A DNA stretch of 64,000 bases from Candidatus Ruthia magnifica str. Cm (Calyptogena magnifica). GTDB lineage: Bacteria > Pseudomonadota > Gammaproteobacteria > PS1 > Pseudothioglobaceae. The stretch lies in NCBI RefSeq assembly GCF_000015105.1, contig NC_008610.1, positions 434,001 through 498,000 on the forward strand, read 5' to 3'. Position numbers and translations under genes: made by a program. Positions 1 to 64,000 of this stretch are shown in pieces. Under the pieces are notes generated by a model, which saw only the letters and a list, made by a program, of their open reading frames with translations, searched no databases and was not told the origin of the DNA. How positions within the stretch are numbered: position 1 is the stretch's first letter; each line of letters begins with the position of its first letter.

Positions 1-329
1 ATTCTATCAGGATGCTGGTCACAAAGTTCTGAGAATTGATCAATTGGACAATCTTCATCGAGTGAGCAGGTTGCATGGGAATTTAAGACCAATACTCTTT
101 TTTCAGGCGAGAGAATTTTGGCAGTTTCTCCCATAAATTTAACCCCTGCAATAATAATAGTATGTGCATCACAGTTTTGACTAAAGCGTGCCATTTCTAA
201 TGAGTCAGATACAATACCGCCCGTTGCTTCTGCTAAGGTTTGCAATTTAGCATCTACATAATAGTGCGCAACTAAAACTGCATTGTGAGTTTTTAATTCA
301 GTCTTAATTTGTTCTTGGGTTGATAACAC
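1..329 (-). CDS. nadA: Quinolinate synthase NadA (3' part cut by window edge)
   Basis: NadA condenses iminoaspartate with dihydroxyacetone phosphate to quinolinate, the precursor of NAD, using a 4Fe-4S cluster. The visible N-terminal 109 residues carry VAHYYVD, a LAEATGG...SDSLEMARF block and [16 protein letters not shown], all typical of the family. The cysteine of the [10 protein letters not shown] segment is present; the later cluster cysteines lie outside the window. The start appears to be GTG at 329, because an in-frame TAA, which is also the aspS stop, lies two codons upstream. The gene therefore follows aspS by 6 bases and probably shares its transcript. Identity is secure; the start is inferred. 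Confidence 0.88.
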
Positions 330-335
330 GAATGA

Positions 336-2087
336 TTAGTCTTTTTCTGGAAGATTGATCTTAACACTTAATTCACGCAATAATTTTCTTGATATACTGG
401 TAGGTGTATCGGTTAAAAGACAAGCGGCAGTTTGAGTCTTTGGAAAAGCAACCACATCACGAATAGAGTTTGCACCTGTCATAATCATCATCAAGCGGTC
501 AAGACCAAATGCCATACCACCATGAGGTGGGCAGCCATATTCTAGCGCATTCAGAAAAAAACCAAATTTATCTTGTATCTCTTGGTCGGAAATACCTAGT
601 AGCTTTAGAACAGTTTTTTGCATATCAATTTGATGGATACGAATAGAGCCACCACCCACCTCAGAGCCATTAATGACTAAGTCATATGCTTTGGATAGGG
701 CGGTAGTGGCAGTTTTTTCTAAAGTTTTAGCATCAACACTAGGAGCAGTAAATGGATGATGAGTGGTATTTAATGAGCCATCGTCACCCACTTCAAACAT
801 CGGAAAATCAACCACCCAAATAGGAGCCCATTGTGTATCGAATAAATCTAAATCTTTAGCAAGTTGTTCACGCAAATTACCCAAAGCTTCATTAACAATT
901 TTGCTTTTATCAGCGCCAAAGAAAATAATATCCCCTGTTTTTGCATCTGTCATTTCGATAACTTTAGCGATTACTTCATCGCCTAAGAATTTTAAAATAG
1001 GGGATGCTGGACCGTTTTTATTAAGCTTGATATAAGCCAAACCTTTTGCGCCATAAATGCTAACGTATTTTGTATATTTGTCGATATTTTTACGGCTAAT
1101 ACTGGCACCATTTGGTACTTTTAAAGCGGCAACACGAGAATCATCGTAATTAGCCGGACCTGAAAATACTTTAAAATCAACGCCTTGCATTATTTTGTCT
1201 ATGCTGACTATTTGCATTGAAATACGCATATCTGGGCGGTCTAGCCCGTATTTTGCCATGGAATCTGCATAAGTAATGGTGGGAAAATTATCACCTAAGT
1301 CAACATTAATGACTAATTTAAACAAGCCTCGTGTCATTTTTTCCATCATTGTCATGATTTCATTTTCACTCATAAATGAAGTTTCAACATCAAGTTGGGT
1401 AAATTCAGGTTGGCGATCAGCACGTAAGTCTTCATCTCTAAAGCATTTAACAATTTGATAATAACGCTCAAATCCTGACATCATTAAAAGTTGTTTGAAT
1501 AATTGTGGTGATTGTGGCAAGGCAAAGAATTTACCTGAATGAGTGCGCGAAGGCACTAAATAATCACGCGCACCTTCTGGGGTGGCTTTGGTTAAAAACG
1601 GGGTTTCGATATCTAAAAAATCATGCTCATCCATAAATTCACGCATATAACGAGTAACGCGTGAACGTAAACGTAAGCGATTTTGCATGGTATCACTACG
1701 TAAGTCTAGATATCTATATCTAAGTCGCACTTCTTCTGAGGTGTCAGTTGCATCAATCTGGAATGGTACGGGTTTGGAAGTGTTAAGAATTTCAATATTT
1801 TGCGCTTTAATTTCAATTTTACCAGTGCTTAGTTTTGGATTAGTTAAACCCTCGCCTCTGGCAATAATTGTGCCTGTAATTTTTAATACAAATTCGTTAC
1901 GAACGGTTTCAGCCAAAGAAAAATCTGCATTATCAGGATTGATAACCACTTGAGCAATACCGTGTTTATCACGCATGTCTAAAAAGATAACACCACCATG
2001 ATCACGCCTGCGATTAACCCAGCCATAAATTTCTACTGTTTGGCCTATATTGTCTTTGTTTAGTTCGCCACAAAAATGTGTTCTCAT
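336..2087 (-). CDS. aspS: Aspartyl-tRNA synthetase
   Basis: Class II synthetase that charges tRNA-Asp (or tRNA-Asp/Asn in non-discriminating forms). At 583 residues it has the full bacterial length. It has an N-terminal OB-fold anticodon domain (about 1-105, with [11 protein letters not shown]), the catalytic core with motif 2 ([18 protein letters not shown]), the bacterial insertion domain (about 290-410) and motif 3 ([11 protein letters not shown]) near the C-terminus. The ATG at 2087 begins MRTHFCGEL, as expected. It sits 4 bases downstream of the DUF502 gene and 6 bases upstream of nadA, so the three look co-transcribed. A tRNA-Asn gene is present in the window; whether the enzyme also mischarges it cannot be told from this stretch. 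Confidence 0.97.
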
Positions 2088-2091
2088 AGTT

Positions 2092-2694
2092 TTACCTTTT
2101 TTGTATTGGCGTTACTACACCAGTAGAAATAATCAGTTTGAATGCTTCATCAACACTCATGTCAAGCTCAATCACATCATTTTTTGAAAGCATAATGAAA
2201 AAGCCAGAAGTAGGATTGGGAGTGCTAGGTACGTAAATATTAATAATTTTTTGTCCAACTTTTCTCTCTACTTCGCCACCATAGTTGCCTGTTTGAAAAG
2301 CAATAGTCCACATACCTTTGCGAGGATATTCAACCAATAGTGCTTTTTTAAGACTTTTACCAGAAGGGCTAAACACGGTATCTGAAAGTTGTTTAAGTGC
2401 GCTATAGATACTTCTAAATCCTGGAATTTTATTGAGTAGTTTTTCCCAAAGTTGGATTAGCTTACGACCAATAAAATTATTAACTAAAGCACCCGTTATT
2501 AGCATGATAAAAATAACCCAAATAATGCCAGATCCAGGAATGGTGTTGTCTAAATTAAATAAAGCTTCTGGTAGGTATTGGGTGGGAACAATATTATTGA
2601 CTAATTCTAAAAAGAATTTAATAACAACAATACTAAGCCCTAAAGGTATCCAGAATAATAGACCAGAGATAAAATAATTTCGTAAGCGTTTCAA
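2092..2694 (-). CDS. DUF502 family inner-membrane protein
   Basis: A 200-residue protein with a short basic N-terminus (MKRLRNY) and two hydrophobic segments (about 7-30 and 53-75). A soluble domain follows, containing [18 protein letters not shown] and [14 protein letters not shown], the conserved features of the DUF502 family. The molecular function of the family is unknown to me. The start is TTG at 2694; no ATG lies nearby in frame. The gene stands just upstream of aspS, an arrangement common in gammaproteobacteria, which supports the family call and a shared transcript. Confidence 0.85.
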
Positions 2695-2748
2695 CGGTTC
2701 AAAACAATAGCGATAAAAGACTATTTTAGCATAAGCACTGTACTATTT

Positions 2749-3525
2749 TTATACCGACTCTTCATCTCTGAGAGTTAAGATCTCGCATCCGTTTTGCGAG
2801 ACTAAAATAGTATGCTCCCATTGTGCAGAAAGCGTGTGGTCTTTTGTGGTTACTGTCCAGTTATCAACTTTAGAAGTAATAACTTCAAACCCCCCTAGAT
2901 TAATCATAGGCTCAATTGTAAAAGTCATACCTGCTTCAAGGATTGGACTAATGTCTGATTTTCCATCATCATAATGAACCACTTGAGGTTCAGCGTGGAA
3001 CTCAGTTCCAATGCCATGTCCACAATAATCACGCACCACGGCGCAATTATTTTTATTCGCATGAGTGCCAATTGCCTTGCCAATTTCACCCAAATGAATA
3101 CCAGGTTTTACTTGTTTAATACCGATGTATAAACATTCTTGTGCAATTCTACAAATGAGTTGTGCTTTGACGCTGGATTTACCAATGATGAACATTTTTG
3201 AAGTATCACCATGAAAGCCATCTTTAATAATGGTGATATCAATATTAATTATATCCCCTTTTTTAAGTCTCTTAAATCCAGGAATGCCGTGGCAAACTAC
3301 ATGGTTAACACTGGTACAAATAGATTTTGGAAAACCGTGATAATTAAGTGGCGCAGCAATTGCTCCCTGATGATTAACAATGTAATCATGGCAAATTTTG
3401 TCTAATTCATCAGTACTAATGCCAGCCTTAACATAAGGCGATATCATATCAATGGCATTAGCTGCTAAATATCCAGCCACACGCATTTTTTCAATATCAT
3501 CCTTTGATTTAATAGCTATTGACAT
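2749..3525 (-). CDS. map: Methionine aminopeptidase type I
   Basis: Removes the initiator methionine from nascent proteins. The 258-residue length is standard. The metal ligands are visible in order: the first Asp in INIDITIIKDG, the second in FHGDTSKMF, the His in GHGIGTEFH, the Glu in TIEPMINLGG and the last Glu in the C-terminal QWEHTILV. The start ATG overlaps the stop of the upstream M48 protease gene in a TAATG arrangement, so translation is probably coupled. The pair map plus protease is not functionally obvious; the link is likely only transcriptional. Confidence 0.96.
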   Translation of the reverse strand: MSIAIKSKDDIEKMRVAGYLAANAIDMISPYVKAGISTDELDKICHDYIVNHQGAIAAPLNYHGFPKSICTSVNHVVCHGIPGFKRLKKGDIINIDITIIKDGFHGDTSKMFIIGKSSVKAQLICRIAQECLYIGIKQVKPGIHLGEIGKAIGTHANKNNCAVVRDYCGHGIGTEFHAEPQVVHYDDGKSDISPILEAGMTFTIEPMINLGGFEVITSKVDNWTVTTKDHTLSAQWEHTILVSQNGCEILTLRDEESV

Positions 3526-4550
3526 TAGATTCTATTTTGGATTCTTTTAATGCGCTTATCTAGTGGTGGGTGTGTGGCAAATAACTCACCAGACATTCCA
3601 AACAACATGGCATGAGTGTATTCTTCGGTATTGGGGTTTTCAAGTTTAGTTTTACCACTATTACCACTATTTTGCATAATCTCAAATGCCTCAACCAAAC
3701 CATTAGGATAACGAGTAAATTGAACAGCAGAGGCATCAGCTAAATATTCACGTTGGCGTGACATTGCTGCTTGTAAAATACGCCCGAACCAAACCGTCAT
3801 CATTCCAATTAATGCAATGATAGCGGCAATTGCAAATAATATTAATTTTGCTCGACCATCCATGCGGCGATTATAAGCGGCTTGATAAAATATCATTCTG
3901 GCGAGAAAAAACAATGCAGTAAAACCAAATACAAATGCACTGATTTGGATGTTAAGTTTGATGTCATGGTTGACAATATGTCCAATTTCATGAGCAATGA
4001 CACCAGATAATTGAGTGCGATTAAAACTCACCATTGAACCTTGAGTAATGGCAACAATCGCTTCTTGAGTGGTTTTTCCTGCAGCAAAGGCGTTAATGGC
4101 ATTATCTGGAATGATGTATAAGGCGGGAGCAGGAATGTTGGCTGCCAAGGCTTGTTCGGCAACAATATTAAGTGTTTGTTTTTCTTCAATTGACAGCTTG
4201 TCTTCATCACTAATTAGTTTGCCACCAAAGGCAAGTGCGACTTTATGTCCATTTGATTTTTGATAAAAACCAAATGCAGTGGCACTCAGCATTGCCAATA
4301 ATACCATTAGTGAAAACTCCAAAAAACCAAGTAACTGCTCTTGATTCTGAAAGACGATTTGATTGGCAGCAATAAACTTTTCATTAAAGCTGTATTGTTG
4401 ATATTCAGGCTGATAAAACTGTGCTAAATTCAGCCCAATAAACAAAGTGTAGCCAATTAACATAGACGAAATTAATAATAAAATAAGATATAAAGACCAA
4501 ATGATTATCGTGTTCTTTTTGGCCTTGTCTTGATGTTCCCTAAAGTCCAT
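3525..4550 (-). CDS. M48-family membrane metalloprotease (HtpX-like)
   Basis: An integral membrane zinc protease of 341 residues. It has hydrophobic segments at about 16-38, 77-95, 203-220 and 236-255, and the zinc motif HEIGH at 187-191. The motif sits in the usual AGVIAHE-like context (SGVIAHEIGHIVNHD). The conserved NAFAAG segment lies at about 153-158 and the third zinc ligand is expected in QREYLADASAV. M48 members of this type degrade damaged membrane proteins. The next gene upstream is lemA, and LemA plus M48 protease is a recurrent pair, so this is likely the LemA-associated form rather than classical E. coli HtpX. A 145-base spacer separates it from lemA. Confidence 0.88.
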   Translation of the reverse strand: MDFREHQDKAKKNTIIIWSLYLILLLISSMLIGYTLFIGLNLAQFYQPEYQQYSFNEKFIAANQIVFQNQEQLLGFLEFSLMVLLAMLSATAFGFYQKSNGHKVALAFGGKLISDEDKLSIEEKQTLNIVAEQALAANIPAPALYIIPDNAINAFAAGKTTQEAIVAITQGSMVSFNRTQLSGVIAHEIGHIVNHDIKLNIQISAFVFGFTALFFLARMIFYQAAYNRRMDGRAKLILFAIAAIIALIGMMTVWFGRILQAAMSRQREYLADASAVQFTRYPNGLVEAFEIMQNSGNSGKTKLENPNTEEYTHAMLFGMSGELFATHPPLDKRIKRIQNRI

Positions 4551-4695
4551 TGTTAAAGATGTTTCCAGAAATCTCAGTGTGATTTAGAGAGTGTACTCCT
4601 TTTAATGCCCCTTTGAGGGATGGAAAAAAGCATTGTTTTATGTATTTCAGTGCGAGACTTGCCATTGCCCATAGGAGTGTAAATCGTATTAAGGT

Positions 4696-5304
4696 TTAAG
4701 CAAACAAGTCTTTAGGTGCTTGGTTTAATTGTTCCAAGTTTTCGCTAAATTCTAAATTTTGTGCATCTATACCAAAGCCAAATACACCAGCAAACAGTAC
4801 ATTCGGAAATGATTTTTTGTACTCATTAAACTTTTGAACTAAGTCGTTATACCCCTGTCGAGCACTGGCAATACGATTTTCTGTGGTGGTCATCTCCTCA
4901 CTTAGTTGCATCATATTTTCGCTTGCTTTTAAATCAGGGTAGGCTTCCATTTTTAAGTTAAACCCACTCATTGCACTATCCAATGCTATCTGAGAACTGG
5001 CTAGATTTGTCATAACACTTGACTCACCTGGATTTTTTTTTGCCACTTTGTTGGCTTGTGTTAATTCTGCCCTAGCTTCAGTAATAGCAGTTAACGTTTC
5101 TCTTTCATGCTCCATGTATTTTTTGGCAACATCAACCAAATTGCCAATTAAGTCTAAGCGTCGTTTAAGTTGTATTGAAATTTGCTCAAAGCTATTTTGA
5201 TACTGAGTTTTGTAAGAAATCAAGTTGTTATAAATGTTGATAATCCAAATAAGCAAAACAACAACAATTGTAATTAGCAACCAGTTTTGTGTTAAAAATT
5301 CCAT
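4696..5304 (-). CDS. lemA: LemA family protein
   Basis: A 202-residue protein with one N-terminal membrane anchor (about 8-25, LLITIVVVLLIWIINIY), followed by long helical stretches. Diagnostic LemA motifs are seen: the N-terminal NNLISYKTQYQNSFEQI block, RRLDLIGNLV and the C-terminal YNDLVQKFNEYKKSFPN. Function is poorly defined in the family. It often accompanies M48 proteases, as here. The start ATG at 5304 is followed directly by the predicted anchor. It is the first gene of the leftmost minus-strand group. Confidence 0.92.
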   Translation of the reverse strand: MEFLTQNWLLITIVVVLLIWIINIYNNLISYKTQYQNSFEQISIQLKRRLDLIGNLVDVAKKYMEHERETLTAITEARAELTQANKVAKKNPGESSVMTNLASSQIALDSAMSGFNLKMEAYPDLKASENMMQLSEEMTTTENRIASARQGYNDLVQKFNEYKKSFPNVLFAGVFGFGIDAQNLEFSENLEQLNQAPKDLFA

Positions 5305-5866
5305 CTTAAACCTTTTTAAAAATTAATCAATATTAATTATATAAGGCTATTACTATTTAAATTCAAGTCTTTTATTTCCTTTAATTTAATTTTGAGCGTT
5401 TTTATATTTAATGGGGAAAATAAATTCAATTGAAATTGCTTGTAGTTATAAACCTTATACATATACTTTTTCAATTCTGCTATAAAGTCTATCATGAATA
5501 ATTGGATAGTCATAGCCACTTAAATGTTTTCTTATTTGATGGTTCCTATTTATTTTTATGTTGATTTATAATAAGGATTTGTTATGATTATGCGCTACTA
5601 AAGTCGCAAAATTAAATGCATTTTTTCATCTAGTGTAATAATGCCACTTTAGAAATTTTTCATTCAACAATGGCAATAGATAATTTTTTTCCAGTTTTTA
5701 GATACACAACCCTTATCCAATGCTGATTTTAAGGTTTATTTTAGCAAGGTAGTGGTAATCACTCAAAGTATCAAGTAATAATTAATTGTTATTTTTAATG
5801 ATGATTTTTTTCTCAATCGTGTCGTGCATAATTTTTGTTTTAATTAAAATATCTCTTATTGGAGAG
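5305..5866. other. Non-coding stretch, nothing recognised
   Basis: About 560 very AT-rich bases upstream of lemA. A 60-codon reading frame on the minus strand at 5337-5519 has lysine/asparagine-rich low-complexity content and no family resemblance. The promoter for the lemA group should lie here, but I see no clear -35/-10 pair. It is probably fully eroded former coding DNA. Confidence 0.5.
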
Positions 5867-6315
5867 TATTAGAAGATTTTTATTCAAAGAGTTAGACGTC
5901 CGTGGGCAGCAGATGATTGAGAATTGTAGTTATTCTAAAGTGGTTTAGCAGCTATTTTGTGAATTGAGCGTACTGGCAATCATATTGGTAAATGGCATAA
6001 GCATAAAAATAAAATTACCATGCAACTTTAAGGGGGATGGTGTAATTAGTTTATTACTGATTGAAGTGACCGAAGTTATTGATAAGTATGATAACTTTGG
6101 TTAAATTTTAAGTAGAGGGAAAATTATTATCACCTTATACAATGCACAAACTAAGCGTAATTTTTCAGTCAGAAAAATTAGAGAAAAATTATCTCTAATT
6201 TAGGTGAAAAAGACGCTAGAGATTTGTTTAAAGAACATAGTGAAATTGCTATTCATAATGAAATGTGCATTTATTTTTTGATGATAGTGATTTAAATAAA
6301 ATATTCTCTAATTGA
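5867..6315 (+). pseudogene. hslO: Hsp33 redox chaperone, degraded
   Basis: Translation pieced across frames gives RRFLFKELDVRG, then LFCELSVLAIILVNG, then NFKGDGVISLLLIEVTE. The last pieces are LGEKDARDLFKEHSEI and IYFFDDSDLNKIF. In order these match the N-terminus, the LLGEL/KFxG...QGDG core and the C-terminal zinc region of Hsp33. Stops and frameshifts interrupt the frames. The middle third is missing. The four zinc cysteines (CxC and CxxC) are reduced to a single one. The end is an in-frame TGA at 6313. In the living family Hsp33 is a cytoplasmic holdase activated by oxidation. Identity rests on several separate motif matches in the right order. Confidence 0.8.
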
Positions 6316-6343
6316 ACGTGTAAAAAATATTGCGAAAGCAAGA

Positions 6344-6420
6344 TGGGGCGAGAAACGGGGTTTGAACCCGCGACAACCGGAATCACAATCCGGGGCTCTA
6401 CCAACTGAGCTATTCCCGCC
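6344..6420 (-). tRNA. tRNA-His (GUG)
   Basis: Reading the minus strand gives a cloverleaf with anticodon GTG inside the stem CCGGA/TCCGG. It has a D-arm with AGCTCAGTTGG, a T-arm with GGTTCAAA and an encoded CCA at 6344-6346. The extra G at position -1 (base 6420) pairs with C73, which is the identity element of tRNA-His. No clear promoter was seen upstream of it. Confidence 0.97.
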
Positions 6421-6626
6421 ATAAACTATTACCTCAGGCTTCTTACCTTGAAGCGGTACTTCCAGATTCGAGTGTATGAGCTACGATTTATAAGGCCAAT
6501 ATTTTATACTTAAAAATCAAAAACTTAACTATTTTGAAGTATAATACTGCCAAAGCTACAGACCGCGCCATTAAAGGGTAAAAGAATATATTATACATAT
6601 TTTAAGTGCGTTTCCGAGGACTTTAA

Positions 6627-6672
6627 ATATAAACAATCATTTTGTTAACGTTAATAAAATGATTGTTTATAT
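6627..6672. repeat. 46-bp near-perfect palindrome
   Basis: The left half (6627-6649) and right half (6650-6672) are reverse complements at 22 of 23 positions. The single exception, G at 6644 opposite T at 6655, would form a G:U pair in RNA. The centre is the self-complementary TTAACGTTAA. There is no long T-run after it, so it is not a standard rho-independent terminator. It lies just upstream of the RhuM relic. It could be an operator, a hairpin in a leader RNA, a recombination remnant or a bidirectional terminator. Confidence 0.85.
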
Positions 6673-6699
6673 AATGAGGCAACATGACTGCCATAAAAA

Positions 6700-7165
6700 A
6701 GAATAGACGAATTATTTAATGTAGATAGAAGTGTTGTTAGCAAATATTTAAAAAATATTCTTAAATCTCAAGAACTATCTAAAAAACGAGTATGTGTAAA
6801 ATTTACATATACCGCTCAACATGTTGCTATTAAAGAAAACATAAATTTAGAATACTATAACTTAGATGCTATCTTATCAGTTGACTACCATGTTAATTCA
6901 TACCAAAGCCACTCAATTTAAAGAATTTTTAGAGCGTCTCCCCCAATCAGAGCCAAATACACTAGCAAATAACTGATATATTTTCTGAGTGCTGTGGATT
7001 ATGATAATACTTTTGAAATCACTAAAAAATTTTCTAATGCAGGCTTGTAAACTTGTGGAAATGCTCCTGATGGTAGAATATTGAAGTCAGATATAGTTGT
7101 GGTAAAAAATTACTCAACAAAGATAACGTATTCACGCCTGAAACAGGGCTACTAAAAAACTTATT
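6700..7165 (+). pseudogene. RhuM-family (virulence/accessory) protein, degraded
   Basis: An open stretch of about 70 codons reads RIDELFNVDRSVVSKYLKNI, then YYNLDAILSVDYHVNS. After a frameshift come TKATQFKEFLE and SAVDYDNTFEITKKF, and finally NAPDGRILKSDIVVVKNY. These are the consecutive conserved blocks of the RhuM family: DNA-binding-like head, YNLDAIISVGYRVNS, ATQFR, SVDYD and the ILKSDV...KNYL end. Several frameshifts and stops make it non-functional. RhuM genes are typically carried on genomic islands, plasmids or phage-like elements, so this marks old acquired DNA. Exact ends are approximate. Confidence 0.75.
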
Positions 7166-8218
7166 GATGATTTTATATTCTTGTCGTTTTTATTTGTCAA
7201 ATTCATTTATTAAACCTTTAATAATGCTTTCTTATTGCTCTTACCATTGCCAGATAGTGCCACCCATTCTCTTTTGTTCTTTGGTTAGAGTTTCAACAGA
7301 GGCTTTTAATTTTTCTTTGGACTCAAGGTTTAAACGTTCTAGTTTTGCGTTGATTTTCCTTGTATTAGTGACGCCATCATTATCACTACAGTCTTATAAT
7401 CTATTCTTTCCATCAATTCCATTTGCTTAATCTACAAACCTTGACGAATATGCCAACTCTTTAAATCCTTTTATTCTGGTACGTCATTTTTTCTAAGTTT
7501 TTCTATAATCTTGATAACTTTTTGTTCAATTTTGCAGATTAACTTTTGGAATAACTCATAACCTTAAACACTTCATTTTAATCATTAATTCTTGTGTTTT
7601 AATGCAAGCTTTCAAATTTAAGTTGTTCAAGCTCATACGCCATTTGTAACCTACTGTTTAGTAAATTATGGCAACAATAAACCTCATGAATACAGTCCAT
7701 CTTTATACTCATGTCTCTACCATTTAAATGGGTAAAATAAACTTTGTTATTTTCTACTCCGCTATTATAGCCTTGAAGCCTTAGTTGACAGGTTTATTCT
7801 CTGACTGATTTTGTATATTTACTCAACTTTTAAAACTCCTTCTAGAGGATGACAGAAAGTAAAATACTGAATGCTAAAAGAATTGTTACACCTCTGGTTG
7901 TATTTTGTTTAATCGATATTATTAGTGCGGGGGTAGTTTCATAGATTTAAGATTGAAATCGAGTAACAAGTGTCGAGAATTGAAGAGGTATTATTTCATT
8001 TAGCTGGCAGTAGTAAGCCTCTCAGTCAATCTACTAACAAATTTGATAAATCAGTTAGGTTCTTTGAGAGAGATAGCATATACATACCACACCAAGGCAT
8101 TGTCACAATTCAAGAAAATGTTATATGAGCGAATACTCAAAAATATGAATATGTTATATTTTTTTTGGTTTTTAAAAAAAGTGTATCTCCGTATCTTTTT
8201 GTTTATATCATTTTAAAG
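7166..8218. other. Decayed accessory DNA, gene(s) not identified
   Basis: About 1 kb without an intact gene. The minus strand, in several frames, gives long readable pieces. One is near 7640-7780 (YFTHLNGRDMSIKMDCIHEV, then LLNSRLQMAYELEQLKFES). Another is near 7260-7390 (lysine/glutamate-rich, with ERLNLESKEKLKASVETL). Their composition looks like former protein-coding sequence, with a probable coiled coil. I do not recognise a family. Nothing was recognised in 7870-8218. An 88-codon plus-strand frame at 7164-7430 is the antisense of the coiled-coil piece and not a gene. Confidence 0.4.
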
Positions 8219-8295
8219 TGGCACGCCCAACACGATTCGAACGTGTGACCTACGGCTTAGAAGGCCGTTGCTCTATCCGGCTGAGCTATGGGCGC
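8219..8295 (-). tRNA. tRNA-Arg (UCU)
   Basis: Minus-strand cloverleaf of 77 bases including CCA (8219-8221). The anticodon loop CTTCTAA gives anticodon TCT. Acceptor GCGCCCA pairs with TGGGCGT (one G:U), the D-arm contains AGCTCAGCCGG, and the T-loop is TTCGAAT. It lies 48 bases downstream of tRNA-Pro and is probably processed from the same transcript. Confidence 0.96.
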
Positions 8296-8343
8296 ATACC
8301 AAAAGTCATTATTAAAGTCGCTCTAAATGCAAGGTATTTTTTT

Positions 8344-8420
8344 TGGTCGGAGTGGAGGGATTTGAACCCCCGACCACCTGGTCCCAAACCAGATACGCTA
8401 CCAAACTGCGCTACACTCCG
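8344..8420 (-). tRNA. tRNA-Pro (UGG)
   Basis: Minus-strand cloverleaf of 77 bases with encoded CCA (8344-8346). The anticodon loop TTTGGGA gives anticodon TGG. Acceptor CGGAGTG pairs with CACTCCG, and the T-loop TTCAAAT is present. It is the first tRNA of a two-tRNA transcript with tRNA-Arg(UCU). Confidence 0.96.
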
Positions 8421-8432
8421 AAAAAAATGACA

Positions 8433-8460
8433 ATTATACTTTGTTAAATTGAAATGTAAA
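8433..8460 (-). promoter_or_regulatory. Promoter of tRNA-Pro/tRNA-Arg
   Basis: On the minus strand a TTTACA box (8460-8455) and a TATAAT box (8438-8433) are 16 bases apart. The expected start of transcription is near 8426, just ahead of the tRNA-Pro 5' end at 8420. Confidence 0.6.
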
Positions 8461-8485
8461 TGATTAAATTGCTGATGATTTGCAA

Positions 8486-9710
8486 TTAATCAATCCCTAA
8501 TTCATGACAAATAGCATCAATTTTTTGTATTACGCTTTTGTCAATTTCAATGGGCTCTTCCCATTCTTGATTAGTTTCACCAGAAAGTTTATAGTAGTAT
8601 CAATGCCTATTTTTGAGTCAAGACTAGAGACTGGAGAGGTAAAATTAAAATAATCAATGAGTGATTATCAAAAAAAATAGCGCCATGATTTGAGTCCAAT
8701 GTGTACGCTCAACGTCCAAGCTCTCCATTATTATACGCTTGGTATATTCTGGATATTGCTGTTGTAAAAGTGATATAAACACTTCATTAAGCAGTAGGTT
8801 CATCGATGGTTTTGCCTGTATAAGTGGAGTGATAAATGGAATTAATTCTGGTGATTATTCTTTACACCGTAAAGACAAGAAATTTTTCTACTTTGTTATA
8901 ATAACCAGTATGGTCAACCAAAAGAGTCTTCGTTTACTATCTATTTGGATGGATGACACCTTCTAGGATAACCTCAATATTTTCAGGAATCTGTAAATCA
9001 TTGTCCAAACACGTATAGACTTTGGTTTTTATGCCTTACAAAAGTTCCCAGCAAAGCCGTACACTTAATGTATCGGAAATGGGTACGTTGTAGTAAGATT
9101 AGCCCAAATGCTACAGCAACTGAAAAAGATTCGTTGGAATTTTTTTGTACCAATCTTTAAAATCGAGTGCAGCACTCATGATGCAATGGCTAACGTATAA
9201 TGAGTTTATTTTTTCCAAAGACTTACTGGCAATAAATACCTAAATTTTGTCGTTTTTTATATGTTTCTTTTGTGAGTAGTACGGTGTTTTTAGATCAACA
9301 AGTTTGAATGGGTAATTTAGACAAATCAACCTTATTCTTTTCAATAAAGACAACTTGGCACTGAACTTTTTTTGACTAATTTAACAGACATATTGAGTAC
9401 TTTTTTGTACTGGAAGTTTTTTAATGGTATCTTTAAATCTTTTAGGTTGTTTTAATTCAGTTAGCAGTTTTTCCAATTCTATTAATGTGATTAAATCTTT
9501 AATGACCAAATTCCAACAACATGCTTAATTGTACCAAATAAATTTTCAAATATTGGCATTTTTAAATAAAAGCTCAGGACCTTGTTTATTCAGTGTTCGG
9601 TGACAAATTTCAGTAATTTTTAAATAAGTGTCAATTTATGTTTGAATACGTTTGAGTTCACTTTATTTTTCTAATTTAATGATAAACTCACGTAAATCTT
9701 AACATTGCAT
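8486..9710 (-). pseudogene. ubiD: 3-octaprenyl-4-hydroxybenzoate decarboxylase, degraded
   Basis: The whole length of UbiD can be followed in broken frames. DLREFIIKLEK and LKITEICHRTLNKQGPELLF come at the N-terminus. NLFGTIKHV, RQNLGIYCQ and DTLSVRLCWELL lie further in. NDLQIPENIEVILEG, DHTGYYNKVEKFLVFTV and IYHSTYTGKTIDEP form the core. NEVFISLLQQQYPE and GETNQEWEEPIEIDKS are at the C-terminus. Many stops, frameshifts and an internal loss (after the QQYPE block) prevent function. The intact enzyme decarboxylates polyprenyl-hydroxybenzoate with prenylated FMN in ubiquinone synthesis. The order and density of motifs make the identity very firm. Confidence 0.9.
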
Positions 9711-9730
9711 TGGTATTTTCTTTAAATTAA

Positions 9731-10399
9731 TTAAATTTTTTCAAAGTAACTAGCATGTGCTGCCAGTTCTTGTTTATTTGCATAAACAACTTTGATTTTG
9801 CCAATGGCGCGTTCTACTCGAATAATGTTATTAGTATTGGCTTGTTCATTGATCGTTTGTTCATTGTTAAATAAAGTCGATTGTCCCCCAGTCATCGCCA
9901 GATAAACTTGTGCTAAAATTTTTGCATCTAGTAGTGCGCCATGTACAGTTCTTGCGCTTGAGTTGATTTCGAATCGTCGGCACAAGGCGTCGAGATTGTG
10001 TAATGTTCCAGGTCGTTGTTGTTTAGAAAGTTCTAATGAATCAATAATGTTGCATTTATCCTCAATACGTTCATCAATGCCTATAAGTTTAAGTTCATGG
10101 TTTAGAAACCCAAGGTCAAATGGAGCGTTGTGAATGATAAGTGTTGCTCCTTCAATATAGGTTAAAAACGTCTTAACAATGGCTTTAAATTTAGGCTTGT
10201 TTGTTAAAAATTTATCAGTAATGCCATGAATTCGTACCGAATCGCCAACATTACGACTGGGCTGTATATATTCATGATACTCATTATTTTCAGTGATTTG
10301 TCTGTCTACAATTTCTGTACAACCAATTTCAATAATGCGATGACCTTCGGAAGGCTCAATACCCGTGGTCTCAGTATCTAGTACAATTAGTCTTTCCAT
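9731..10399 (-). CDS. dnaQ: DNA polymerase III epsilon subunit (3'-5' proofreading exonuclease)
   Basis: Proofreading exonuclease of the replicative polymerase. It has 222 residues (E. coli 243). Exo I is LDTETTGIEPSEGHRIIEIG at the N-terminus, Exo II is HNAPFDLGFL (about 90-99) and Exo III is HGALLDAKILAQVY (about 154-167). The C-terminal tail that binds the alpha subunit is present but shorter. The start ATG at 10399 gives MERLIVLDTETTG, the standard beginning. It is intact although flanked by the dead ubiD and the decayed acetate locus. In a genome losing genes this shows continued selection on replication fidelity. Confidence 0.95.
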   Translation of the reverse strand: MERLIVLDTETTGIEPSEGHRIIEIGCTEIVDRQITENNEYHEYIQPSRNVGDSVRIHGITDKFLTNKPKFKAIVKTFLTYIEGATLIIHNAPFDLGFLNHELKLIGIDERIEDKCNIIDSLELSKQQRPGTLHNLDALCRRFEINSSARTVHGALLDAKILAQVYLAMTGGQSTLFNNEQTINEQANTNNIIRVERAIGKIKVVYANKQELAAHASYFEKI

Positions 10400-10469
10400 C
10401 GAATATTCCTCGGACTTATTTTTGGTGTAAAATTATTTGATTTTATCATAAGTAATATTTATAAAAATT

Positions 10470-10709
10470 ATGGCAAGAGTAACAGTTGAAGAATGTTTAG
10501 AACATGTGGAAAATCGTTTTGAGTTGGTATTGGTTGCAGCAAAACGCGCACATCAATTAAGTTCTGGTGATTATAAACCACTATTAGATGCAGGCAAAGA
10601 TAAACCAACAGTAGTGGCATTAAGAGAGATTGAGGCAGGACTTATTGATGCTTCAATTTTAAGTGAAACTTATGAAATGCAAGAACAATTATCAGCACAG
10701 CAAAAGTAG
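10470..10709 (+). CDS. rpoZ: RNA polymerase omega subunit
   Basis: A 79-residue omega subunit that helps assembly of core RNA polymerase. It begins [20 protein letters not shown] and has the conserved RAHQLSSG and [13 protein letters not shown] blocks. The usual gammaproteobacterial neighbour spoT is absent here. The 92 bases after the stop contain an acidic reading frame that may be a detached C-terminal tail (see 10727-10801). A good terminator follows at 10821. Confidence 0.94.
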
Positions 10710-10726
10710 CAGAGATAGTGCAAAGA

Positions 10727-10801
10727 TGTCTGAAATTGAAGTTGAATTATCAACAATAGTAGTTGATAAAGTTACTGATGAAGTGACAGAAATTGAGTAG
10801 T
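10727..10801 (+). other. Short acidic reading frame after rpoZ, possible frameshifted tail
   Basis: ATG at 10727 opens 24 codons (MSEIEVELSTIVVDKVTDEV and four more) ending in TAG. It is rich in Glu, Asp and Val and lies in a different frame from rpoZ, between its stop and the terminator. It may be the remains of an acidic C-terminal extension of omega cut off by a frameshift, or chance. No ribosome binding site is clear. Confidence 0.3.
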
Positions 10802-10820
10802 AATTAATACTTGATTGCTT

Positions 10821-10848
10821 AAAAATGACGTATTTGCGTCATTTTTTT
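10821..10848 (+). terminator. Rho-independent terminator of rpoZ
   Basis: AAAAATGACG (10821-10830) pairs with CGTCATTTTT (10837-10846) around a 6-base loop, and the T-run reaches 10848. The stem is 10 bp. This is a clear terminator for rpoZ. Confidence 0.85.
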
Positions 10849-10983
10849 GTCTACAAAAACTTGCTATCTATATTAATAATACGTGATAGTTAACAATTTG
10901 ATTTCTTATTATGCTAAGAAAATGAATCAAATTGATAAGTAGCTCAATGTGTGTATGAGAAATAGGATTAAGAGGAGAATATT

Positions 10984-11342
10984 ATGGATTTATAATCATT
11001 AACTTTTTTATTTATAAGGGCGACTTTTGTTCTCTACGTCGATATTGCTTTCTGAGCAAAGGTAGAGACTGGATGAGCTCTGTAACTGATGGCGACATTC
11101 ATCTAATTGCTAATGGCATGACAACAGCAGACTGGATGAGTGCAATATCATTCATATTCATGAAGTTTAATTATCTTTTTGGTTGCGGCGGTTCGGTTTT
11201 ATTAATAAATTGAACGGATAATTATGTCTTATTAGTAATGTTATTTACCCATTATTTAAGAAAATACAACAACTGCACGCGTTGTTGCTATGATTTGTTT
11301 AATTATTACCTCAGTGAACTATGTTATTGGTCAAATGATATG
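10984..11342 (+). pseudogene. Acetate-type sodium/solute symporter, 5' remnant
   Basis: The ATG at 10984 still has an AGAGGAG ribosome site (10971-10977). Pieced frames read TFLFIRATFVLYVDIAF, then MTTADWMSAISFI and SLIIFLVAAVRF. Further on come YVLLVML, HYLRKYN and MICLIITSVNYVIGQM. They match the N-terminal third of ActP-like solute:sodium symporters (family signature ATAADWMSAASFI). The remaining two thirds are gone. The intact family takes up acetate and similar acids. Its place next to the DUF294 and acs relics supports an acetate-use locus. Confidence 0.72.
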
Positions 11343-11429
11343 AATATCTAAAGCTAATAATACTTATTTTTTTGGTAAGCTAATCAAGTGACAGAATTAA
11401 TGACTTAGCACTACATAACTTCGTTGATG

Positions 11430-12242
11430 GTTACTCATCAGCAAAAATTGTGTGGTATCATCACTGACAGAACGTTTTGTACTAAAGTTGTGGCGTATAA
11501 TACCCATGTTTAAAACATCATGACACATACATCCTATTACAGTGCCAATATTTTAGAATTGCTTGTTAATCTATAAGTGATATTGCTGACCTTTATTATA
11601 CAAGTGGCATGGAAGCTATACTGTTAACGGTAAATATGCAAATTAAACATTTGCCTTTTATTAAAAAATAAGTGGTTGACGTAGTAGCGGTAGCGGATTT
11701 ATTAAGAAAACAAAGTCATAACGTGGTATTTTAATTAATGAAATTCACTGTGCAGTTAGGCTTGAATAACTGGTTAAAATTTCCAAGCAAGTATCACTGC
11801 TATTGGTGAACACTTTGGATTCTAATGTAGATTAACATGACATTGCTTATTCTATTAGTTCAATAGGACGAGCTATTAATTAGTAATTATTAAAACAGAC
11901 TGAAGAGCGTCCTGGTCAAACACCAGTAGCTTATGTATGGTTGGTGACTGGTTCATTGTCAAGATTAGAGTATAGAGTAAAGCATACATTCTGATCAAGC
12001 TTATTGACCAAAAAGGTTTGAGTAGTTCAGGTAGTAAAGACTTGATTTTGGTGTGTAAATTTATTAATTTTGCAACGTATTAAACATCAGACACGTCAAA
12101 TTTAAGAAGAGCGTGATGTGAATAATTATGTATTGCTTGAAGAGAATTTTCAATTGGATAAAAAATATTTAAAAGATGCTTTTCATATTGTAGAACAAAT
12201 GCAAAGTGCGATGGCTTCTCAGTACAAAACTACCTTGTTATA
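11430..12242 (+). pseudogene. CBS-domain / DUF294 nucleotidyltransferase-like protein, degraded
   Basis: Readable blocks, in order, are GIITDRTF plus TKVVAYNTHV (CBS repeat), IKHLPF, VVAVADLLRKQSHNVVFL (second CBS end), ISSIGRAIN, LLKQTEER plus GQTPVAYVWLVTGSLSRLE (DUF294 catalytic region) and LDKKYLKDAFHIVEQMQSAM (DUF294 C-terminal domain). In intact relatives the catalytic block reads PVPxAWLxxGSxxRxEQ; here the downstream TDQDN motif is lost. Frames are broken by stops. Proteins of this architecture are commonly encoded beside acs and acetate symporters and are thought to be signalling proteins. Confidence 0.75.
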
Positions 12243-12249
12243 ATTGAAA

Positions 12250-12526
12250 AGATTTAAGGGTCGTCAGGGGCACGTTGTGTTTATGTGTCAATTATGAATG
12301 GTGTTGAACCAATGAATGATCTTAAAACTGAATTGATTCAGTTGGTACGTCGTGAAATTGGATCTATTGCTACTGTGAATAAAATCCAATTTGTGCCGGG
12401 TTTTCCTAAAACGTGTAGTGGTAAGATTATGTGTAGAATTCTAAGAAAAATTGCATAAAATGATTATGATAATTTTAGCAATACTTCAACCTTGACAGAG
12501 TCAAATTATCAGAGATTTATAATTTT
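12250..12526 (+). pseudogene. acs: Acetyl-CoA synthetase, 3' remnant
   Basis: Reads [20 protein letters not shown], then [20 protein letters not shown], then [18 protein letters not shown]. After an in-frame TAA come NDYDNFSNTSTLTES. This is the C-terminal domain of AMP-forming acetyl-CoA synthetase, including the acetylatable lysine in PKTRSGKIMRRILRKIA. Here both flanking Arg of that motif are Cys. The N-terminal 500 or so residues are missing entirely. In the family the enzyme activates acetate to acetyl-CoA. Confidence 0.85.
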
Positions 12527-12689
12527 TCTTGAGCTGAAGTTAGTGAATTGTTTAAGGTTTTTGTCTTGATTCTTGTGTTATTTTTTGTAAAATTTCATCA
12601 TTCAAAACATGGCTTTTACTGGTTGCTAATGAAAGCTTATCTTGTGTTTTTAATACTGAACGCATTTTAATTAGCTGGTTATTGAGATT

Positions 12690-12902
12690 TTACAATGTGT
12701 CTGTACTGCTGCTAGTGGCGGCAGAAGATTTGGCAACTTGCTTAGTATTATTAGGTTGAAGCGCTGTTAGTTTAGTGTTGTATTCTTGTGTAAGACTGCT
12801 GATTTCATTATTAAGTTTAATGACTTGGTTATTATGGATAAAATAACCAGCAACCAAAGCGATTGTTAAAACAATTGAGCTAAATGATGATTTATTTTTC
12901 AT
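12690..12902 (-). CDS. Small membrane-anchored coiled-coil protein, truncated by a stop
   Basis: Starts at ATG 12902 behind an AGGAG site. An earlier ATG at 12950 inside hemB is less likely. The 70-residue product has one hydrophobic segment (about 7-22), then a helical region rich in Asn, Leu, Glu and Gln, then a Ser/Thr/Ala tail. After the TAA at 12692-12690 the same frame stays open for about 45 more codons, including NNQLIKMRSVLKTQDK and NDEILQKITQES, to another TAA at 12554-12552. It therefore looks like a recently truncated longer protein of about 116 residues. I do not recognise the family. It is just downstream of hemB and probably in its operon. Confidence 0.55.
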   Translation of the reverse strand: MKNKSSFSSIVLTIALVAGYFIHNNQVIKLNNEISSLTQEYNTKLTALQPNNTKQVAKSSAATSSSTDTL

Positions 12903-12937
12903 AATAACTCCTAAAAGAATTAAGATATATAATATTT

Positions 12938-15833
<2,896 letters not shown>

Positions 15834-16076
15834 ATTTTTTGTCAATTTAATTAGAAATTGATACTTAATTTGTTTAACTGTTATCTTAAATCTTAAGGTT
15901 TTTACAATGACAGTAGTCGTGTTTTGTGAAATACAACAAACTCTTTTTAGACATTTTTTTTCCTTGTTTTATGGCTTCTATATAGACAATTTTAGTAATA
16001 TTAAAATAATAACATAACTGCTTTTACTTGGTTTTGATATCACTACAACTCATTTTTTTATATTGCAAGTTTAAAA

Positions 16077-17333
16077 TCACGAGGTAAGAAATTTCTTGAT
16101 TAATTGTAACGTATTTTTAACTGCACCTTGCTTACTATAAAGGTATTGTTGAGCATTATTGCCTAATACTTTGCATTGTTTTTCATCATTTAATAGCATT
16201 ACTATTTTTTTAAATAAACCTGCCACATTTTGAATTTGAATGGCGGCGTTTTGTTTTAGTAGGTCTGATGATATTTCGGTAAAGTTAAATATATTAGGGC
16301 CAAATATAATAGGCTTGGCAAGAGTAGCAGGTTCAAGCATATTATGTCCGCCAGTGTTGCTTAAACTACCTCCCATAAAAACAATATCAGCAATATTAAA
16401 ATAAGACATCATTTCACCCATAGAGTCTCCTAAAAGAATTTGAGCATTTTGAGTAGGTTGGTTTTCTGAGCGACGAATAACATTAAGATTAGCACTTTTG
16501 AATGATTTATAAACTACATCGAAACGTTCTGGATGTCTTGGAATAATAACAAGTAAGGCATCAATGGTGTGTTTATGCTTTAAATATTCATTAATAATTT
16601 GAGCTTCTTCACCTTCATGAGTGCTGGCAAAAATAACAATTTTACGTCTGCCAACCATTGCTTGTAATATATTATTTATTTTTATGTTGGGTTTTGTGCT
16701 TTGGTCAAATTTAATATTACCAGTTATGATTACATCATCATTTTTAGTACCCAATTCAATAAAACGATTAGCAGAATTTTTATTTTGAGCAGCGATTAAG
16801 GTGAATTTGTTTAAGGTTTGTTTGATTAAATTAGAGGTAAATCTTTGGTATTTTTCTTTTGATTGTTGCGACAATCTGGCGTTGATAAGTAGTATTGGAA
16901 TGTTATTTTTGTTGAGTTCATGGGTTAAATTAGGCCAAATTTCTGTTTCTAGTAATAGGCATATTTTTGGGTTAATTTTTTTAATATAACGTTTGACAAT
17001 TAGTGGCAAATCATAAGGAAAATAAAGATGAAATACCTTATTTTTATAATGATTAATCACTGCATTAGAACTTGTAGGTGTAGTCGTGGTAATCAATAAT
17101 TGATGATTTGGATATTGTTTGATAAGTTGGTCGATAATAATAATAGCTGCTTTAAATTCACCCATAGAAACACAATGCACCCAAATAATAGACGTTTGTA
17201 TCTTAGCAATTAAGCCAAGTCGCTCGTTAATTCTTTGCCTAAATTCAGGTGTTTTTATGCTTTTAATTATTAACCTTAAAATTATAAAGGGTAATAAAAG
17301 ATATCCTATGATGTTGTAGAGACTTCGGTTCAT
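16077..17333 (-). CDS. waaA: 3-deoxy-D-manno-octulosonate (Kdo) transferase
   Basis: Membrane-associated glycosyltransferase that adds Kdo to lipid IVA. It has 418 residues (E. coli 425). An N-terminal membrane segment (about 5-20) precedes the catalytic WVHCVSMGEFKAA (about 50-62). Later blocks are ETEIWPNL, TGNIKFD, FASTHEGEE, VIIPRHPERF, FMGGSLSNTGGHNMLEPA and GPNIFNF. With lpxC at 51688 this shows that lipopolysaccharide synthesis is kept. The 243 bases downstream (15834-16076) show nothing recognisable. Confidence 0.94.
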   Translation of the reverse strand: MNRSLYNIIGYLLLPFIILRLIIKSIKTPEFRQRINERLGLIAKIQTSIIWVHCVSMGEFKAAIIIIDQLIKQYPNHQLLITTTTPTSSNAVINHYKNKVFHLYFPYDLPLIVKRYIKKINPKICLLLETEIWPNLTHELNKNNIPILLINARLSQQSKEKYQRFTSNLIKQTLNKFTLIAAQNKNSANRFIELGTKNDDVIITGNIKFDQSTKPNIKINNILQAMVGRRKIVIFASTHEGEEAQIINEYLKHKHTIDALLVIIPRHPERFDVVYKSFKSANLNVIRRSENQPTQNAQILLGDSMGEMMSYFNIADIVFMGGSLSNTGGHNMLEPATLAKPIIFGPNIFNFTEISSDLLKQNAAIQIQNVAGLFKKIVMLLNDEKQCKVLGNNAQQYLYSKQGAVKNTLQLIKKFLTS

Positions 17334-17341
17334 TTGGGCAG

Positions 17342-17350
17342 TGGTATAAT
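17342..17350 (+). promoter_or_regulatory. Extended -10 promoter of the obgE operon
   Basis: TGGTATAAT (17342-17350) is a perfect extended -10 box, 36 bases before the obgE start. No good -35 is present, as is common with extended -10 promoters. It lies just outside the divergent waaA start. Confidence 0.55.
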
Positions 17351-17386
17351 ACAGCGTATTGTATTTTAGCGGTTTTGAAGTCCTTT

Positions 17387-18394
17387 ATGAAATTTGTTGA
17401 TTCTGCCAGTATTCGTATCGAAGCTGGCAAAGGCGGGGCAGGATGCTTGGGCTTTCGTAGAGAGAAATATATTCCTGACGGTGGCCCTGATGGCGGTGAT
17501 GGCGGTGATGGCGGTCATATATATTTTCAAGGACAAGAGGGGTTTAACACACTTAGTGAATTTCGTTTTAAGCGTTTATTTAGGGCAAAAAACGGCCAGC
17601 CTGGATCAGGTCAAAACAAACGTGGGAAATCAGCGCAACATTTAACGGTTGAGATTCCATTGGGCACCAAAATTTACGACCTTGAAACCGATGAGTTGAT
17701 TGGCGAGATGATTGAGCATGAACAAATCATACTAGTTGCTAAAGGCGGTTTTCATGGCTTGGGCAATACACGGTTTAAATCTAGCATTAATCGTGCACCA
17801 CGTAAAACTACACCAGGCTCACCAGGAGAAATACGTGAGATTGGTTTAGAGTTAAGTATTATGGCTGATATTGGCCTTTTAGGCATGCCTAATGCGGGTA
17901 AATCAAGCTTGATTAGACAAATTTCAAATGCAAAATCTAAGGTAGCTAATTATCCATTTACCACGTTGCATCCTTCGTTAGGTGTGGTGTCTTATTATGA
18001 TGAGCATATTATTATGGCGGACATTCCAGGTTTGATTGAAAATGCCAGCAAAGGTGTGGGTTTAGGTTTTGAGTTTTTAAAACATTTGTTTCATACAAAA
18101 GCATTGTTACATGTCGTGGATATCTTTCCAGTTGATGGATCTGACCCAGTTGAGAATTTTTTAACCATTGAAAAAGAGTTAAAAAAATACGATCAAAAAC
18201 TGGCCAAAAAGCCAAGATTATTAGCGATTAACAAAATGGATTTGTTATCAGGGGGAGATAGAGAGACTGTGGTTCAAAGTTTATTAAAGGGCACTCGTTA
18301 TAATGGAAAGGTTTATAGAATTTCTGCTTTAAATGGCCTGGGCTGTAAAAATTTAGTGGCTGGATTGTTTAAATTAGTGAAAGAAAATGAGTAA
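17387..18394 (+). CDS. obgE: GTPase Obg
   Basis: Ribosome-associated GTPase needed for 50S assembly and growth control. The start is placed at ATG 17387 (MKFVDSASIRIEAGKGG), giving 335 residues; the frame also opens at a TTG 12 bases upstream. The Obg domain (1-158) has FRREKYIPDGGPDGGDGGDGG-type glycine runs. The G domain has G1 GMPNAGKSS, switch I YPFTT, G3 DIPGL and G4 NKMD. The C-terminal OCT domain of some relatives is absent, as in E. coli. It overlaps proB by 8 bases and heads an eight-gene plus-strand operon. Confidence 0.95.
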   Translation: MKFVDSASIRIEAGKGGAGCLGFRREKYIPDGGPDGGDGGDGGHIYFQGQEGFNTLSEFRFKRLFRAKNGQPGSGQNKRGKSAQHLTVEIPLGTKIYDLETDELIGEMIEHEQIILVAKGGFHGLGNTRFKSSINRAPRKTTPGSPGEIREIGLELSIMADIGLLGMPNAGKSSLIRQISNAKSKVANYPFTTLHPSLGVVSYYDEHIIMADIPGLIENASKGVGLGFEFLKHLFHTKALLHVVDIFPVDGSDPVENFLTIEKELKKYDQKLAKKPRLLAINKMDLLSGGDRETVVQSLLKGTRYNGKVYRISALNGLGCKNLVAGLFKLVKENE

Positions 18395-19157
18395 GCAAAG
18401 GTGGGTTATTAAAATTGGTTCTGCACTCTTAACCAATGATGGTAAAGGTCTGGATAAAACCGCTATTATCTCATGGGTAAGGCAAATTAAAGAATTAATC
18501 CAACAAAATATTGATATTATTTTGGTTTTAAGTGGTGCGATTGCCGAGGGTATGAAGCGTCTAGGTTGGAATGAACGTCCTGAAAATATACATAAATTAC
18601 AAGCAGCAGCAGCGGTAGGACAAATGGGCTTAGTGCAAACTTATGAAACTTTATTTGCTCAGTATAATATTCATACCGCACAAGTGCTATTAACACATGA
18701 TAATTTAGCTAATACTAATCAAAGTGATAATATTTCTGCCACTTTAAATACACTATTAAGTCTTGGCACAGTGCCAATTGTGAATGAAAATGACACAGTT
18801 GCTACAGATGAAATTAAATTTGGTGATAATGATACTTTAGCGGCATTAGTAGTAAATTTAGTGGGTGCAACTCAATTGGTTATTTTGACTGATCAAGGTG
18901 GTATTTATGATGCTGATCCACGTCAAAATGCTAATGCTAAATTGATTAACAAAATCCATGTGAATGACGAAAAATTAACGCAAGTTGCTAGTAGAGCATG
19001 TGGTTCACTAGGTTCTGGCGGTATGTATACCAAAGTATTAGCAGCCAAAATAGCCGCTAAATCAGATGTAATTACTATTATTGCCTCAGGCAGACAAGTC
19101 GATGTTTTGTCTAAACTGGGGGCAGGTAAACATATTGGGACATTGATTCATTGCTAG
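18387..19157 (+). CDS. proB: Glutamate 5-kinase lacking the PUA domain
   Basis: First enzyme of proline synthesis, phosphorylating glutamate. It shows the amino-acid-kinase motifs KIGSALL, VLSGAIAEG, AAVGQMGL, PIVNENDTV, FGDNDTLAA, LTDQGGIYDADPR and GSGGMYTK. At 256 residues it ends soon after the kinase domain. The usual C-terminal PUA RNA-binding-like domain (about 100 residues in E. coli ProB) is missing, with folK starting 7 bases before its stop. Kinase-only forms are known in other bacteria and remain active. proA is not in the window. Confidence 0.93.
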   Translation: MSKQRWVIKIGSALLTNDGKGLDKTAIISWVRQIKELIQQNIDIILVLSGAIAEGMKRLGWNERPENIHKLQAAAAVGQMGLVQTYETLFAQYNIHTAQVLLTHDNLANTNQSDNISATLNTLLSLGTVPIVNENDTVATDEIKFGDNDTLAALVVNLVGATQLVILTDQGGIYDADPRQNANAKLINKIHVNDEKLTQVASRACGSLGSGGMYTKVLAAKIAAKSDVITIIASGRQVDVLSKLGAGKHIGTLIHC

Positions 19158-19624
19158 CATATATTGGATTAGGGTCGAATCTTAACCGTCCTAAAGAACA
19201 AATTAAAAATGCGCTGATTACGCTCAATTCTACTAAAGATGTTAAAGTGGTGGGTTTATCGAGTTTGTATCAATCCAAGCCGATTGACGATTTAAAGCAG
19301 CCTGATTATATTAATGCTATATGTCAGGTTGATACGCATTTAACTGCATTAGAGTTGCTGTATGTTTGTCAAGGTATTGAGACCAAACAGCATCGTGTGC
19401 GCGAAAAAAAATGGGGTGCAAGAACTATTGACCTGGATATTATTATTTATGGAGTGAAAGTGATTGCTTCTAAACAATTGATTGTCCCGCATTTACAAAT
19501 GATAAATAGGGCGTTTGTATTGGTGCCATTAGCAGAATTAGAGCCTAATTTTAAAGTGCCAGTTTTAGGACATATTCAAGATTTGATTGCTAAACTAGAT
19601 ATCACTAAATTGATTAAATTATGA
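19151..19624 (+). CDS. folK: Hydroxymethyl-dihydropterin pyrophosphokinase
   Basis: Transfers pyrophosphate from ATP to hydroxymethyl-dihydropterin in folate synthesis. At 157 residues (E. coli 159) it has GLGSNL at the start, the conserved RxxKWGARTIDLDIIIYG active site (about 88-105) and PHLQMINRAFVLVPL near the end. The start is TTG at 19151, overlapping the proB stop; no other start fits. Its last four bases form ATGA with panB, indicating coupled translation. Confidence 0.94.
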   Translation: MLAYIGLGSNLNRPKEQIKNALITLNSTKDVKVVGLSSLYQSKPIDDLKQPDYINAICQVDTHLTALELLYVCQGIETKQHRVREKKWGARTIDLDIIIYGVKVIASKQLIVPHLQMINRAFVLVPLAELEPNFKVPVLGHIQDLIAKLDITKLIKL

Positions 19625-20403
19625 ACATTGAAGCGCTAAATAATTTTAAACAATCTGGCGAGAAAATTACTTGCTTAACTGCTTATGATGCTTCATTTGC
19701 ATCAGTTTTTGACGTATGTGGTATTGATATTATTTTAATAGGGGACTCACTCGGTAACGTTATCCAAGGTGGTGAAAATACATTAAATGTAAGTATGGAT
19801 GATATGGTTTACCATACGAAAGCAGTTACTAAAGGTGCACAAAACGCATTAAGGATTTCAGACATGCCTTATCAAAGTTATACCAATTCTGAACAAGCTT
19901 TAACAAATGCCAAGCTCTTAATAATAGCGGGTGCACAAATGGTAAAATTTGAAGGTGGGTGTGAGCATGAAGCGTCTTTTAAAATCTTTCAGAACAATGA
20001 CATTCCCGTTTGTGGTCATTTAGGCTTGCAACCGCAATCGGTAATAGAAATGGGTGGTTATAAGACGGAAGGTAGAGATAAGCAAAGTGCTGATAAAATT
20101 ATTAAAGATGCTTTGGCTTTGGCATCTTGGGGTGTTAAAGTAATTGTACTAGAATGCATCCCTGCTAATCTGGCCAAACAAGTGTCACAATCTTTAAGTA
20201 TTCCCACTATTGGTATTGGTGCTGGCGTGAATTGTGATGGACAAATATTGGTAAGCTATGATATGTTGGGTATTCATGTAGGATATGTGCCAAAATTTGT
20301 CAAAAATTTCTTAATTGATAGTGGCGATATAAAGTCTGCTGTTAATGCTTTTATCGAGGCGGTAAAAGATAAGTCCTTTCCAGGTGAACAGCACAGTTAT
20401 TAA
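19621..20403 (+). CDS. panB: Ketopantoate hydroxymethyltransferase
   Basis: Makes ketopantoate from alpha-ketoisovalerate, the valine precursor produced by the ilv genes, and methylene-tetrahydrofolate. At 260 residues it has LTAYDASFA, GDSLGNVIQG, DMPYQSYTN, VKFEGG, GHLGLQPQS and IGIGAGVNCDGQILV. It overlaps folK (ATGA) and panC (TAATG). The pathway link is direct with panC. Confidence 0.96.
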   Translation: MNIEALNNFKQSGEKITCLTAYDASFASVFDVCGIDIILIGDSLGNVIQGGENTLNVSMDDMVYHTKAVTKGAQNALRISDMPYQSYTNSEQALTNAKLLIIAGAQMVKFEGGCEHEASFKIFQNNDIPVCGHLGLQPQSVIEMGGYKTEGRDKQSADKIIKDALALASWGVKVIVLECIPANLAKQVSQSLSIPTIGIGAGVNCDGQILVSYDMLGIHVGYVPKFVKNFLIDSGDIKSAVNAFIEAVKDKSFPGEQHSY

Positions 20404-21239
20404 TGCAGTTGTGTTATCAAAATACTCAAATAACCAAGCTGGTTAATAATTGGCACACGCAAGGCAAAACCGTTGCATTTGTGCCTACAATGGGTGGATT
20501 GCACCAAGGACATTTGTCATTAATTGACATTGCTAAACAAAAAGCTGATAAAGTTATTGTTAGTATTTTTGTTAATCCGGCCCAATTTAGTAAAAATGAA
20601 GATTTAGACAGTTATCCACGTACGATTAATGCTGATTTGACAGCATTAAAGGTAAACGTTGATGGTGTTTTTATTCCAAATATTAAACAAATTTATCCAA
20701 AGGGTATAAGTAAATATATTGATGTTGGTAAGATTGGACAAATTTTATGTGGTAGAACACGTCCGCATTTTTTTAATGGGGTGGCACAGGTTGTTGAAAT
20801 ATTGTTTGGAATTGTACGTCCTGATGTTGCAGTTTTTGGTCAAAAAGACTATCAGCAACTGTTGGTCATTAAGCAAATGGTCAAGAATTTATCACTGAAT
20901 ATATGTATAGAATCTGGTGAAATCATTAGAGAAAAAAGCGGTTTAGCAATGAGTACTCGAAACCAGTATTTGTCTAAAAATGAAGCTAAAATTGCCACAA
21001 ATTTGCACAAAACTTTGTCTTATTTTAAACATGAAATTTTACAAAATAAAAAAGTTTATGTATTAAATGAATTGGCAAAGTTGGACTTAAAGCAACACTT
21101 TAAAATAGACTATCTTGAGGTATTAGATGCAAATAACCTTAAACAAATTACTGATAATACACATCAAATTGTTATATTATCTGCAGTGTTTTTAGGTTCT
21201 GTGAGACTCATTGACAATATAATTTTTAAAAAAGGATAA
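20403..21239 (+). CDS. panC: Pantothenate synthetase
   Basis: Joins pantoate and beta-alanine using ATP. At 278 residues it shows FVPTMGGLHQGHLSLI (HIGH-like, with both His), FVNPAQF, the DYPR-like DSYPRT, VFGQKDYQQL and the KSGLAMSTRNQYLS block (KMSKS-like). The start ATG overlaps the panB stop. No panD was seen in the window, so the beta-alanine source is not visible here. Confidence 0.96.
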   Translation: MQLCYQNTQITKLVNNWHTQGKTVAFVPTMGGLHQGHLSLIDIAKQKADKVIVSIFVNPAQFSKNEDLDSYPRTINADLTALKVNVDGVFIPNIKQIYPKGISKYIDVGKIGQILCGRTRPHFFNGVAQVVEILFGIVRPDVAVFGQKDYQQLLVIKQMVKNLSLNICIESGEIIREKSGLAMSTRNQYLSKNEAKIATNLHKTLSYFKHEILQNKKVYVLNELAKLDLKQHFKIDYLEVLDANNLKQITDNTHQIVILSAVFLGSVRLIDNIIFKKG

Positions 21240-21241
21240 TC

Positions 21242-21820
21242 ATGTTTGATATTACTGATGAAGCAAAAGTTTATGTGGCTGATTTATTTGCTCAACAAGA
21301 TGAAAAAGACCTTGGCTTAAAGGTGGATGTTGAAAAAGCCGGCACACCTGCTGCTGTAGTCACTTTTAATTTTTGCTTTCCAAAAGAGTTAAGTAAGACG
21401 TATAAAAAATTTGAATATGAAGGATTTTATGCCTATATTGATGAATTAAATTTTGAATATTTGAAAGATTCAGAAGTGGCATTAAAAGATGCAGGCACTG
21501 GCAAGAAATTAACCATTACTGCGCCTAATACCAAAGGCAAAGAGCCAAAAGAAGACGCTCCTCTTGAAGAAAAAATTAAATACGTTATTGCTGCTAATAT
21601 TAATCCTGGACTTGCTTCTCATGGTGGTTTTGTTGAACTGGTTGAAATTACTAAGCATATGGATGTCATTCTTAATTTTGGTGGTGGTTGTCAGGGTTGT
21701 TCATCGGTTAAATCTACTTTAGAACAAGGGGTTGAAGCACAACTTAAGATGAGCTTTCCAGAGATTAAATCGGTGCGTGATGTAACAGACCACTCCAATA
21801 CTGATAATGCTTATATATAA
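21242..21820 (+). CDS. nfuA: Fe-S biogenesis protein NfuA
   Basis: Carrier that receives and delivers 4Fe-4S clusters. The 192 residues comprise an N-terminal degenerate A-type domain (about 1-95) and a C-terminal Nfu domain with NPGLASHGGFVELVEI and the cluster motif GGGCQGCSSV (CxxC, about 148-157). It lies 2 bases after panC in the same operon. NadA, ThiC and QueE, which need 4Fe-4S clusters, are encoded in this window. Confidence 0.94.
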   Translation: MFDITDEAKVYVADLFAQQDEKDLGLKVDVEKAGTPAAVVTFNFCFPKELSKTYKKFEYEGFYAYIDELNFEYLKDSEVALKDAGTGKKLTITAPNTKGKEPKEDAPLEEKIKYVIAANINPGLASHGGFVELVEITKHMDVILNFGGGCQGCSSVKSTLEQGVEAQLKMSFPEIKSVRDVTDHSNTDNAYI

Positions 21821-21871
21821 GTAACACTCTACTTGGTTTTGGGATAGTATAGTGTAAAATTAGAGCGGCCT

Positions 21872-22381
21872 ATGATTATTACTATTGATGCTAGTGCTAA
21901 AGAGCGTAGAGACGCTAAAGTAGCACACGAATTGTTCACTATTAATATGGTTGTTGTCCATTTATTTCTTACCCTAGGCTTGATTAAATTGCTAAATACT
22001 AATATGAGCAGTGCAATTGGGTTGTCTATTTTAATTTCTTTTATAATTATTATTTATACTTATTTTCGGACTAAAAAAGCTAAAAGCAATGACCAGTATT
22101 TAATTTATTTACATTGGCAGCTTTCACTTAATCGTTACAAATTACTTATTGGTGCTTATATTTTTTATTTTTTAGTCACTTCGTTAACATTGATTATTTC
22201 AAACGATGCGCCTGTAAGTATGGATAGCACAAGAATTATTGATTCAATTTTGAATTTGTTGGGTGTGGTGCCATTATTTTTTTGTATTTTGATATCTGTC
22301 GTGCTAGGATCTGGCTCAATGTTTAATGCGGGTCGTGGTGAGGTTGATCAAAAATTGGCACAAAAATACCCACAAAGTTAG
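21872..22381 (+). CDS. Conserved-looking membrane protein of unknown function
   Basis: 169 residues with about four hydrophobic segments (near 25-42, 48-66, 90-110 and 128-150). The N-terminus is charged (ASAKERRDAKVAHE) and the C-terminus is polar. I recognise no family. It lies between nfuA and thiL. Its stop overlaps the thiL GTG start, so it is likely translated and under selection. A weak -10-like TATAGT sits in the 51-base gap from nfuA. Confidence 0.7.
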   Translation: MIITIDASAKERRDAKVAHELFTINMVVVHLFLTLGLIKLLNTNMSSAIGLSILISFIIIIYTYFRTKKAKSNDQYLIYLHWQLSLNRYKLLIGAYIFYFLVTSLTLIISNDAPVSMDSTRIIDSILNLLGVVPLFFCILISVVLGSGSMFNAGRGEVDQKLAQKYPQS

Positions 22382-23310
22382 TGAATGAGTTTTCTTTAAT
22401 TGAAACCTATTTTAATTGGGGTGGTTCAAATTTAGCTAATTTGGGTATCGGCGATGATTGTGCTGTTATTGATATAGACGCTAATTATCAATTAGTAACC
22501 AGTGTTGATACTTTTATTGAAGGCGTGCATTTTCCTTCAAATACCAGTGCCAGTGATATTGCTTACAAATCTTTAGCAGTTAATTTAAGTGATTTGGCAG
22601 CAGTGGGTGCACGTGTAAAATATTTCACACTTGCACTAACATTGCCAAATATTAACAAAAAATGGCTTAGTCAGTTCTCTACCTCACTTAAATCTTTAGC
22701 AGATGAATTTGGCATTGTATTGGTTGGTGGTGATACCACAAAAGGCATGCTCAGCATTACCATCAATGTTACTGGCGTGGTTAAAAAGAACAAAGCTTTA
22801 TTACGTTCATCTGCCCAAGTTGGGGACTTAATTTTTGTGTCTAATACGATTGGTGACGCGGCTTATGCTTGGAAACAATTACAAAACAACCAAACGCCTT
22901 CTGAGTACGTTATTAACCAATTTAATAGACCAAAACCGCAACTATTTTTAGGGCAACAACTATCAGACATTGCCAATGCTTGTATTGATATTTCTGATGG
23001 TTTAGAGCAGGATTTAACACATATTTTGACTCGTTCTAATGTAGGTGCAAGTATTAATCTTGATGATATTCCATTGACCTATGAAGTTAAAACTTATATT
23101 GAAAAGACTAACGATTGGTGCTTAGTGCTTGCTGGTGGTGATGATTATGAATTATGTTTTACTGCACCAGTTAAAAATATGAATTTACTAAAAGCGTTAC
23201 AAAATAAAAACAATATCACAGTCACTCAAATTGGTATTATTAACGATTCTATGGCGTTAACCAAAATTGGGTTTTTTGATAAGCAATGTTGTTCTTATCA
23301 ACATTTTTAA
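22381..23310 (+). CDS. thiL: Thiamine-monophosphate kinase
   Basis: Phosphorylates thiamine monophosphate to the cofactor thiamine pyrophosphate. At 309 residues it shows GIGDDCAVID at the N-terminus, SVDTFIEGVHF, the YKSLAVNLSDLAAVGA block, VGGDTTKG, CIDISDGLEQDL and GGDDYELCF. The start is GTG at 22381, sharing a base with the stop of the preceding gene. It is the last gene of the obgE operon and works in the same pathway as thiC. Confidence 0.95.
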   Translation: MNEFSLIETYFNWGGSNLANLGIGDDCAVIDIDANYQLVTSVDTFIEGVHFPSNTSASDIAYKSLAVNLSDLAAVGARVKYFTLALTLPNINKKWLSQFSTSLKSLADEFGIVLVGGDTTKGMLSITINVTGVVKKNKALLRSSAQVGDLIFVSNTIGDAAYAWKQLQNNQTPSEYVINQFNRPKPQLFLGQQLSDIANACIDISDGLEQDLTHILTRSNVGASINLDDIPLTYEVKTYIEKTNDWCLVLAGGDDYELCFTAPVKNMNLLKALQNKNNITVTQIGIINDSMALTKIGFFDKQCCSYQHF

Positions 23311-23347
23311 TTGGCGAACAGATATTTTCTGCTCATGGAATATATTT

Positions 23348-23758
23348 TTAAACTTCTTTTTTCTCTGCGATAGTTTTGCAATCAATACATTCATCAGCAG
23401 TAGGGCGTGCCTCTAGTCGCACTAGAGAAATTTCAGCACCACAAGTTTTACAAAAGCCATAATCGCCCAACTCGATAATATATAAGGTTTTATCAATCTT
23501 GCCAATTAATTTTCTTTCACGGTCGCGTGTCCTTAATTCTAAAGCAAATTCTTCTTCAAGGGTGGCTCTGTCGTTAATATCGGCAACTTGATTTGAATCT
23601 TTTTGGATATGATTGATGGTTGATTCGGCATCATCAACCAATTGTTTTCTCCATGTGTTTAATTTTTTTCTAAAATGTTCAAGCTGAGAATTGTTCATAA
23701 ATTTTTCATTTTTTTTAGGCTGATAATTAGGAATTTCTTGGTAGTTTGGTTGTGACAT
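23348..23758 (-). CDS. dksA: RNA polymerase-binding transcription factor DksA
   Basis: Acts in the secondary channel of RNA polymerase with ppGpp to tune rRNA and amino-acid operons. At 136 residues (E. coli 151) it has a coiled coil with the DINDRAT-EEEFALELRTRDRE region, and the tip acidic residues are present. The zinc finger is CKTCGAEISLVRLEARPTADECIDC (two CxxC pairs). The start ATG is at 23758. It is retained although few other regulators are visible in the window. Confidence 0.95.
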   Translation of the reverse strand: MSQPNYQEIPNYQPKKNEKFMNNSQLEHFRKKLNTWRKQLVDDAESTINHIQKDSNQVADINDRATLEEEFALELRTRDRERKLIGKIDKTLYIIELGDYGFCKTCGAEISLVRLEARPTADECIDCKTIAEKKEV

Positions 23759-23848
23759 AATAACTAGATTAATTAAAAAAAGTGTACTTATACCTAAACT
23801 GCCTTAAAATAGCAATTTATTTTTTAAGTTTTTCATTATAAATTTTTT

Positions 23849-24610
23849 ATGGCATTAGAAGCATTAATTTTTGACGTTGACGGAACTTTAGCAAATACTG
23901 AGCATTATGGGCATTTGAAAGCCTTTAATCTGGCATTTAAAGAATTAGGTTTAGATTGGCATTGGTCAAACGAGATTTACCATAAATTACTCAATGTGAC
24001 AGGAGGACAATTACGGATTAAATATTATCTAAAAAAATATAACCCAACGTTTGAACATCAATATTTGGATAATTTTGTTGCCTCTATCCATCAATTAAAA
24101 ACTAAAATTTATGTACGTTTAACGAATCAGGGTGCAGTACCGTTGAGAACGGGCGTTAAGCGTTTGTTTAATGAGGCAAGAAAAGCCAATCTTAGGTTAG
24201 CAATTGCCACAACCACAACCCCTGAGAATGTTGATGCCTTGATTGCAAATACATTAGGATCTGAAGCACTAGATTGGTTTGAAGTGATTGGCGCTGGTAA
24301 TATTGTGTCAAAGTTAAAGCCATCTGGTGATATTTATACTCATGTATTAAAGCAGATGAACTTAGATTCAACGAAATGCTTAGCATTTGAAGATTCACAC
24401 AACGGTATCATCTCAGCAACACAAGCTGGACTTAAGTCCATTATTACGGTTAATGAATATACAGATAAGCATGAATTTGATGGTGCGTTGGTTGTGCTTG
24501 ACCATTTAGGCGATAAATACAAGCCTTTTAACTTAATCAAAGGTGATGCGACTAATACAAGTTATGTTGATGTGGCATATCTACGAGAATTACATGCAAC
24601 GCATTGTTGA
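23849..24610 (+). CDS. cbbY: HAD-superfamily phosphatase, CbbY type
   Basis: At 253 residues it shows HAD motif I DVDGTLANTE, a cap domain (about 20-90), motif II IATTTTPENVD, motif III lysine in SKLKPSGDIY and motif IV FEDSHNGI. The length, NTEHYGHLKAFNLAF and cap sequence fit the CbbY group. In autotrophs CbbY removes xylulose-1,5-bisphosphate, an inhibitor of Rubisco. No Rubisco gene is in the window, so that role is inferred. The 3' end overlaps the start of the dead ilvA by 17 bases. Confidence 0.8.
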   Translation: MALEALIFDVDGTLANTEHYGHLKAFNLAFKELGLDWHWSNEIYHKLLNVTGGQLRIKYYLKKYNPTFEHQYLDNFVASIHQLKTKIYVRLTNQGAVPLRTGVKRLFNEARKANLRLAIATTTTPENVDALIANTLGSEALDWFEVIGAGNIVSKLKPSGDIYTHVLKQMNLDSTKCLAFEDSHNGIISATQAGLKSIITVNEYTDKHEFDGALVVLDHLGDKYKPFNLIKGDATNTSYVDVAYLRELHATHC

Positions 24611-26090
24611 TTTAGTAAACGATACACGTGTTTATGATGTGGTGAGTGTTACGCCGTTGTCTTTTGCAGCTCAATTATCTAAGCAAACTTGCAACAGAAT
24701 TTATCTTATAAAGAGAAGATAAACTGATTATTCATACCTTCAAACTTCGAGGTGCATATCAGAAAATTTTAAACCTATCTGCCGAGCAAAGCCTCTATAA
24801 GGAGTTGTAGCGTCAAGTGCAGGTAAGTCATGCACAAGGCGTTGCCTTATCTGCTAAAAAAATTAGGCATCAACGCAATTATTGTTATGCCACTTTCAAC
24901 ATCTAAGATTAAAGTTAACGCTGTTGAGCAATTAGGTGCAAAAGTCGTTCTGCATGGCGATGTGTATGATGACGCTTATCAATATGCCAAACAGTTAGAA
25001 AAAAGCCAAGATTTAGTCTTTATTCATGCCTTTGATGATGTTGAAGTCATGGCGGGATAGGCAACCATTGCTAAGGAGTTATTAGAGCAACTACCAAGCA
25101 TGAATAAGGTTTTTATTCCTGTTGGTGGCGGTTTGATTGCTGGCATGGCAACTTATATCAAGCATTACATCTAATATTAAAGTAATTGGCGTTGAACCAG
25201 AAGATTCACCCACGCTTTATCAAGCATTGAAAAATAACAAGCGTGTGATATTAAAAGATGTGGGACGTTTTGCTGATGGTGTAGCGGTTAAACAAATCGG
25301 TAAGCAGACTTATCCTATTGCCAAGCAGATGGTTGATGAGGTAATTTTGGTTAATAATGATGAGATTTGCACCACCATTAAAGGTATTTATGAAGATGTG
25401 CGTTTAATTGCTGAACCTGCAGGCACATTGGCAACTGCAGGGGTGAAGAAATATATTAAAAAATAATAGTATAAAAAATGAAAATATTGTTTCAATTGTA
25501 TCAGGTGCAAATGTTAATTTTGACTGTCTGCGTTATATTTCAGAACGTGCTGATTTGGGCGAGCATAATGAAGCTATTATTGCTGTTACTATTGATGAAA
25601 AACCAGGAAGTTTTTTAACATTCTGTCAGATGCTAGATAACCATGTAATCATTGAGTTTAATTATCGTTTTGGGTCTGATGCTCAAGCACGTATTTTTGC
25701 TAGTGTAGCTTTGAATGAGGGATTAAGCGAAAAGAAAGCCTTGCTGAATAAATTATCAAAATCATTCGATATGCTCTAGATATGAGTGATAATTCAATCG
25801 TAAAAACGCATATTAGTTACATGGCAGGTGGTCGTGCAGCTTGTGAAAATGAAGTTATTTATCGTTTTGAATTTCCTGAACGACCAGGCGCTTTACTTAA
25901 TTTTCTAAAGAAAATTGGTAGTTATTGGAATATTTCATTATTCCACTATCGCAATCATGGCACTGATTTTGGTCGTGTATTAATTGGTTTACAAACCAGT
26001 GATACGTCCAAACTTGAGCAAAAATTTGATAAATTAGGCTATTTTTATCAAAATGAAACCAATAATAAGGCTTATCAATACTTTCTTTAA
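24594..26090 (+). pseudogene. ilvA: Threonine deaminase (biosynthetic), broken
   Basis: Nearly full-length sequence of threonine deaminase with multiple lesions. It starts at ATG 24594 (RIVDLVNDTRVYDVV). REDKLIIHTFKLRGAYQKI carries the PLP-lysine motif. A frameshift lies near 24708-24720 and a one-base gain near 24824, in the SSAGNHAQG motif. The Gln codon after DDVEVMAG has become TAG (25058-25060). A frameshift near 25155 precedes SNIKVIGVEPEDSP, and a further break lies at 25466. The two C-terminal ACT regulatory domains follow (EKPGSFLTFCQML and ERPGALLNFLKKI), separated by a TAG at 25777-25779. Such damage cannot give an enzyme. High similarity over the whole length suggests recent loss. 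Confidence 0.93.
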
Positions 26091-26454
26091 ATGTAGTGAA
26101 TATTGTCTAGATTTCTTTTAAAAAGGCTAATGCTGGTTATTTTAAAAAACTTTATCAACTAGATTGATCGAGTGATAAAAATTATTATTGAAAGCTGTCT
26201 TTTAATCATCAAGATTTAATGAAAATTGTAATAATTATCAATCAAATTGTTGGCTTTGTGGTGTATCACAAATAACACAATACATTATTATTTTAAAAAC
26301 CAAGGTGTGACAGCTGAGTTTCTAAAGAGTAATTTTAAGTCCTGTTAAATATATCTAAAATTTAGATTTGAATAAATTTACAAAGCAAAAGAAATACTAT
26401 TTAAATGGAAAAGGTGTTAAAATTATGCAGTTTTCAACTGCAAATCTAATCAGT
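26091..26454. other. Non-coding stretch before icd
   Basis: About 360 AT-rich bases between the dead ilvA and icd. No family is recognisable in either strand. It should contain the icd promoter. An AAGGTG ribosome-site-like element lies at 26410-26415. Confidence 0.45.
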
Positions 26455-27705
26455 ATGAGTTATCAACATATTCAAGTACCCCAAAATGGTGAAAAAATTA
26501 GCTTTAAAAAGAGTGTTATCAAAGTACCAAATTATCCAATTATTACCTATATTGAAGGGGATGGTATTGGTACAGATGTATCACCAGTTATGAAAAAAGT
26601 AATTAATGCCATTGTTGCTAAAGCCTACAACGGTTCAAAAGCAATTCAATGGATGAATGTTTATGCAGGAGAAAGAGCAAATGATATTTATGGTGAATAC
26701 TTACCACAAGAAACCTTGGATGCCATAGAAGAGTTTTCAGTGTCTATTAAAGGTCCACTAACTACACCAGTGGGTGGTGGTATGCGTTCTTTGAATGTAG
26801 CTATTCGTCAAACGTTGGATTTGTTCATTTGCCAGCGTCCAGTTAAGTATTTTGAAGGAACGCCTTCGCCAGTTAAAGCACCTGAAAAGATTGATATGGT
26901 TATTTTTAGAGAAAATTCTGAAGATATTTATGCAGGTATTGAATATCAGGCAGGTACTGCTGAGGTAAAAAAAATCATTGATTTTTTACAAAATGAAATG
27001 GGTACGACAAAAATTCGTTTTCCTGATACTTCAGGAATTGGTATTAAGCCAGTTTCTAAAGAGGGTACAGATCGTTTAGTGCGCAGCGCCATTCAATATG
27101 CCATTGACAATGATAAAGATTCAGTAACTTTAGTACATAAAGGTAATATTATGAAATTCACCGAAGGCGGATTTAGAGATTGGGGTTATCAGTTGGCATG
27201 TGATGAATTTGGTGCAACTACTCTTGGTCATGGACTGTGGAAGTCTTTTAAAAACAAAAATACAGGCACAGTAATTACAATTAAAGATATTATTGCAGAT
27301 GCTTTTTTGCAACAAATTCTTTTGCGTCCTGAAGAATATTCGGTCATTGCTACGCTTAATTTAAATGGTGATTATATTTCAGACGCATTGGTCGCTCAAG
27401 TGGGTGGTATTGGTATTGCACCAGGTGCGAATCTTTCAGGCACAACAGCTGTATTTGAAGCAACACATGGTACAGCGCCAAAGTATGCAGGACTTAATAA
27501 GGTTAATCCAGGCTCAATTATCCTTTCAGCAGAAATGATGCTTAGGCATATGGGTTGGACACAGGCGGCTGATATGGTTTTAGAGGCAATGTCTAATGTT
27601 ATTCAAAATAAAACTGTAACTTATGATTTAGAAAGACTTATGGATGATGCGACATTATTGTCATGTTCTGAGTTTGGTGATGCAATCATTGATTCTATAT
27701 TATAA
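26455..27705 (+). CDS. icd: NADP-dependent isocitrate dehydrogenase
   Basis: Oxidises isocitrate to 2-oxoglutarate, which feeds glutamate, proline and arginine synthesis. Conserved blocks are [23 protein letters not shown] (with the regulatory Ser region SLNVAIRQ), [38 protein letters not shown] and [13 protein letters not shown]. From ATG 26455 ([14 protein letters not shown]) the product has 416 residues, the same as E. coli and aligned at the N-terminus. However, ATG 26425 has a better ribosome site (AAGGTG, 8 bases ahead) and would add ten residues. The true start is therefore open. Confidence 0.95.
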
Positions 27706-27744
27706 AATTATTGTTTACTAAAAGAGTTGCACTCTGTTTTCTAA

Positions 27745-28060
27745 TTTGTACTATTCGTTCCAGTAGTCGCATTATCTGCATCGGCATTTTTGAATAACAA
27801 TAATGGACTTTCTAACATGGGTCCGTTTAATGACGCTCAGGAGCGAGCTTTAATTATCAAATAATATGAACAATGATTCAGATTAGAGTTTTCTTATAAT
27901 AATAAAAATATCACTAAAAACACACCTTATGCCTCAGAAGATGGCAATGTAACTGATTTATTTTCTACAATACTAAAGCGCAAGCCGATGGTTTTACTAA
28001 AGATTATGAAGATGGAAAGTTTGCATGAAATGCTGATAGCAGAAGTCAATAACTTCAGAT
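27745..28060 (+). pseudogene. Decayed copy of the adjacent sulfur-globule-like gene
   Basis: Pieces read VVALSASAFLNNNNG, then LSNMGPFNDA, then YNNKNITKN, followed by a lysine-rich end. These match the signal peptide end, the NMGPFNG repeat and the HYNNKNKTKN segment of the intact gene at 28345-28869, in the same order. Frameshifts and the loss of most repeats show it is dead. It is best read as one copy of an ancient tandem duplication. Confidence 0.72.
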
Positions 28061-28234
28061 AGTGTTAAATTAAAATCATCCTAAAGTAACTTTTTGTCCT
28101 TACTATATTTATATGCTGATTAATGATTAAATATTAACTAAATTTTGAATATTTTTTATCTAAAACTTATCTTTTTCACGCTTAATTTAATTAGTTTTAG
28201 TGAGCTTTTCTGGTTTCATTATTAATTAATATCA

Positions 28235-28262
28235 TTGACTTCTAATATATTTACCATATAAT
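28235..28262 (+). promoter_or_regulatory. Strong sigma-70 promoter of the sulfur-globule-like gene
   Basis: TTGACT (28235-28240) and TATAAT (28257-28262) are separated by 16 bases, close to consensus. The start of transcription would be near 28269, giving a leader of about 75 bases. This is the best promoter seen in the window, in keeping with an abundant product. Confidence 0.75.
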
Positions 28263-28344
28263 GCTCTTATCAAGACCACAAAGTCTGATACTTAAAAACC
28301 TCTTTACAATAAGAGCGTTAATATTTTTAAATTTGGAGATTAAT

Positions 28345-28869
28345 ATGAAAAAAATAATTGCGATTGCTACTTTAGTAGCTGCTACATCAGCATCAGCTGG
28401 TTTCTTTAACAATGGTTCAAACAACAACGGTTACGGCTATGGTAACGGTGCTGATAACTGGGGTCCTTTTGACGGTGGTTCTAATTTTGGTCCAATGAAT
28501 GGCGGTTCTAACTGGGGTCCTTTTTCAGGCGGTAATAATATGGGCCCTTTCAACGGTGGTTCAAACATGGGTCCTTTCAACGGCGCTAACAACTGGGGTC
28601 CTTTTTCAAATAACAACGACATGAATAATGATTCTGACTGGGGTTTCCATTACAATAACAAGAACAAAACTAAGAATATTTCTAATGTAACTGCTGATGG
28701 TAAATATTCAGGTAATGCTAATGCTAATGCTAATGGCGTTGCTAACGCTTATGCTAAAGGTCAAGCTAATGCATTTGCTAAAGCACAAGCTGACGCTTAT
28801 GCTAAAGGCTATGCTGATGCTAAAGCTAACGTAACTGTTGACAGCCGTGATCAAGTGATTGCTAAGTAA
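28345..28869 (+). CDS. Secreted Gly/Asn-rich repeat protein, sulfur-globule-protein-like
   Basis: The ATG at 28345, behind GGAG (28336-28339), gives 174 residues. A signal peptide (MKKIIAIATLVAATSASA, cleavage near 18/19) precedes a low-complexity region with at least seven WGPF/MGPF-type repeats of the pattern GGSNxGPFxG. A helical alanine-rich C-terminal part follows, with repeating AYAKGxA units. Small Gly- and aromatic-rich exported proteins of this sort coat periplasmic sulfur globules in sulfur oxidisers. Here aromatic Trp/Phe and Asn/Gly dominate. The function is inferred from composition, export signal and likely host biology. A structural or adhesive role is the alternative. Confidence 0.6.
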   Translation: MKKIIAIATLVAATSASAGFFNNGSNNNGYGYGNGADNWGPFDGGSNFGPMNGGSNWGPFSGGNNMGPFNGGSNMGPFNGANNWGPFSNNNDMNNDSDWGFHYNNKNKTKNISNVTADGKYSGNANANANGVANAYAKGQANAFAKAQADAYAKGYADAKANVTVDSRDQVIAK

Positions 28870-28989
28870 GATAAGACGCCTAGTTAATGATTGTGATTGG
28901 GAGCTTTTTATTATAATAAAAACTTAAACTAAAGTGAATGGATAATATATAGGTGGATTTTAAAACTAAAAAAATAACTGATTTTTAGA

Positions 28990-29018
28990 TTGCTTTAACG
29001 TGAATATATCATTATAAT
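28990..29018 (+). promoter_or_regulatory. Promoter of tRNA-Asn
   Basis: TTGCTT (28990-28995) and TATAAT (29013-29018) are 17 bases apart and lie 11 bases before the tRNA 5' end. Confidence 0.6.
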
Positions 29019-29029
29019 TTCACCTTCAT

Positions 29030-29105
29030 TCCTCGATAGCTCAGTTGGTAGAGCAATGGACTGTTAATTCATTTGTCGCTGGTTCGAGCCCAGCTCGAGG
29101 AGCCA
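29030..29105 (+). tRNA. tRNA-Asn (GUU)
   Basis: 76-base cloverleaf with anticodon GTT in loop CTGTTAA. Acceptor TCCTCGA pairs with TCGAGGA, the D-arm contains AGCTCAGTTGG, the T-loop is TTCGAGC and CCA is encoded at 29103-29105. Confidence 0.97.
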
Positions 29106-29115
29106 TTAATGCGAG

Positions 29116-29147
29116 AAAAATCCTATCTATATGATAGGATTTTTTTA
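29116..29147. terminator. Bidirectional rho-independent terminator
   Basis: AAAAATCCTATC (29116-29127) pairs with GATAGGATTTTT (29133-29144) around TATAT, followed by more T on the plus strand and preceded by A-runs. It serves tRNA-Asn on the plus strand and can serve the aminotransferase gene ending at 29180 on the minus strand. Confidence 0.88.
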
Positions 29148-29179
29148 TTTTAAAATATACTGATTTAGTGTGGTATTTT

Positions 29180-30358
29180 TTAGATCTTGTTAAGTTTTTC
29201 AATAGCTTGTTTTATGTTGTTCATACTTGTGGCAAACGAAAAACGTACATAGCCTGGTGCGCCAAAGTCTGAACCTGAAACTAATGCAATGTTTAACACT
29301 TCTAAGCAGTAAGTAGAGAGTTCAATATCATTTTTTAAGCCAAGACGACTAATTAATCCTTTAACTCTTGGAAAAGCATAAAAAGCACCTTGTGATTTTG
29401 AGCATTCAACGCCATCAATTTCATTTAATGCGTCAACAATAAAGTCATGTCTTTTCTCAAAAGCGTGAATCATTGTATTAATAATGCTTTGATCACCACT
29501 TAGAGCCTCTAAAGCAGCTGCTTGAGCAATTGAGCAGGGATTAGATGTGGATTGTCCTTGGATTTTTTTCATGGCTTTAATAATATTTTCTGGACCTGCG
29601 CCATAGCCTATACGCCAACCAGTCATCGCATAGGATTTAGAGACGCCATTGAGGATAATGGTACGATTTTTCAATGTTTTATCAGTCATAACGATATTAA
29701 CAAAGCCATCATCATTACCCCAACGAATATGCTCGTAAATATCATCAGTGATGATTAATATTTTTTGATGTTTTTTTAATACGTTTACCAGTGCTTGTAA
29801 TTCAGTTTGAGAATAAACTGCGCCTGTAGGATTAGAAGGGCTGTTAATGACAAATAATTTAGTGTTGTTAGTAATACTTGCCTCTAGTTGTTCTGATGTA
29901 ATTTTAAAATCTTGCTCTAATCCTGTTTCAATAATGACTGGTGTTGCATCAGCCAAAAGAACTATATCTGGATAACTTACCCAAAATGGCGCTGGAATAA
30001 TTACTTCATCACCTTGATTTAGCACAGCTTGGCATAGGTTATAAAACACTTGTTTACCACCTGATGAAACCATGACCTCAGCACTGGTGTAAGTTAGATT
30101 ATTTTCTCGTTTAAATTTATCAATAATCGCTTGTTTTAATATAGGTGTACCATCTACTGCTGTATAGCGAGTTTGGCCGTTTTTAATTGCGTGTATGGCT
30201 GCTTTTTGAATATTTTCAGGTGTGTCAAAATCTGGTTCTCCTGAGCCCATGGGTACAATTTTAATGCCTTGAGACTTTAATTCATTGGCTTTTGCAGTAA
30301 CGGTAAGTGTGGCTGAAGGTTTAACTTTTTGAACTCTATCGGAAAGATATACTGACAT
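29180..30358 (-). CDS. Class I aminotransferase, aspartate aminotransferase type
   Basis: PLP enzyme of 392 residues, likely aspartate:2-oxoglutarate aminotransferase of subgroup Ib. Motifs are the GEPDFDTPENIQKAA head, YTAVDGTPILKQAI, SSGGKQVFYN, INSPSNPTGAVYS, the Asp/Tyr in ITDDIYEH, the PLP lysine in LNGVSKSYAMTGWRIGYGAG, and the carboxylate-binding Arg in VRFSFATS. The start ATG is at 30358. The neighbouring uvrB is divergent, with 60 bases between starts. Prephenate transamination is a possible additional activity in this subgroup. Confidence 0.9.
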   Translation of the reverse strand: MSVYLSDRVQKVKPSATLTVTAKANELKSQGIKIVPMGSGEPDFDTPENIQKAAIHAIKNGQTRYTAVDGTPILKQAIIDKFKRENNLTYTSAEVMVSSGGKQVFYNLCQAVLNQGDEVIIPAPFWVSYPDIVLLADATPVIIETGLEQDFKITSEQLEASITNNTKLFVINSPSNPTGAVYSQTELQALVNVLKKHQKILIITDDIYEHIRWGNDDGFVNIVMTDKTLKNRTIILNGVSKSYAMTGWRIGYGAGPENIIKAMKKIQGQSTSNPCSIAQAAALEALSGDQSIINTMIHAFEKRHDFIVDALNEIDGVECSKSQGAFYAFPRVKGLISRLGLKNDIELSTYCLEVLNIALVSGSDFGAPGYVRFSFATSMNNIKQAIEKLNKI

Positions 30359-30418
30359 GGTTATTAATAAGAAAATAGATTAAAATTGAGTGTTTATGTT
30401 AATGAAAAAATCTTGCGT

Positions 30419-32413
30419 GTGAATAATAAATTTCAACTGATATCGAAATTTTCCCCTAGTGGTGATCAGCCAGAAGCGATTAAAACTTTGATTGATAGTG
30501 TGAATGCTGGCGTTAAGTTTCAAACCTTGCTTGGTGTAACTGGTTCGGGTAAAACCTTTACACTGGCTAATGTTATTCAACAAACTAAACGTCCTAGTTT
30601 GATTATGGCGCCTAATAAAACATTAGCAGCACAATTGTATAGTGAGATGAAAGAGTTTTTTCCGTATAATTCGGTGGAATATTTTGTTTCTTATTATGAT
30701 TATTATCAGCCAGAAGCTTATGTACCTGCCTCTGATACTTATATCGAAAAAGACTCTTCTATTAATGAGCAAATAGAGCAAATGCGCTTATCTGCTACTA
30801 AGGCCTTATTAGAGCGTGATGATGTTATTATCATTGCTAGTGTGTCTGCTATTTATGGCTTGGGTAACCCTGAAAGTTATATGGCCATGTTGCTGCATTT
30901 GAGCGTTGGAGAAGTTACTAATCAGCGTGAGATACTTTTACGTTTGTCGCAAATGCAATATTCGCGTAATGACGTTACTTTAATACGTGGTCATTTTAGA
31001 GTTAAAGGTGAAGTGATTGATATTTTCCCTGCTGATTCTGAAGAACAGACCATACGGATTGAAATGTTTGATGAAGAAATTGAACAACTTTATTGGTTTG
31101 ATCCTTTAACAGGGGAAAAACTAAAGTCTTTACAAAGAGTTACCATCTATCCACAAACGCATTATGTTACCCCAAAATCTAAAATTTTGAATATGTTAGA
31201 TGATATTAAAGCAGAACTAAAAGATCGAAGAAGCGAGTTATTATCTGTTAATAAATTAGTTGAGGAGCAGCGTTTAACACAACGCGTACATATGGATATT
31301 GAAATGATGCGAGAGTTAGGGTACTGCACAGGTATTGAGAATTACTCACGTTATTTATCCAGTCAAAATCCTGGAGATCCACCCTCAACATTGTTGGATT
31401 ATTTGCCAGATAATGCATTGGTAATTTTAGATGAATCGCATGTGACTGTTAGCCAGATTGGTGGCATGTATAAAGGTGATAGGGCGCGTAAAAAAACGCT
31501 TGTTGATTTTGGTTTTCGCCTACCAAGTGCTTTGGATAATCGGCCACTTAAATTTTCAGAATTTGAAGACAGAGTTCATCAATGTATTTTAGTATCTGCT
31601 ACGCCTGCACAATATGAGTTGGAAGTTTCTAGTGTGATTGTTGAACAAGTAGTAAGGCCAACAGGATTGTTAGACCCTGAGATTGATATTCGCCCTGTGG
31701 ATACACAGGTGGATGATTTGCTGAGTGAAATACGAATGCGTGTTAAAGCAGGTGAACGAGTATTGGTGACAACTTTGACTAAAAAAATGAGTGAGCAATT
31801 AAGTGATTATTTAAACGACCATCATGTTAAAGTTCGTTACTTACATTCTGATATTGATACAATTGAAAGGGTGGAAATTATTCGTGATTTGCGCTTAGGT
31901 ATATTTGATGTGCTAGTTGGTATTAACCTATTACGTGAAGGTTTGGATATTCCTGAGGTATCTTTGGTGGCTATTTTAGATGCAGATAAAGAAGGTTTTT
32001 TACGTTCTGAACGCTCGTTGATTCAAACCATGGGGCGAGCAGCTAGAAATATAAATGGGCACGTCATTTTATATGCTGCTCGCATAACTAAATCGATGCA
32101 AAAAGCAATGGATGAAACCAAAAGACGTCGAATTAAACAGCAAGCTTATAATCTGAAAAACAACATCACACCTGAAGGTATTGCTAAGCCTATTATCAAT
32201 ATCCTTGATACAGATTTAACTAGCAACCAAATAGAAGAAGATAATGTTCAGAAAGTTTTTATCCAACTTTCACCTGTACAATTAGCAAAAAAAATTAAAA
32301 TATTAGAAAAGCAAATGTATAGTTTTGCCAACGATTTGGCGTTTGAACATGCAGCAGATATGCGTAATCAGATTAAACAGCTGAAAGACACTCAATTTAA
32401 AAAAATATTTTGA
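30419..32413 (+). CDS. uvrB: Excinuclease ABC subunit B
   Basis: Damage-recognition helicase-like subunit of nucleotide excision repair. It shows Walker [14 protein letters not shown], the beta-hairpin region [12 protein letters not shown], motif II LDESHVT, motifs V/VI ([15 protein letters not shown] and QTMGRAARN) and the C-terminal UVR domain ([19 protein letters not shown]). The start is placed at GTG 30419, since [21 protein letters not shown] aligns with the family N-terminus (664 residues; E. coli 673). A TTG at 30386 in the same frame would add 11 residues. It overlaps queE by four bases. Confidence 0.94.
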
Positions 32414-33051
32414 TTAACATCAAATTAAACATTAATGAAATATTTTATTCCCTTCAAGGTGAAGGGCGTGAAGTTGGCTTGCCAAGTGTGTTTATTCGTT
32501 TAACAGGCTGTCCACTTAGATGCACATACTGTGATACTGAATATGCATTTAAGGGTAATAACTTAATGGCAATTGATGAAATTATTAAAAAAATAAAGCA
32601 ATACGATACCCCTTACATTTGTGTGACAGGTGGTGAGCCATTAGCACAAAAAAACTGTTGTTTATTGTTGAACGAATTGGTTAAAAATAATTATCAAGTA
32701 TCTTTAGAAACAAGTGGTAGTATTAATATACAAGATGTTAATGTTTCAGTATCAATAGTTATGGATATTAAAACTCCAGATTCTGGTGAATTTGAACAAA
32801 ATAAATACACAAATATTAAAAAATTAACCACCAAAGACCAACTTAAATTTGTCATAAGGTCACGTGCTGATTTTGATTGGAGTGTGGCTATTTTAAGCCA
32901 ATATCCTACCGCTGCAGGTACATTATTCTCACCCGTATTTGGCGATATTACACCAACGCAATTGGCAGATTGGATTTTAGATCAACAATTAAATGTGCGA
33001 ATGCAATTACAATTGCATAAACTACTTTGGGGTGATGAAAAAGGCAAGTAA
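32410..33051 (+). CDS. queE: 7-carboxy-7-deazaguanine synthase
   Basis: Radical-SAM enzyme of the queuosine pathway. At 213 residues it has [20 protein letters not shown] and the cluster motif [14 protein letters not shown] (CxxxCxxC). The GGEP motif ([10 protein letters not shown]), LETSGS and [10 protein letters not shown] follow. The start is TTG at 32410, inside a TTGA overlap with the uvrB stop; there is no in-frame ATG. Other queuosine genes are not in the window. Confidence 0.93.
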
Positions 33052-33540
33052 CTATTGAATAGTGATTTTTCGTACCTGTAGTTTTGGCTGCTTACGTTTT
33101 GGAATAGAGATAATTAAGATTTTATTGTTAAAGCTTGCATTGATATTATCAGTATCAACATCATGTGGTAACGTAAATGATTGGTAAAAACTGCTAGATG
33201 AAGCACTTGAATTATGAATGGTGTTTTGTATGTTCTTAACATTTCCCTTGATAAAAATACTACTATTGTTGGTAGAAATATCAAGGTTCTCTTTACTAAG
33301 CCCATTAACTTTTATTTGAATAATATAGTTGTTTGTTTGATTATCAAAGTATCTTCTACTTTTTGTGTCAAAGTTACTAAAGTTTTGTATTTGATTCATT
33401 TTGTAATTGAATTGTCGAAACTGTTGTTCGAAATCGCACCAAACATTATGATTTAAATCATTACCAAAGTGGTTATTATTACTATTGGCATTAATTACGC
33501 TGGAAATTATTAATATAGGTAGTAGTACTTTATTCATCAT
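33052..33540 (-). CDS. Exported Hsp20 / alpha-crystallin-like protein
   Basis: 162 residues. The N-terminus (MNKVLLPILIISSVINA) looks like a signal peptide, unusual for the normally cytoplasmic small heat-shock family. The C-terminal 95 residues form an alpha-crystallin domain. It shows YIIQIKVNGLSKENLDIST, IFIKGN, the SSSFYQSFTLPHDVDTDNIN block and the family AxxxNGxLxI-type strand as ASFNNKILIISIPK. An Asn-rich linker joins the two. Role inferred: a periplasmic holdase. It converges on queE with no gap. Confidence 0.72.
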   Translation of the reverse strand: MMNKVLLPILIISSVINANSNNNHFGNDLNHNVWCDFEQQFRQFNYKMNQIQNFSNFDTKSRRYFDNQTNNYIIQIKVNGLSKENLDISTNNSSIFIKGNVKNIQNTIHNSSASSSSFYQSFTLPHDVDTDNINASFNNKILIISIPKRKQPKLQVRKITIQ

Positions 33541-33969
33541 TTTTTTAGTAGTTGCTGATAAATGTATTATACTAACTAATACTTATGTTTTCAAGTCAAT
33601 ATGTCATCAGTAACATGATATATTGGATTTTATAATAATACATTCACCTCAACTAAGTCTTTAGCAATTTTTAGTAATAATTTATATTCAATACTTAGGT
33701 GTTTTAAGTAAAATTTCTTTCCTGATAATTTATTAAAAGCTTGTGAATTTTTTAAACTAATAGACATTTTCAGAGTCGTTTTTTAGGCTAAATAATGTTT
33801 ATAAATTATATGTATTGGTAAATTTTGATGACCACAATAAACATCATACCAAGCAATACAGTAATAGGAATTTATTCAAAAAATTGAGAAAATAATAGAA
33901 TGAAACTTAGCAAAAAGTACCTTACACAAAGACTGATAAATGATTATGACTATCTGACTTTGATATTAA
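33541..33969. other. Non-coding stretch upstream of the Hsp20 gene
   Basis: About 430 AT-rich bases with no recognised motif. It lies where the missing C-terminal membrane part and STAS domain of the SulP relic would have been, so it is probably fully eroded permease sequence. Confidence 0.4.
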
Positions 33970-34665
33970 TAATATTTTGTCCTGCTATTATATAACCGCT
34001 CTATGCCACATAAAAATCCTGTGACTGTAAAGACAAGTAAGCTTTCAATTAAGCTAATGAGCACCAAAATTATACTATAAGGCAAAATGTCTACGGTTGT
34101 TAGAAATGGAAAAACTGGATAAACTGTCAGAGATGAATGTCATGTCATCCACTATTTTGGTGTCAAGATTAAAAATAATCGTTATAGCCACTAAAGTTAA
34201 AAGTAGGGTAGTTATTAGTTTTGGTAAATAATGAATAATTTCCATAGAGTAGAATTAATCCACCCGTGATCATTAGCACATTATTAGTAATCCAGTCTCT
34301 ATCAGTCGTTTTAAAATGACCAATTTGTGCAAAAAAGATCATACTGTTTACGAAATCCTAAGAAAATAGGACGTGGTATTAGGCGAATGAATTTATCCAG
34401 TTTTAACAAACTAAATGCAATTTGCAAAAATCCCATCAATATCATAGTTGCAAACAAAGTATTGCACACCGCGTTATACAGCTAATGCAACTATCATTAT
34501 AGTAAACGCATCTGTTGCATCCGAAATAATTCCTGGAAGACTGTCCAGTATTGAAAAATCATACCAACCATAAAGGTAGCTACAAATCCATTAAGGGGTG
34601 AGCAATCAGTGCAAAAAGCCACTACCTTTGATACTAAGGAAAGTGCAACAGTTAAACTTGATAAA
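33970..34665 (-). pseudogene. SulP-family anion permease, degraded
   Basis: Pieces on the minus strand read PLNGFVATFMVG, then SDATDAFTIMIVALAV, then MILMGFLQIAFSLLKLDKF. Next come IRLIPRPIFLGF and LDTKIVDDMTFISDSLSSFS. The last readable piece is LPYSIILVLISLIESLL. They follow the order of bacterial SulP transporters, ending at the ESLLT...TG region. Frames are broken repeatedly. The last membrane segments and the STAS domain are not readable. Family members move sulfate, bicarbonate or other anions; which one cannot be told here. Confidence 0.82.
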
Positions 34666-34743
34666 AATTATTCTTGATATTATTAGGAGCGTATTAATTA
34701 ATAAAAATGTATGTTCTTTATTTTGGGATTTGGGTGAATAAAT

Positions 34744-35841
34744 TTATATTGAGGCTGGAATAATGGGCGTGATTGATGCAACATTTGAGTTTTGAGCTCG
34801 GTGGCGCATAACATGGTCCATAATGGTTATTGCTAACATGGCTTCAGCAATAGGTGTTGCACGAATACCTACACAAGGATCATGACGGCCTTTAGTAACC
34901 ACTTCAATAGGTTCTCCATTTTTATCAATACTTTCAATTGGCAAACGTAAACTTGAAGTTGGCTTTAGTGCAATAGACACCAAAATATCTTGACCTGAGC
35001 TAATTCCACCCAAAACACCACCGGCATGATTTGACTTAAAACCTGATAGAGTAATGGCATCACGATGTTCAGTACCTTTTTGAGTAATTGCTTTAAATCC
35101 AGCGCCAATTTCAACACCTTTTACGGCATTAATACTCATCATACCATGGGCAATATCTGCCTCTAATCGGTCAAAAATAGGCTCCCCTAATCCGACAGGC
35201 ATATTATTTGCTGTGATATTAATTCTAGCGCCCACTGAATCGCCTGATTTTCGTAAAGCGTCCATATATTCTTCTAATGTCCTAACTTTGCTAGCATCAG
35301 GGCAAAAAAATGGGTTATTGTGCACTTCAAACCAATCAAAATTTTCAGCCTTAATAGGACCTAATTGAGATAAATAGCCTTTAATTTCAATACCGTATAC
35401 TTGTTTTAAATATTTTTTAGCAATACCACCACAAGCAACACGCATGGCAGTTTCCCTTGCAGAAGAGCGTCCACCACCACGATAATCTCTAAAGCCGTAT
35501 TTTTGATCATAGGTGTAATCAGCATGGCCAGGACGAAATGTGTCTTTAATATTGCCATAGTCTTTAGAACGTTGGTCGGTATTTTGAATGATGAGTGCAA
35601 TTGTTGTGCCCGTTGTTTTTCCTTCAAACGTGCCAGATAATATTTTCACTAAATCCTCTTCATGACGTTGGCTGGTATGACAAGAAGTGCCTGGCTTTCT
35701 AAGGTCTAAATCACCTTGTAAATCAGCTTCAGTAAGTGCCAGTCTTGGCGGGCAGCCATCCACAATGCCAATTAATGCTTCGCCGTGAGATTCGCCTGCT
35801 GTGGTGATTGTGAATAATTTTCCAATCGTATTACCACTCAT
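34744..35841 (-). CDS. aroC: Chorismate synthase
   Basis: Converts EPSP to chorismate using reduced FMN, the last shikimate step. At 365 residues it has the three family signatures: [16 protein letters not shown] near the N-terminus, the [19 protein letters not shown] block (about 125-143) and [17 protein letters not shown] (about 318-334). The start ATG at 35841 gives [10 protein letters not shown]. With aroE at 40255 it shows a retained aromatic pathway. Confidence 0.96.
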
Positions 35842-35975
35842 TTACTACTCCTTGTTTGGACAATCGTGTCACAAATATTATCCAGTTTACTTTTTAGTTT
35901 GTGAAAATATGTTTTCCAATAAACTCTTTTATATCATTTGTAATTATGACTAGTCTAATTTTTACGTAGTTTGAA

Positions 35976-36232
35976 TTATTTTTTAGCTTTGCCATAGGGT
36001 AAATTACAAGTTTTACAAAAAAAAATCGATTTTGTTGACATTTTCTTTAAATTTAGTTAATTTGTTTTCACCACTTATAAACTCAAAGTTTTCATTTTTT
36101 ATATTACCATTCGTTACAAAAGACCATGCCTTGAACTTTTCGATATTTAGAACAATGGTATATGACAATATCGATAATTTTTTGATGTAGCTTAAATTGT
36201 ACTGATCCACACAAGCATTAACCTTGATTCAT
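35976..36232 (-). pseudogene. GFA-family (DUF636, CENP-V-like) protein, broken
   Basis: Reads MNQG, stop, CLCGSVQFKLHQKI, then IYHCSKYRKVQGMVF. After a shift come TNGNIKNENFEFISGENKL and then FFCKTCNLPYGKAKK. This follows the zinc-binding family once called glutathione-dependent formaldehyde-activating: CxCG near the start, CHCSxCRK, sGEDKLxxF and FCxxCG. Lesions are a TAA in place of a sense codon after MNQG, a frameshift in the middle and a one-base change in a run of nine A (36017-36025). One zinc cysteine is now Tyr (SKYRK). A 65-codon open frame here is only the central part of this relic. Confidence 0.78.
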
Positions 36233-36287
36233 AATAATTTCAGAAAAAATTCTAATTATACCTGTCTATTTAGTCAGTTTGTTATAC

Positions 36288-36440
36288 AGCTAAACAAATC
36301 ACAAAGTCACCATTAAAGGCCTCAAAAAATGCCCAAACTATGTCAATGATAATACCAATTAAATTTGTCACAATTGAAATTAATAACAGACCAATAGAGT
36401 ATATAGCACCTAATACTAGAGTTTTTGTTATATTTTGAGA
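36288..36440 (-). other. Short hydrophobic reading frame next to tRNA-Arg(CCU), possible remnant
   Basis: About 50 open codons directly after the tRNA on the same strand. They include LVLGAIYSIGLLLISIVTN and then LIGIIIDIVWAFFEAFNG, that is, two potential membrane segments. There is no ATG or clear ribosome site, so it is probably the remains of a membrane protein gene. The family is not recognised. Confidence 0.3.
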
Positions 36441-36447
36441 TCTTTAA

Positions 36448-36524
36448 TGGTGTCCTCGATGCGATTTGAACACATGACCTGCCGCTTAGGAGGCGGCTGC
36501 TCTATCCAGCTGAGCTACGAAGAC
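36448..36524 (-). tRNA. tRNA-Arg (CCU)
   Basis: 77-base minus-strand cloverleaf. The anticodon loop CTCCTAA gives CCT. Acceptor GTCTTCG pairs with CGAGGAC (one G:U), the T-loop is TTCAAAT and CCA is encoded at 36448-36450. Confidence 0.96.
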
Positions 36525-36703
36525 AATGTGATTATTATCCATGATATGACTATTCATTGAAATCTTTACATTATTTTTTATCTACTCTTATTCGTATGGG
36601 TATCGAGTATTTTTTAAAGTGAACTTATGTTTTACAAAACTTCGTAATTGAAATCATAGTATAATTCAGATATTTTTTTACGTAGTATTTATTTCAAAAT
36701 TAC

Positions 36704-37399
36704 ATGAAAAACATCAAGGTTGAAGACAGGCTTATTTTTGCCCTAGATGTACCAGAAGTTGAACAAGCTAAAGATTTAGTTATCCAACTGGATGGCAGTG
36801 TTAATTTTTATAAAATTGGCATGGAATTATTAATGACAGGACAATACTTTAGCTTGCTTGATTGGTTATTAGAAAAAGATAAGCAAGTCTTTATAGATTT
36901 GAAGTTTTTTGACGTACCAGAAACTGTAGGTAGAACAATTAAACGTTTAAGCCAATATGGGGCTACTTTTGCTACTATTCATGGTAATCAAGCGCTTATG
37001 GAAAAAGCTTCTGAAAATAAAGGTGAACTTAAAATTTTAGCAGTAACTGCACTCACCAGTCTTGATAGAGGTGATTTAGATGATTTAGGTTTTGATTGTG
37101 ATGTGCAAGAATTGGTTATTTCTCGTGCCAAACGCGCTTTTGAAGCAGGCTGTGATGGTGTAGTATCTTCAGGCCTTGAAGTGCCATTTTTACGTGAATA
37201 TGTTGATAACAAATTAATTGCTGTTACTCCAGGTATTCGCCCTGTGACTAATAATGACGATCAAAAACGCGTGGTTGACGTGGTAACCGCATTTAAGTCA
37301 AAATCAGATTATGTTGTTGTTGGTCGTCCAATCAAAAATGCCACTAGTCCATACCGAGCGGCACAAGATATTCAATTGATTATTAAAAGTTGTTTTTAA
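36704..37399 (+). CDS. pyrF: Orotidine 5'-phosphate decarboxylase
   Basis: Last step of UMP synthesis. The 231-residue TIM-barrel enzyme carries LIFALDVPEVEQA, the catalytic DLKFFDVPETV (DxKxxDIPxT, about 65-75), ATIHGNQAL, VVSSGLEVPFL, VTPGIRPV and VVGRPIKNA. The start ATG at 36704 has no strong ribosome site. tRNA-Val begins 19 bases after its stop and may share the transcript. Confidence 0.96.
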   Translation: MKNIKVEDRLIFALDVPEVEQAKDLVIQLDGSVNFYKIGMELLMTGQYFSLLDWLLEKDKQVFIDLKFFDVPETVGRTIKRLSQYGATFATIHGNQALMEKASENKGELKILAVTALTSLDRGDLDDLGFDCDVQELVISRAKRAFEAGCDGVVSSGLEVPFLREYVDNKLIAVTPGIRPVTNNDDQKRVVDVVTAFKSKSDYVVVGRPIKNATSPYRAAQDIQLIIKSCF

Positions 37400-37418
37400 G
37401 TATAAAATCCATTTTTTT

Positions 37419-37495
37419 AGTCGCGTAGCTCAGTTGGTTAGAGCACTACCTTGACATGGTAGGGGTCGGTGATTCGAATTCACTCGCGACTACCA
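37419..37495 (+). tRNA. tRNA-Val (GAC)
   Basis: 77-base cloverleaf with anticodon GAC in loop TTGACAT. Acceptor AGTCGCG pairs with CGCGACT, the D-arm contains AGCTCAGTTGG, the T-loop is TTCGAAT and CCA is encoded at 37493-37495. Confidence 0.96.
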
Positions 37496-37770
37496 TCAAA
37501 ACTCTTAATTTTTTAAACACAGATTTATTAGAATAAAAAGTATTTTTTTTAAGTAAAGTTTCTTCATGTTAAAACTAGAGAGGTTAAAACCAGATCAATT
37601 TTTAAAAAGATATGTTTATTTTTAAGTTGAAATAATTTATATTTGCGGTTATTTTTACATATTGGACTAATTAAAAATAGTGTGAAACTAAAAGTCATTT
37701 GATACAAATGATAGGAATCATTCACAATGCTTGCATTTTTTCTTGTTACAAAGATTTAAAATTAGTTGTT

Positions 37771-38075
37771 ATGTTGCTCTTATTGAACTTTTCCGTATTC
37801 TCTAGTAGAGATTTGTATGATAGAAGTATGCAATATTATGATGATGTAGAGCAAAATTATACCAAGGCTTTCAGTGCGTTTGAGTATGTACTAAAGTTGA
37901 TTGATTTGGATGTACAAACTATATTAGGCATTATGATCAAACTCAAGTTGTTGATAAAAATTTGAATAAGACTTATCAATTTATGATCGTTGCAGTTAGA
38001 AAAGACCACAAACTTTCTCAATATAAGGTGTTTATTATGTACAAAAAAGCATTACTTAATAGGTTGCAAAAGGTA
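37771..38075 (+). pseudogene. Sel1-repeat protein remnant
   Basis: ATG 37771 opens a signal-like segment (MLLLLNFSVFSSRDLYDR), followed by YYDDVEQNYTKAFSAFEYV and LDVQTILGIM. After a frameshift come TQVVDKNLNKTYQFMIVAVR and MYKKALLNRL. The spacing YxxGxgVxxxxxKAxxxxxxAA...LG.MY is that of Sel1 (SEL1-like TPR) repeats. Key glycines and alanines are lost. Sel1 proteins often mediate protein contacts in the periplasm. The surroundings (37496-37770) show nothing else. Confidence 0.6.
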
Positions 38076-38434
38076 AAAATATACTTGTATAGTTTTTATA
38101 TTGCTTAAAACGTTTATTAAGCAATTTTTCTTCTAAATTTAATTTAAGTATCAAATCAATAATAAAAATTAGAATCAGCAATTGAGAAATTGAATGAGCA
38201 TTAAGCCTGAAGATAATAATGCACTGATATACATAGGCGGATAAATGCCGTGGGTTGTTAGTTTGTGTTGTTTTTTTAAGGGTAGAGGTGATATAGTAAT
38301 AAAGGTTTAAGACTAAAGCCACTAATTTGTGAATTAATTATCAAATAGATAGTATGATTAAATTAGATAACAACATAAATCATGGCAAGTACTCATGGTT
38401 ATAATAAGCCTATTATCTCAAATTTTTTTGTTTA
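38076..38434. other. Non-coding stretch before the ubiquinone hydroxylase gene
   Basis: About 360 bases with no recognised gene. An 88-codon minus-strand frame (38056-38322) is low in complexity and antisense to the Sel1 relic end, with no family resemblance. No convincing promoter was found. Confidence 0.4.
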
Positions 38435-39628
38435 ATGAAAATTGATATTGTAATTATTGGTGGTGGTCCAGTAGGTTTAAGTTTTGCTAGTGCTATGTTT
38501 GATTCTAATGTTAAAGTGCTATTGATTGAAAGATCAAGTCTTGATTCTATTGCTGATCCTCAAGTAGATGGTAGAGAAATTGCATTAACGCATTTATCAT
38601 TAAAAATTTTAAAGAAGTTCGGTGTTTGGGATTTGATTAATCAGGCAGAAGTCTCTCTTTTAAAAGAAGCGAAAGTGTTTGATGGAGATTCATCTTCTTT
38701 GTTAAATTTTACAATTAAGAATACTTCAATAGATGCTTTGGGTTATTTGGTGCCTAATTATCAAATCAGAAAAGCACTTTATACAAAGGTTAAACAGGCA
38801 AAAAATATTGATATTATCACTGATATAAGTGTTAAAAATGTAACTCAATTGGAGGATTATTCACAAGTTATTTTATCTAACGGTGATAAGATTAAGACTA
38901 AATTAGTCATTGCTGCCGACAGTCGTTTTTCAGACATTCGTCGAAAAGTTGGTATTCCAGCCCTAATGAAGGATTTTTCCAAAGTGATGATTGTTACCCA
39001 GATGAGTCATGAAATATCACATAACAATGTTGCTTTAGAGCGCTTTTATTATGGGCGAACACTGGCATTATTACCAATGGTAGACAAGTTTTCGTCTGTT
39101 GTATTAACAATTAAAACTGATCAATCTCAAGCAATGCTTGAGATGAGTGAGGTTGATTTTAATCAAATGATGACGCAATCGTTTAAAGGTGAATTAGGGC
39201 AGATGATGCAAGTAGGTGAGCGCCATTCCTATCCCTTAGTTGCAACACATGCACAAACTTTTATCGCGAAGCGTTTTGCTCTAATTGGTGATGCTTCAGT
39301 AGGTATGCACCCTGTGACTGCGCATGGGTTTAATTTAGGATTAAGAGGGCAAGATATATTAGCAAAATTGGTTAATGAGGCTTTGGATAATGGCCAAGAT
39401 ATTGGTGCTGAATCATTACTAAAGTTGTATGAGAAAAAGCATATTAATTTAACTAGATTGATGTTTTTTGGTACTAATGGTATTGTGGCACTATTTACTA
39501 ATGATACGCCAGTGATTAAACAAGTAAGGCGATTTGTGCTTAAGTTTGTCGAGCATTTTCCACCTATTAAGTATCTAATTTCTCATCATTTAACACAAGA
39601 TAAAAAACACAAATTTTTACCATTTTAA
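38435..39628 (+). CDS. FAD-dependent ubiquinone-biosynthesis hydroxylase (UbiH/COQ6 family)
   Basis: Flavin monooxygenase of 397 residues. It shows [18 protein letters not shown] (dinucleotide fold, about 4-21), the [20 protein letters not shown] block (about 48-67), [18 protein letters not shown] and the second FAD motif [27 protein letters not shown] (about 280-306), split by the usual family pattern. It hydroxylates the ubiquinone ring at one of three positions; which one (UbiH, UbiI or UbiF role) cannot be decided from sequence alone. It overlaps pdxH by one base (TAATG). Its survival contrasts with the dead ubiD. Confidence 0.87.
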
Positions 39629-40266
39629 TGAAAATTGATTTAACCAGTCTTAGGCATGAATTTACTCAAAGTGGCTTAAATCGAGCTGATTTGAGTAGTA
39701 ATCCCTTTGAACAGTTTAAGTTGTGGTTTCAACAAGCCCAAGAAGCAAATGTGGTTGAACCAAGTGCCATGAGTTTAGCAACAAGTGATGATAGTGAAAT
39801 AAGCATTAGAGTTGTATTGCTCAAATACTTTGATAGACATGGTTTTGTATTTTTTACAAACTATAATTCTAAAAAATCTAAACAACTTCAAATCAATCCA
39901 AATGTGGCTTTATTATTCCCATGGTTGGCCTTAGAAAGGCAGATCAAGATTTCTGGTTATGTAAAAAAAGTCAACACGTTTGAATCTTTAAAATATTTTT
40001 CTTCCAGACCAAAAGCATCTCAACTAGGTGCTTGGGCATCGCAACAATCATCAAATTTATCTTCAAGACAGATATTATTATCTCAATTTGAATCAATGAA
40101 GGTTAAATTTAGTAAAGGTGAGGTGCCATTACCTGATTTTTGGGGTGGTTATCGTGTCATACCATCAAAGATTGAATTTTGGCAGGGCAGAGAAAATCGA
40201 TTGCATGATCGATTTATATATCAATTAAGCGAAGATAAGTGGAGAATTGAGCGTCTAGCTCCTTAA
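39628..40266 (+). CDS. pdxH: Pyridoxamine 5'-phosphate oxidase
   Basis: FMN enzyme that makes pyridoxal 5'-phosphate, the cofactor of the aminotransferases in this window. At 212 residues it has [70 protein letters not shown] and the C-terminal [15 protein letters not shown]. Its 3' end overlaps the convergent aroE by 12 bases. Confidence 0.95.
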
Positions 40267-41058
40267 ATTACTTAGAACTTGTTCAGTATTAGGTTTTACA
40301 CCTGTCCAAAATTCAAAAGCTACTGCTGCTTGTTCAATCAACATACCTAAGCCATCGCTAATCATTGAGCCATGGTTGATTGTTGCCCAATCCATAAATG
40401 GCGTTTGTTTGCCATACATTAAATCGTAACAAATTGCATTATTGGCAACGCCAGAGGCGATATCAGGCATTTTCCCATAAAGTGATGTACTGGTGGCATT
40501 GATAATAATATTAACAGGGTCGTGTTTAATTTTATCCAAATCAAAACCGCAAGTCTTGCCAAATTTAGCAAAGTCTTTAGCCAATTTAATTGCTTTAAAA
40601 GGGGTCCGATTGGCAATCATAACGTGATTGGGCTGTTGTTTTAAAAGAGGCAATAAGATACCTTGTGTTGCACCACCTGCACCTAAAATTAGGATAACTT
40701 TATCTTTTAATTCAATACCAAGATTGTGAGTTAAATCATTGACTAGCCCAATACCATCAGTATTTTCACCAATGATTTTATCTTGTTCTATTTTTATAGT
40801 ATTAACTGCACCTGCTATTTGAGCATTTAGTGTAAGTTCACTTGCAAATTTAAATGCATCTAGTTTAAAAGGCACAGTAATATTAAAACCATTTGCACCT
40901 TGATTGATAAATGCTTGTGCCGAAGATGAAAAATCATCAATAGGTGCTAAGATTTTATCATAACTAACTTCAAACCCAGTCTGTTGAGCAAACTGAATGT
41001 GAATATTTGGCGATAAACTATGTTTAATTGGATTGCCAAAAACAGCAAATTTATACAT
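40255..41058 (-). CDS. aroE: Shikimate dehydrogenase
   Basis: NADPH-dependent reduction of dehydroshikimate. At 267 residues it has [22 protein letters not shown] (with the catalytic Lys), NTDGIG, the glycine loop [24 protein letters not shown] and the C-terminal [16 protein letters not shown]. The NADPH-preference NRTxxK motif reads NRTPFK. It follows rne on the same strand with 31 bases between. Confidence 0.95.
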
Positions 41059-41089
41059 TATTAATCTTACTTTTTATTCACTTCAGTTT

Positions 41090-42844
41090 TTATTGAGATT
41101 TTTGTTGTTTGGTAGTATTATTTTGATTGTTATTCACATTGGGCCTCCTATTGTTAGGATTTATTCTATGTTTATTGGGTTGTTTTTTCTTCCTTCCAAA
41201 CAAAACATTTTTTATTTTCTCAAATAAAGAAATTTTCTTTTCAGGAACGCGCGTGCTAGGTCTATTTACATTAATAGCTGGAATTTCAGCTTGATCTGAA
41301 AGACCATTCTCGGCTAGTACATGTTGTGGCTTTGAAATACTTTGATAGCTTTTATGCTGTGACCTTTTACTTCCTTTTTGTTTATTAATGGTGAAATTAG
41401 GAAATTGCATATATGGATTGGGTAGTAAGGTGATTTTAATGCCATGCTTGCCCTCTAATTTTATTATTTCTTGACGTTTTTCATTCAAAATGTAAGTAAT
41501 GACTTCTATACTTGATTGAATGGTTAAGTGTGCTGTTTGCTTGGCAGCATTACAACCGTCTTCAAGCTGTCTTAAAATGGTTAATGCTAAAGTTGGAATG
41601 GTTGGTGTAGTGCCACGACCATGACAAGCAGAACAAGGTTTTTCGACTGATTCAGTGACTGAATTCATCAAGCGTTGTCTTGACATTTCAAGTAAACCAA
41701 ATTGAGAAATAGTGCCGATTTGGATACGCGCTCGATCTGCATTAGTGGCTTTTTCCATGGCTTTTTCGATTGATACTCTATGTTCTTCAGAAGCCATGTC
41801 GATAAAATCAATCACGACCAATCCACCAATGTCCCTTAATTGTAGTTGTAGAGCAATTTCTTTAGTTGCTTCAAGGTTGGTGTTATAAGCGGTTTCTTCA
41901 ATGTCAGCACCTTTAGTAGCGCGAGCAGAGTTGATATCAATGGCAGTAAGTGCTTCAGTCGGATCAAAGACAATGATGGCGCCTGTTCGTAGCGATACTT
42001 CTCGATTAAATACGCTTTTAACCTGAGCTTCAATGCCCATATGGTTAAATAAAGAATGTTCAGAAACATCAAAAAACTTTATGCGGTCCAGGTAATGTGG
42101 CAACACAAAACTGACAAATTCTTTGGCATTTTGAAAAGCTTCTAATTCGTCAATAATAACACTGTCAGTATCAGAACGAAGATGATCGCGTAATGTACGA
42201 ATAATAATATCACTTTCTTGATAAATTAAGAAAGGCGCGCTGCGTGTTAAAGTCGCTGTATTAATTGATTTCCATAAGTCAGAAAGATAATCCACTTCCC
42301 ATTGCAACTCTTCAAAACTTTTACCAGAACCTGCAGTGCGAATAATTAAACCTGAATGGTTAGGTAGAATAATTTTGCTAATAATTTCTTTTAAAGATTG
42401 TCTATCTAAAGCGACTATTTGTCTTGATATGCCATGATTTTTCGGATTATTTGGCATTAAAATCATATAAGCACCAGCAAGATTGATATAAGTGCTGAGT
42501 GCTGCACCTTTATTACCACGCTCTTCTTTTTCAATTTGAACAATAATTTCTTGCCCTTCTTTTAAAACATCAGAAATAGTTAGTTTTTCACCTTTAGCTT
42601 TGACATCATTGTGTAACGTTTCTGCAACTTCTTTAAAAGGTAAAAATCCTTGCTTTTCTTTACCGTAGTCAACGAATGCTGCTTCTAGTGATTGTTCTAC
42701 TCGAGAAATTTTGCCATGATAGATATTACCTTTAGTTTTTTTATTAAGGCTAGTTTCTATATTAAGGCCAGTTAGTTTTTTGTTTTTGACAATACCTACT
42801 CTGATTTCTTCGGAATAAATTGCATTGATTAAAATATGATTCAT
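41090..42844 (-). CDS. rne: Ribonuclease E, catalytic part with a short tail
   Basis: Endonuclease for mRNA turnover and rRNA/tRNA processing. The N-terminal half is typical. It has an S1 domain with KGNIYHGKISRVEQSLEAAFVDYG, a 5' sensor region (GLIIRTAGSGKS), the DNase-like core with the metal Asp residues in FDPTEALTAIDINSARAT and VVIDFIDMA, and the zinc link CSACHGRG. GISRQI and NKGAAL in the N-terminal part point to RNase E rather than RNase G. At 584 residues, E. coli's 1061-residue scaffold tail is almost absent. Only about 100 basic, Asn- and Lys-rich residues follow the core. Degradosome assembly is therefore unlikely in the E. coli form. Confidence 0.9.
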   Translation of the reverse strand: MNHILINAIYSEEIRVGIVKNKKLTGLNIETSLNKKTKGNIYHGKISRVEQSLEAAFVDYGKEKQGFLPFKEVAETLHNDVKAKGEKLTISDVLKEGQEIIVQIEKEERGNKGAALSTYINLAGAYMILMPNNPKNHGISRQIVALDRQSLKEIISKIILPNHSGLIIRTAGSGKSFEELQWEVDYLSDLWKSINTATLTRSAPFLIYQESDIIIRTLRDHLRSDTDSVIIDELEAFQNAKEFVSFVLPHYLDRIKFFDVSEHSLFNHMGIEAQVKSVFNREVSLRTGAIIVFDPTEALTAIDINSARATKGADIEETAYNTNLEATKEIALQLQLRDIGGLVVIDFIDMASEEHRVSIEKAMEKATNADRARIQIGTISQFGLLEMSRQRLMNSVTESVEKPCSACHGRGTTPTIPTLALTILRQLEDGCNAAKQTAHLTIQSSIEVITYILNEKRQEIIKLEGKHGIKITLLPNPYMQFPNFTINKQKGSKRSQHKSYQSISKPQHVLAENGLSDQAEIPAINVNRPSTRVPEKKISLFEKIKNVLFGRKKKQPNKHRINPNNRRPNVNNNQNNTTKQQKSQ

Positions 42845-43163
42845 GATTAAGTCCTAGTGTGAATGGATTTTGTTGCGCATATAAAGGCTCAACACTGGTG
42901 TGCTGATTTAGTGTTGAAATGTGATTTATTCTTATCATAAAATAATTAAAAACTTACCCCTTTAGGGGTAATTCTTTTTATTTAATCACTCAAAAATAGT
43001 TAATTTATTTTTGTATGGCAACAAAAAGTTCAAAAATATTTGTAGTATTTCTTATTTATTTTTGGCACTAAAAATATTTGAAACAATCTTTTTAGATGAT
43101 GGAAGTTTAAACATCAATTTTACGAATTATATCATAAAATAGTATGAGATTTATCAAAAACCC
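42845..43163 (-). promoter_or_regulatory. Long 5' region of rne with a strong hairpin
   Basis: About 320 bases between the SDR gene and rne. A perfect 7-bp hairpin, TTACCCC (42954-42960) with GGGGTAA (42965-42971), is followed on the minus strand by GTTTTTAAT, so it resembles a terminator or attenuator about 110 bases upstream of the rne start. A TATAAT sits on the minus strand at 43131-43126, without a well-spaced -35. A transcript from there would have a leader of roughly 275 bases. RNase E genes elsewhere control themselves through long leaders; whether that holds here is inference. Confidence 0.5.
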
Positions 43164-43883
43164 TTATTGGTTAAGTGTACGACCGCCATCAACATTAATA
43201 ATTTGCCCAGTAATATAGGTAGAATTGGCTAAAAATAAAATAGTATCAGCAATATCTTGCGCACTACCTTGCTTTTTTAGTGCAATTTTTTTTAGTATTT
43301 TGTCTTTTTGAACTTGTTTAAGTTCAGCTGTATTTTCTGGCCACAAAATTGACCCAGGAGATATTCCACAAACACGAACATTAGGCGCTAATTCTTTAGC
43401 TAGTGTTTTGGTCGTCATAGCAATGGCTGCTTTAGAAATGTTATAAATTGCATAATTTTTTAAAGGACGCTCGCTATGAATATCTACAATATTGATAATG
43501 CAACCTTGGTTTTGAGCTAATTTATCACTTAAAGTGCTGGATAAAAATAAAGGAGCCATAACATTGGTGTCCATAATGGATTGATAGTCATGCTGATTTA
43601 ATTTACTGACGGGTGTTGGGTAAAACACTGATGCATTGTTAACTAAAAGATTAAGTGACTTAATGATATCGCAAAGTTTACTAACTTCTTGAATGTTGGA
43701 TAATTCAGCTTGCAAGGTACTAGCAGAATTTTGGCGAATGTTGTTAAGCTTATTTGTCAAGTTTTTAGCATCTTTTGATGAATTTCTGTAATGAATAATC
43801 ACATGGTAATTATTTTTGTGCAAGGTATGGCAAATTTGCGCACCAATTCTATGTGCCCCGCCTGTGACTAACGCTGTTTTCAT
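43164..43883 (-). CDS. Short-chain dehydrogenase, pteridine-reductase type (FolM-like)
   Basis: 239-residue SDR. The cofactor motif is TGGAHRIGA, with the Arg pattern TGxxxRxG typical of pteridine reductases. NNASVF follows, and the catalytic region has YAIYNISKAA (YxxxK). The C-terminus ends TGQIINVDGGRTL. The likely role is reduction of dihydropterin or dihydromonapterin. The TGxxxRxG signature and length support this over the fatty-acid FabG. Its start lies 14 bases from the divergent methyltransferase gene. Confidence 0.75.
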   Translation of the reverse strand: MKTALVTGGAHRIGAQICHTLHKNNYHVIIHYRNSSKDAKNLTNKLNNIRQNSASTLQAELSNIQEVSKLCDIIKSLNLLVNNASVFYPTPVSKLNQHDYQSIMDTNVMAPLFLSSTLSDKLAQNQGCIINIVDIHSERPLKNYAIYNISKAAIAMTTKTLAKELAPNVRVCGISPGSILWPENTAELKQVQKDKILKKIALKKQGSAQDIADTILFLANSTYITGQIINVDGGRTLNQ

Positions 43884-43897
43884 ATAAAATACGCCAA

Positions 43898-44992
43898 GTG
43901 AGTCTTGAACAAATTATTAAAAACACTATTATACAAAATGCTAACCCTATAAGTTTCGATGAATTTATGGATTTGGCACTTTATCATCCTACATTGGGCT
44001 ACTATCGATCGGGTTTGGAAAAATTTGGCGAAAGGGGTGATTTTATTACCGCACCAGAAACTTCAGATTTATTTGGATTTTGCTTAGCCCGTCAATGTGC
44101 GCAGGTGTTAAATGGCACTAACGATATTTTAGAGTTTGGTGCTGGTAGTGGTGTTCTTGCTACTCAGATACTTTTCAAACTAGGAAGATTAAACAGCCTA
44201 CCAAAGAAGTACTATATTTTAGAGTTAAGTGCTGAACTTAAACACAGGCAAGCGCAAGCCATTAATAAAATATTACCAGAATTAATGGATAGAGTGGTTT
44301 GGCTTGATGAACTGCCAGCAGATTTTTCTGGTGTAGTGATTGCTAATGAAGTGTTAGATGCCATGCCAGCAAAACGCATTGTCTATAAAAATAACCAATT
44401 TTATGAATTAGGTGTTGATTATTGTGGAAATGAATTTTGTTGGAAAATATTTGATTTACCTTATCAAAGTGATAAGACACTCTTGCCTAATAATATGGTT
44501 GAAGATTATAAAACTGAAGTCAATCTTCGTGCCATGGCGTGGATTAACTCATTATATATGGCTACCAATGAGGTACTAGTATTGTTGATTGATTATGGCA
44601 TGGGTAGAAATGAATATTTTCATCCACAAAGGTTAAACGGCACCTTAAGGTGCTATTATCAACATAAGGCGAGTGAAAACCCGTTTGTAAATATAGGAGA
44701 GCAAGATATTACTACATCGGTTAATTTTTCTGATATTGCCGATCAGGCAAGTGTTAGTGGTTTTAAGGTTAGTGGTTATGCAACACAGGCGTTATTTTTG
44801 ATTTCATTGGGCATTGATGAGTATTTGTTTGAACAGCTAGATGAAAATAAATATATCAATTTAGCGCAACAAGTTAAACAATTGGTTTTACCTAGCGCAA
44901 TGGGCGAGAGTTTTAAAGTGTTAGCTTTAAGTAAAAAACTATCGATAAAATTAACAGGATTTATTGAACAAGACTTAAGCAATAAATTGTAA
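43898..44992 (+). CDS. SAM-dependent methyltransferase, MidA/NDUFAF7 (COG1565) family
   Basis: 364 residues. The family head is SFDEFMDLALYHPTLGYYRSG, then GERGDFITAPETSDLFGFCLA. The SAM motif is EFGAGSGVLA, followed by YYILELSAELKHRQ. Then come VVIANEVLDAMPAKRIV and LLIDYGMGRNEYFHPQR. In mitochondria the relative methylates an arginine of a complex I subunit; in bacteria the target is not settled. The start is GTG at 43898. uppP begins 16 bases downstream. Confidence 0.88.
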   Translation: MSLEQIIKNTIIQNANPISFDEFMDLALYHPTLGYYRSGLEKFGERGDFITAPETSDLFGFCLARQCAQVLNGTNDILEFGAGSGVLATQILFKLGRLNSLPKKYYILELSAELKHRQAQAINKILPELMDRVVWLDELPADFSGVVIANEVLDAMPAKRIVYKNNQFYELGVDYCGNEFCWKIFDLPYQSDKTLLPNNMVEDYKTEVNLRAMAWINSLYMATNEVLVLLIDYGMGRNEYFHPQRLNGTLRCYYQHKASENPFVNIGEQDITTSVNFSDIADQASVSGFKVSGYATQALFLISLGIDEYLFEQLDENKYINLAQQVKQLVLPSAMGESFKVLALSKKLSIKLTGFIEQDLSNKL

Positions 44993-45008
44993 AAGGCTTT
45001 TATAAAAT

Positions 45009-45809
45009 ATGAATATTTTCCAAACAATCGTTTTGGCATTGGTTCAAGGTTTAAGTGAGTTTTTACCTATTTCCTCTTCAGCGCATTTAATTTTAGTGCC
45101 AGAATTAACCAATTGGACTGATCAAAGTTTAGCATTTGATGTGGTGGTACATATGGGTACTTTAAGTGCGGTGATATTTTATTATCAAGCTATGATTAAG
45201 TGTTTGTTTTTTGATTTTTATCACTCAATAATTAAACGTCAAACCATTGGAGAATCAAAGTTGGCATGGGGTGTGTTATTAGGTACTATTCCAGTAGGAC
45301 TGGTTGGTATGATATTTAGAGATTCTATTGCAACTGATTTGCGTTCAGTAGAAATTATTGCTTATGCAACACTAGTATTTGGCGTGCTTTTAGGCTTTGC
45401 CAGTTGGTTTAGTCATAGAAATAAAAATCAAAAAAGTACAATTAGTTGGGTAGATATTGGTTTTATCGGTATGGCGCAAACCTTAGCATTAATTCCAGGA
45501 ACTTCTAGATCAGGAATAACAATCACGGCTTGTATGTTGGTGGGGCTATCTAGAAAATTATCAATACAATTTGCATTTTTATTATCCATTCCTGTGATTA
45601 GCCTGTCATTAATACTTATATTGATTGATTTGTATCATCAGGCGCAATTGGTGAATGTTAGTTTATTGGCCATGGGCTTCGTGGTTGCAGCAATTAGTGC
45701 TTATGTAACCATTGTTTTTTTTATCAAGTTAATAGATGCAGTTGGTATGATGCCATTTGTTATCTATAGATTAACTTTAGGCATATTTTTATTTTTTTTC
45801 ATTTTATGA
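45009..45809 (+). CDS. uppP: Undecaprenyl-diphosphatase
   Basis: Recycles undecaprenyl pyrophosphate for peptidoglycan and LPS synthesis. The 266-residue membrane protein has the two conserved motifs: ALVQGLSEFLPISSSAHLIL near the N-terminus and the second active-site block PGTSRSGITITA (about 164-175). About eight hydrophobic segments are seen. It is followed by a dead PAP2 phosphatase that may have had related activity. Confidence 0.95.
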   Translation: MNIFQTIVLALVQGLSEFLPISSSAHLILVPELTNWTDQSLAFDVVVHMGTLSAVIFYYQAMIKCLFFDFYHSIIKRQTIGESKLAWGVLLGTIPVGLVGMIFRDSIATDLRSVEIIAYATLVFGVLLGFASWFSHRNKNQKSTISWVDIGFIGMAQTLALIPGTSRSGITITACMLVGLSRKLSIQFAFLLSIPVISLSLILILIDLYHQAQLVNVSLLAMGFVVAAISAYVTIVFFIKLIDAVGMMPFVIYRLTLGIFLFFFIL

Positions 45810-45849
45810 AAACATATCAATTTTAATTTAAATCTTTTTTATCCTTAAC

Positions 45850-46510
45850 TTTTCCCCTTGTTGTTATTTAATTGGAACAATGTTACTATCCGAAAATATT
45901 GGGATTATTTAGAACGTCAGACGTTTACTGCACTTAATCAATAACTTGTTGAATTTCACTCAATATGGAATGATTTTTTTGGCAATACTCAGTGTTCTGG
46001 TTGCTGACTTTATTCCGCTATTTTTTATTGGTTTGTTTTTTACTTTAATGATGGTTTATTTAAAAATAAATACAAAATGATAGGGCTGATTGGCTTTATT
46101 ATTTTGTTAGTTTCAATGTTGTTTATACGTGAGATAATGAATCTAATATGTGAAGTATACAAATTTAGGTAGAAAAACCCTATACTAGTTGCAAATTCAG
46201 CACTTTGTTTGTTTTTGATGATTCCTTAGTTTAGGTTTAAAATACATGTCTGAAAATAGCTTTACAGGAGACCATGCTGCGGTTTTATTTACTTGGCCTG
46301 GATATTATTTATTTTTTGTTCATAATCGATGGCGTTGGCTCATTTTTATTATTGTTCTGGTTTTTTCATGTTAAGGCCGATGGCCGGCGCTCACTGGTTT
46401 AGTGATATTATGGTTGGTGATATTGGTATTGCCACAACGACTTTAGCGTTTGTGCTATATATACGCTGCTACCTAACTATATTAATAAAACACTTGAAAG
46501 CATAGTCTCT
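45850..46510 (+). pseudogene. PAP2-superfamily lipid phosphatase, degraded
   Basis: Pieces read NVTIRKYWDYLERQTFTALN, then LAILSVLVADFIPLFFIG. Further on come ENSFTGDHAA, LRPMAGAHWFSDIMVGDIG. The last two blocks are the PSGHA-like and SRxxxGAHWxxDVxxG motifs of PAP2 phosphatases, keeping both catalytic His. Stops and frameshifts break the gene. Relatives act on undecaprenyl diphosphate, lipid A or phosphatidylglycerol phosphate. The location next to uppP suggests an envelope lipid role. Confidence 0.75.
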
Positions 46511-46524
46511 AAATTTTTAATAAA

Positions 46525-49062
46525 ATGAATAAACTGCAGCCTATTTATCGTAAAGACTATACACTTAGTGAGTATTTAATTCATACCACAGAACTTGAGT
46601 TTGATTTAACTGAAACGCAAACTATCGTTACTTCTAAGATTAGTTTTTATAAAAATCCGAAGTCCAATAAAAAAACTAATATTTTGTTTTTAGATGGTAT
46701 CGACCTTGAGTTGATTTCTATTTTAGTTGATAAGGCCAAGCCTGATTATAAGTTGGTTGAACAAGGGCTTGAGATCAATAACCTTGCTGATGAGTTTATT
46801 TTAGAGATTAAAAATTGCATTCACCCAGAAAAAAATACTAGTCTTTATGGTCTATATCAATCTAATGGTAATTTTTGTACGCAATGCGAGGCACATGGTT
46901 TTAGACAAATTACCTATTATTTAGATAGACCTGATGTGTTAAGTGTGTTTACTACTCACATCAAAGCTGATAAACAAAAATATCTAGTACTGCTCAGTAA
47001 TGGTAATTTAATCAAGCAAATAAATGGCAGTACAACTTGGCATGATCCTACGCCAAAGCCTTGTTATTTATTTGCTTTAGTGGTGGGTAATTTTGCACTC
47101 AAAGAGGATACTTACATCACATTATCAGGCAATGAAGTAACATTAAAGATTTATGTTCAAGCGCATAATATTAATAAAACCCAATTTGCTATGGCGGCAC
47201 TAAAGCGTTCATTTGCTTGGGAAGAGAAACGCTTTGGACTTGAATACGATTTAGACATTTATATGATTGTAGCCGTTGATGATTTCAATATGGGTGCAAT
47301 GGAAAATAAAGGGTTGAATATTTTTAATACTACTTACGTATTAGCTAGTATAGACACAGTAACGGATAAAGATTTTATTGATATTGAAGCAGTGATTGGT
47401 CATGAGTATTTCCATAATTGGACAGGAAATAGAGTTACTTGTAGAGATTGGTTTCAGCTTAGTTTAAAAGAAGGCTTAACAGTTTTTAGAGATCAAGAAT
47501 TTACCTCAGATTTACATACACGTTCTATTAAACGTATTGAAGACGTGAATACTCTACGCACTTTGCAATTTGCAGAAGACATGAGTTCAATGCAGCATCT
47601 AGTCAGACCAGAGCATTATATCGAGATGAATAATTTTTACACCTTAACTGTTTATGAAAAAGGTGCAGAAATTATTCGCATGGTACATACATTTCTAGGT
47701 GAGGTTGGGTTTCAAAAAGGTATGCAATTATATTTTCAGCGATTTGATGGTGATGCCGTCACTATTGATGACTTTATTCAAAGTATGAGCGATGCTAATA
47801 ATTTTGATTTTGATCAATTTATGTATTGGTATTCGCAATCTGGTACACCTGAAGTCAGCATTGTCTCTGATTATAATCACAATGATAAAACGTTTAAAGT
47901 TTTCATTAGACAGCATTCGCAATGTGATTATTTTTTTCCGCTTAGATTTGCACTACTTGATGATACTGGCACTAAACTTGAAAGTGGCATATTAACAGTT
48001 AAAGACAAGGAGCAAATATTTATTTTCAACAATATGGATGTAGAGCCAACACCCTCATGGTTGCGAGGTTTTAGTGCGCCCATTAAACTGAAATCTGATT
48101 TAACTTTCAAACAAAAAATATTTTTAGTTAGGCATGATTCTGATGCTTTTAATCAGTGGGATAATGCGCAGCAATTATGGCTGTCTTTAATCCTAATACC
48201 TTCAAGTATTAACCAAGATTTGTTTTTTGATGCCATTGAAAAAGTTCTAAAAAACACTTTCCTAGATGGTAGCTGTGTATCGCTTGTACAAGATAAATCC
48301 TTAATATGTGAAATTTTAACCCTACCATCTGAACAATTTTTACATCAGCAACAAGAGATTATTGACGTATTTGAGGTTCATGACAAGCGTGAAAAAGTAA
48401 TTAATAAAATTATTGAGAGGTTTAAGTTATTGTTTAGCAAAATTTATTCAAAGCTTAACATTTATCAACCTTATGAGTTAACGCCTGAAGCTGTTGGAAA
48501 TCGAGCATTAAAAAATATTTGCTTATATTATCTAGCAATCAGTGGTGAATTTGAGTTAGCCTTTGAGCAATTTAAATCAGCCAATTGTATGAATGATAAA
48601 ATGGCGAGTTTAAAGGCGTTAATAGTTAGTGATAATTCGTATAAAAATATCGCACTTGATGGATTTTATCATGAGTTTAAAAATGATACACAAGTTATGG
48701 ATAAATATTTCTCTATTCAATCGTCTGCGTCAACAGCCAATGTTGAAAGCATTAAGGTCCTCATGCAACACAAATTGTTTTCATTTAACACACCAAACCG
48801 TTTGCGTAGTGTTATAGGTAGTTTTTCACAAAATTACGTTAATTTTCATAATCAACAAGGCTATGAACTTTTAACTAATATTATCATTAAGCTTAACCAG
48901 TCAAATCCACAAATAGGCGCAAAATTAACTTCAGTTTACAATCATTGGCAGCGATTTACCCCAAAATTAAAAGCCTTACAAAAACAACAATTAGAGAAAA
49001 TTTTAGCTATTGAGAATTTATCTAATAATATTTTTGAAATTATTCAAGCAGCACTAAAGTGA
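46525..49062 (+). CDS. pepN: Aminopeptidase N (M1 family)
   Basis: Zinc aminopeptidase of 845 residues (E. coli 870) for cytosolic peptide breakdown. It shows the exopeptidase motif GAMENKGLNIFN, the zinc site HEYFHNWTGNRVTCRDWF with the second Glu in SLKEGLTVFRDQEF, and the catalytic Tyr in NFYTLTVYEKGAEI. The C-terminal helical domain is complete. Its stop overlaps the start of pncC by four bases. Confidence 0.95.
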   Translation: MNKLQPIYRKDYTLSEYLIHTTELEFDLTETQTIVTSKISFYKNPKSNKKTNILFLDGIDLELISILVDKAKPDYKLVEQGLEINNLADEFILEIKNCIHPEKNTSLYGLYQSNGNFCTQCEAHGFRQITYYLDRPDVLSVFTTHIKADKQKYLVLLSNGNLIKQINGSTTWHDPTPKPCYLFALVVGNFALKEDTYITLSGNEVTLKIYVQAHNINKTQFAMAALKRSFAWEEKRFGLEYDLDIYMIVAVDDFNMGAMENKGLNIFNTTYVLASIDTVTDKDFIDIEAVIGHEYFHNWTGNRVTCRDWFQLSLKEGLTVFRDQEFTSDLHTRSIKRIEDVNTLRTLQFAEDMSSMQHLVRPEHYIEMNNFYTLTVYEKGAEIIRMVHTFLGEVGFQKGMQLYFQRFDGDAVTIDDFIQSMSDANNFDFDQFMYWYSQSGTPEVSIVSDYNHNDKTFKVFIRQHSQCDYFFPLRFALLDDTGTKLESGILTVKDKEQIFIFNNMDVEPTPSWLRGFSAPIKLKSDLTFKQKIFLVRHDSDAFNQWDNAQQLWLSLILIPSSINQDLFFDAIEKVLKNTFLDGSCVSLVQDKSLICEILTLPSEQFLHQQQEIIDVFEVHDKREKVINKIIERFKLLFSKIYSKLNIYQPYELTPEAVGNRALKNICLYYLAISGEFELAFEQFKSANCMNDKMASLKALIVSDNSYKNIALDGFYHEFKNDTQVMDKYFSIQSSASTANVESIKVLMQHKLFSFNTPNRLRSVIGSFSQNYVNFHNQQGYELLTNIIIKLNQSNPQIGAKLTSVYNHWQRFTPKLKALQKQQLEKILAIENLSNNIFEIIQAALK

Positions 49063-49517
49063 ACACATTAATTACCCTGTTAAAACAAAAGTCTCTCACC
49101 ATTGCAGTAGCTGAATCTTGTACAGGTGGCAACTTATCTGCATTACTCACGAGCCAGAGTGGCTCATCATCCTATTTTGACAGAGGGTTTATTACTTATT
49201 CTAACCAAGCTAAAATTGATATGCTGGGTGTTAAGTCTACAACGCTAGACAGGTTTGGTGCAGTTAGTGAGCAAGTTGCATTAGAGATGGTACGTGGTGT
49301 AATTAAAAACTCATCTGCTAATATTGGTGTAGCAATCACAGGCATTGCTGGACCTACTAGCGGTATAAAAAATAAACCTATAGGTATGGTTTGCTTCGGT
49401 TTTTGTACTTTAAAAAGATGTTTTACTAGCATTAAACAGTTTAGTAGTAATCGAGCTGAAGTAGTACATACAAGTGTTGATTTTGTGATTAAAACGTTGG
49501 TTTATGAATTATCATAG
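49059..49517 (+). CDS. pncC: CinA C-terminal-type amidohydrolase (nicotinamide-nucleotide amidase)
   Basis: 152 residues with SLTIAVAESCTGGNLSALLT, SYFDRGFITYSNQAKIDMLGV, the GAVSEQVALEMVRGV block and VGIAITGIAGP-like IGVAITGIAGPTSG. These are the signatures of the stand-alone CinA C-terminal domain, which recycles nicotinamide mononucleotide to nicotinate mononucleotide. The start is GTG at 49059. It overlaps dusA by 14 bases. It complements nadA in NAD supply. Confidence 0.88.
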   Translation: MNTLITLLKQKSLTIAVAESCTGGNLSALLTSQSGSSSYFDRGFITYSNQAKIDMLGVKSTTLDRFGAVSEQVALEMVRGVIKNSSANIGVAITGIAGPTSGIKNKPIGMVCFGFCTLKRCFTSIKQFSSNRAEVVHTSVDFVIKTLVYELS

Positions 49518-50472
49518 TAAATTTTCAGTAGCGCCAATGATGGATTGGACGGATAGACATTGTCGATATTTTTATCGGCTAATATCAAAAAATGTTCAAC
49601 TTTGGACTGAAATGGTAACAGCTAGAGCGATACTTTATGGGAATAAAAACCGTTTGTTGGATTTTAATGTGTGCGAACATCCGCTGGTGTTGCAATTAGG
49701 TGGCAGTGAGCCAAAAGAGATGGCGCAAGCAGCAAAAATAGCGCAAGATTGGGGTTATAATGAGATCAATATTAATGTAGGTTGCCCTTCTAATAGAGTG
49801 CAATCAAGTAACTTTGGAGTGTGTTTGATGCAAACACCGCAGGTTGTGGCGCAATGTGTTGATGCAATGAGACAAATGGTAGATGTGCCAATTACGGTTA
49901 AGTCACGTATTGGTGTGGATAATATGGATAGCTACGATGAATTGGTTAATTTTGTTGCAACAGTTGAAAGTTCTGGTTGTGATAATCTTGTGATTCATGC
50001 AAGAAAAGCTTGGCTAAAAGGTTTGAGTCCTAAGGAAAATCGTAGTGTACCAAAACTTAATTATGAGAGAGTGTATCAGATTAAGCGAGACTTTCCTCAT
50101 CTTGCTATTGGTATAAATGGCGGCATTATGGACATGGAAAGTTCATTACAGCATTTAGAACACGTGGATAGTGTTATGTTGGGCAGGGCAGTGTATCATC
50201 AGCCTTATCTATTAAGAAAAGTTGATGGTTTGATCTACCAGAAAAAATCATCAATATTGAGTCGTGAACAAGTGTTATTAGCATTCATTGAATATATGAA
50301 AGTTCAACATGCTAATTCTGTACTAATTAGATCTATGACACGGCATATTTTTGGTTTGTATCATGGGCAAAAAAATGCTAAAAAATTTAAACGTTTGTTA
50401 AGTGGTAAAATAGTTAAGTTTGAGCACCTGTATGAATGGTTAGAATATACGGATAAAAATAATGACCAATAG
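49504..50472 (+). CDS. dusA: tRNA-dihydrouridine synthase A
   Basis: FMN enzyme reducing uridines in the tRNA D-loop. At 322 residues it has VAPMMDWTDRHCRYFYRL, LQLGGSEPKEMAQAA, NINVGCPSNRVQ, the catalytic Cys in FGVCLM (usually FGACLM), VKSRIGVD, VIHARKAWLKGLSPKENR (a DusA-specific block) and NGGIMD. It overlaps the ftsA start by 11 bases, so ftsA is co-translated with it rather than with ftsQ. Confidence 0.92.
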   Translation: MNYHSKFSVAPMMDWTDRHCRYFYRLISKNVQLWTEMVTARAILYGNKNRLLDFNVCEHPLVLQLGGSEPKEMAQAAKIAQDWGYNEININVGCPSNRVQSSNFGVCLMQTPQVVAQCVDAMRQMVDVPITVKSRIGVDNMDSYDELVNFVATVESSGCDNLVIHARKAWLKGLSPKENRSVPKLNYERVYQIKRDFPHLAIGINGGIMDMESSLQHLEHVDSVMLGRAVYHQPYLLRKVDGLIYQKKSSILSREQVLLAFIEYMKVQHANSVLIRSMTRHIFGLYHGQKNAKKFKRLLSGKIVKFEHLYEWLEYTDKNNDQ

Positions 50473-51682
50473 TGATAATTTTTTTGCAAGTATTGACATA
50501 GGTACAAGCAAGATTGTAGTGTTAATTGCTGATGAGGAAGATGGCAAAATAGAGGTATTTGGCCATGGTATTGGACCATCAGATGGGGTAAAAAATGCGC
50601 TGATTGTTGATATTGATAAAGTGACAAAAGCAATATTAAAGGTGGTGAAAGCTGCTTATCTTAGTTGTAATACTAGAATCCATAATGTATCCACTAATAT
50701 TTGTGATTTGCATCTAAGTACGATTAATCAGGATAGACAAATATCAGTTAGCGGTAAAAAAATCACCAAAGAACATGTTATTGAGGCAATTAAGACGGCA
50801 TCAGCTACACCTATGCCTGCTAATAAGCAAATGCTGAGTGCGAGTATTAATCGCTTTACTATTGACCAAGATACAGCAACAATTGACCAGCCAATTGGAC
50901 TTGAGGCAACTGTTTTGGGTGCTCAAGTGCATGTAAGCATTGTTTCAAACCAAGCCATGAATAGCATCCATCAAGCAGTTGAAAAAAGTGGCTTAGGACT
51001 TAGTGAAGTTGTTTTGAATTCTATAGCCAGTAGCAGAGTTTGTATTACTCAGGATGAGAAAGATAGCGGTGTTTGCTTGCTTGATATGGGGGCAGGTGTG
51101 AGTAATATTTCTGTGTTTATGGGCGGTGGTATTGCTTATAGTCATGTTTTTAAAATGGGCGGCAATCAAATTACCCAAAATATTGCCAATGCCTTTAATA
51201 CCTCATTTAAAGAGGCAGAAAGACTCAAAATTGAACATGGATATGCCCAATTAAAGATAGCACCAGTAGATAAATTAATCCAGTTAAAACAGTTGGATTC
51301 TATTGAAAATCGCTATTTATCATTACACAATTTAGTTGAAGTCATAGAAAATTCTTATTTAGATATCTGCCACTCGATCAAGCAAAATCTAAAAACTAAA
51401 AAGTTAGATAGATCGCTTAAATCAGGATTTGTATTAACAGGTGGCGTGTCTTTAATAGATGGTTGTGAAGGGTTGTTTGTTAATTTTTTTAGAATAAGAA
51501 CTAAGCTGGCTAAAGTTAATGTGAATAAAATCACAGGTAAAGATATGATTGTTTCCAACCCTATTTATACTTGCGCATTAGGTTTATTGATGCATGCTGA
51601 TAATAACGCTTATTTAGAAGTAGTGCAAGCGTACCAACAAACTAACTTTGTGAGTAAAATAAAATCATTATTGGAATTATAA
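50462..51682 (+). CDS. ftsA: Cell division protein FtsA
   Basis: Actin-like protein that tethers FtsZ to the membrane. At 406 residues it has the phosphate-1 motif [16 protein letters not shown], the inserted 1C domain, phosphate-2 [28 protein letters not shown], adenosine motif [13 protein letters not shown] and a C-terminal amphipathic tip ([11 protein letters not shown]) like the membrane-targeting helix. All these parts look intact. Unusually, ftsQ is not upstream (dusA is) and ftsZ is not downstream: lpxC starts five bases after the stop. Confidence 0.94.
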
Positions 51683-51687
51683 ATATT

Positions 51688-52599
51688 GTGATTAAACAAA
51701 GAACCATTAAAAAAGAAGTGAAAGCCAGAGGTGTTGGCATTCATAGTGGCAGTGTTGTAAATATGACTTTAATTCCTGCAAAAGAAGACCATGGTGTGGT
51801 GTTTAGGCGCATGGATGTTGGTGGTAAATTGGTACGTGCGCATAGTGCGTTTGTTAATGAAGTAGTACTTTCTACGGGGCTTGAAAATCAAGGTGTTAAA
51901 GTGTCAACGGTTGAACATTTGATGAGTACATTTTCAGCCCTTGGGATTGATAATGTTTTAGTAGAACTTGATTCGTTTGAGGTGCCAATTATGGACGGCT
52001 CATCTGCTCCTTTTATTTTTCTAGTTCAATCTGCTGGTATTAAAGAACAAGATGCCTATAAAAAGTTTTTTGTCATCAAAGATACTATACGGGTGGAAAA
52101 TGGTGATTCATGGGCACAAGTATCTAAATATGAAGGTTTTAAAGTGTCACTTGAGATTGATTTTGATCATAAAAAAGTTAAAGAAAGTGGGCAGAAGTTG
52201 AGTATTAATTTTTCTAAACAGTGCTATTTAAAAGAAATTTCACGTGCCAGAACTTTTGGTTACATGAAAGATGTAGAAATGATGCAAAGGCAAAATTTGG
52301 CATTAGGCGCCAGTATGGACAATGCAATTGCTTTGAGTGATGATGATGTTTTAAATGAAGATGGAATGCGTTATCAAAATGAATTTGTTAAGCATAAAAT
52401 TTTGGATATTGTTGGTGACTTGTATTTATTAGGTAGCAATCTAATTGGACATTATGAAGGATACAAGACAGGGCATCTACTTAACAATCAACTATTATCA
52501 GTTATCTTAGCAAAACCAGATACATGGTCTATTGAAACATTCGAAGAAGAAGGCTCACCCATTCAATTTTATTCTGAAGATTGGAAAAATTCCTTGTAA
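51688..52599 (+). CDS. lpxC: UDP-3-O-acyl-N-acetylglucosamine deacetylase
   Basis: Zinc enzyme for the committed step of lipid A synthesis. At 303 residues it has GVGIHSG, the first zinc His in [67 protein letters not shown] (second zinc His and Asp, here quoted by parts) and the catalytic His in [11 protein letters not shown]. The start is GTG at 51688, only five bases from ftsA. Confidence 0.95.
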
Positions 52600-52628
52600 T
52601 AGTAGGTTTATGCTGACATTTCATTAGG

Positions 52629-52634
52629 TATAAT
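52629..52634 (+). promoter_or_regulatory. Candidate -10 box of the ilv operon
   Basis: TATAAT at 52629-52634, 32 bases before the ilvB start and after the lpxC stop. No good -35 box at the right spacing, and no leader peptide or attenuator is visible in the 67-base gap. Confidence 0.4.
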
Positions 52635-52666
52635 TAATAGGTTTTTTACGCTCACACTGAAAAATA

Positions 52667-54406
52667 ATGAAGTTAAATGGTGCTCAAATATTAATTAACA
52701 GTCTTAAAAGTGAGGGGGTTAAGTATATCTTTGGCTATCCTGGTGGTGCAGTTTTACACATTTATGATGCACTAAATGCGTGTAATGAGATTAAACATAT
52801 TCTTGTTCGCCATGAGCAAGGCGCTATGCACGCAGCAGATGGCTATGCACGTACCAGCGGTAAGTGTGGCGTAGTGCTTGTTACTTCAGGACCGGGACTT
52901 ACTAATGCAGTAACAGGTATTGCCACAGCCTATATGGATTCTATTCCCATGGTTGTCGTTTCAGGTCAAGTCTCTTCTGCAGTTATTGGTAATGATGCTT
53001 TCCAAGAGGTTGATGCGGTTGGCATTACTCGTTCGTGTGTTAAGCATAATTTCTTAGTAAGAGATATTAATGATTTGGTAGATGTTGTTAAAAAAGCATT
53101 TTATATTGCGACTACAGGTCGTCCTGGTCCTGTTCTTATTGATATTACCAAAGACACAACGATTGCTGAGGTTGAGTTTGAGCTTGGCGATTATCCTAAG
53201 TCAATTGATATGCGTTCATATCAGCCTAAGATAAAGATTGAAGCGGATCAAATAACCAAGGCAATTACGTTAATCGTTCAAGCAAAAAAACCTATTATTT
53301 ATTCAGGCGGTGGTAGTGTGATTGGTAATGCTGATAAAATACTGCGTATTTTTACTCGTCATACAGGTTTTCCAATCACCCAAACTTTAATGGGATTGGG
53401 TGCTTACCCTGCAAGTGATAAACAATCATTGGGTATGTTGGGCATGCACGGCACTTACGAAGCTAATATGGCAATGCACGATTCGGATTGCATTATTGCT
53501 GTAGGTGCGCGTTTTGATGACCGTATTACTGGTAACTTAGACAAATTCTGCCCTTATGCAAAAATTATCCACATTGATATTGACCCGTCTTCTGTGGGTA
53601 AAAATGTGGGTGTTGATGTATCGATTATCGGACAAGTTAATGATGTTTTGAGTATATTAATACAAGCACTGAAAGACAAGCAATTGGCTGATATTACTCA
53701 ATGGTGGGCTCAAATTGAGACGTGGCGTGCTGTTGATTCATTGGCATATAAAACTAAAATAGGTGTAATTAAGCCGCAAAGTGTGATTGAAGTCTTGTAT
53801 GAAATAACCAAAGGTGAGGCGATTGTTACTAGTGATGTTGGACAGCACCAAATGTGGGCGGCGCAATATTACCCATTTGATAAGCCACGTCGTTGGATTA
53901 ACTCTGGCGGTTTAGGCACAATGGGCTTTGGACTACCTGCAGCGATGGGTGCAAAATTAGCAGAACCTGAAATGGATGTCGTTTGCGTAACAGGCGAAGG
54001 TAGTATTCAAATGATGTTACAAGAACTTTCCACTATGTTGCAATACAACACTCCAGTAAAGATTATCAATCTGAATAATGGTTATTTAGGCATGGTACGC
54101 CAATGGCAAGAATTTTTTTATGACAAACGTTATTCAATGTCATATATGGATGCATTACCTAATTTTGTGAAGCTAGCAGAGGGTTATGGGCACATAGGTA
54201 TTAAGATCGAAAAAGAGCTAGATTTAAAGCCAGCATTGATTAAAGCATTCACAGAAAAAGACAGAACGGTATTTTTAGATATTTTAACCGACCCTACGGA
54301 AAATGTATTCCCAATGATTCCATCAGGTGCAGGACACCACGAAATGTTGTTAGCAGGTCGTGATAAAATGACGTCAACTAATGATAAAGGGTTGAATTTA
54401 ATATGA
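52667..54406 (+). CDS. ilvB: Acetolactate synthase large subunit
   Basis: TPP enzyme making acetolactate (Val/Leu) or acetohydroxybutyrate (Ile). At 579 residues it has IFGYPGGAVLHIYDAL, RHEQGAMHAADGYAR (catalytic Glu), TSGPGLTNAVTGIATAYMDS, GQVSSAVIGNDAFQEVD, the FAD region and the TPP motif GEGSIQMMLQELSTMLQYN (GDGS-type, with GEG). It overlaps ilvH by ATGA. The family symbol could equally be ilvI. Confidence 0.96.
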   Translation: MKLNGAQILINSLKSEGVKYIFGYPGGAVLHIYDALNACNEIKHILVRHEQGAMHAADGYARTSGKCGVVLVTSGPGLTNAVTGIATAYMDSIPMVVVSGQVSSAVIGNDAFQEVDAVGITRSCVKHNFLVRDINDLVDVVKKAFYIATTGRPGPVLIDITKDTTIAEVEFELGDYPKSIDMRSYQPKIKIEADQITKAITLIVQAKKPIIYSGGGSVIGNADKILRIFTRHTGFPITQTLMGLGAYPASDKQSLGMLGMHGTYEANMAMHDSDCIIAVGARFDDRITGNLDKFCPYAKIIHIDIDPSSVGKNVGVDVSIIGQVNDVLSILIQALKDKQLADITQWWAQIETWRAVDSLAYKTKIGVIKPQSVIEVLYEITKGEAIVTSDVGQHQMWAAQYYPFDKPRRWINSGGLGTMGFGLPAAMGAKLAEPEMDVVCVTGEGSIQMMLQELSTMLQYNTPVKIINLNNGYLGMVRQWQEFFYDKRYSMSYMDALPNFVKLAEGYGHIGIKIEKELDLKPALIKAFTEKDRTVFLDILTDPTENVFPMIPSGAGHHEMLLAGRDKMTSTNDKGLNLI

Positions 54407-54879
54407 GATACATTATTTCAGTATTGTTAGAAAATGAAGTAGGTGCTCTTTCTAGAGTAGCAGGGTTGTTTTCTGCTCGCGGGTTTAACATTGAGTCATT
54501 CACAGTTGCAGCAACTAACGATTCAACTTTGTCACACATGACCATTGTCAGTATTGGCAATGATGGTATTATTGAGCAAATTGTTAAACAACTTAATAAA
54601 TTGATCGACGTGGTTAGAGTGATAGATTTAACTGCCACTGAGCATATTGAACGTGAGTTGTTACTGGTTAAAGTGGATGTCAATCAACAAACACAGGCTG
54701 ATATTGAGAAACAAATTGATGCTTTTTCATGCAAAATAGTTGATGTATCAGAAGATATTTATATAATTGAGTTGGCAGGAAGAAGTCAAAAAATTAATGA
54801 TTTTTTAGCAAGCTTAGATGTGTCAAAAATTTTAGAAGTTTCTAGAACAGGCGTGACGGGTGTTTGTATAAAAAAATAA
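54403..54879 (+). CDS. ilvH: Acetolactate synthase regulatory subunit
   Basis: 158-residue small subunit giving valine feedback. It has an N-terminal ACT domain (ISVLLENEVGALSRVAGLFSARGFNIESF, quoted here only as a region, residues 3-31), TIVSIGNDGIIEQIVKQLNK, and a C-terminal ferredoxin-like domain with RELLLVKVDV and VSRTGVTGVC. It is translationally coupled to ilvB. Confidence 0.96.
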   Translation: MRYIISVLLENEVGALSRVAGLFSARGFNIESFTVAATNDSTLSHMTIVSIGNDGIIEQIVKQLNKLIDVVRVIDLTATEHIERELLLVKVDVNQQTQADIEKQIDAFSCKIVDVSEDIYIIELAGRSQKINDFLASLDVSKILEVSRTGVTGVCIKK

Positions 54880-54899
54880 GTTAACAAAAAGCGTATTAG

Positions 54900-55928
<1,029 letters not shown>

Positions 55929-55980
55929 TCATTTTAATCAAACTCTCAATTTGATTGGACGTTTTAGCGAATAACATATA

Positions 55981-56727
55981 ATGGAAAGAAAAGCAAAAAG
56001 AGGCATTTACTTACTGCCCAATATTCTCACAACATTTGGGTTGTTCTCTGGTTTTTTTGCCATTATTCTTGCTACTAAAGGTCAGTATACTGATGCTGCT
56101 ATTGCAATATTTGTTGCCATGTTATGGGATGGGCTTGATGGTCGCGTAGCTCGTCTAACAAACACTCAAAGTGAATTTGGCGCACAGTATGATTCTATGG
56201 CTGATATGATTTCATTTGTTGTGGCACCCGCGCTATTGATATATTTTTGGCTGTTGTCTGATTTAGGAAAAATTGGCTGGTTGGCCACTTTTGTCTATGT
56301 AGCGGCAGGTGCACTTCGTTTGGCTCGTTTTAATACACAAATTGGTATTGAGGATAAACGTTATTTCCAAGGATTGCCCTCTCCTGTTGCTGCTGCATTA
56401 ATTGCAGGTTTGGTTTGGACCTTTGATGTGATTGGTGTAACTGATTATGATCAATATTTAATTTTAGCCAGTTGGATTATTTTAGTTGGCTCTGGCGTGT
56501 TAATGGTTAGCAATATTCGTTATAATAACTTTAAAGAGGTTAATCTAAAAGGTAGATCCTCGTTTAAATTATTGTTATTTACCACCTTAATTATTATTGT
56601 TGTTACTTTAGAGCCTAGTGCTATTTTATTTGTTTTCTTTTTTGTTTACGCATTGTCAGGTCTATTAACAACAATAATTGAAGTGAGAAAAAGACGTCAT
56701 TTAAAAAAACGCACTAAAAAGGGTTGA
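55981..56727 (+). CDS. pssA: CDP-diacylglycerol-serine phosphatidyltransferase
   Basis: Makes phosphatidylserine, precursor of phosphatidylethanolamine. The 248-residue membrane enzyme has YLLPNILTTFGLFSGFFAI and the CDP-alcohol phosphotransferase motif DGLDGRVARLTNTQSEFGAQYDSMAD (residues 45-70, DGxxARx8Gx3Dx3D). Six to eight hydrophobic segments follow, then a basic tail. This membrane type is the one commonly found next to ilvC in proteobacteria. Confidence 0.94.
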   Translation: MERKAKRGIYLLPNILTTFGLFSGFFAIILATKGQYTDAAIAIFVAMLWDGLDGRVARLTNTQSEFGAQYDSMADMISFVVAPALLIYFWLLSDLGKIGWLATFVYVAAGALRLARFNTQIGIEDKRYFQGLPSPVAAALIAGLVWTFDVIGVTDYDQYLILASWIILVGSGVLMVSNIRYNNFKEVNLKGRSSFKLLLFTTLIIIVVTLEPSAILFVFFFVYALSGLLTTIIEVRKRRHLKKRTKKG

Positions 56728-56881
56728 ATTTACCCTATAATTCCTCTCAGTATGACTAATCAATTTAAATTTTATTCTCCTATAGAAAGCATTTTTTTAT
56801 TTCCACTAAGATTATTGCCTTAGAGTAATTATTATTTTGTGCACGATTGAAAAATCTTGTTTCTCACAATTTATAAACTAA

Positions 56882-58417
56882 ATGCCTAATAAACTAATTA
56901 TTTTTGATACAACCCTTCGTGATGGTGAGCAATCACCTGGTGCGTCCATGACTAGGGATGAAAAAGTACGTATTGCCAAAGTGCTGGAAAAAATGCAAGT
57001 AGATGTCATTGAAGCAGGTTTTGCTATTGCATCAGTGGGAGACTTTGAAGCTGTACAAACTGTGGCTAATGTGGTGCAAGATTCGATTATTTGCTCATTG
57101 TCCAGAGCGCTTGATAAGGATATTGATTGTGCAGGAGAAGCGTTAAAAGGTGCTAATGCATCGCGTATTCATACTTTTATTGCCACATCTGATATTCACA
57201 TGAAGATGAAACTACAAATGACTCCTGATCAGGTCGTAGAACAAGCGGTTCGCGCTGTTAAGCGAGCTAAACGATACACGAATGATGTTGAGTTTTCGCC
57301 AGAAGATGCAGGTCGATCAGATGAGGATTTTTTGTGTCGTATTATCGAGGCGACGATTAATGCAGGTGCGACAACCATTAATATTCCTGATACGGTGGGT
57401 TATAACATTCCGCATCAATTTGGTGTAACCATTAAATCTTTGATTGGGCGTGTGCCAAATTCTGATAAGGCTATTTTTTCAGCGCATTGTCATAATGATT
57501 TGGGCTTGGCAGTAGCCAATTCGTTGTCTGCTGTACTAAATGGTGCAAGGCAAGTTGAGTGTACCATTAACGGTCTAGGTGAGCGTGCAGGGAATACATC
57601 ACTAGAAGAGTTGGTCATGGCAGTACGAACTCGTCAAGATATTTTTGATTGTGATACCGATATTAACGCCACGCATATTTTGTCAGCCTCACGCTTAGTT
57701 TCAAGTGTGACAGGTTTTATTGTGCAACCTAATAAAGCAATTGTTGGTGCAAATGCTTTTGCCCATGAGGCAGGTATTCATCAAGATGGTGTGATTAAAT
57801 ACCGTGAGACTTACGAGATCATGCGCGCTGAAGATGTTGGCTGGAATGCCAATCAATTGGTTTTGGGAAAACATTCAGGTCGCAATGCGTTTAAAGTAAG
57901 ATTGGCTGAACTGGGTGTTGAATTTAATAATGAGGAAGGTCTAAATGATGCTTTTAGACGCTTTAAAGAATTGGCAGACAAAAAACATGAAATTTTTGAT
58001 GAAGATTTGCAAGCATTAGTATCTGAAACACAAACAGAGGCTTATGAAGCTATCAAACTAGTGTCTTTGAAAGTATGCACGGAAACGGGTGAAAAAAATA
58101 CAGCAACTGTCGTGCTATCAATTGATGATAAAGAACAAACAGCAACGGCTAATACTTCAGGCGCAGTAGATGCTACTTTTATTGCGATTAGTTCATTGAC
58201 AGGCATTAAAATAAATCTGCAATTGTACTCTGTTTCAAATGTTACTCAAGGTACAGATGCACTTGGTGAGGTGAACGTGCGCTTAGAATGTAATGGTCGT
58301 ATTGTTAATGGGCAAGGAGTTGATACTGACATCATCACTGCCAGCGCAAAAGCCTATGTTCATGGTTTAAATAAAGTACTGGCTGCAACTAATAAGGCGC
58401 AGCACCCTCAAATATGA
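56882..58417 (+). CDS. leuA: 2-isopropylmalate synthase
   Basis: First step of leucine synthesis from alpha-ketoisovalerate. At 511 residues it has [43 protein letters not shown], the metal His pair in [29 protein letters not shown] and [13 protein letters not shown] full C-terminal regulatory domain (about 390-511) includes [20 protein letters not shown]. Motifs fit LeuA rather than citramalate synthase. It overlaps the next gene by four bases. Confidence 0.95.
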
Positions 58418-58833
58418 ATGCGTCATTAAGATCTCATTATTTAGAGGTGTTTGGTATACCTGAGTTTTTACATATTCAAGTAAAAAATCAGGATTTAAAC
58501 GTATCAAAAATTAATACACAATGCTTAGCGATTGAAACCAACCCCGTCCATTCATTTTGTAAAATAGGCAAGACTCAAGATTTTTTATTTAAAATGCTAG
58601 GCGCTATTGGACTTGAAAAATCTAATATTAGATATGTTAGCGCTAACATTAATGATTTAAATCAAATGCTTAAGCAATATAATGCAAAAATAGTATTATT
58701 GATGAGTTCAGACTTAAAGTCATCTTCATATAAGCATTTTGTTACCCACCACCCAAGTGAGGTTTTGACAAACGAGCAACTCAAACGTGAAACTTGGGAA
58801 GTTCTAAAAAGGGTTAAACAGTACCTCAAGTAG
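58414..58833 (+). CDS. HolD / uracil-DNA-glycosylase-like small protein
   Basis: 139 residues. The C-terminal [21 protein letters not shown] pattern and the central [18 protein letters not shown] resemble the HPxxLLxxPxxKRxxWxxL and KMLxAIGL blocks shared by polymerase III psi (HolD)-type proteins and family 4 uracil-DNA glycosylases. The glycosylase cluster cysteines and N-terminal active site are not present, so a HolD-like role in the clamp-loader complex is the better guess. It overlaps leuA (ATGA), so it is translated. The assignment is tentative. Confidence 0.5.
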
Positions 58834-59204
58834 ATTACAGTTTATCGGGTTCAAATGTCCTGTATTAATCATGTATTCTTGCTGTACACCTTGCTTGGGA
58901 AATGTCTTAGCTATCAAATATAGGCACTATAATATTCTTTTACAACCAGAATATTCATCCAATAGAAGAATATGAATTACGCAAAAAGAAAATATTTGTT
59001 TTGTGCTACCTGTTTTGATATGTACTTTGAAGCAAATACCCAAGATCAAGGGTCTAATATTGGTATCATCTTCCGCTATAAAGACATGAATTAAATTAAC
59101 AACTAAGGGTATTTTTTGTTGAGATTTTAATTGGCACAAGAAGAATGTTAGAATTGTCTAAACGTGAAGTGTTCTATTAACAAGCAATAGAGCTTTAAAA
59201 ATGA
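58834..59204. other. Gap of about 370 bases between the HolD-like gene and argF
   Basis: A plus-strand stretch near 59007-59095 stays open for about 30 codons (DMYFEANTQDQGSNIGIIFR), but no family is recognised. In relatives rimI often follows holD; I could not match it here. A 70-codon minus-strand frame at 58927-59139 lacks any resemblance. Confidence 0.4.
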
Positions 59205-60104
59205 TTAATTCAATAAATATAATAGCAATGCTTTTTGCACGTGCAAACGGTTTTCAGCTTCAAGCCAAACCAAGCTTTGACTACCATCAATCACATTAGT
59301 AGACACCTCTTCACCACGGTGTGCAGGCAAGCAATGCATAAATACAGCACTAGGTTTGGCTTTTGACATTAAGGCTGCATTAACAGAAAAGTCTTTAAAA
59401 GTAATTTTACGTTTTGTTTGTTCAGCCTCTTGTCCCATGCTTGCCCAGACATCAGTTACTACCAAATCAACCTTTTGGCAGGCTTTTTGTGCATCGGTGA
59501 ATAAATGAATATGATTAGCATATTTTTCAATAAAATCTTGATCTGGTTGATAATTTTTAGGTGTGGCGATGTTAAGTTTAAAGTTAAAGCTTTTTGCTGC
59601 TTGCATATAAGTGTGACACATGTTGTTGCCATCACCAATCCAAGCTATGGTTTTATTGGCAATTGAACCATTGTGTTCTTGGTAAGTCATCATGTCGGAT
59701 AGTAGTTGACAGGGATGGGATTCATCAGATAGGGCGTTAATAATCGGCACAGAGGAGTTTTCAGCAAAGGTATGAATATCCTTATGAGAAGAGATGCGCA
59801 TCATGATGACATCAACCATTGAACTAATCACAATTGCACTGTCAATAATTGGTTCACCACGACCCAATTGAATATCTTTATCGGATAAAAATAAAGCGTG
59901 TCCACCTAATTGGGTCATGCCAGCTTCAAAGGAAACACGTGTACGTGTGGAGGATTTGTCAAAAATCATAGCTAATGTTTTATGCTCTAATATTTTGTTG
60001 ATTTTTCCAGATTTATATTGCTTTTTGAGTGCAATTGCTTGTTTAATGATTTGAGTTAAATCATGATTTGGTAAATCATCCAGATTAATAAAGTGTTTTA
60101 TCAT
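59205..60104 (-). CDS. argF: Ornithine carbamoyltransferase
   Basis: Makes citrulline from ornithine and carbamoyl phosphate. At 299 residues it has the carbamoyl phosphate loop SSTRTRVSFEAGM (about 54-66), MMRISSHKDI, the ALSDESHPCQLLSD block, IGDGNNMCHTYM, the DVWASMGQE loop and MHCLPAHRGEEVS. It follows argD with 12 bases between, forming an arginine operon. Confidence 0.96.
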   Translation of the reverse strand: MIKHFINLDDLPNHDLTQIIKQAIALKKQYKSGKINKILEHKTLAMIFDKSSTRTRVSFEAGMTQLGGHALFLSDKDIQLGRGEPIIDSAIVISSMVDVIMMRISSHKDIHTFAENSSVPIINALSDESHPCQLLSDMMTYQEHNGSIANKTIAWIGDGNNMCHTYMQAAKSFNFKLNIATPKNYQPDQDFIEKYANHIHLFTDAQKACQKVDLVVTDVWASMGQEAEQTKRKITFKDFSVNAALMSKAKPSAVFMHCLPAHRGEEVSTNVIDGSQSLVWLEAENRLHVQKALLLYLLN

Positions 60105-60116
60105 GATATTTCCTGC

Positions 60117-61274
60117 TTATAAAGCATTGACCAAATCACTAACTTTTTTAATAAGAATATCAGCGTCAGATTTGTCAATAATTAAGGGTGGCAGTAAGCG
60201 TATTGATTGCCCGGTGATGTTAATTAAGAGTTGATTGTCTAGTGCTTTTTGTAAAAGCGTAGAACAGTCTTGGTTTAGTTCAATGGCAATCATTAGGCCT
60301 TTTGAGCGGATTTCAAGCACTTTGTCTGAATCTTTAAGTTTGTTTTTAAAGCTTGATGTGATATATTCACCCATCATTAAAACATTATCTAAAATATTGT
60401 CTTTTTCAATAACATCTAATACGGTTAGTGCTGTTTTGCAAACCAATGGGTTGCCACCAAAAGTAGAGCCATGTGTACCAGGTGTGAGTAATTTTGAGGC
60501 CTTACCTTTTGTAAGACAAGCGCCGATTGGTACACCATTGCCAAGCCCTTTTGCTAAAGTGAGTAAATCTGGTGTTATGTTATTATAAAAATGTGCAAAT
60601 AGCTTGCCAGTACGACCTATGCCTGTTTGTACTTCGTCAAGAATTAACAACCAATTGTTATTAAAGCAAATTTCTTGAACTTGGTTTAAGTAATGCTCGT
60701 CTGGAATAATAATACCACCCTCGCCTTGGATAGGCTCAAGCATAATTGCAACAATGTTGTTATTGTTTTCATGGACTTTAATAGCGTTAATGTTATTAAA
60801 GTCAATGTGAATAAACCCGCTAACTAATGGTTCAAAACCTGTTTGTATTTTAGAATTTCCAGTGGCTGAAAGTGTTGCCATGGTGCGTCCATGAAAGCTT
60901 TGATTAAATGTAAGTATGGTTGGGTTGTTAATGTGTTGGGAGTGAGCATGTAACCGTGTAATTTTAATGGCTACTTCATTGGCTTCAGCACCAGAGTTAG
61001 CAAAAAAAGCGGCATCCATATTAGACAATTGACATAACTTTTCAGCTAAGTCTTCTTGGTGTTGAATATGGTACCAATTGCTGGTATGTAGTAAATTCGC
61101 AGCCTGTGTTTGAATGGCTTTTGTAATGTCTTGATGGCAATGCCCAAGGCCAACAACACCAACACCACAAAGTGCATCTAGATATTGCCTGCCTTTGTCA
61201 TCTGTTAGATAGCAGCCCCTACCTTTGACGAAGGTAACTTTAAGCGGCATATAGTTTGACATTAAATATGACAT
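60117..61274 (-). CDS. argD: Acetylornithine aminotransferase
   Basis: PLP enzyme of arginine synthesis (possibly also lysine). At 385 residues it has a KGRGCYLTDDKGRQYLDALCG head, NSGAEANEVAIKITR, FHGRTMATLSATG, LEPIQGEGGI, LDEVQTGIGRTG, the PLP Lys in LLTLAKGLGNGVPIGA and GTHGSTFGGNPL. The start may be ATG 61274 (MSYLMSNYMPL); ATG 61262 (MSNYMPL) is nearer to usual N-termini. Confidence 0.95.
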   Translation of the reverse strand: MSYLMSNYMPLKVTFVKGRGCYLTDDKGRQYLDALCGVGVVGLGHCHQDITKAIQTQAANLLHTSNWYHIQHQEDLAEKLCQLSNMDAAFFANSGAEANEVAIKITRLHAHSQHINNPTILTFNQSFHGRTMATLSATGNSKIQTGFEPLVSGFIHIDFNNINAIKVHENNNNIVAIMLEPIQGEGGIIIPDEHYLNQVQEICFNNNWLLILDEVQTGIGRTGKLFAHFYNNITPDLLTLAKGLGNGVPIGACLTKGKASKLLTPGTHGSTFGGNPLVCKTALTVLDVIEKDNILDNVLMMGEYITSSFKNKLKDSDKVLEIRSKGLMIAIELNQDCSTLLQKALDNQLLINITGQSIRLLPPLIIDKSDADILIKKVSDLVNAL

Positions 61275-61294
61275 TGTGTTTATCTCAAAAAAGC

Positions 61295-61319
61295 AAAAAG
61301 CCCCGAAACGGGGCCTTTT
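61295..61319 (-). terminator. Rho-independent terminator of the small gene at 61339
   Basis: GCCCCG (61300-61305) and CGGGGC (61309-61314) form a GC-rich hairpin with a 3-base loop. On the minus strand it is followed by TTTTT, GC and TTTTTT, a strong terminator. On the plus strand TTTT follows after one C. It separates the 67-residue gene from argD and is among the most GC-rich hairpins in the window. Confidence 0.88.
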
Positions 61320-61338
61320 ATTACCAATCAGAAAGTTA

Positions 61339-61542
61339 TTATGACTGGTAGGTTAATGGAGGTGCCATTTCATCGTTAATTTCATCTAATTCTTTTTTGT
61401 AACCTTCATAAAAAGAACCTATTGGTGGATTAATCCACTCTTCATAGGAAAAGCCATTGGCTTGTGTATGAGCTCTGAACGTATTTTGTAATGCAATTCT
61501 TTTTGCACTTAATTCATTAGAATGTTGATTCTTTGCGTCCAT
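61339..61542 (-). CDS. Small soluble protein of unknown function
   Basis: 67 residues, hydrophilic, no signal or membrane segment. Pieces include KRIALQNTFRAHTQANGFSY and EEWINPPIGSFYEGYKKEL, with a short helix of acidic residues near the end. An AGGAG-like GGAG site lies 5 to 10 bases before ATG 61542. It has its own terminator. Both signals, plus coding-like composition, argue that it is a real gene. I do not recognise the family. Confidence 0.7.
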   Translation of the reverse strand: MDAKNQHSNELSAKRIALQNTFRAHTQANGFSYEEWINPPIGSFYEGYKKELDEINDEMAPPLTYQS

Positions 61543-61701
61543 TTGATCTCCTAAATTTCTAGGTAAATAAAACTGTTATTATATACCTTAAATAGGATTT
61601 AAGTGGGGTTTATTTGCTTTAAGCATGCACAAATACTTCACAATTTGGTTGGAGTTATGCTTTAATATAAGTTATTTTTCAATAACATTTAAGGAATGTG
61701 T

Positions 61702-61998
61702 ATGCAGTTAAATATTTCTGGCCATCATCTTGATATTACCGAAGCAATTAAACAATATTCACTTGCAAAATTATTCAAAATAAAGCATCATTTTAATCAA
61801 GTAATTAATATTAATATGATTTTAGGGGTTGAAAAAGATGTACAAAAAGCCGAGGCAATAATCCATGTTAGTGGTGCAGATTTATTTGCAAAAGCAGAAA
61901 GTAGCGATATGTACAATTCTATTGATCAAATGGTTAATAAGCTAGATGCTCAAATTAGAAAATATAAAGAAAAATTAAACTATCATAGAAAAAATTAA
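61702..61998 (+). CDS. hpf: Ribosome hibernation factor HPF, short form
   Basis: Binds the 30S subunit and promotes inactive ribosome dimers in slow growth. The ATG at 61702 (MQLNISGHHLDITEAIKQY) is chosen because AAGGA (61691-61695) is correctly spaced for it. An ATG at 61696 abuts that site and would add MC. The result is 98 residues, near E. coli HPF (95). The C-terminal YNSIDQMVNKLDAQIRKYKE helix is typical. The long-form dimerisation domain is absent. Confidence 0.92.
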   Translation: MQLNISGHHLDITEAIKQYSLAKLFKIKHHFNQVININMILGVEKDVQKAEAIIHVSGADLFAKAESSDMYNSIDQMVNKLDAQIRKYKEKLNYHRKN

Positions 61999-62055
61999 TA
62001 ACAATCTAAGAAATATTGAAATATTCATATTGCTCAACAGATAAGAATAACGCCC

Positions 62056-63408
62056 ATGTCAGAAGTTGAAAACACTTCTTTTAAAAATTGCCTTCGAAGA
62101 TTAATGACATCTTTAGAGGACTTGGAGTATGAAGAAGCCACTTCCCAACTTGCAGCTTTATATCCAGCTGAAATTGCTCGTCTATTAGAAAGTGTACCAC
62201 CTAAAGGTAGAACTCAACTTTGGTTGAATATTGACTCTGAAACCCAAGGTGATATTCTTAAATATTTAAATGAAAATGTCCAATCTAAATTGTTAAGTGA
62301 AATGAATGTTGACGGTATTGTAAAAGCCACAGAAGGCTTAGATATGGATGATTTGGCTGATATTGTTCCTGTATTGCCTGAATCTGCATTACACAATTTG
62401 TTATTAAGGTTGGATTATAAACATAAAAACCATTTAAAACAAGTCCTGTATTATCCTGAGAATTCTGCTGGCGGTTTGATGAATATTGATATTATTACTG
62501 TTCGTAGTGATGTGACAGTGCGCACAGTTATTCGTTACTTGCGCTTGTTAAAAGAAATGCCAATTGATACTGATCAGGTGTTTGTGGTTGATAGAACTTA
62601 TCAATATTTGGGCTCTATTTATATTTCTACTTTGTTAACCAACGAGGCTGAGCAAAATATTGACTCACTTATTAATAAGAATTTAAGACCCATTTTAGCC
62701 ACTACTAATGATAATGAAGTTGCTAGCCTTTTTGAAAAACGAAATTTAATATCCGCCCCTGTAGTTGATGAAAATAATCAACTAATTGGTCGTATTACTA
62801 TTGATGATGTGGTTGATGTTATTCGTGATGAAGCTGAACATTCAGTGATGTCAATGGCAGGCTTGAATGAAGAGGAAGATGTATTTGCACCTGTTATGCA
62901 AAGCACTAAGCGTCGTAGTATCTGGCTTGGTGTTAATTTGATTACAGTCTTTATTGCTGTATTTTTTATTGGTCTTTTTGAAGCCACTTTACAAGCAAAA
63001 ATTGCACTAGCAATTTTGATGCCAGTCGTAGCTTCAATGGGTGGTATTGCTGGTACTCAAACACTTATTTTGGTAACACGTGGTATTGCAATGGGCAGAG
63101 TAACAACATCTAATCTTAAAGTATTAATGAATAAAGAAGTGGCAATCGGCTTTTTTAATGGTATTGTCTGGTCTTTGGTTATTAGTGTGGCAACTTATGT
63201 TTGGTTTGCAGATTTGATGTTAAGTTTAGTGATTGCATTGGCGGTTATTGTTAATTTAATTTTTGCTGCTTTTTCAGGCGCATTTTTACCCCTATTATTA
63301 ATTAAATTCAAAATTGACCCCGCACTTGCTGGTGGTGTTATTTTGACGACAATTACTGATGTGATTGGTTTTGTGGCTTTTTTAGGATTGGCAGCGTTGG
63401 TTATTTAG
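62056..63408 (+). CDS. mgtE: Magnesium transporter MgtE
   Basis: Mg-gated channel of 450 residues. It has an N-terminal helical domain (about 15-125, with LYPAEIARLLESVPPKGR and MDDLADIVPVLPE) and two CBS domains (about 135-255, with ENSAGGLMNIDIITV and DENNQLIGRITIDDVVDVI). Five membrane segments then carry the pore motif PVVASMGGIAGTQTLILVTRG and ITDVIGFVAFLGLA. It is complete. It stands 57 bases after hpf. Confidence 0.95.
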   Translation: MSEVENTSFKNCLRRLMTSLEDLEYEEATSQLAALYPAEIARLLESVPPKGRTQLWLNIDSETQGDILKYLNENVQSKLLSEMNVDGIVKATEGLDMDDLADIVPVLPESALHNLLLRLDYKHKNHLKQVLYYPENSAGGLMNIDIITVRSDVTVRTVIRYLRLLKEMPIDTDQVFVVDRTYQYLGSIYISTLLTNEAEQNIDSLINKNLRPILATTNDNEVASLFEKRNLISAPVVDENNQLIGRITIDDVVDVIRDEAEHSVMSMAGLNEEEDVFAPVMQSTKRRSIWLGVNLITVFIAVFFIGLFEATLQAKIALAILMPVVASMGGIAGTQTLILVTRGIAMGRVTTSNLKVLMNKEVAIGFFNGIVWSLVISVATYVWFADLMLSLVIALAVIVNLIFAAFSGAFLPLLLIKFKIDPALAGGVILTTITDVIGFVAFLGLAALVI

Positions 63409-63532
63409 GATTGATATGTATTCATTAAAGGTTTTAAATGGAAATATAACTGTCTTTTAATCAAAGTTTAAATTTTTTTGTTCTCATGAAGTGATACTAT
63501 GTTGATACTTCTCGTATTTTGTAAAGTGTTTT

Positions 63533-64000
63533 TTAAAAGTCAATAAGAATATCATTATTCTTTAACCATGCTTTGAATTTTTCTTGAATTTTTTTTAAGA
63601 TTTTTTCATCATCTGCTTCAAAGCGCAACACCAAACATGGCGTGGTGTTAGAAGGGCGGACTAGCCCCCAGCTATTTTTATAATCTATGCGTACACCATC
63701 AATGGTAGTGATTTTTGCGTTTGGGAAATCAATATTTTTAGCCAATTTATTCATTGCATCAAATTGTTGACCTTGTTCGTCAAAGTGAATGTTAATCTCT
63801 GGTGTATTGATATTATCGGGTAATTCGGCAAATACTTCGGTACAAGTTTTTTCAGTTTTTGATAAGATTTCTAGTAGGCGTGATCCTGTATATAAAGCAT
63901 CATCAAACCCATACCAGCGCTCTTTAAAAAATATATGCCCACTCATTTCGCCGCCAAGTGCTGCGTTAATTTCTTTTAATTTAGCTTTAATGAAACTATG
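63533..64000 (-). CDS. Phosphomannomutase/phosphoglucomutase (5' part cut by window edge)
   Basis: The last 155 or so codons of an AlgC/ManB-type phosphohexomutase. HSFIKAKLKEINAALGGEMSG at the window edge continues into HIFFKERWYGFDDALYTGSR. This is the sugar-binding GEMSGH loop of domain 3. The phosphate-binding loop of domain 4 (LVRPSNTTPCLVLRFEAD) is at the C-terminus. The enzyme interconverts hexose 1- and 6-phosphates for LPS or nucleotide sugars. An internal ATG at 63946 is not the start, as the frame stays open and conserved to the edge. Confidence 0.9.
   Translation of the reverse strand, partial: HSFIKAKLKEINAALGGEMSGHIFFKERWYGFDDALYTGSRLLEILSKTEKTCTEVFAELPDNINTPEINIHFDEQGQQFDAMNKLAKNIDFPNAKITTIDGVRIDYKNSWGLVRPSNTTPCLVLRFEADDEKILKKIQEKFKAWLKNNDILIDF

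Follow-up and report, generated by a model that had tools for sequence, protein, structure and literature searches.

FtsA retained without FtsZ in Candidatus Ruthia magnifica and its family, and a possible role with the septal wall synthase

The ftsA locus

The stretch analysed here (the window) comprises 64,000 nucleotides of Candidatus Ruthia magnifica DNA, contig NC_008610.1, positions 434,001 to 498,000; coordinates are window positions unless marked otherwise. Three genes follow one another on the forward (+) strand: a 322-aa ORF at 49504-50472, which we take to be dusA (the name, given by eye and in an earlier sequence-only reading, has no model behind it), ftsA (50462-51682; 406 aa) and lpxC (51688-52599; 303 aa, with a GTG start and 47% identity to E. 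coli LpxC). By these ORF calls the end of dusA overlaps the start of ftsA by 11 bases, and five bases (51683-51687) separate ftsA from lpxC, at the site of ftsZ in other gammaproteobacteria. The sequence-only reading had described an intact ftsA, overlapped by dusA and followed by lpxC five bases past its stop, with no ftsZ remnant between them. ORF calls and the TIGR01174 model agree with that description, and a junction of five bases holds no remnant.

The order dusA-ftsA-lpxC recurs throughout the family, so that the observation is more than chance. (Of 47 other family loci, from 42 genomes, 45 have an ftsA-lpxC gap of 1-20 bases; ftsZ lies between ftsA and lpxC in 15 of 18 FtsZ-bearing outgroup stretches, lpxC not being seen in the remaining 3.)

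The product of ftsA is recognised by TIGR01174, the curated FtsA equivalog, at 276.5 bits (cut-off 175.85), and by Pfam FtsA (PF14450, 84.7 bits) and SHS2_FTSA (PF02491, 44.9 bits), both above cut-off. It has the SHS2 (1C) insert in an actin-like ATPase, together with most of the nucleotide residues, and its best match among solved structures is an FtsA (7q6f, E 1.5e-52). (A structure prediction made from five sequences had a mean pLDDT of 35 and was left unused.)

Absence of FtsZ

FtsZ builds the division ring of most bacteria, and FtsA is usually treated as its membrane tether. The 1.16-Mb R. magnifica genome has no FtsZ/tubulin match with PF00091 or TIGR00065, each of which matches in 13 of 14 control genomes; these searches dispose of an ftsZ located elsewhere in the genome. 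With PF00091, FtsZ is found in 0/37 genomes of the family versus 19/21 other gammaproteobacteria, and with TIGR00065 in 0/83 genomes of the order (11 genera, nothing reaching E 0.001). The loss of ftsZ noticed at the locus thus holds for the complete genome and for the order.

The accompanying suggestion that ftsZ was excised in clam symbionts is refuted by these counts and by a gene order common to the family, which together leave no place for a recent excision. Some members of the family are, we take it, free-living and cultured; the FtsZ-less set includes free-living Thioglobus and near-complete genomes of 1.5-2.8 Mb outside the symbiont genus. Loss restricted to host-bound lineages fails as an account of a gene absent from all 11 genera and from genomes of up to 2.8 Mb, and the absence of ftsZ from clam symbionts should not be put down to life in a host.

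Absence of FtsZ from the SUP05 group, in a free-living member and in symbionts, is already published (PMC6509183, Shah et al. 2019). The main text of that paper mentions FtsA 0 times; it describes known structural proteins as absent and puts forward MreB and the S-layer. What is new here is the pattern of FtsA retention, the septal core and their joint decay.

Retention and divergence of FtsA

FtsA scores above cut-off in 73 of the 83 genomes of the order, with all 11 genera represented, and in 45 of the 49 that are at least 90% complete (a count that takes in three flawed copies: the G009 gene is broken, that of G019 is truncated at a contig end, and that of G087 has a stop within the match). 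The four near-complete genomes missing FtsA are all of ~1.0 Mb, and at this completeness only ~1.0-Mb members of the symbiont genus have lost ftsA. Of the 12 genomes of that genus, 4 have lost the gene and 1 has it broken. Within the genus, ftsA dN/dS is 0.104-0.192 in four YN00 comparisons (several distant pairs gave no value and were left out). This is purifying selection, and it rules out neutral evolution of ftsA. ftsZ is gone, FtsA is intact and non-neutral, and the question raised by the sequence-only reading, what FtsA now does, is a real one.

Family FtsA is just 25-30% identical to E. coli FtsA, and profile search finds it at ~E 1e-80. Compared between family and outgroups, FtsA has diverged unusually fast, ahead of other division proteins; the remaining septal genes show little excess. 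(In this comparison the mreB row, contaminated by FtsA ORFs, is ignored; some outgroup ftsW and murG ORFs are partial; ftsQ, ddlB and murC come from three family genomes; and outgroups G042 and G039 stand outside the means.) The mean pairwise LpxC distance in the family is 0.26 (FtsA and LpxC distances leave out L082, L087, L089 and L091, and the outgroup means L092).

Residues were counted over 31 family rows, representing 30 genomes, and 18 FtsZ-bearing sequences; L089 is left out, and L091 and L092, whose FtsA diverges more than any other among the FtsZ-bearing sequences (37% and 26% identical to E. coli), stand outside the counts. Residues 12-17 (50495-50512, +), which we take to be the phosphate-1 loop, and 208-213 (51083-51100, +), presumably the phosphate-2 motif, retain D12, G14 and K17, and D208, G210 and G212, respectively, in 97-100% of the 31. 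In E. coli numbering, D14, G16, K19, D210, G212, G214, K258, G336 and G337 are kept to this extent; T215 (T in the outgroup) has become V in 30/31, and D217 and E255 are kept in 2/31 and 21/31. The comparison with FtsZ-bearing relatives that had been proposed for the nucleotide site thus finds most residues kept, and T215 and D217 mostly replaced.

R300 (E. coli numbering) lies in subdomain 2B and is assumed here to be part of the FtsZ-binding face. This position is R in 18/18 FtsZ-bearing and 0/31 family sequences; in the alignment R. magnifica has S298 in its place (51353-51355, +). The 2B region of family FtsA has family-conserved residues unlike those of the outgroups. Conserved columns are lost throughout the protein, ruling out a loss confined to 2B (with the subdomain limits that we assumed, 6/30 columns are kept in 1A, 3/26 in 1C, 10/40 in 2A, 7/28 in 2B and 0/2 in the tip), and no region-specific claim is made for losses so spread. 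Judged by sequence, the R. magnifica protein is FtsA by descent but not a tether of FtsZ, since there is no FtsZ in the genome or the order and R300 is absent in 31/31.

The C-terminal 13 residues (51641-51679, +) form a candidate membrane-targeting amphipathic tip. Its mean hydrophobic moment and net charge are 0.42 and +1.9 in the family (n=31), and 0.39 and +1.9 in FtsZ-bearing outgroups (n=15); the control, the LpxC C-terminus, has a moment of 0.33, so that the measure discriminates weakly. Tips exceed 90% of shuffles in 6/31 family and 3/15 outgroup sequences.

Septal and elongation genes

The R. magnifica genome carries FtsQ, FtsL, FtsW and FtsI. The sequence-only reading was right that ftsQ does not adjoin ftsA, but the gene has not been lost: it lies at genome positions 806196-806939 (309.8 bits with a family alignment). 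FtsQ is found in 74/83 genomes of the order, and ftsQ follows murC-murB-ddl in the relatives read. FtsL lies between rsmH and ftsI in 7/7 genomes compared. FtsW, at 337.2 bits against a cut-off of 337.5, is found alongside RodA, and FtsI alongside PBP2, the identities of FtsI and FtsW being assigned by best E. coli match and neighbouring genes. An FtsB-like ORF was seen by eye before ispD in 5/5 relatives' stretches; the one scanned gives 27.5 bits with DivIC (cut-off 28.9). Within the genus, purifying selection acts on ftsI (dN/dS 0.145-0.212) and on ftsW (0.079, from a single pair).

Other division proteins were not found. SPOR/FtsN is present in 0/37 family genomes versus 20/21 other gammaproteobacteria, ZipA_C in 0/37 versus 15/21, and MinD was not found in the family. 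The genome search proposed earlier accordingly finds ftsQ and ftsW, and no ftsZ, zipA or minD. MinC, where present in the family, is kept as an orphan, without MinD and without FtsZ. (A co-occurrence of MinC with a ParA-like ATPase was dropped because it is confounded by symbiont reduction.) MreB, RodA and PBP2 are present in the R. magnifica genome, and mreB-mreC-PBP2 stand together in 4/4 family genomes looked at.

Joint decay in ~1.0-Mb genomes

In the ~1.0-Mb, Vesicomyosocius-type genomes, only broken remnants of ftsA and ftsW are left (4/4), ftsI is nearly erased in the 3/3 whose stretch was examined, and ftsL is decayed too. A remnant of ftsQ was found in G001, and nothing of it in the other 3. 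(Matches below 30% identity were dropped from this search, and the ftsW piece of G005 is probably the RodA paralogue.) Open in the same genomes are lpxC and dacA (4/4), rsmH and dnaG (3/3 examined), and murG and rodA (3/4); RodA and PBP2 are both open in three genomes that have no septal module, and MreB-level matches persist in four, among the matches listed. That ftsA, ftsW, ftsI/ftsL and ftsQ decay where three genomes still have RodA and PBP2 open suggests that FtsA's fate follows FtsWI. This joint loss is that of one group of related genomes. Loss or fragmentation has struck the ftsA neighbours dusA, cinA and pepN there as well, so that ftsA may have decayed with its own locus; ftsW, ftsI and ftsQ have decayed at loci apart from it.

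What FtsA may do without FtsZ

The reading that we favour, at a probability of roughly 0.55, is that FtsA is a membrane-bound organiser and activator of FtsQLB-FtsWI. ftsZ would have been lost in the ancestor of the Thioglobaceae (SUP05 group), and a septal core of FtsA, FtsQ, FtsL, FtsW, FtsI and probably FtsB retained along with a distinct elongation core (MreBCD, RodA, PBP2). FtsA stayed between dusA and lpxC; its nucleotide site is largely intact, its tip is basic and hydrophobic, and it has lost conserved surface residues, including the presumed FtsZ contact. This actin-like protein may bind nucleotide and, at the membrane, organise and activate FtsQLB-FtsWI for septation without a Z-ring. 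Activation of FtsW would be by analogy with E. coli; in PMC10591338, FtsA is proposed as an FtsW activator. The decay of dusA, cinA and pepN alongside ftsA weakens this reading, the replacements at T215 and D217 count against it, and the fast evolution of FtsA is odd for a new master scaffold.

More tentatively, FtsA may itself be the cytokinetic filament, of the actin rather than the tubulin family, organising the septal wall synthase of free-living marine gammaproteobacteria through a non-E. coli interface, possibly with orphan MinC as regulator. In E. coli, the tail of FtsN induces FtsA to assemble into double filaments (PMC7613929), which are blocked by joint change of M96 and R153 (PMC11323482). 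In 31/31 family FtsA the hydrophobic residue at M96 (I, V, M; T once) has become polar, charged or proline, and R153 is replaced by other residues in 31/31. These interface changes argue against a filament of the E. coli type; that M96 is changed besides R153 lowers the likelihood of any such filament, and the failure to find FtsN (SPOR 0/37) also counts against it.

It is unlikely that an unrecognised polymer (for instance a bactofilin, ParA-type ATPase, tubulin of extreme divergence or unknown protein) has replaced FtsZ and is tethered by FtsA. The outgroup-like character of the FtsA tip and the family-specific conservation in 2B would fit such a partner, and a MinC without FtsZ and MinD suggests another regulated target. 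Against this, no candidate was identified in searches directed at known division proteins, and a method that finds an FtsA of 25-30% identity so readily finds no FtsZ match at E 0.001 in 83 genomes.

We also think it improbable that MreB-RodA-PBP2 and/or an S-layer drive division, with FtsA-QLB-WI as an accessory finishing module. MreB and S-layer have been proposed for SUP05 (PMC6509183), and Chlamydia offers a likeness; mreB-mreC-PBP2 cluster as noted, the FtsA model often draws MreB-level matches in the family among the matches listed, and three Vesicomyosocius-type genomes keep RodA and PBP2 open with the septal module gone. However, both machines are retained in the remaining genomes, among them those of free-living members. 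Septal genes apart from ftsA show little excess divergence, and ftsI and ftsW are under purifying selection within the genus. The present findings narrow the published proposal for SUP05.

Recruitment of FtsA to other work, in wall growth with MreB or in control of the adjacent lpxC, would accord with the tight ftsA-lpxC link and the strong divergence of FtsA, but is very unlikely, lpxC, MreB-level matches and (in three) rodA surviving in the ~1.0-Mb genomes where ftsA, ftsW, ftsI, ftsL and ftsQ die. That FtsA is a vestige about to disappear is scarcely credible, despite its losses in the symbiont genus and its fast evolution at family level, given its dN/dS within the genus and its presence in all 11 genera even though the family has had time to reach the LpxC distance given above.

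FtsA has outlived FtsZ in the Thioglobaceae, and its fate appears to track the septal synthase instead. If FtsA does act as an organiser of FtsQLB-FtsWI, a natural experiment has separated its tether and FtsWI-activator jobs, and the family serves as a test of whether septation in bacteria can be run by an actin-like protein when FtsZ is absent.

Comparison with known divisomes

The E. coli divisome consists of FtsZ-FtsA-ZipA, FtsQLB, FtsWI and FtsN. FtsA, FtsQ, FtsL, FtsW and FtsI are shared, as are the orders rsmH-ftsL-ftsI and ftsW-murG; on the other hand, FtsZ, ZipA, SPOR/FtsN and MinD were not found here, FtsA is diverged, and MinC, where present, is an orphan.

Chlamydia is also FtsZ-less, with FtsQ, FtsL, FtsB, FtsW, FtsI and MreB-RodA-PBP2, according to PMC10591338, whose figures give it no FtsA (0% of 194 genomes); the family of R. 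magnifica keeps FtsA (73/83 genomes of the order). In the table of that source, each of the 12 intracellular groups (399 genomes) has the same percentage for ftsA as for ftsZ, so that the genes are kept or lost as a pair there, unlike in the Thioglobaceae. The Buchnera of Lachninae likewise have a strongly reduced symbiont divisome, in which, by the same table, ftsZ and ftsA are kept after loss of ftsW, ftsI, ftsQ and ftsL; here FtsA is kept with FtsWI, and FtsZ is not.

Ca. Thioglobus autotrophicus EF1 (PMC6509183) is of the same family and, like R. magnifica, FtsZ-less. To that report the present analysis adds FtsA and the FtsQLB-FtsWI core as family-wide features, and their joint decay in one group.

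Loss of ftsZ and the ftsA locus

The product of ftsA (50462-51682 of the window, 406 aa) is a genuine FtsA, as the sequence-only reading had it: it scores 276.5 bits with the FtsA equivalog model (cut-off 175.85), and its top matches among solved structures are FtsA (7q6f at E 1.5e-52). ORF calls bear out the rest of the claimed arrangement, with dusA at 49504-50472 and lpxC at 51688-52599. The genome is a single contig of 1,160,782 bases (the window spans 434001-498000 of it), in which a PF00091 profile search finds no match; ftsZ is missing beside ftsA, as had been noted, and no intact copy is found elsewhere.

The attribution of this loss to the clam symbionts does not hold. PF00091 matches none of 37 family genomes versus 19 of 21 other gammaproteobacteria (the two without a match are of 2.3 Mb and 0.4 Mb). 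TIGR00065, a second FtsZ model, matches none of the order's 83 genomes (0.7-2.8 Mb, drafts included; 49 at least 90% complete); in the genome collection the order comprises one family of 11 genera. Each model matches 13 of 14 control genomes. T. autotrophicus EF1 and T. singularis PS1 are free-living. The dusA-ftsA-lpxC order is also family-wide: dusA lies directly 5' of ftsA wherever the stretch is long enough (with one exception, ~2.3 kb apart), and ftsA and lpxC are 1-20 bases apart in 45 of 47 family loci from 42 genomes (-11 and 56 in the remaining two). Because all 83 genomes are without an ftsZ match and this order recurs across the family, the loss predates diversification of the family. 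Symbiosis as its cause is wrong; the observation of FtsA without FtsZ is right, and more general than first thought. (In FtsZ-bearing outgroup stretches ftsA adjoins ftsZ in 18/18, with ftsQ ahead in 16 and lpxC behind in 15 of the 18.) In one family stretch (L002), pepN and ilvH are each in two pieces and dusA is interrupted near its end, while ftsA is open; these breaks are either reduction or sequencing errors.

FtsZ loss in the family is known. PMC4164004 and PMC6952346 already report it for R. magnifica and V. okutanii, and the main text of Shah et al. 2019 (PMC6509183), in which the term 'ftsA' does not occur, reports it for free-living SUP05, with MreB and the S-layer proposed instead. 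Nothing closer on FtsA or the divisome of this family was found in a literature that included few subscription papers (the original genome papers may note FtsA). As far as searched, a retained FtsA re-allied with an FtsQ-FtsL-FtsWI core is undescribed.

Division proteins retained with FtsA

FtsA is above cut-off in 73/83 family genomes; the other ten are four complete ~1.0-Mb symbionts and six drafts (53-86% complete). There are usually two SEDS proteins, RodA adjoining dacA and FtsW, whose presence had been in question, adjoining murG, and usually two class-B transpeptidases, PBP2 adjoining mreB-mreC and FtsI adjoining rsmH. A 90-residue ORF between rsmH and ftsI is FtsL (38.1 bits in Pfam, cut-off 22.9, and below the NCBIfam cut-off); an ORF so assigned is present in 7/7 family genomes compared. 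The reading that ftsQ is missing stands only for the neighborhood of ftsA: the Pfam model gives weak matches in just 12/37 family genomes, and a family-alignment search finds FtsQ in 74/83, this genome included, after murC-murB-ddl in the stretches read. An FtsB-like ORF precedes ispD, by eye, in 5/5 stretches inspected (the one scanned scores 27.5 bits as DivIC, cut-off 28.9). Searches of the same 37 family genomes yield no SPOR domain/FtsN (20/21 outgroups), no ZipA (15/21) and no MinD above cut-off (10/21).

By hand count, 63/83 family genomes, free-living ones included, have exactly two transpeptidase-domain matches (319676-320527 and 845759-846781 of the R. magnifica contig, for example). 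Since the two are FtsI and PBP2 in the genomes read, the family seems to lack class A PBPs; PMC8406291 already reports their absence from V. okutanii.

Retention of FtsA, FtsQ, FtsL and FtsWI without FtsZ would be accounted for most simply if FtsA acted from the membrane directly on FtsQLB-FtsWI. E. coli FtsA is itself proposed to activate FtsW under FtsN regulation (reviewed in PMC10591338). In the presence of the FtsN tail it assembles into curved double filaments with a preference, shared with those of MreB, for negative Gaussian curvature (PMC7613929), and joint mutation of M96 and R153 blocks the double filament (PMC11323482). Because FtsN is not found and both residues are altered in 31/31 family FtsA (the M96 position, hydrophobic in most outgroup sequences, is polar, charged or proline in the family), the sequence evidence counts against an E. 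coli-type double filament in the family.

Divergence of FtsA

Neutral evolution of ftsA, raised as a counter-argument, is not what is seen: dN/dS within the genus is 0.104-0.192 (four comparisons), similar to dusA (0.134-0.203, three) and ftsI (0.145-0.212, two) and higher than lpxC (0.041-0.066, three). Across 29 family and 14 outgroup sequences, mean pairwise distance of FtsA is 1.33 within the family versus 0.65 within FtsZ-bearing outgroups; for LpxC the values are 0.26 and 0.73. In a smaller set, FtsA has a family/outgroup ratio of 1.85; LpxC, FtsI, FtsW, FtsQ, FtsL, MurG, RsmH, MurC and DdlB lie at 0.31-0.72. The acceleration is particular to FtsA, as expected if its most demanding partners were lost and its fold kept.

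When 31 family rows (30 genomes) are compared with 16 FtsZ-bearing rows, at least 90% of the family rows retain the residue in 26 of the 126 columns conserved among the outgroups. Nucleotide-site residues, singled out earlier for comparison, are among these, but T215 is V in 30/31 and D217 is kept in 2/31. R300 presumably belongs to the FtsZ-binding face; 18/18 FtsZ-bearing sequences (two divergent ones included) have R there, versus 0/31 in the family. Because lost columns are scattered through all subdomains, the residue evidence supports, short of proof, a loss of FtsZ binding. The C-terminal tip keeps its basic-hydrophobic character, by a weak measure, and not its sequence. FtsA of two FtsZ-bearing outgroups (L091, L092; genomes G039, G042) is unusually divergent, at 37% and 26% to the E. 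coli protein, and keeps R300; their FtsZ (44-45%) is unusually divergent too.

An orphan MinC

MinC is matched in 24/37 family genomes (23 above the Pfam cut-off), with no match in R. magnifica or the four sampled genomes of genus g2; the two scanned are full-length (TIGR01222, 112-113 bits, cut-off 95.25). In the outgroups, the 10/21 genomes with MinC are also the ones with MinD. At family loci, among them L188:9125-9874, L190:9055-9798 and L191:9077-9814, MinC is without MinD, FtsZ and the RSGQ motif, presumably MinD-binding, which is present in 4/4 distinct reference MinC versus 0/10 from the family. Since neither MinD nor FtsZ is there, the family MinC must act on something else, and the septal core is a candidate target. 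In three stretches read, minC follows tolQ-tolR-tolA-like ORFs (named by eye) and a small ORF (L191:8724-9116; like ORFs in L188 and L190), a possible MinC partner. The L191 ORF shows weak similarity to the Xre/MbcA/ParS C-terminal domain, at 24.0 bits against a cut-off of 24.5.

Joint decay of ftsA and septal genes

Four of 12 symbiont-genus genomes, all ~1.0 Mb and of Vesicomyosocius type (G001, G004, G005, G008), have lost ftsA. In each a remnant lies ahead of lpxC, split into 4-7 pieces with 3-9 stops and alignable over 41-78% of the protein. Since dusA, cinA and pepN upstream are also missing or in pieces (the whole pepN-cinA-dusA-ftsA stretch in L132, L136, L140 and L144-L145), ftsA may have been lost along with its own locus. 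Against this, septal genes have decayed at other loci while their neighbors murG, rsmH and dnaG stayed open. An ftsW remnant precedes murG in all four (13-27 stops in three, three pieces in G005), ftsI retains 0-16% alignable sequence in the three genomes where the stretch could be compared, and ftsL is a stub or gone. The family-alignment search finds no ftsQ match in G004, G005 and G008, and in G001 a 63-codon remnant with two stops. Open are lpxC and dacA (4/4), rsmH and dnaG (3/3 compared) and murG and rodA (3/4, both broken in G005); the mreB-linked PBP2 is kept in all but G005. The G005 breaks in rodA, murG and PBP2 (L119, L142; G005:C1:758864-759800) reflect either a cell wall being abandoned or assembly indel errors.

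In another member of the genus, G009 (L004/L072), ftsA is in two pieces, ftsI in four, a stop lies inside the ftsQ match and dusA is broken, with lpxC, pepN, ilvB, rsmH, ftsL and two PF01098 ORFs free of stops: either cell-division decay caught midway or sequencing error. The remaining seven genomes have ftsA, ftsW, ftsI and ftsQ stop-free in the search tables. On the basis of one related genome group and one doubtful second case, the allegiance of FtsA seems to have shifted from FtsZ to FtsWI-FtsQL. In a published survey of bacteria with an obligate intracellular life (PMC10591338), the percentage of genomes with ftsA equals that with ftsZ in 12/12 groups, and Lachninae Buchnera, unlike these symbionts, keep both after loss of ftsW, ftsI, ftsQ and ftsL.
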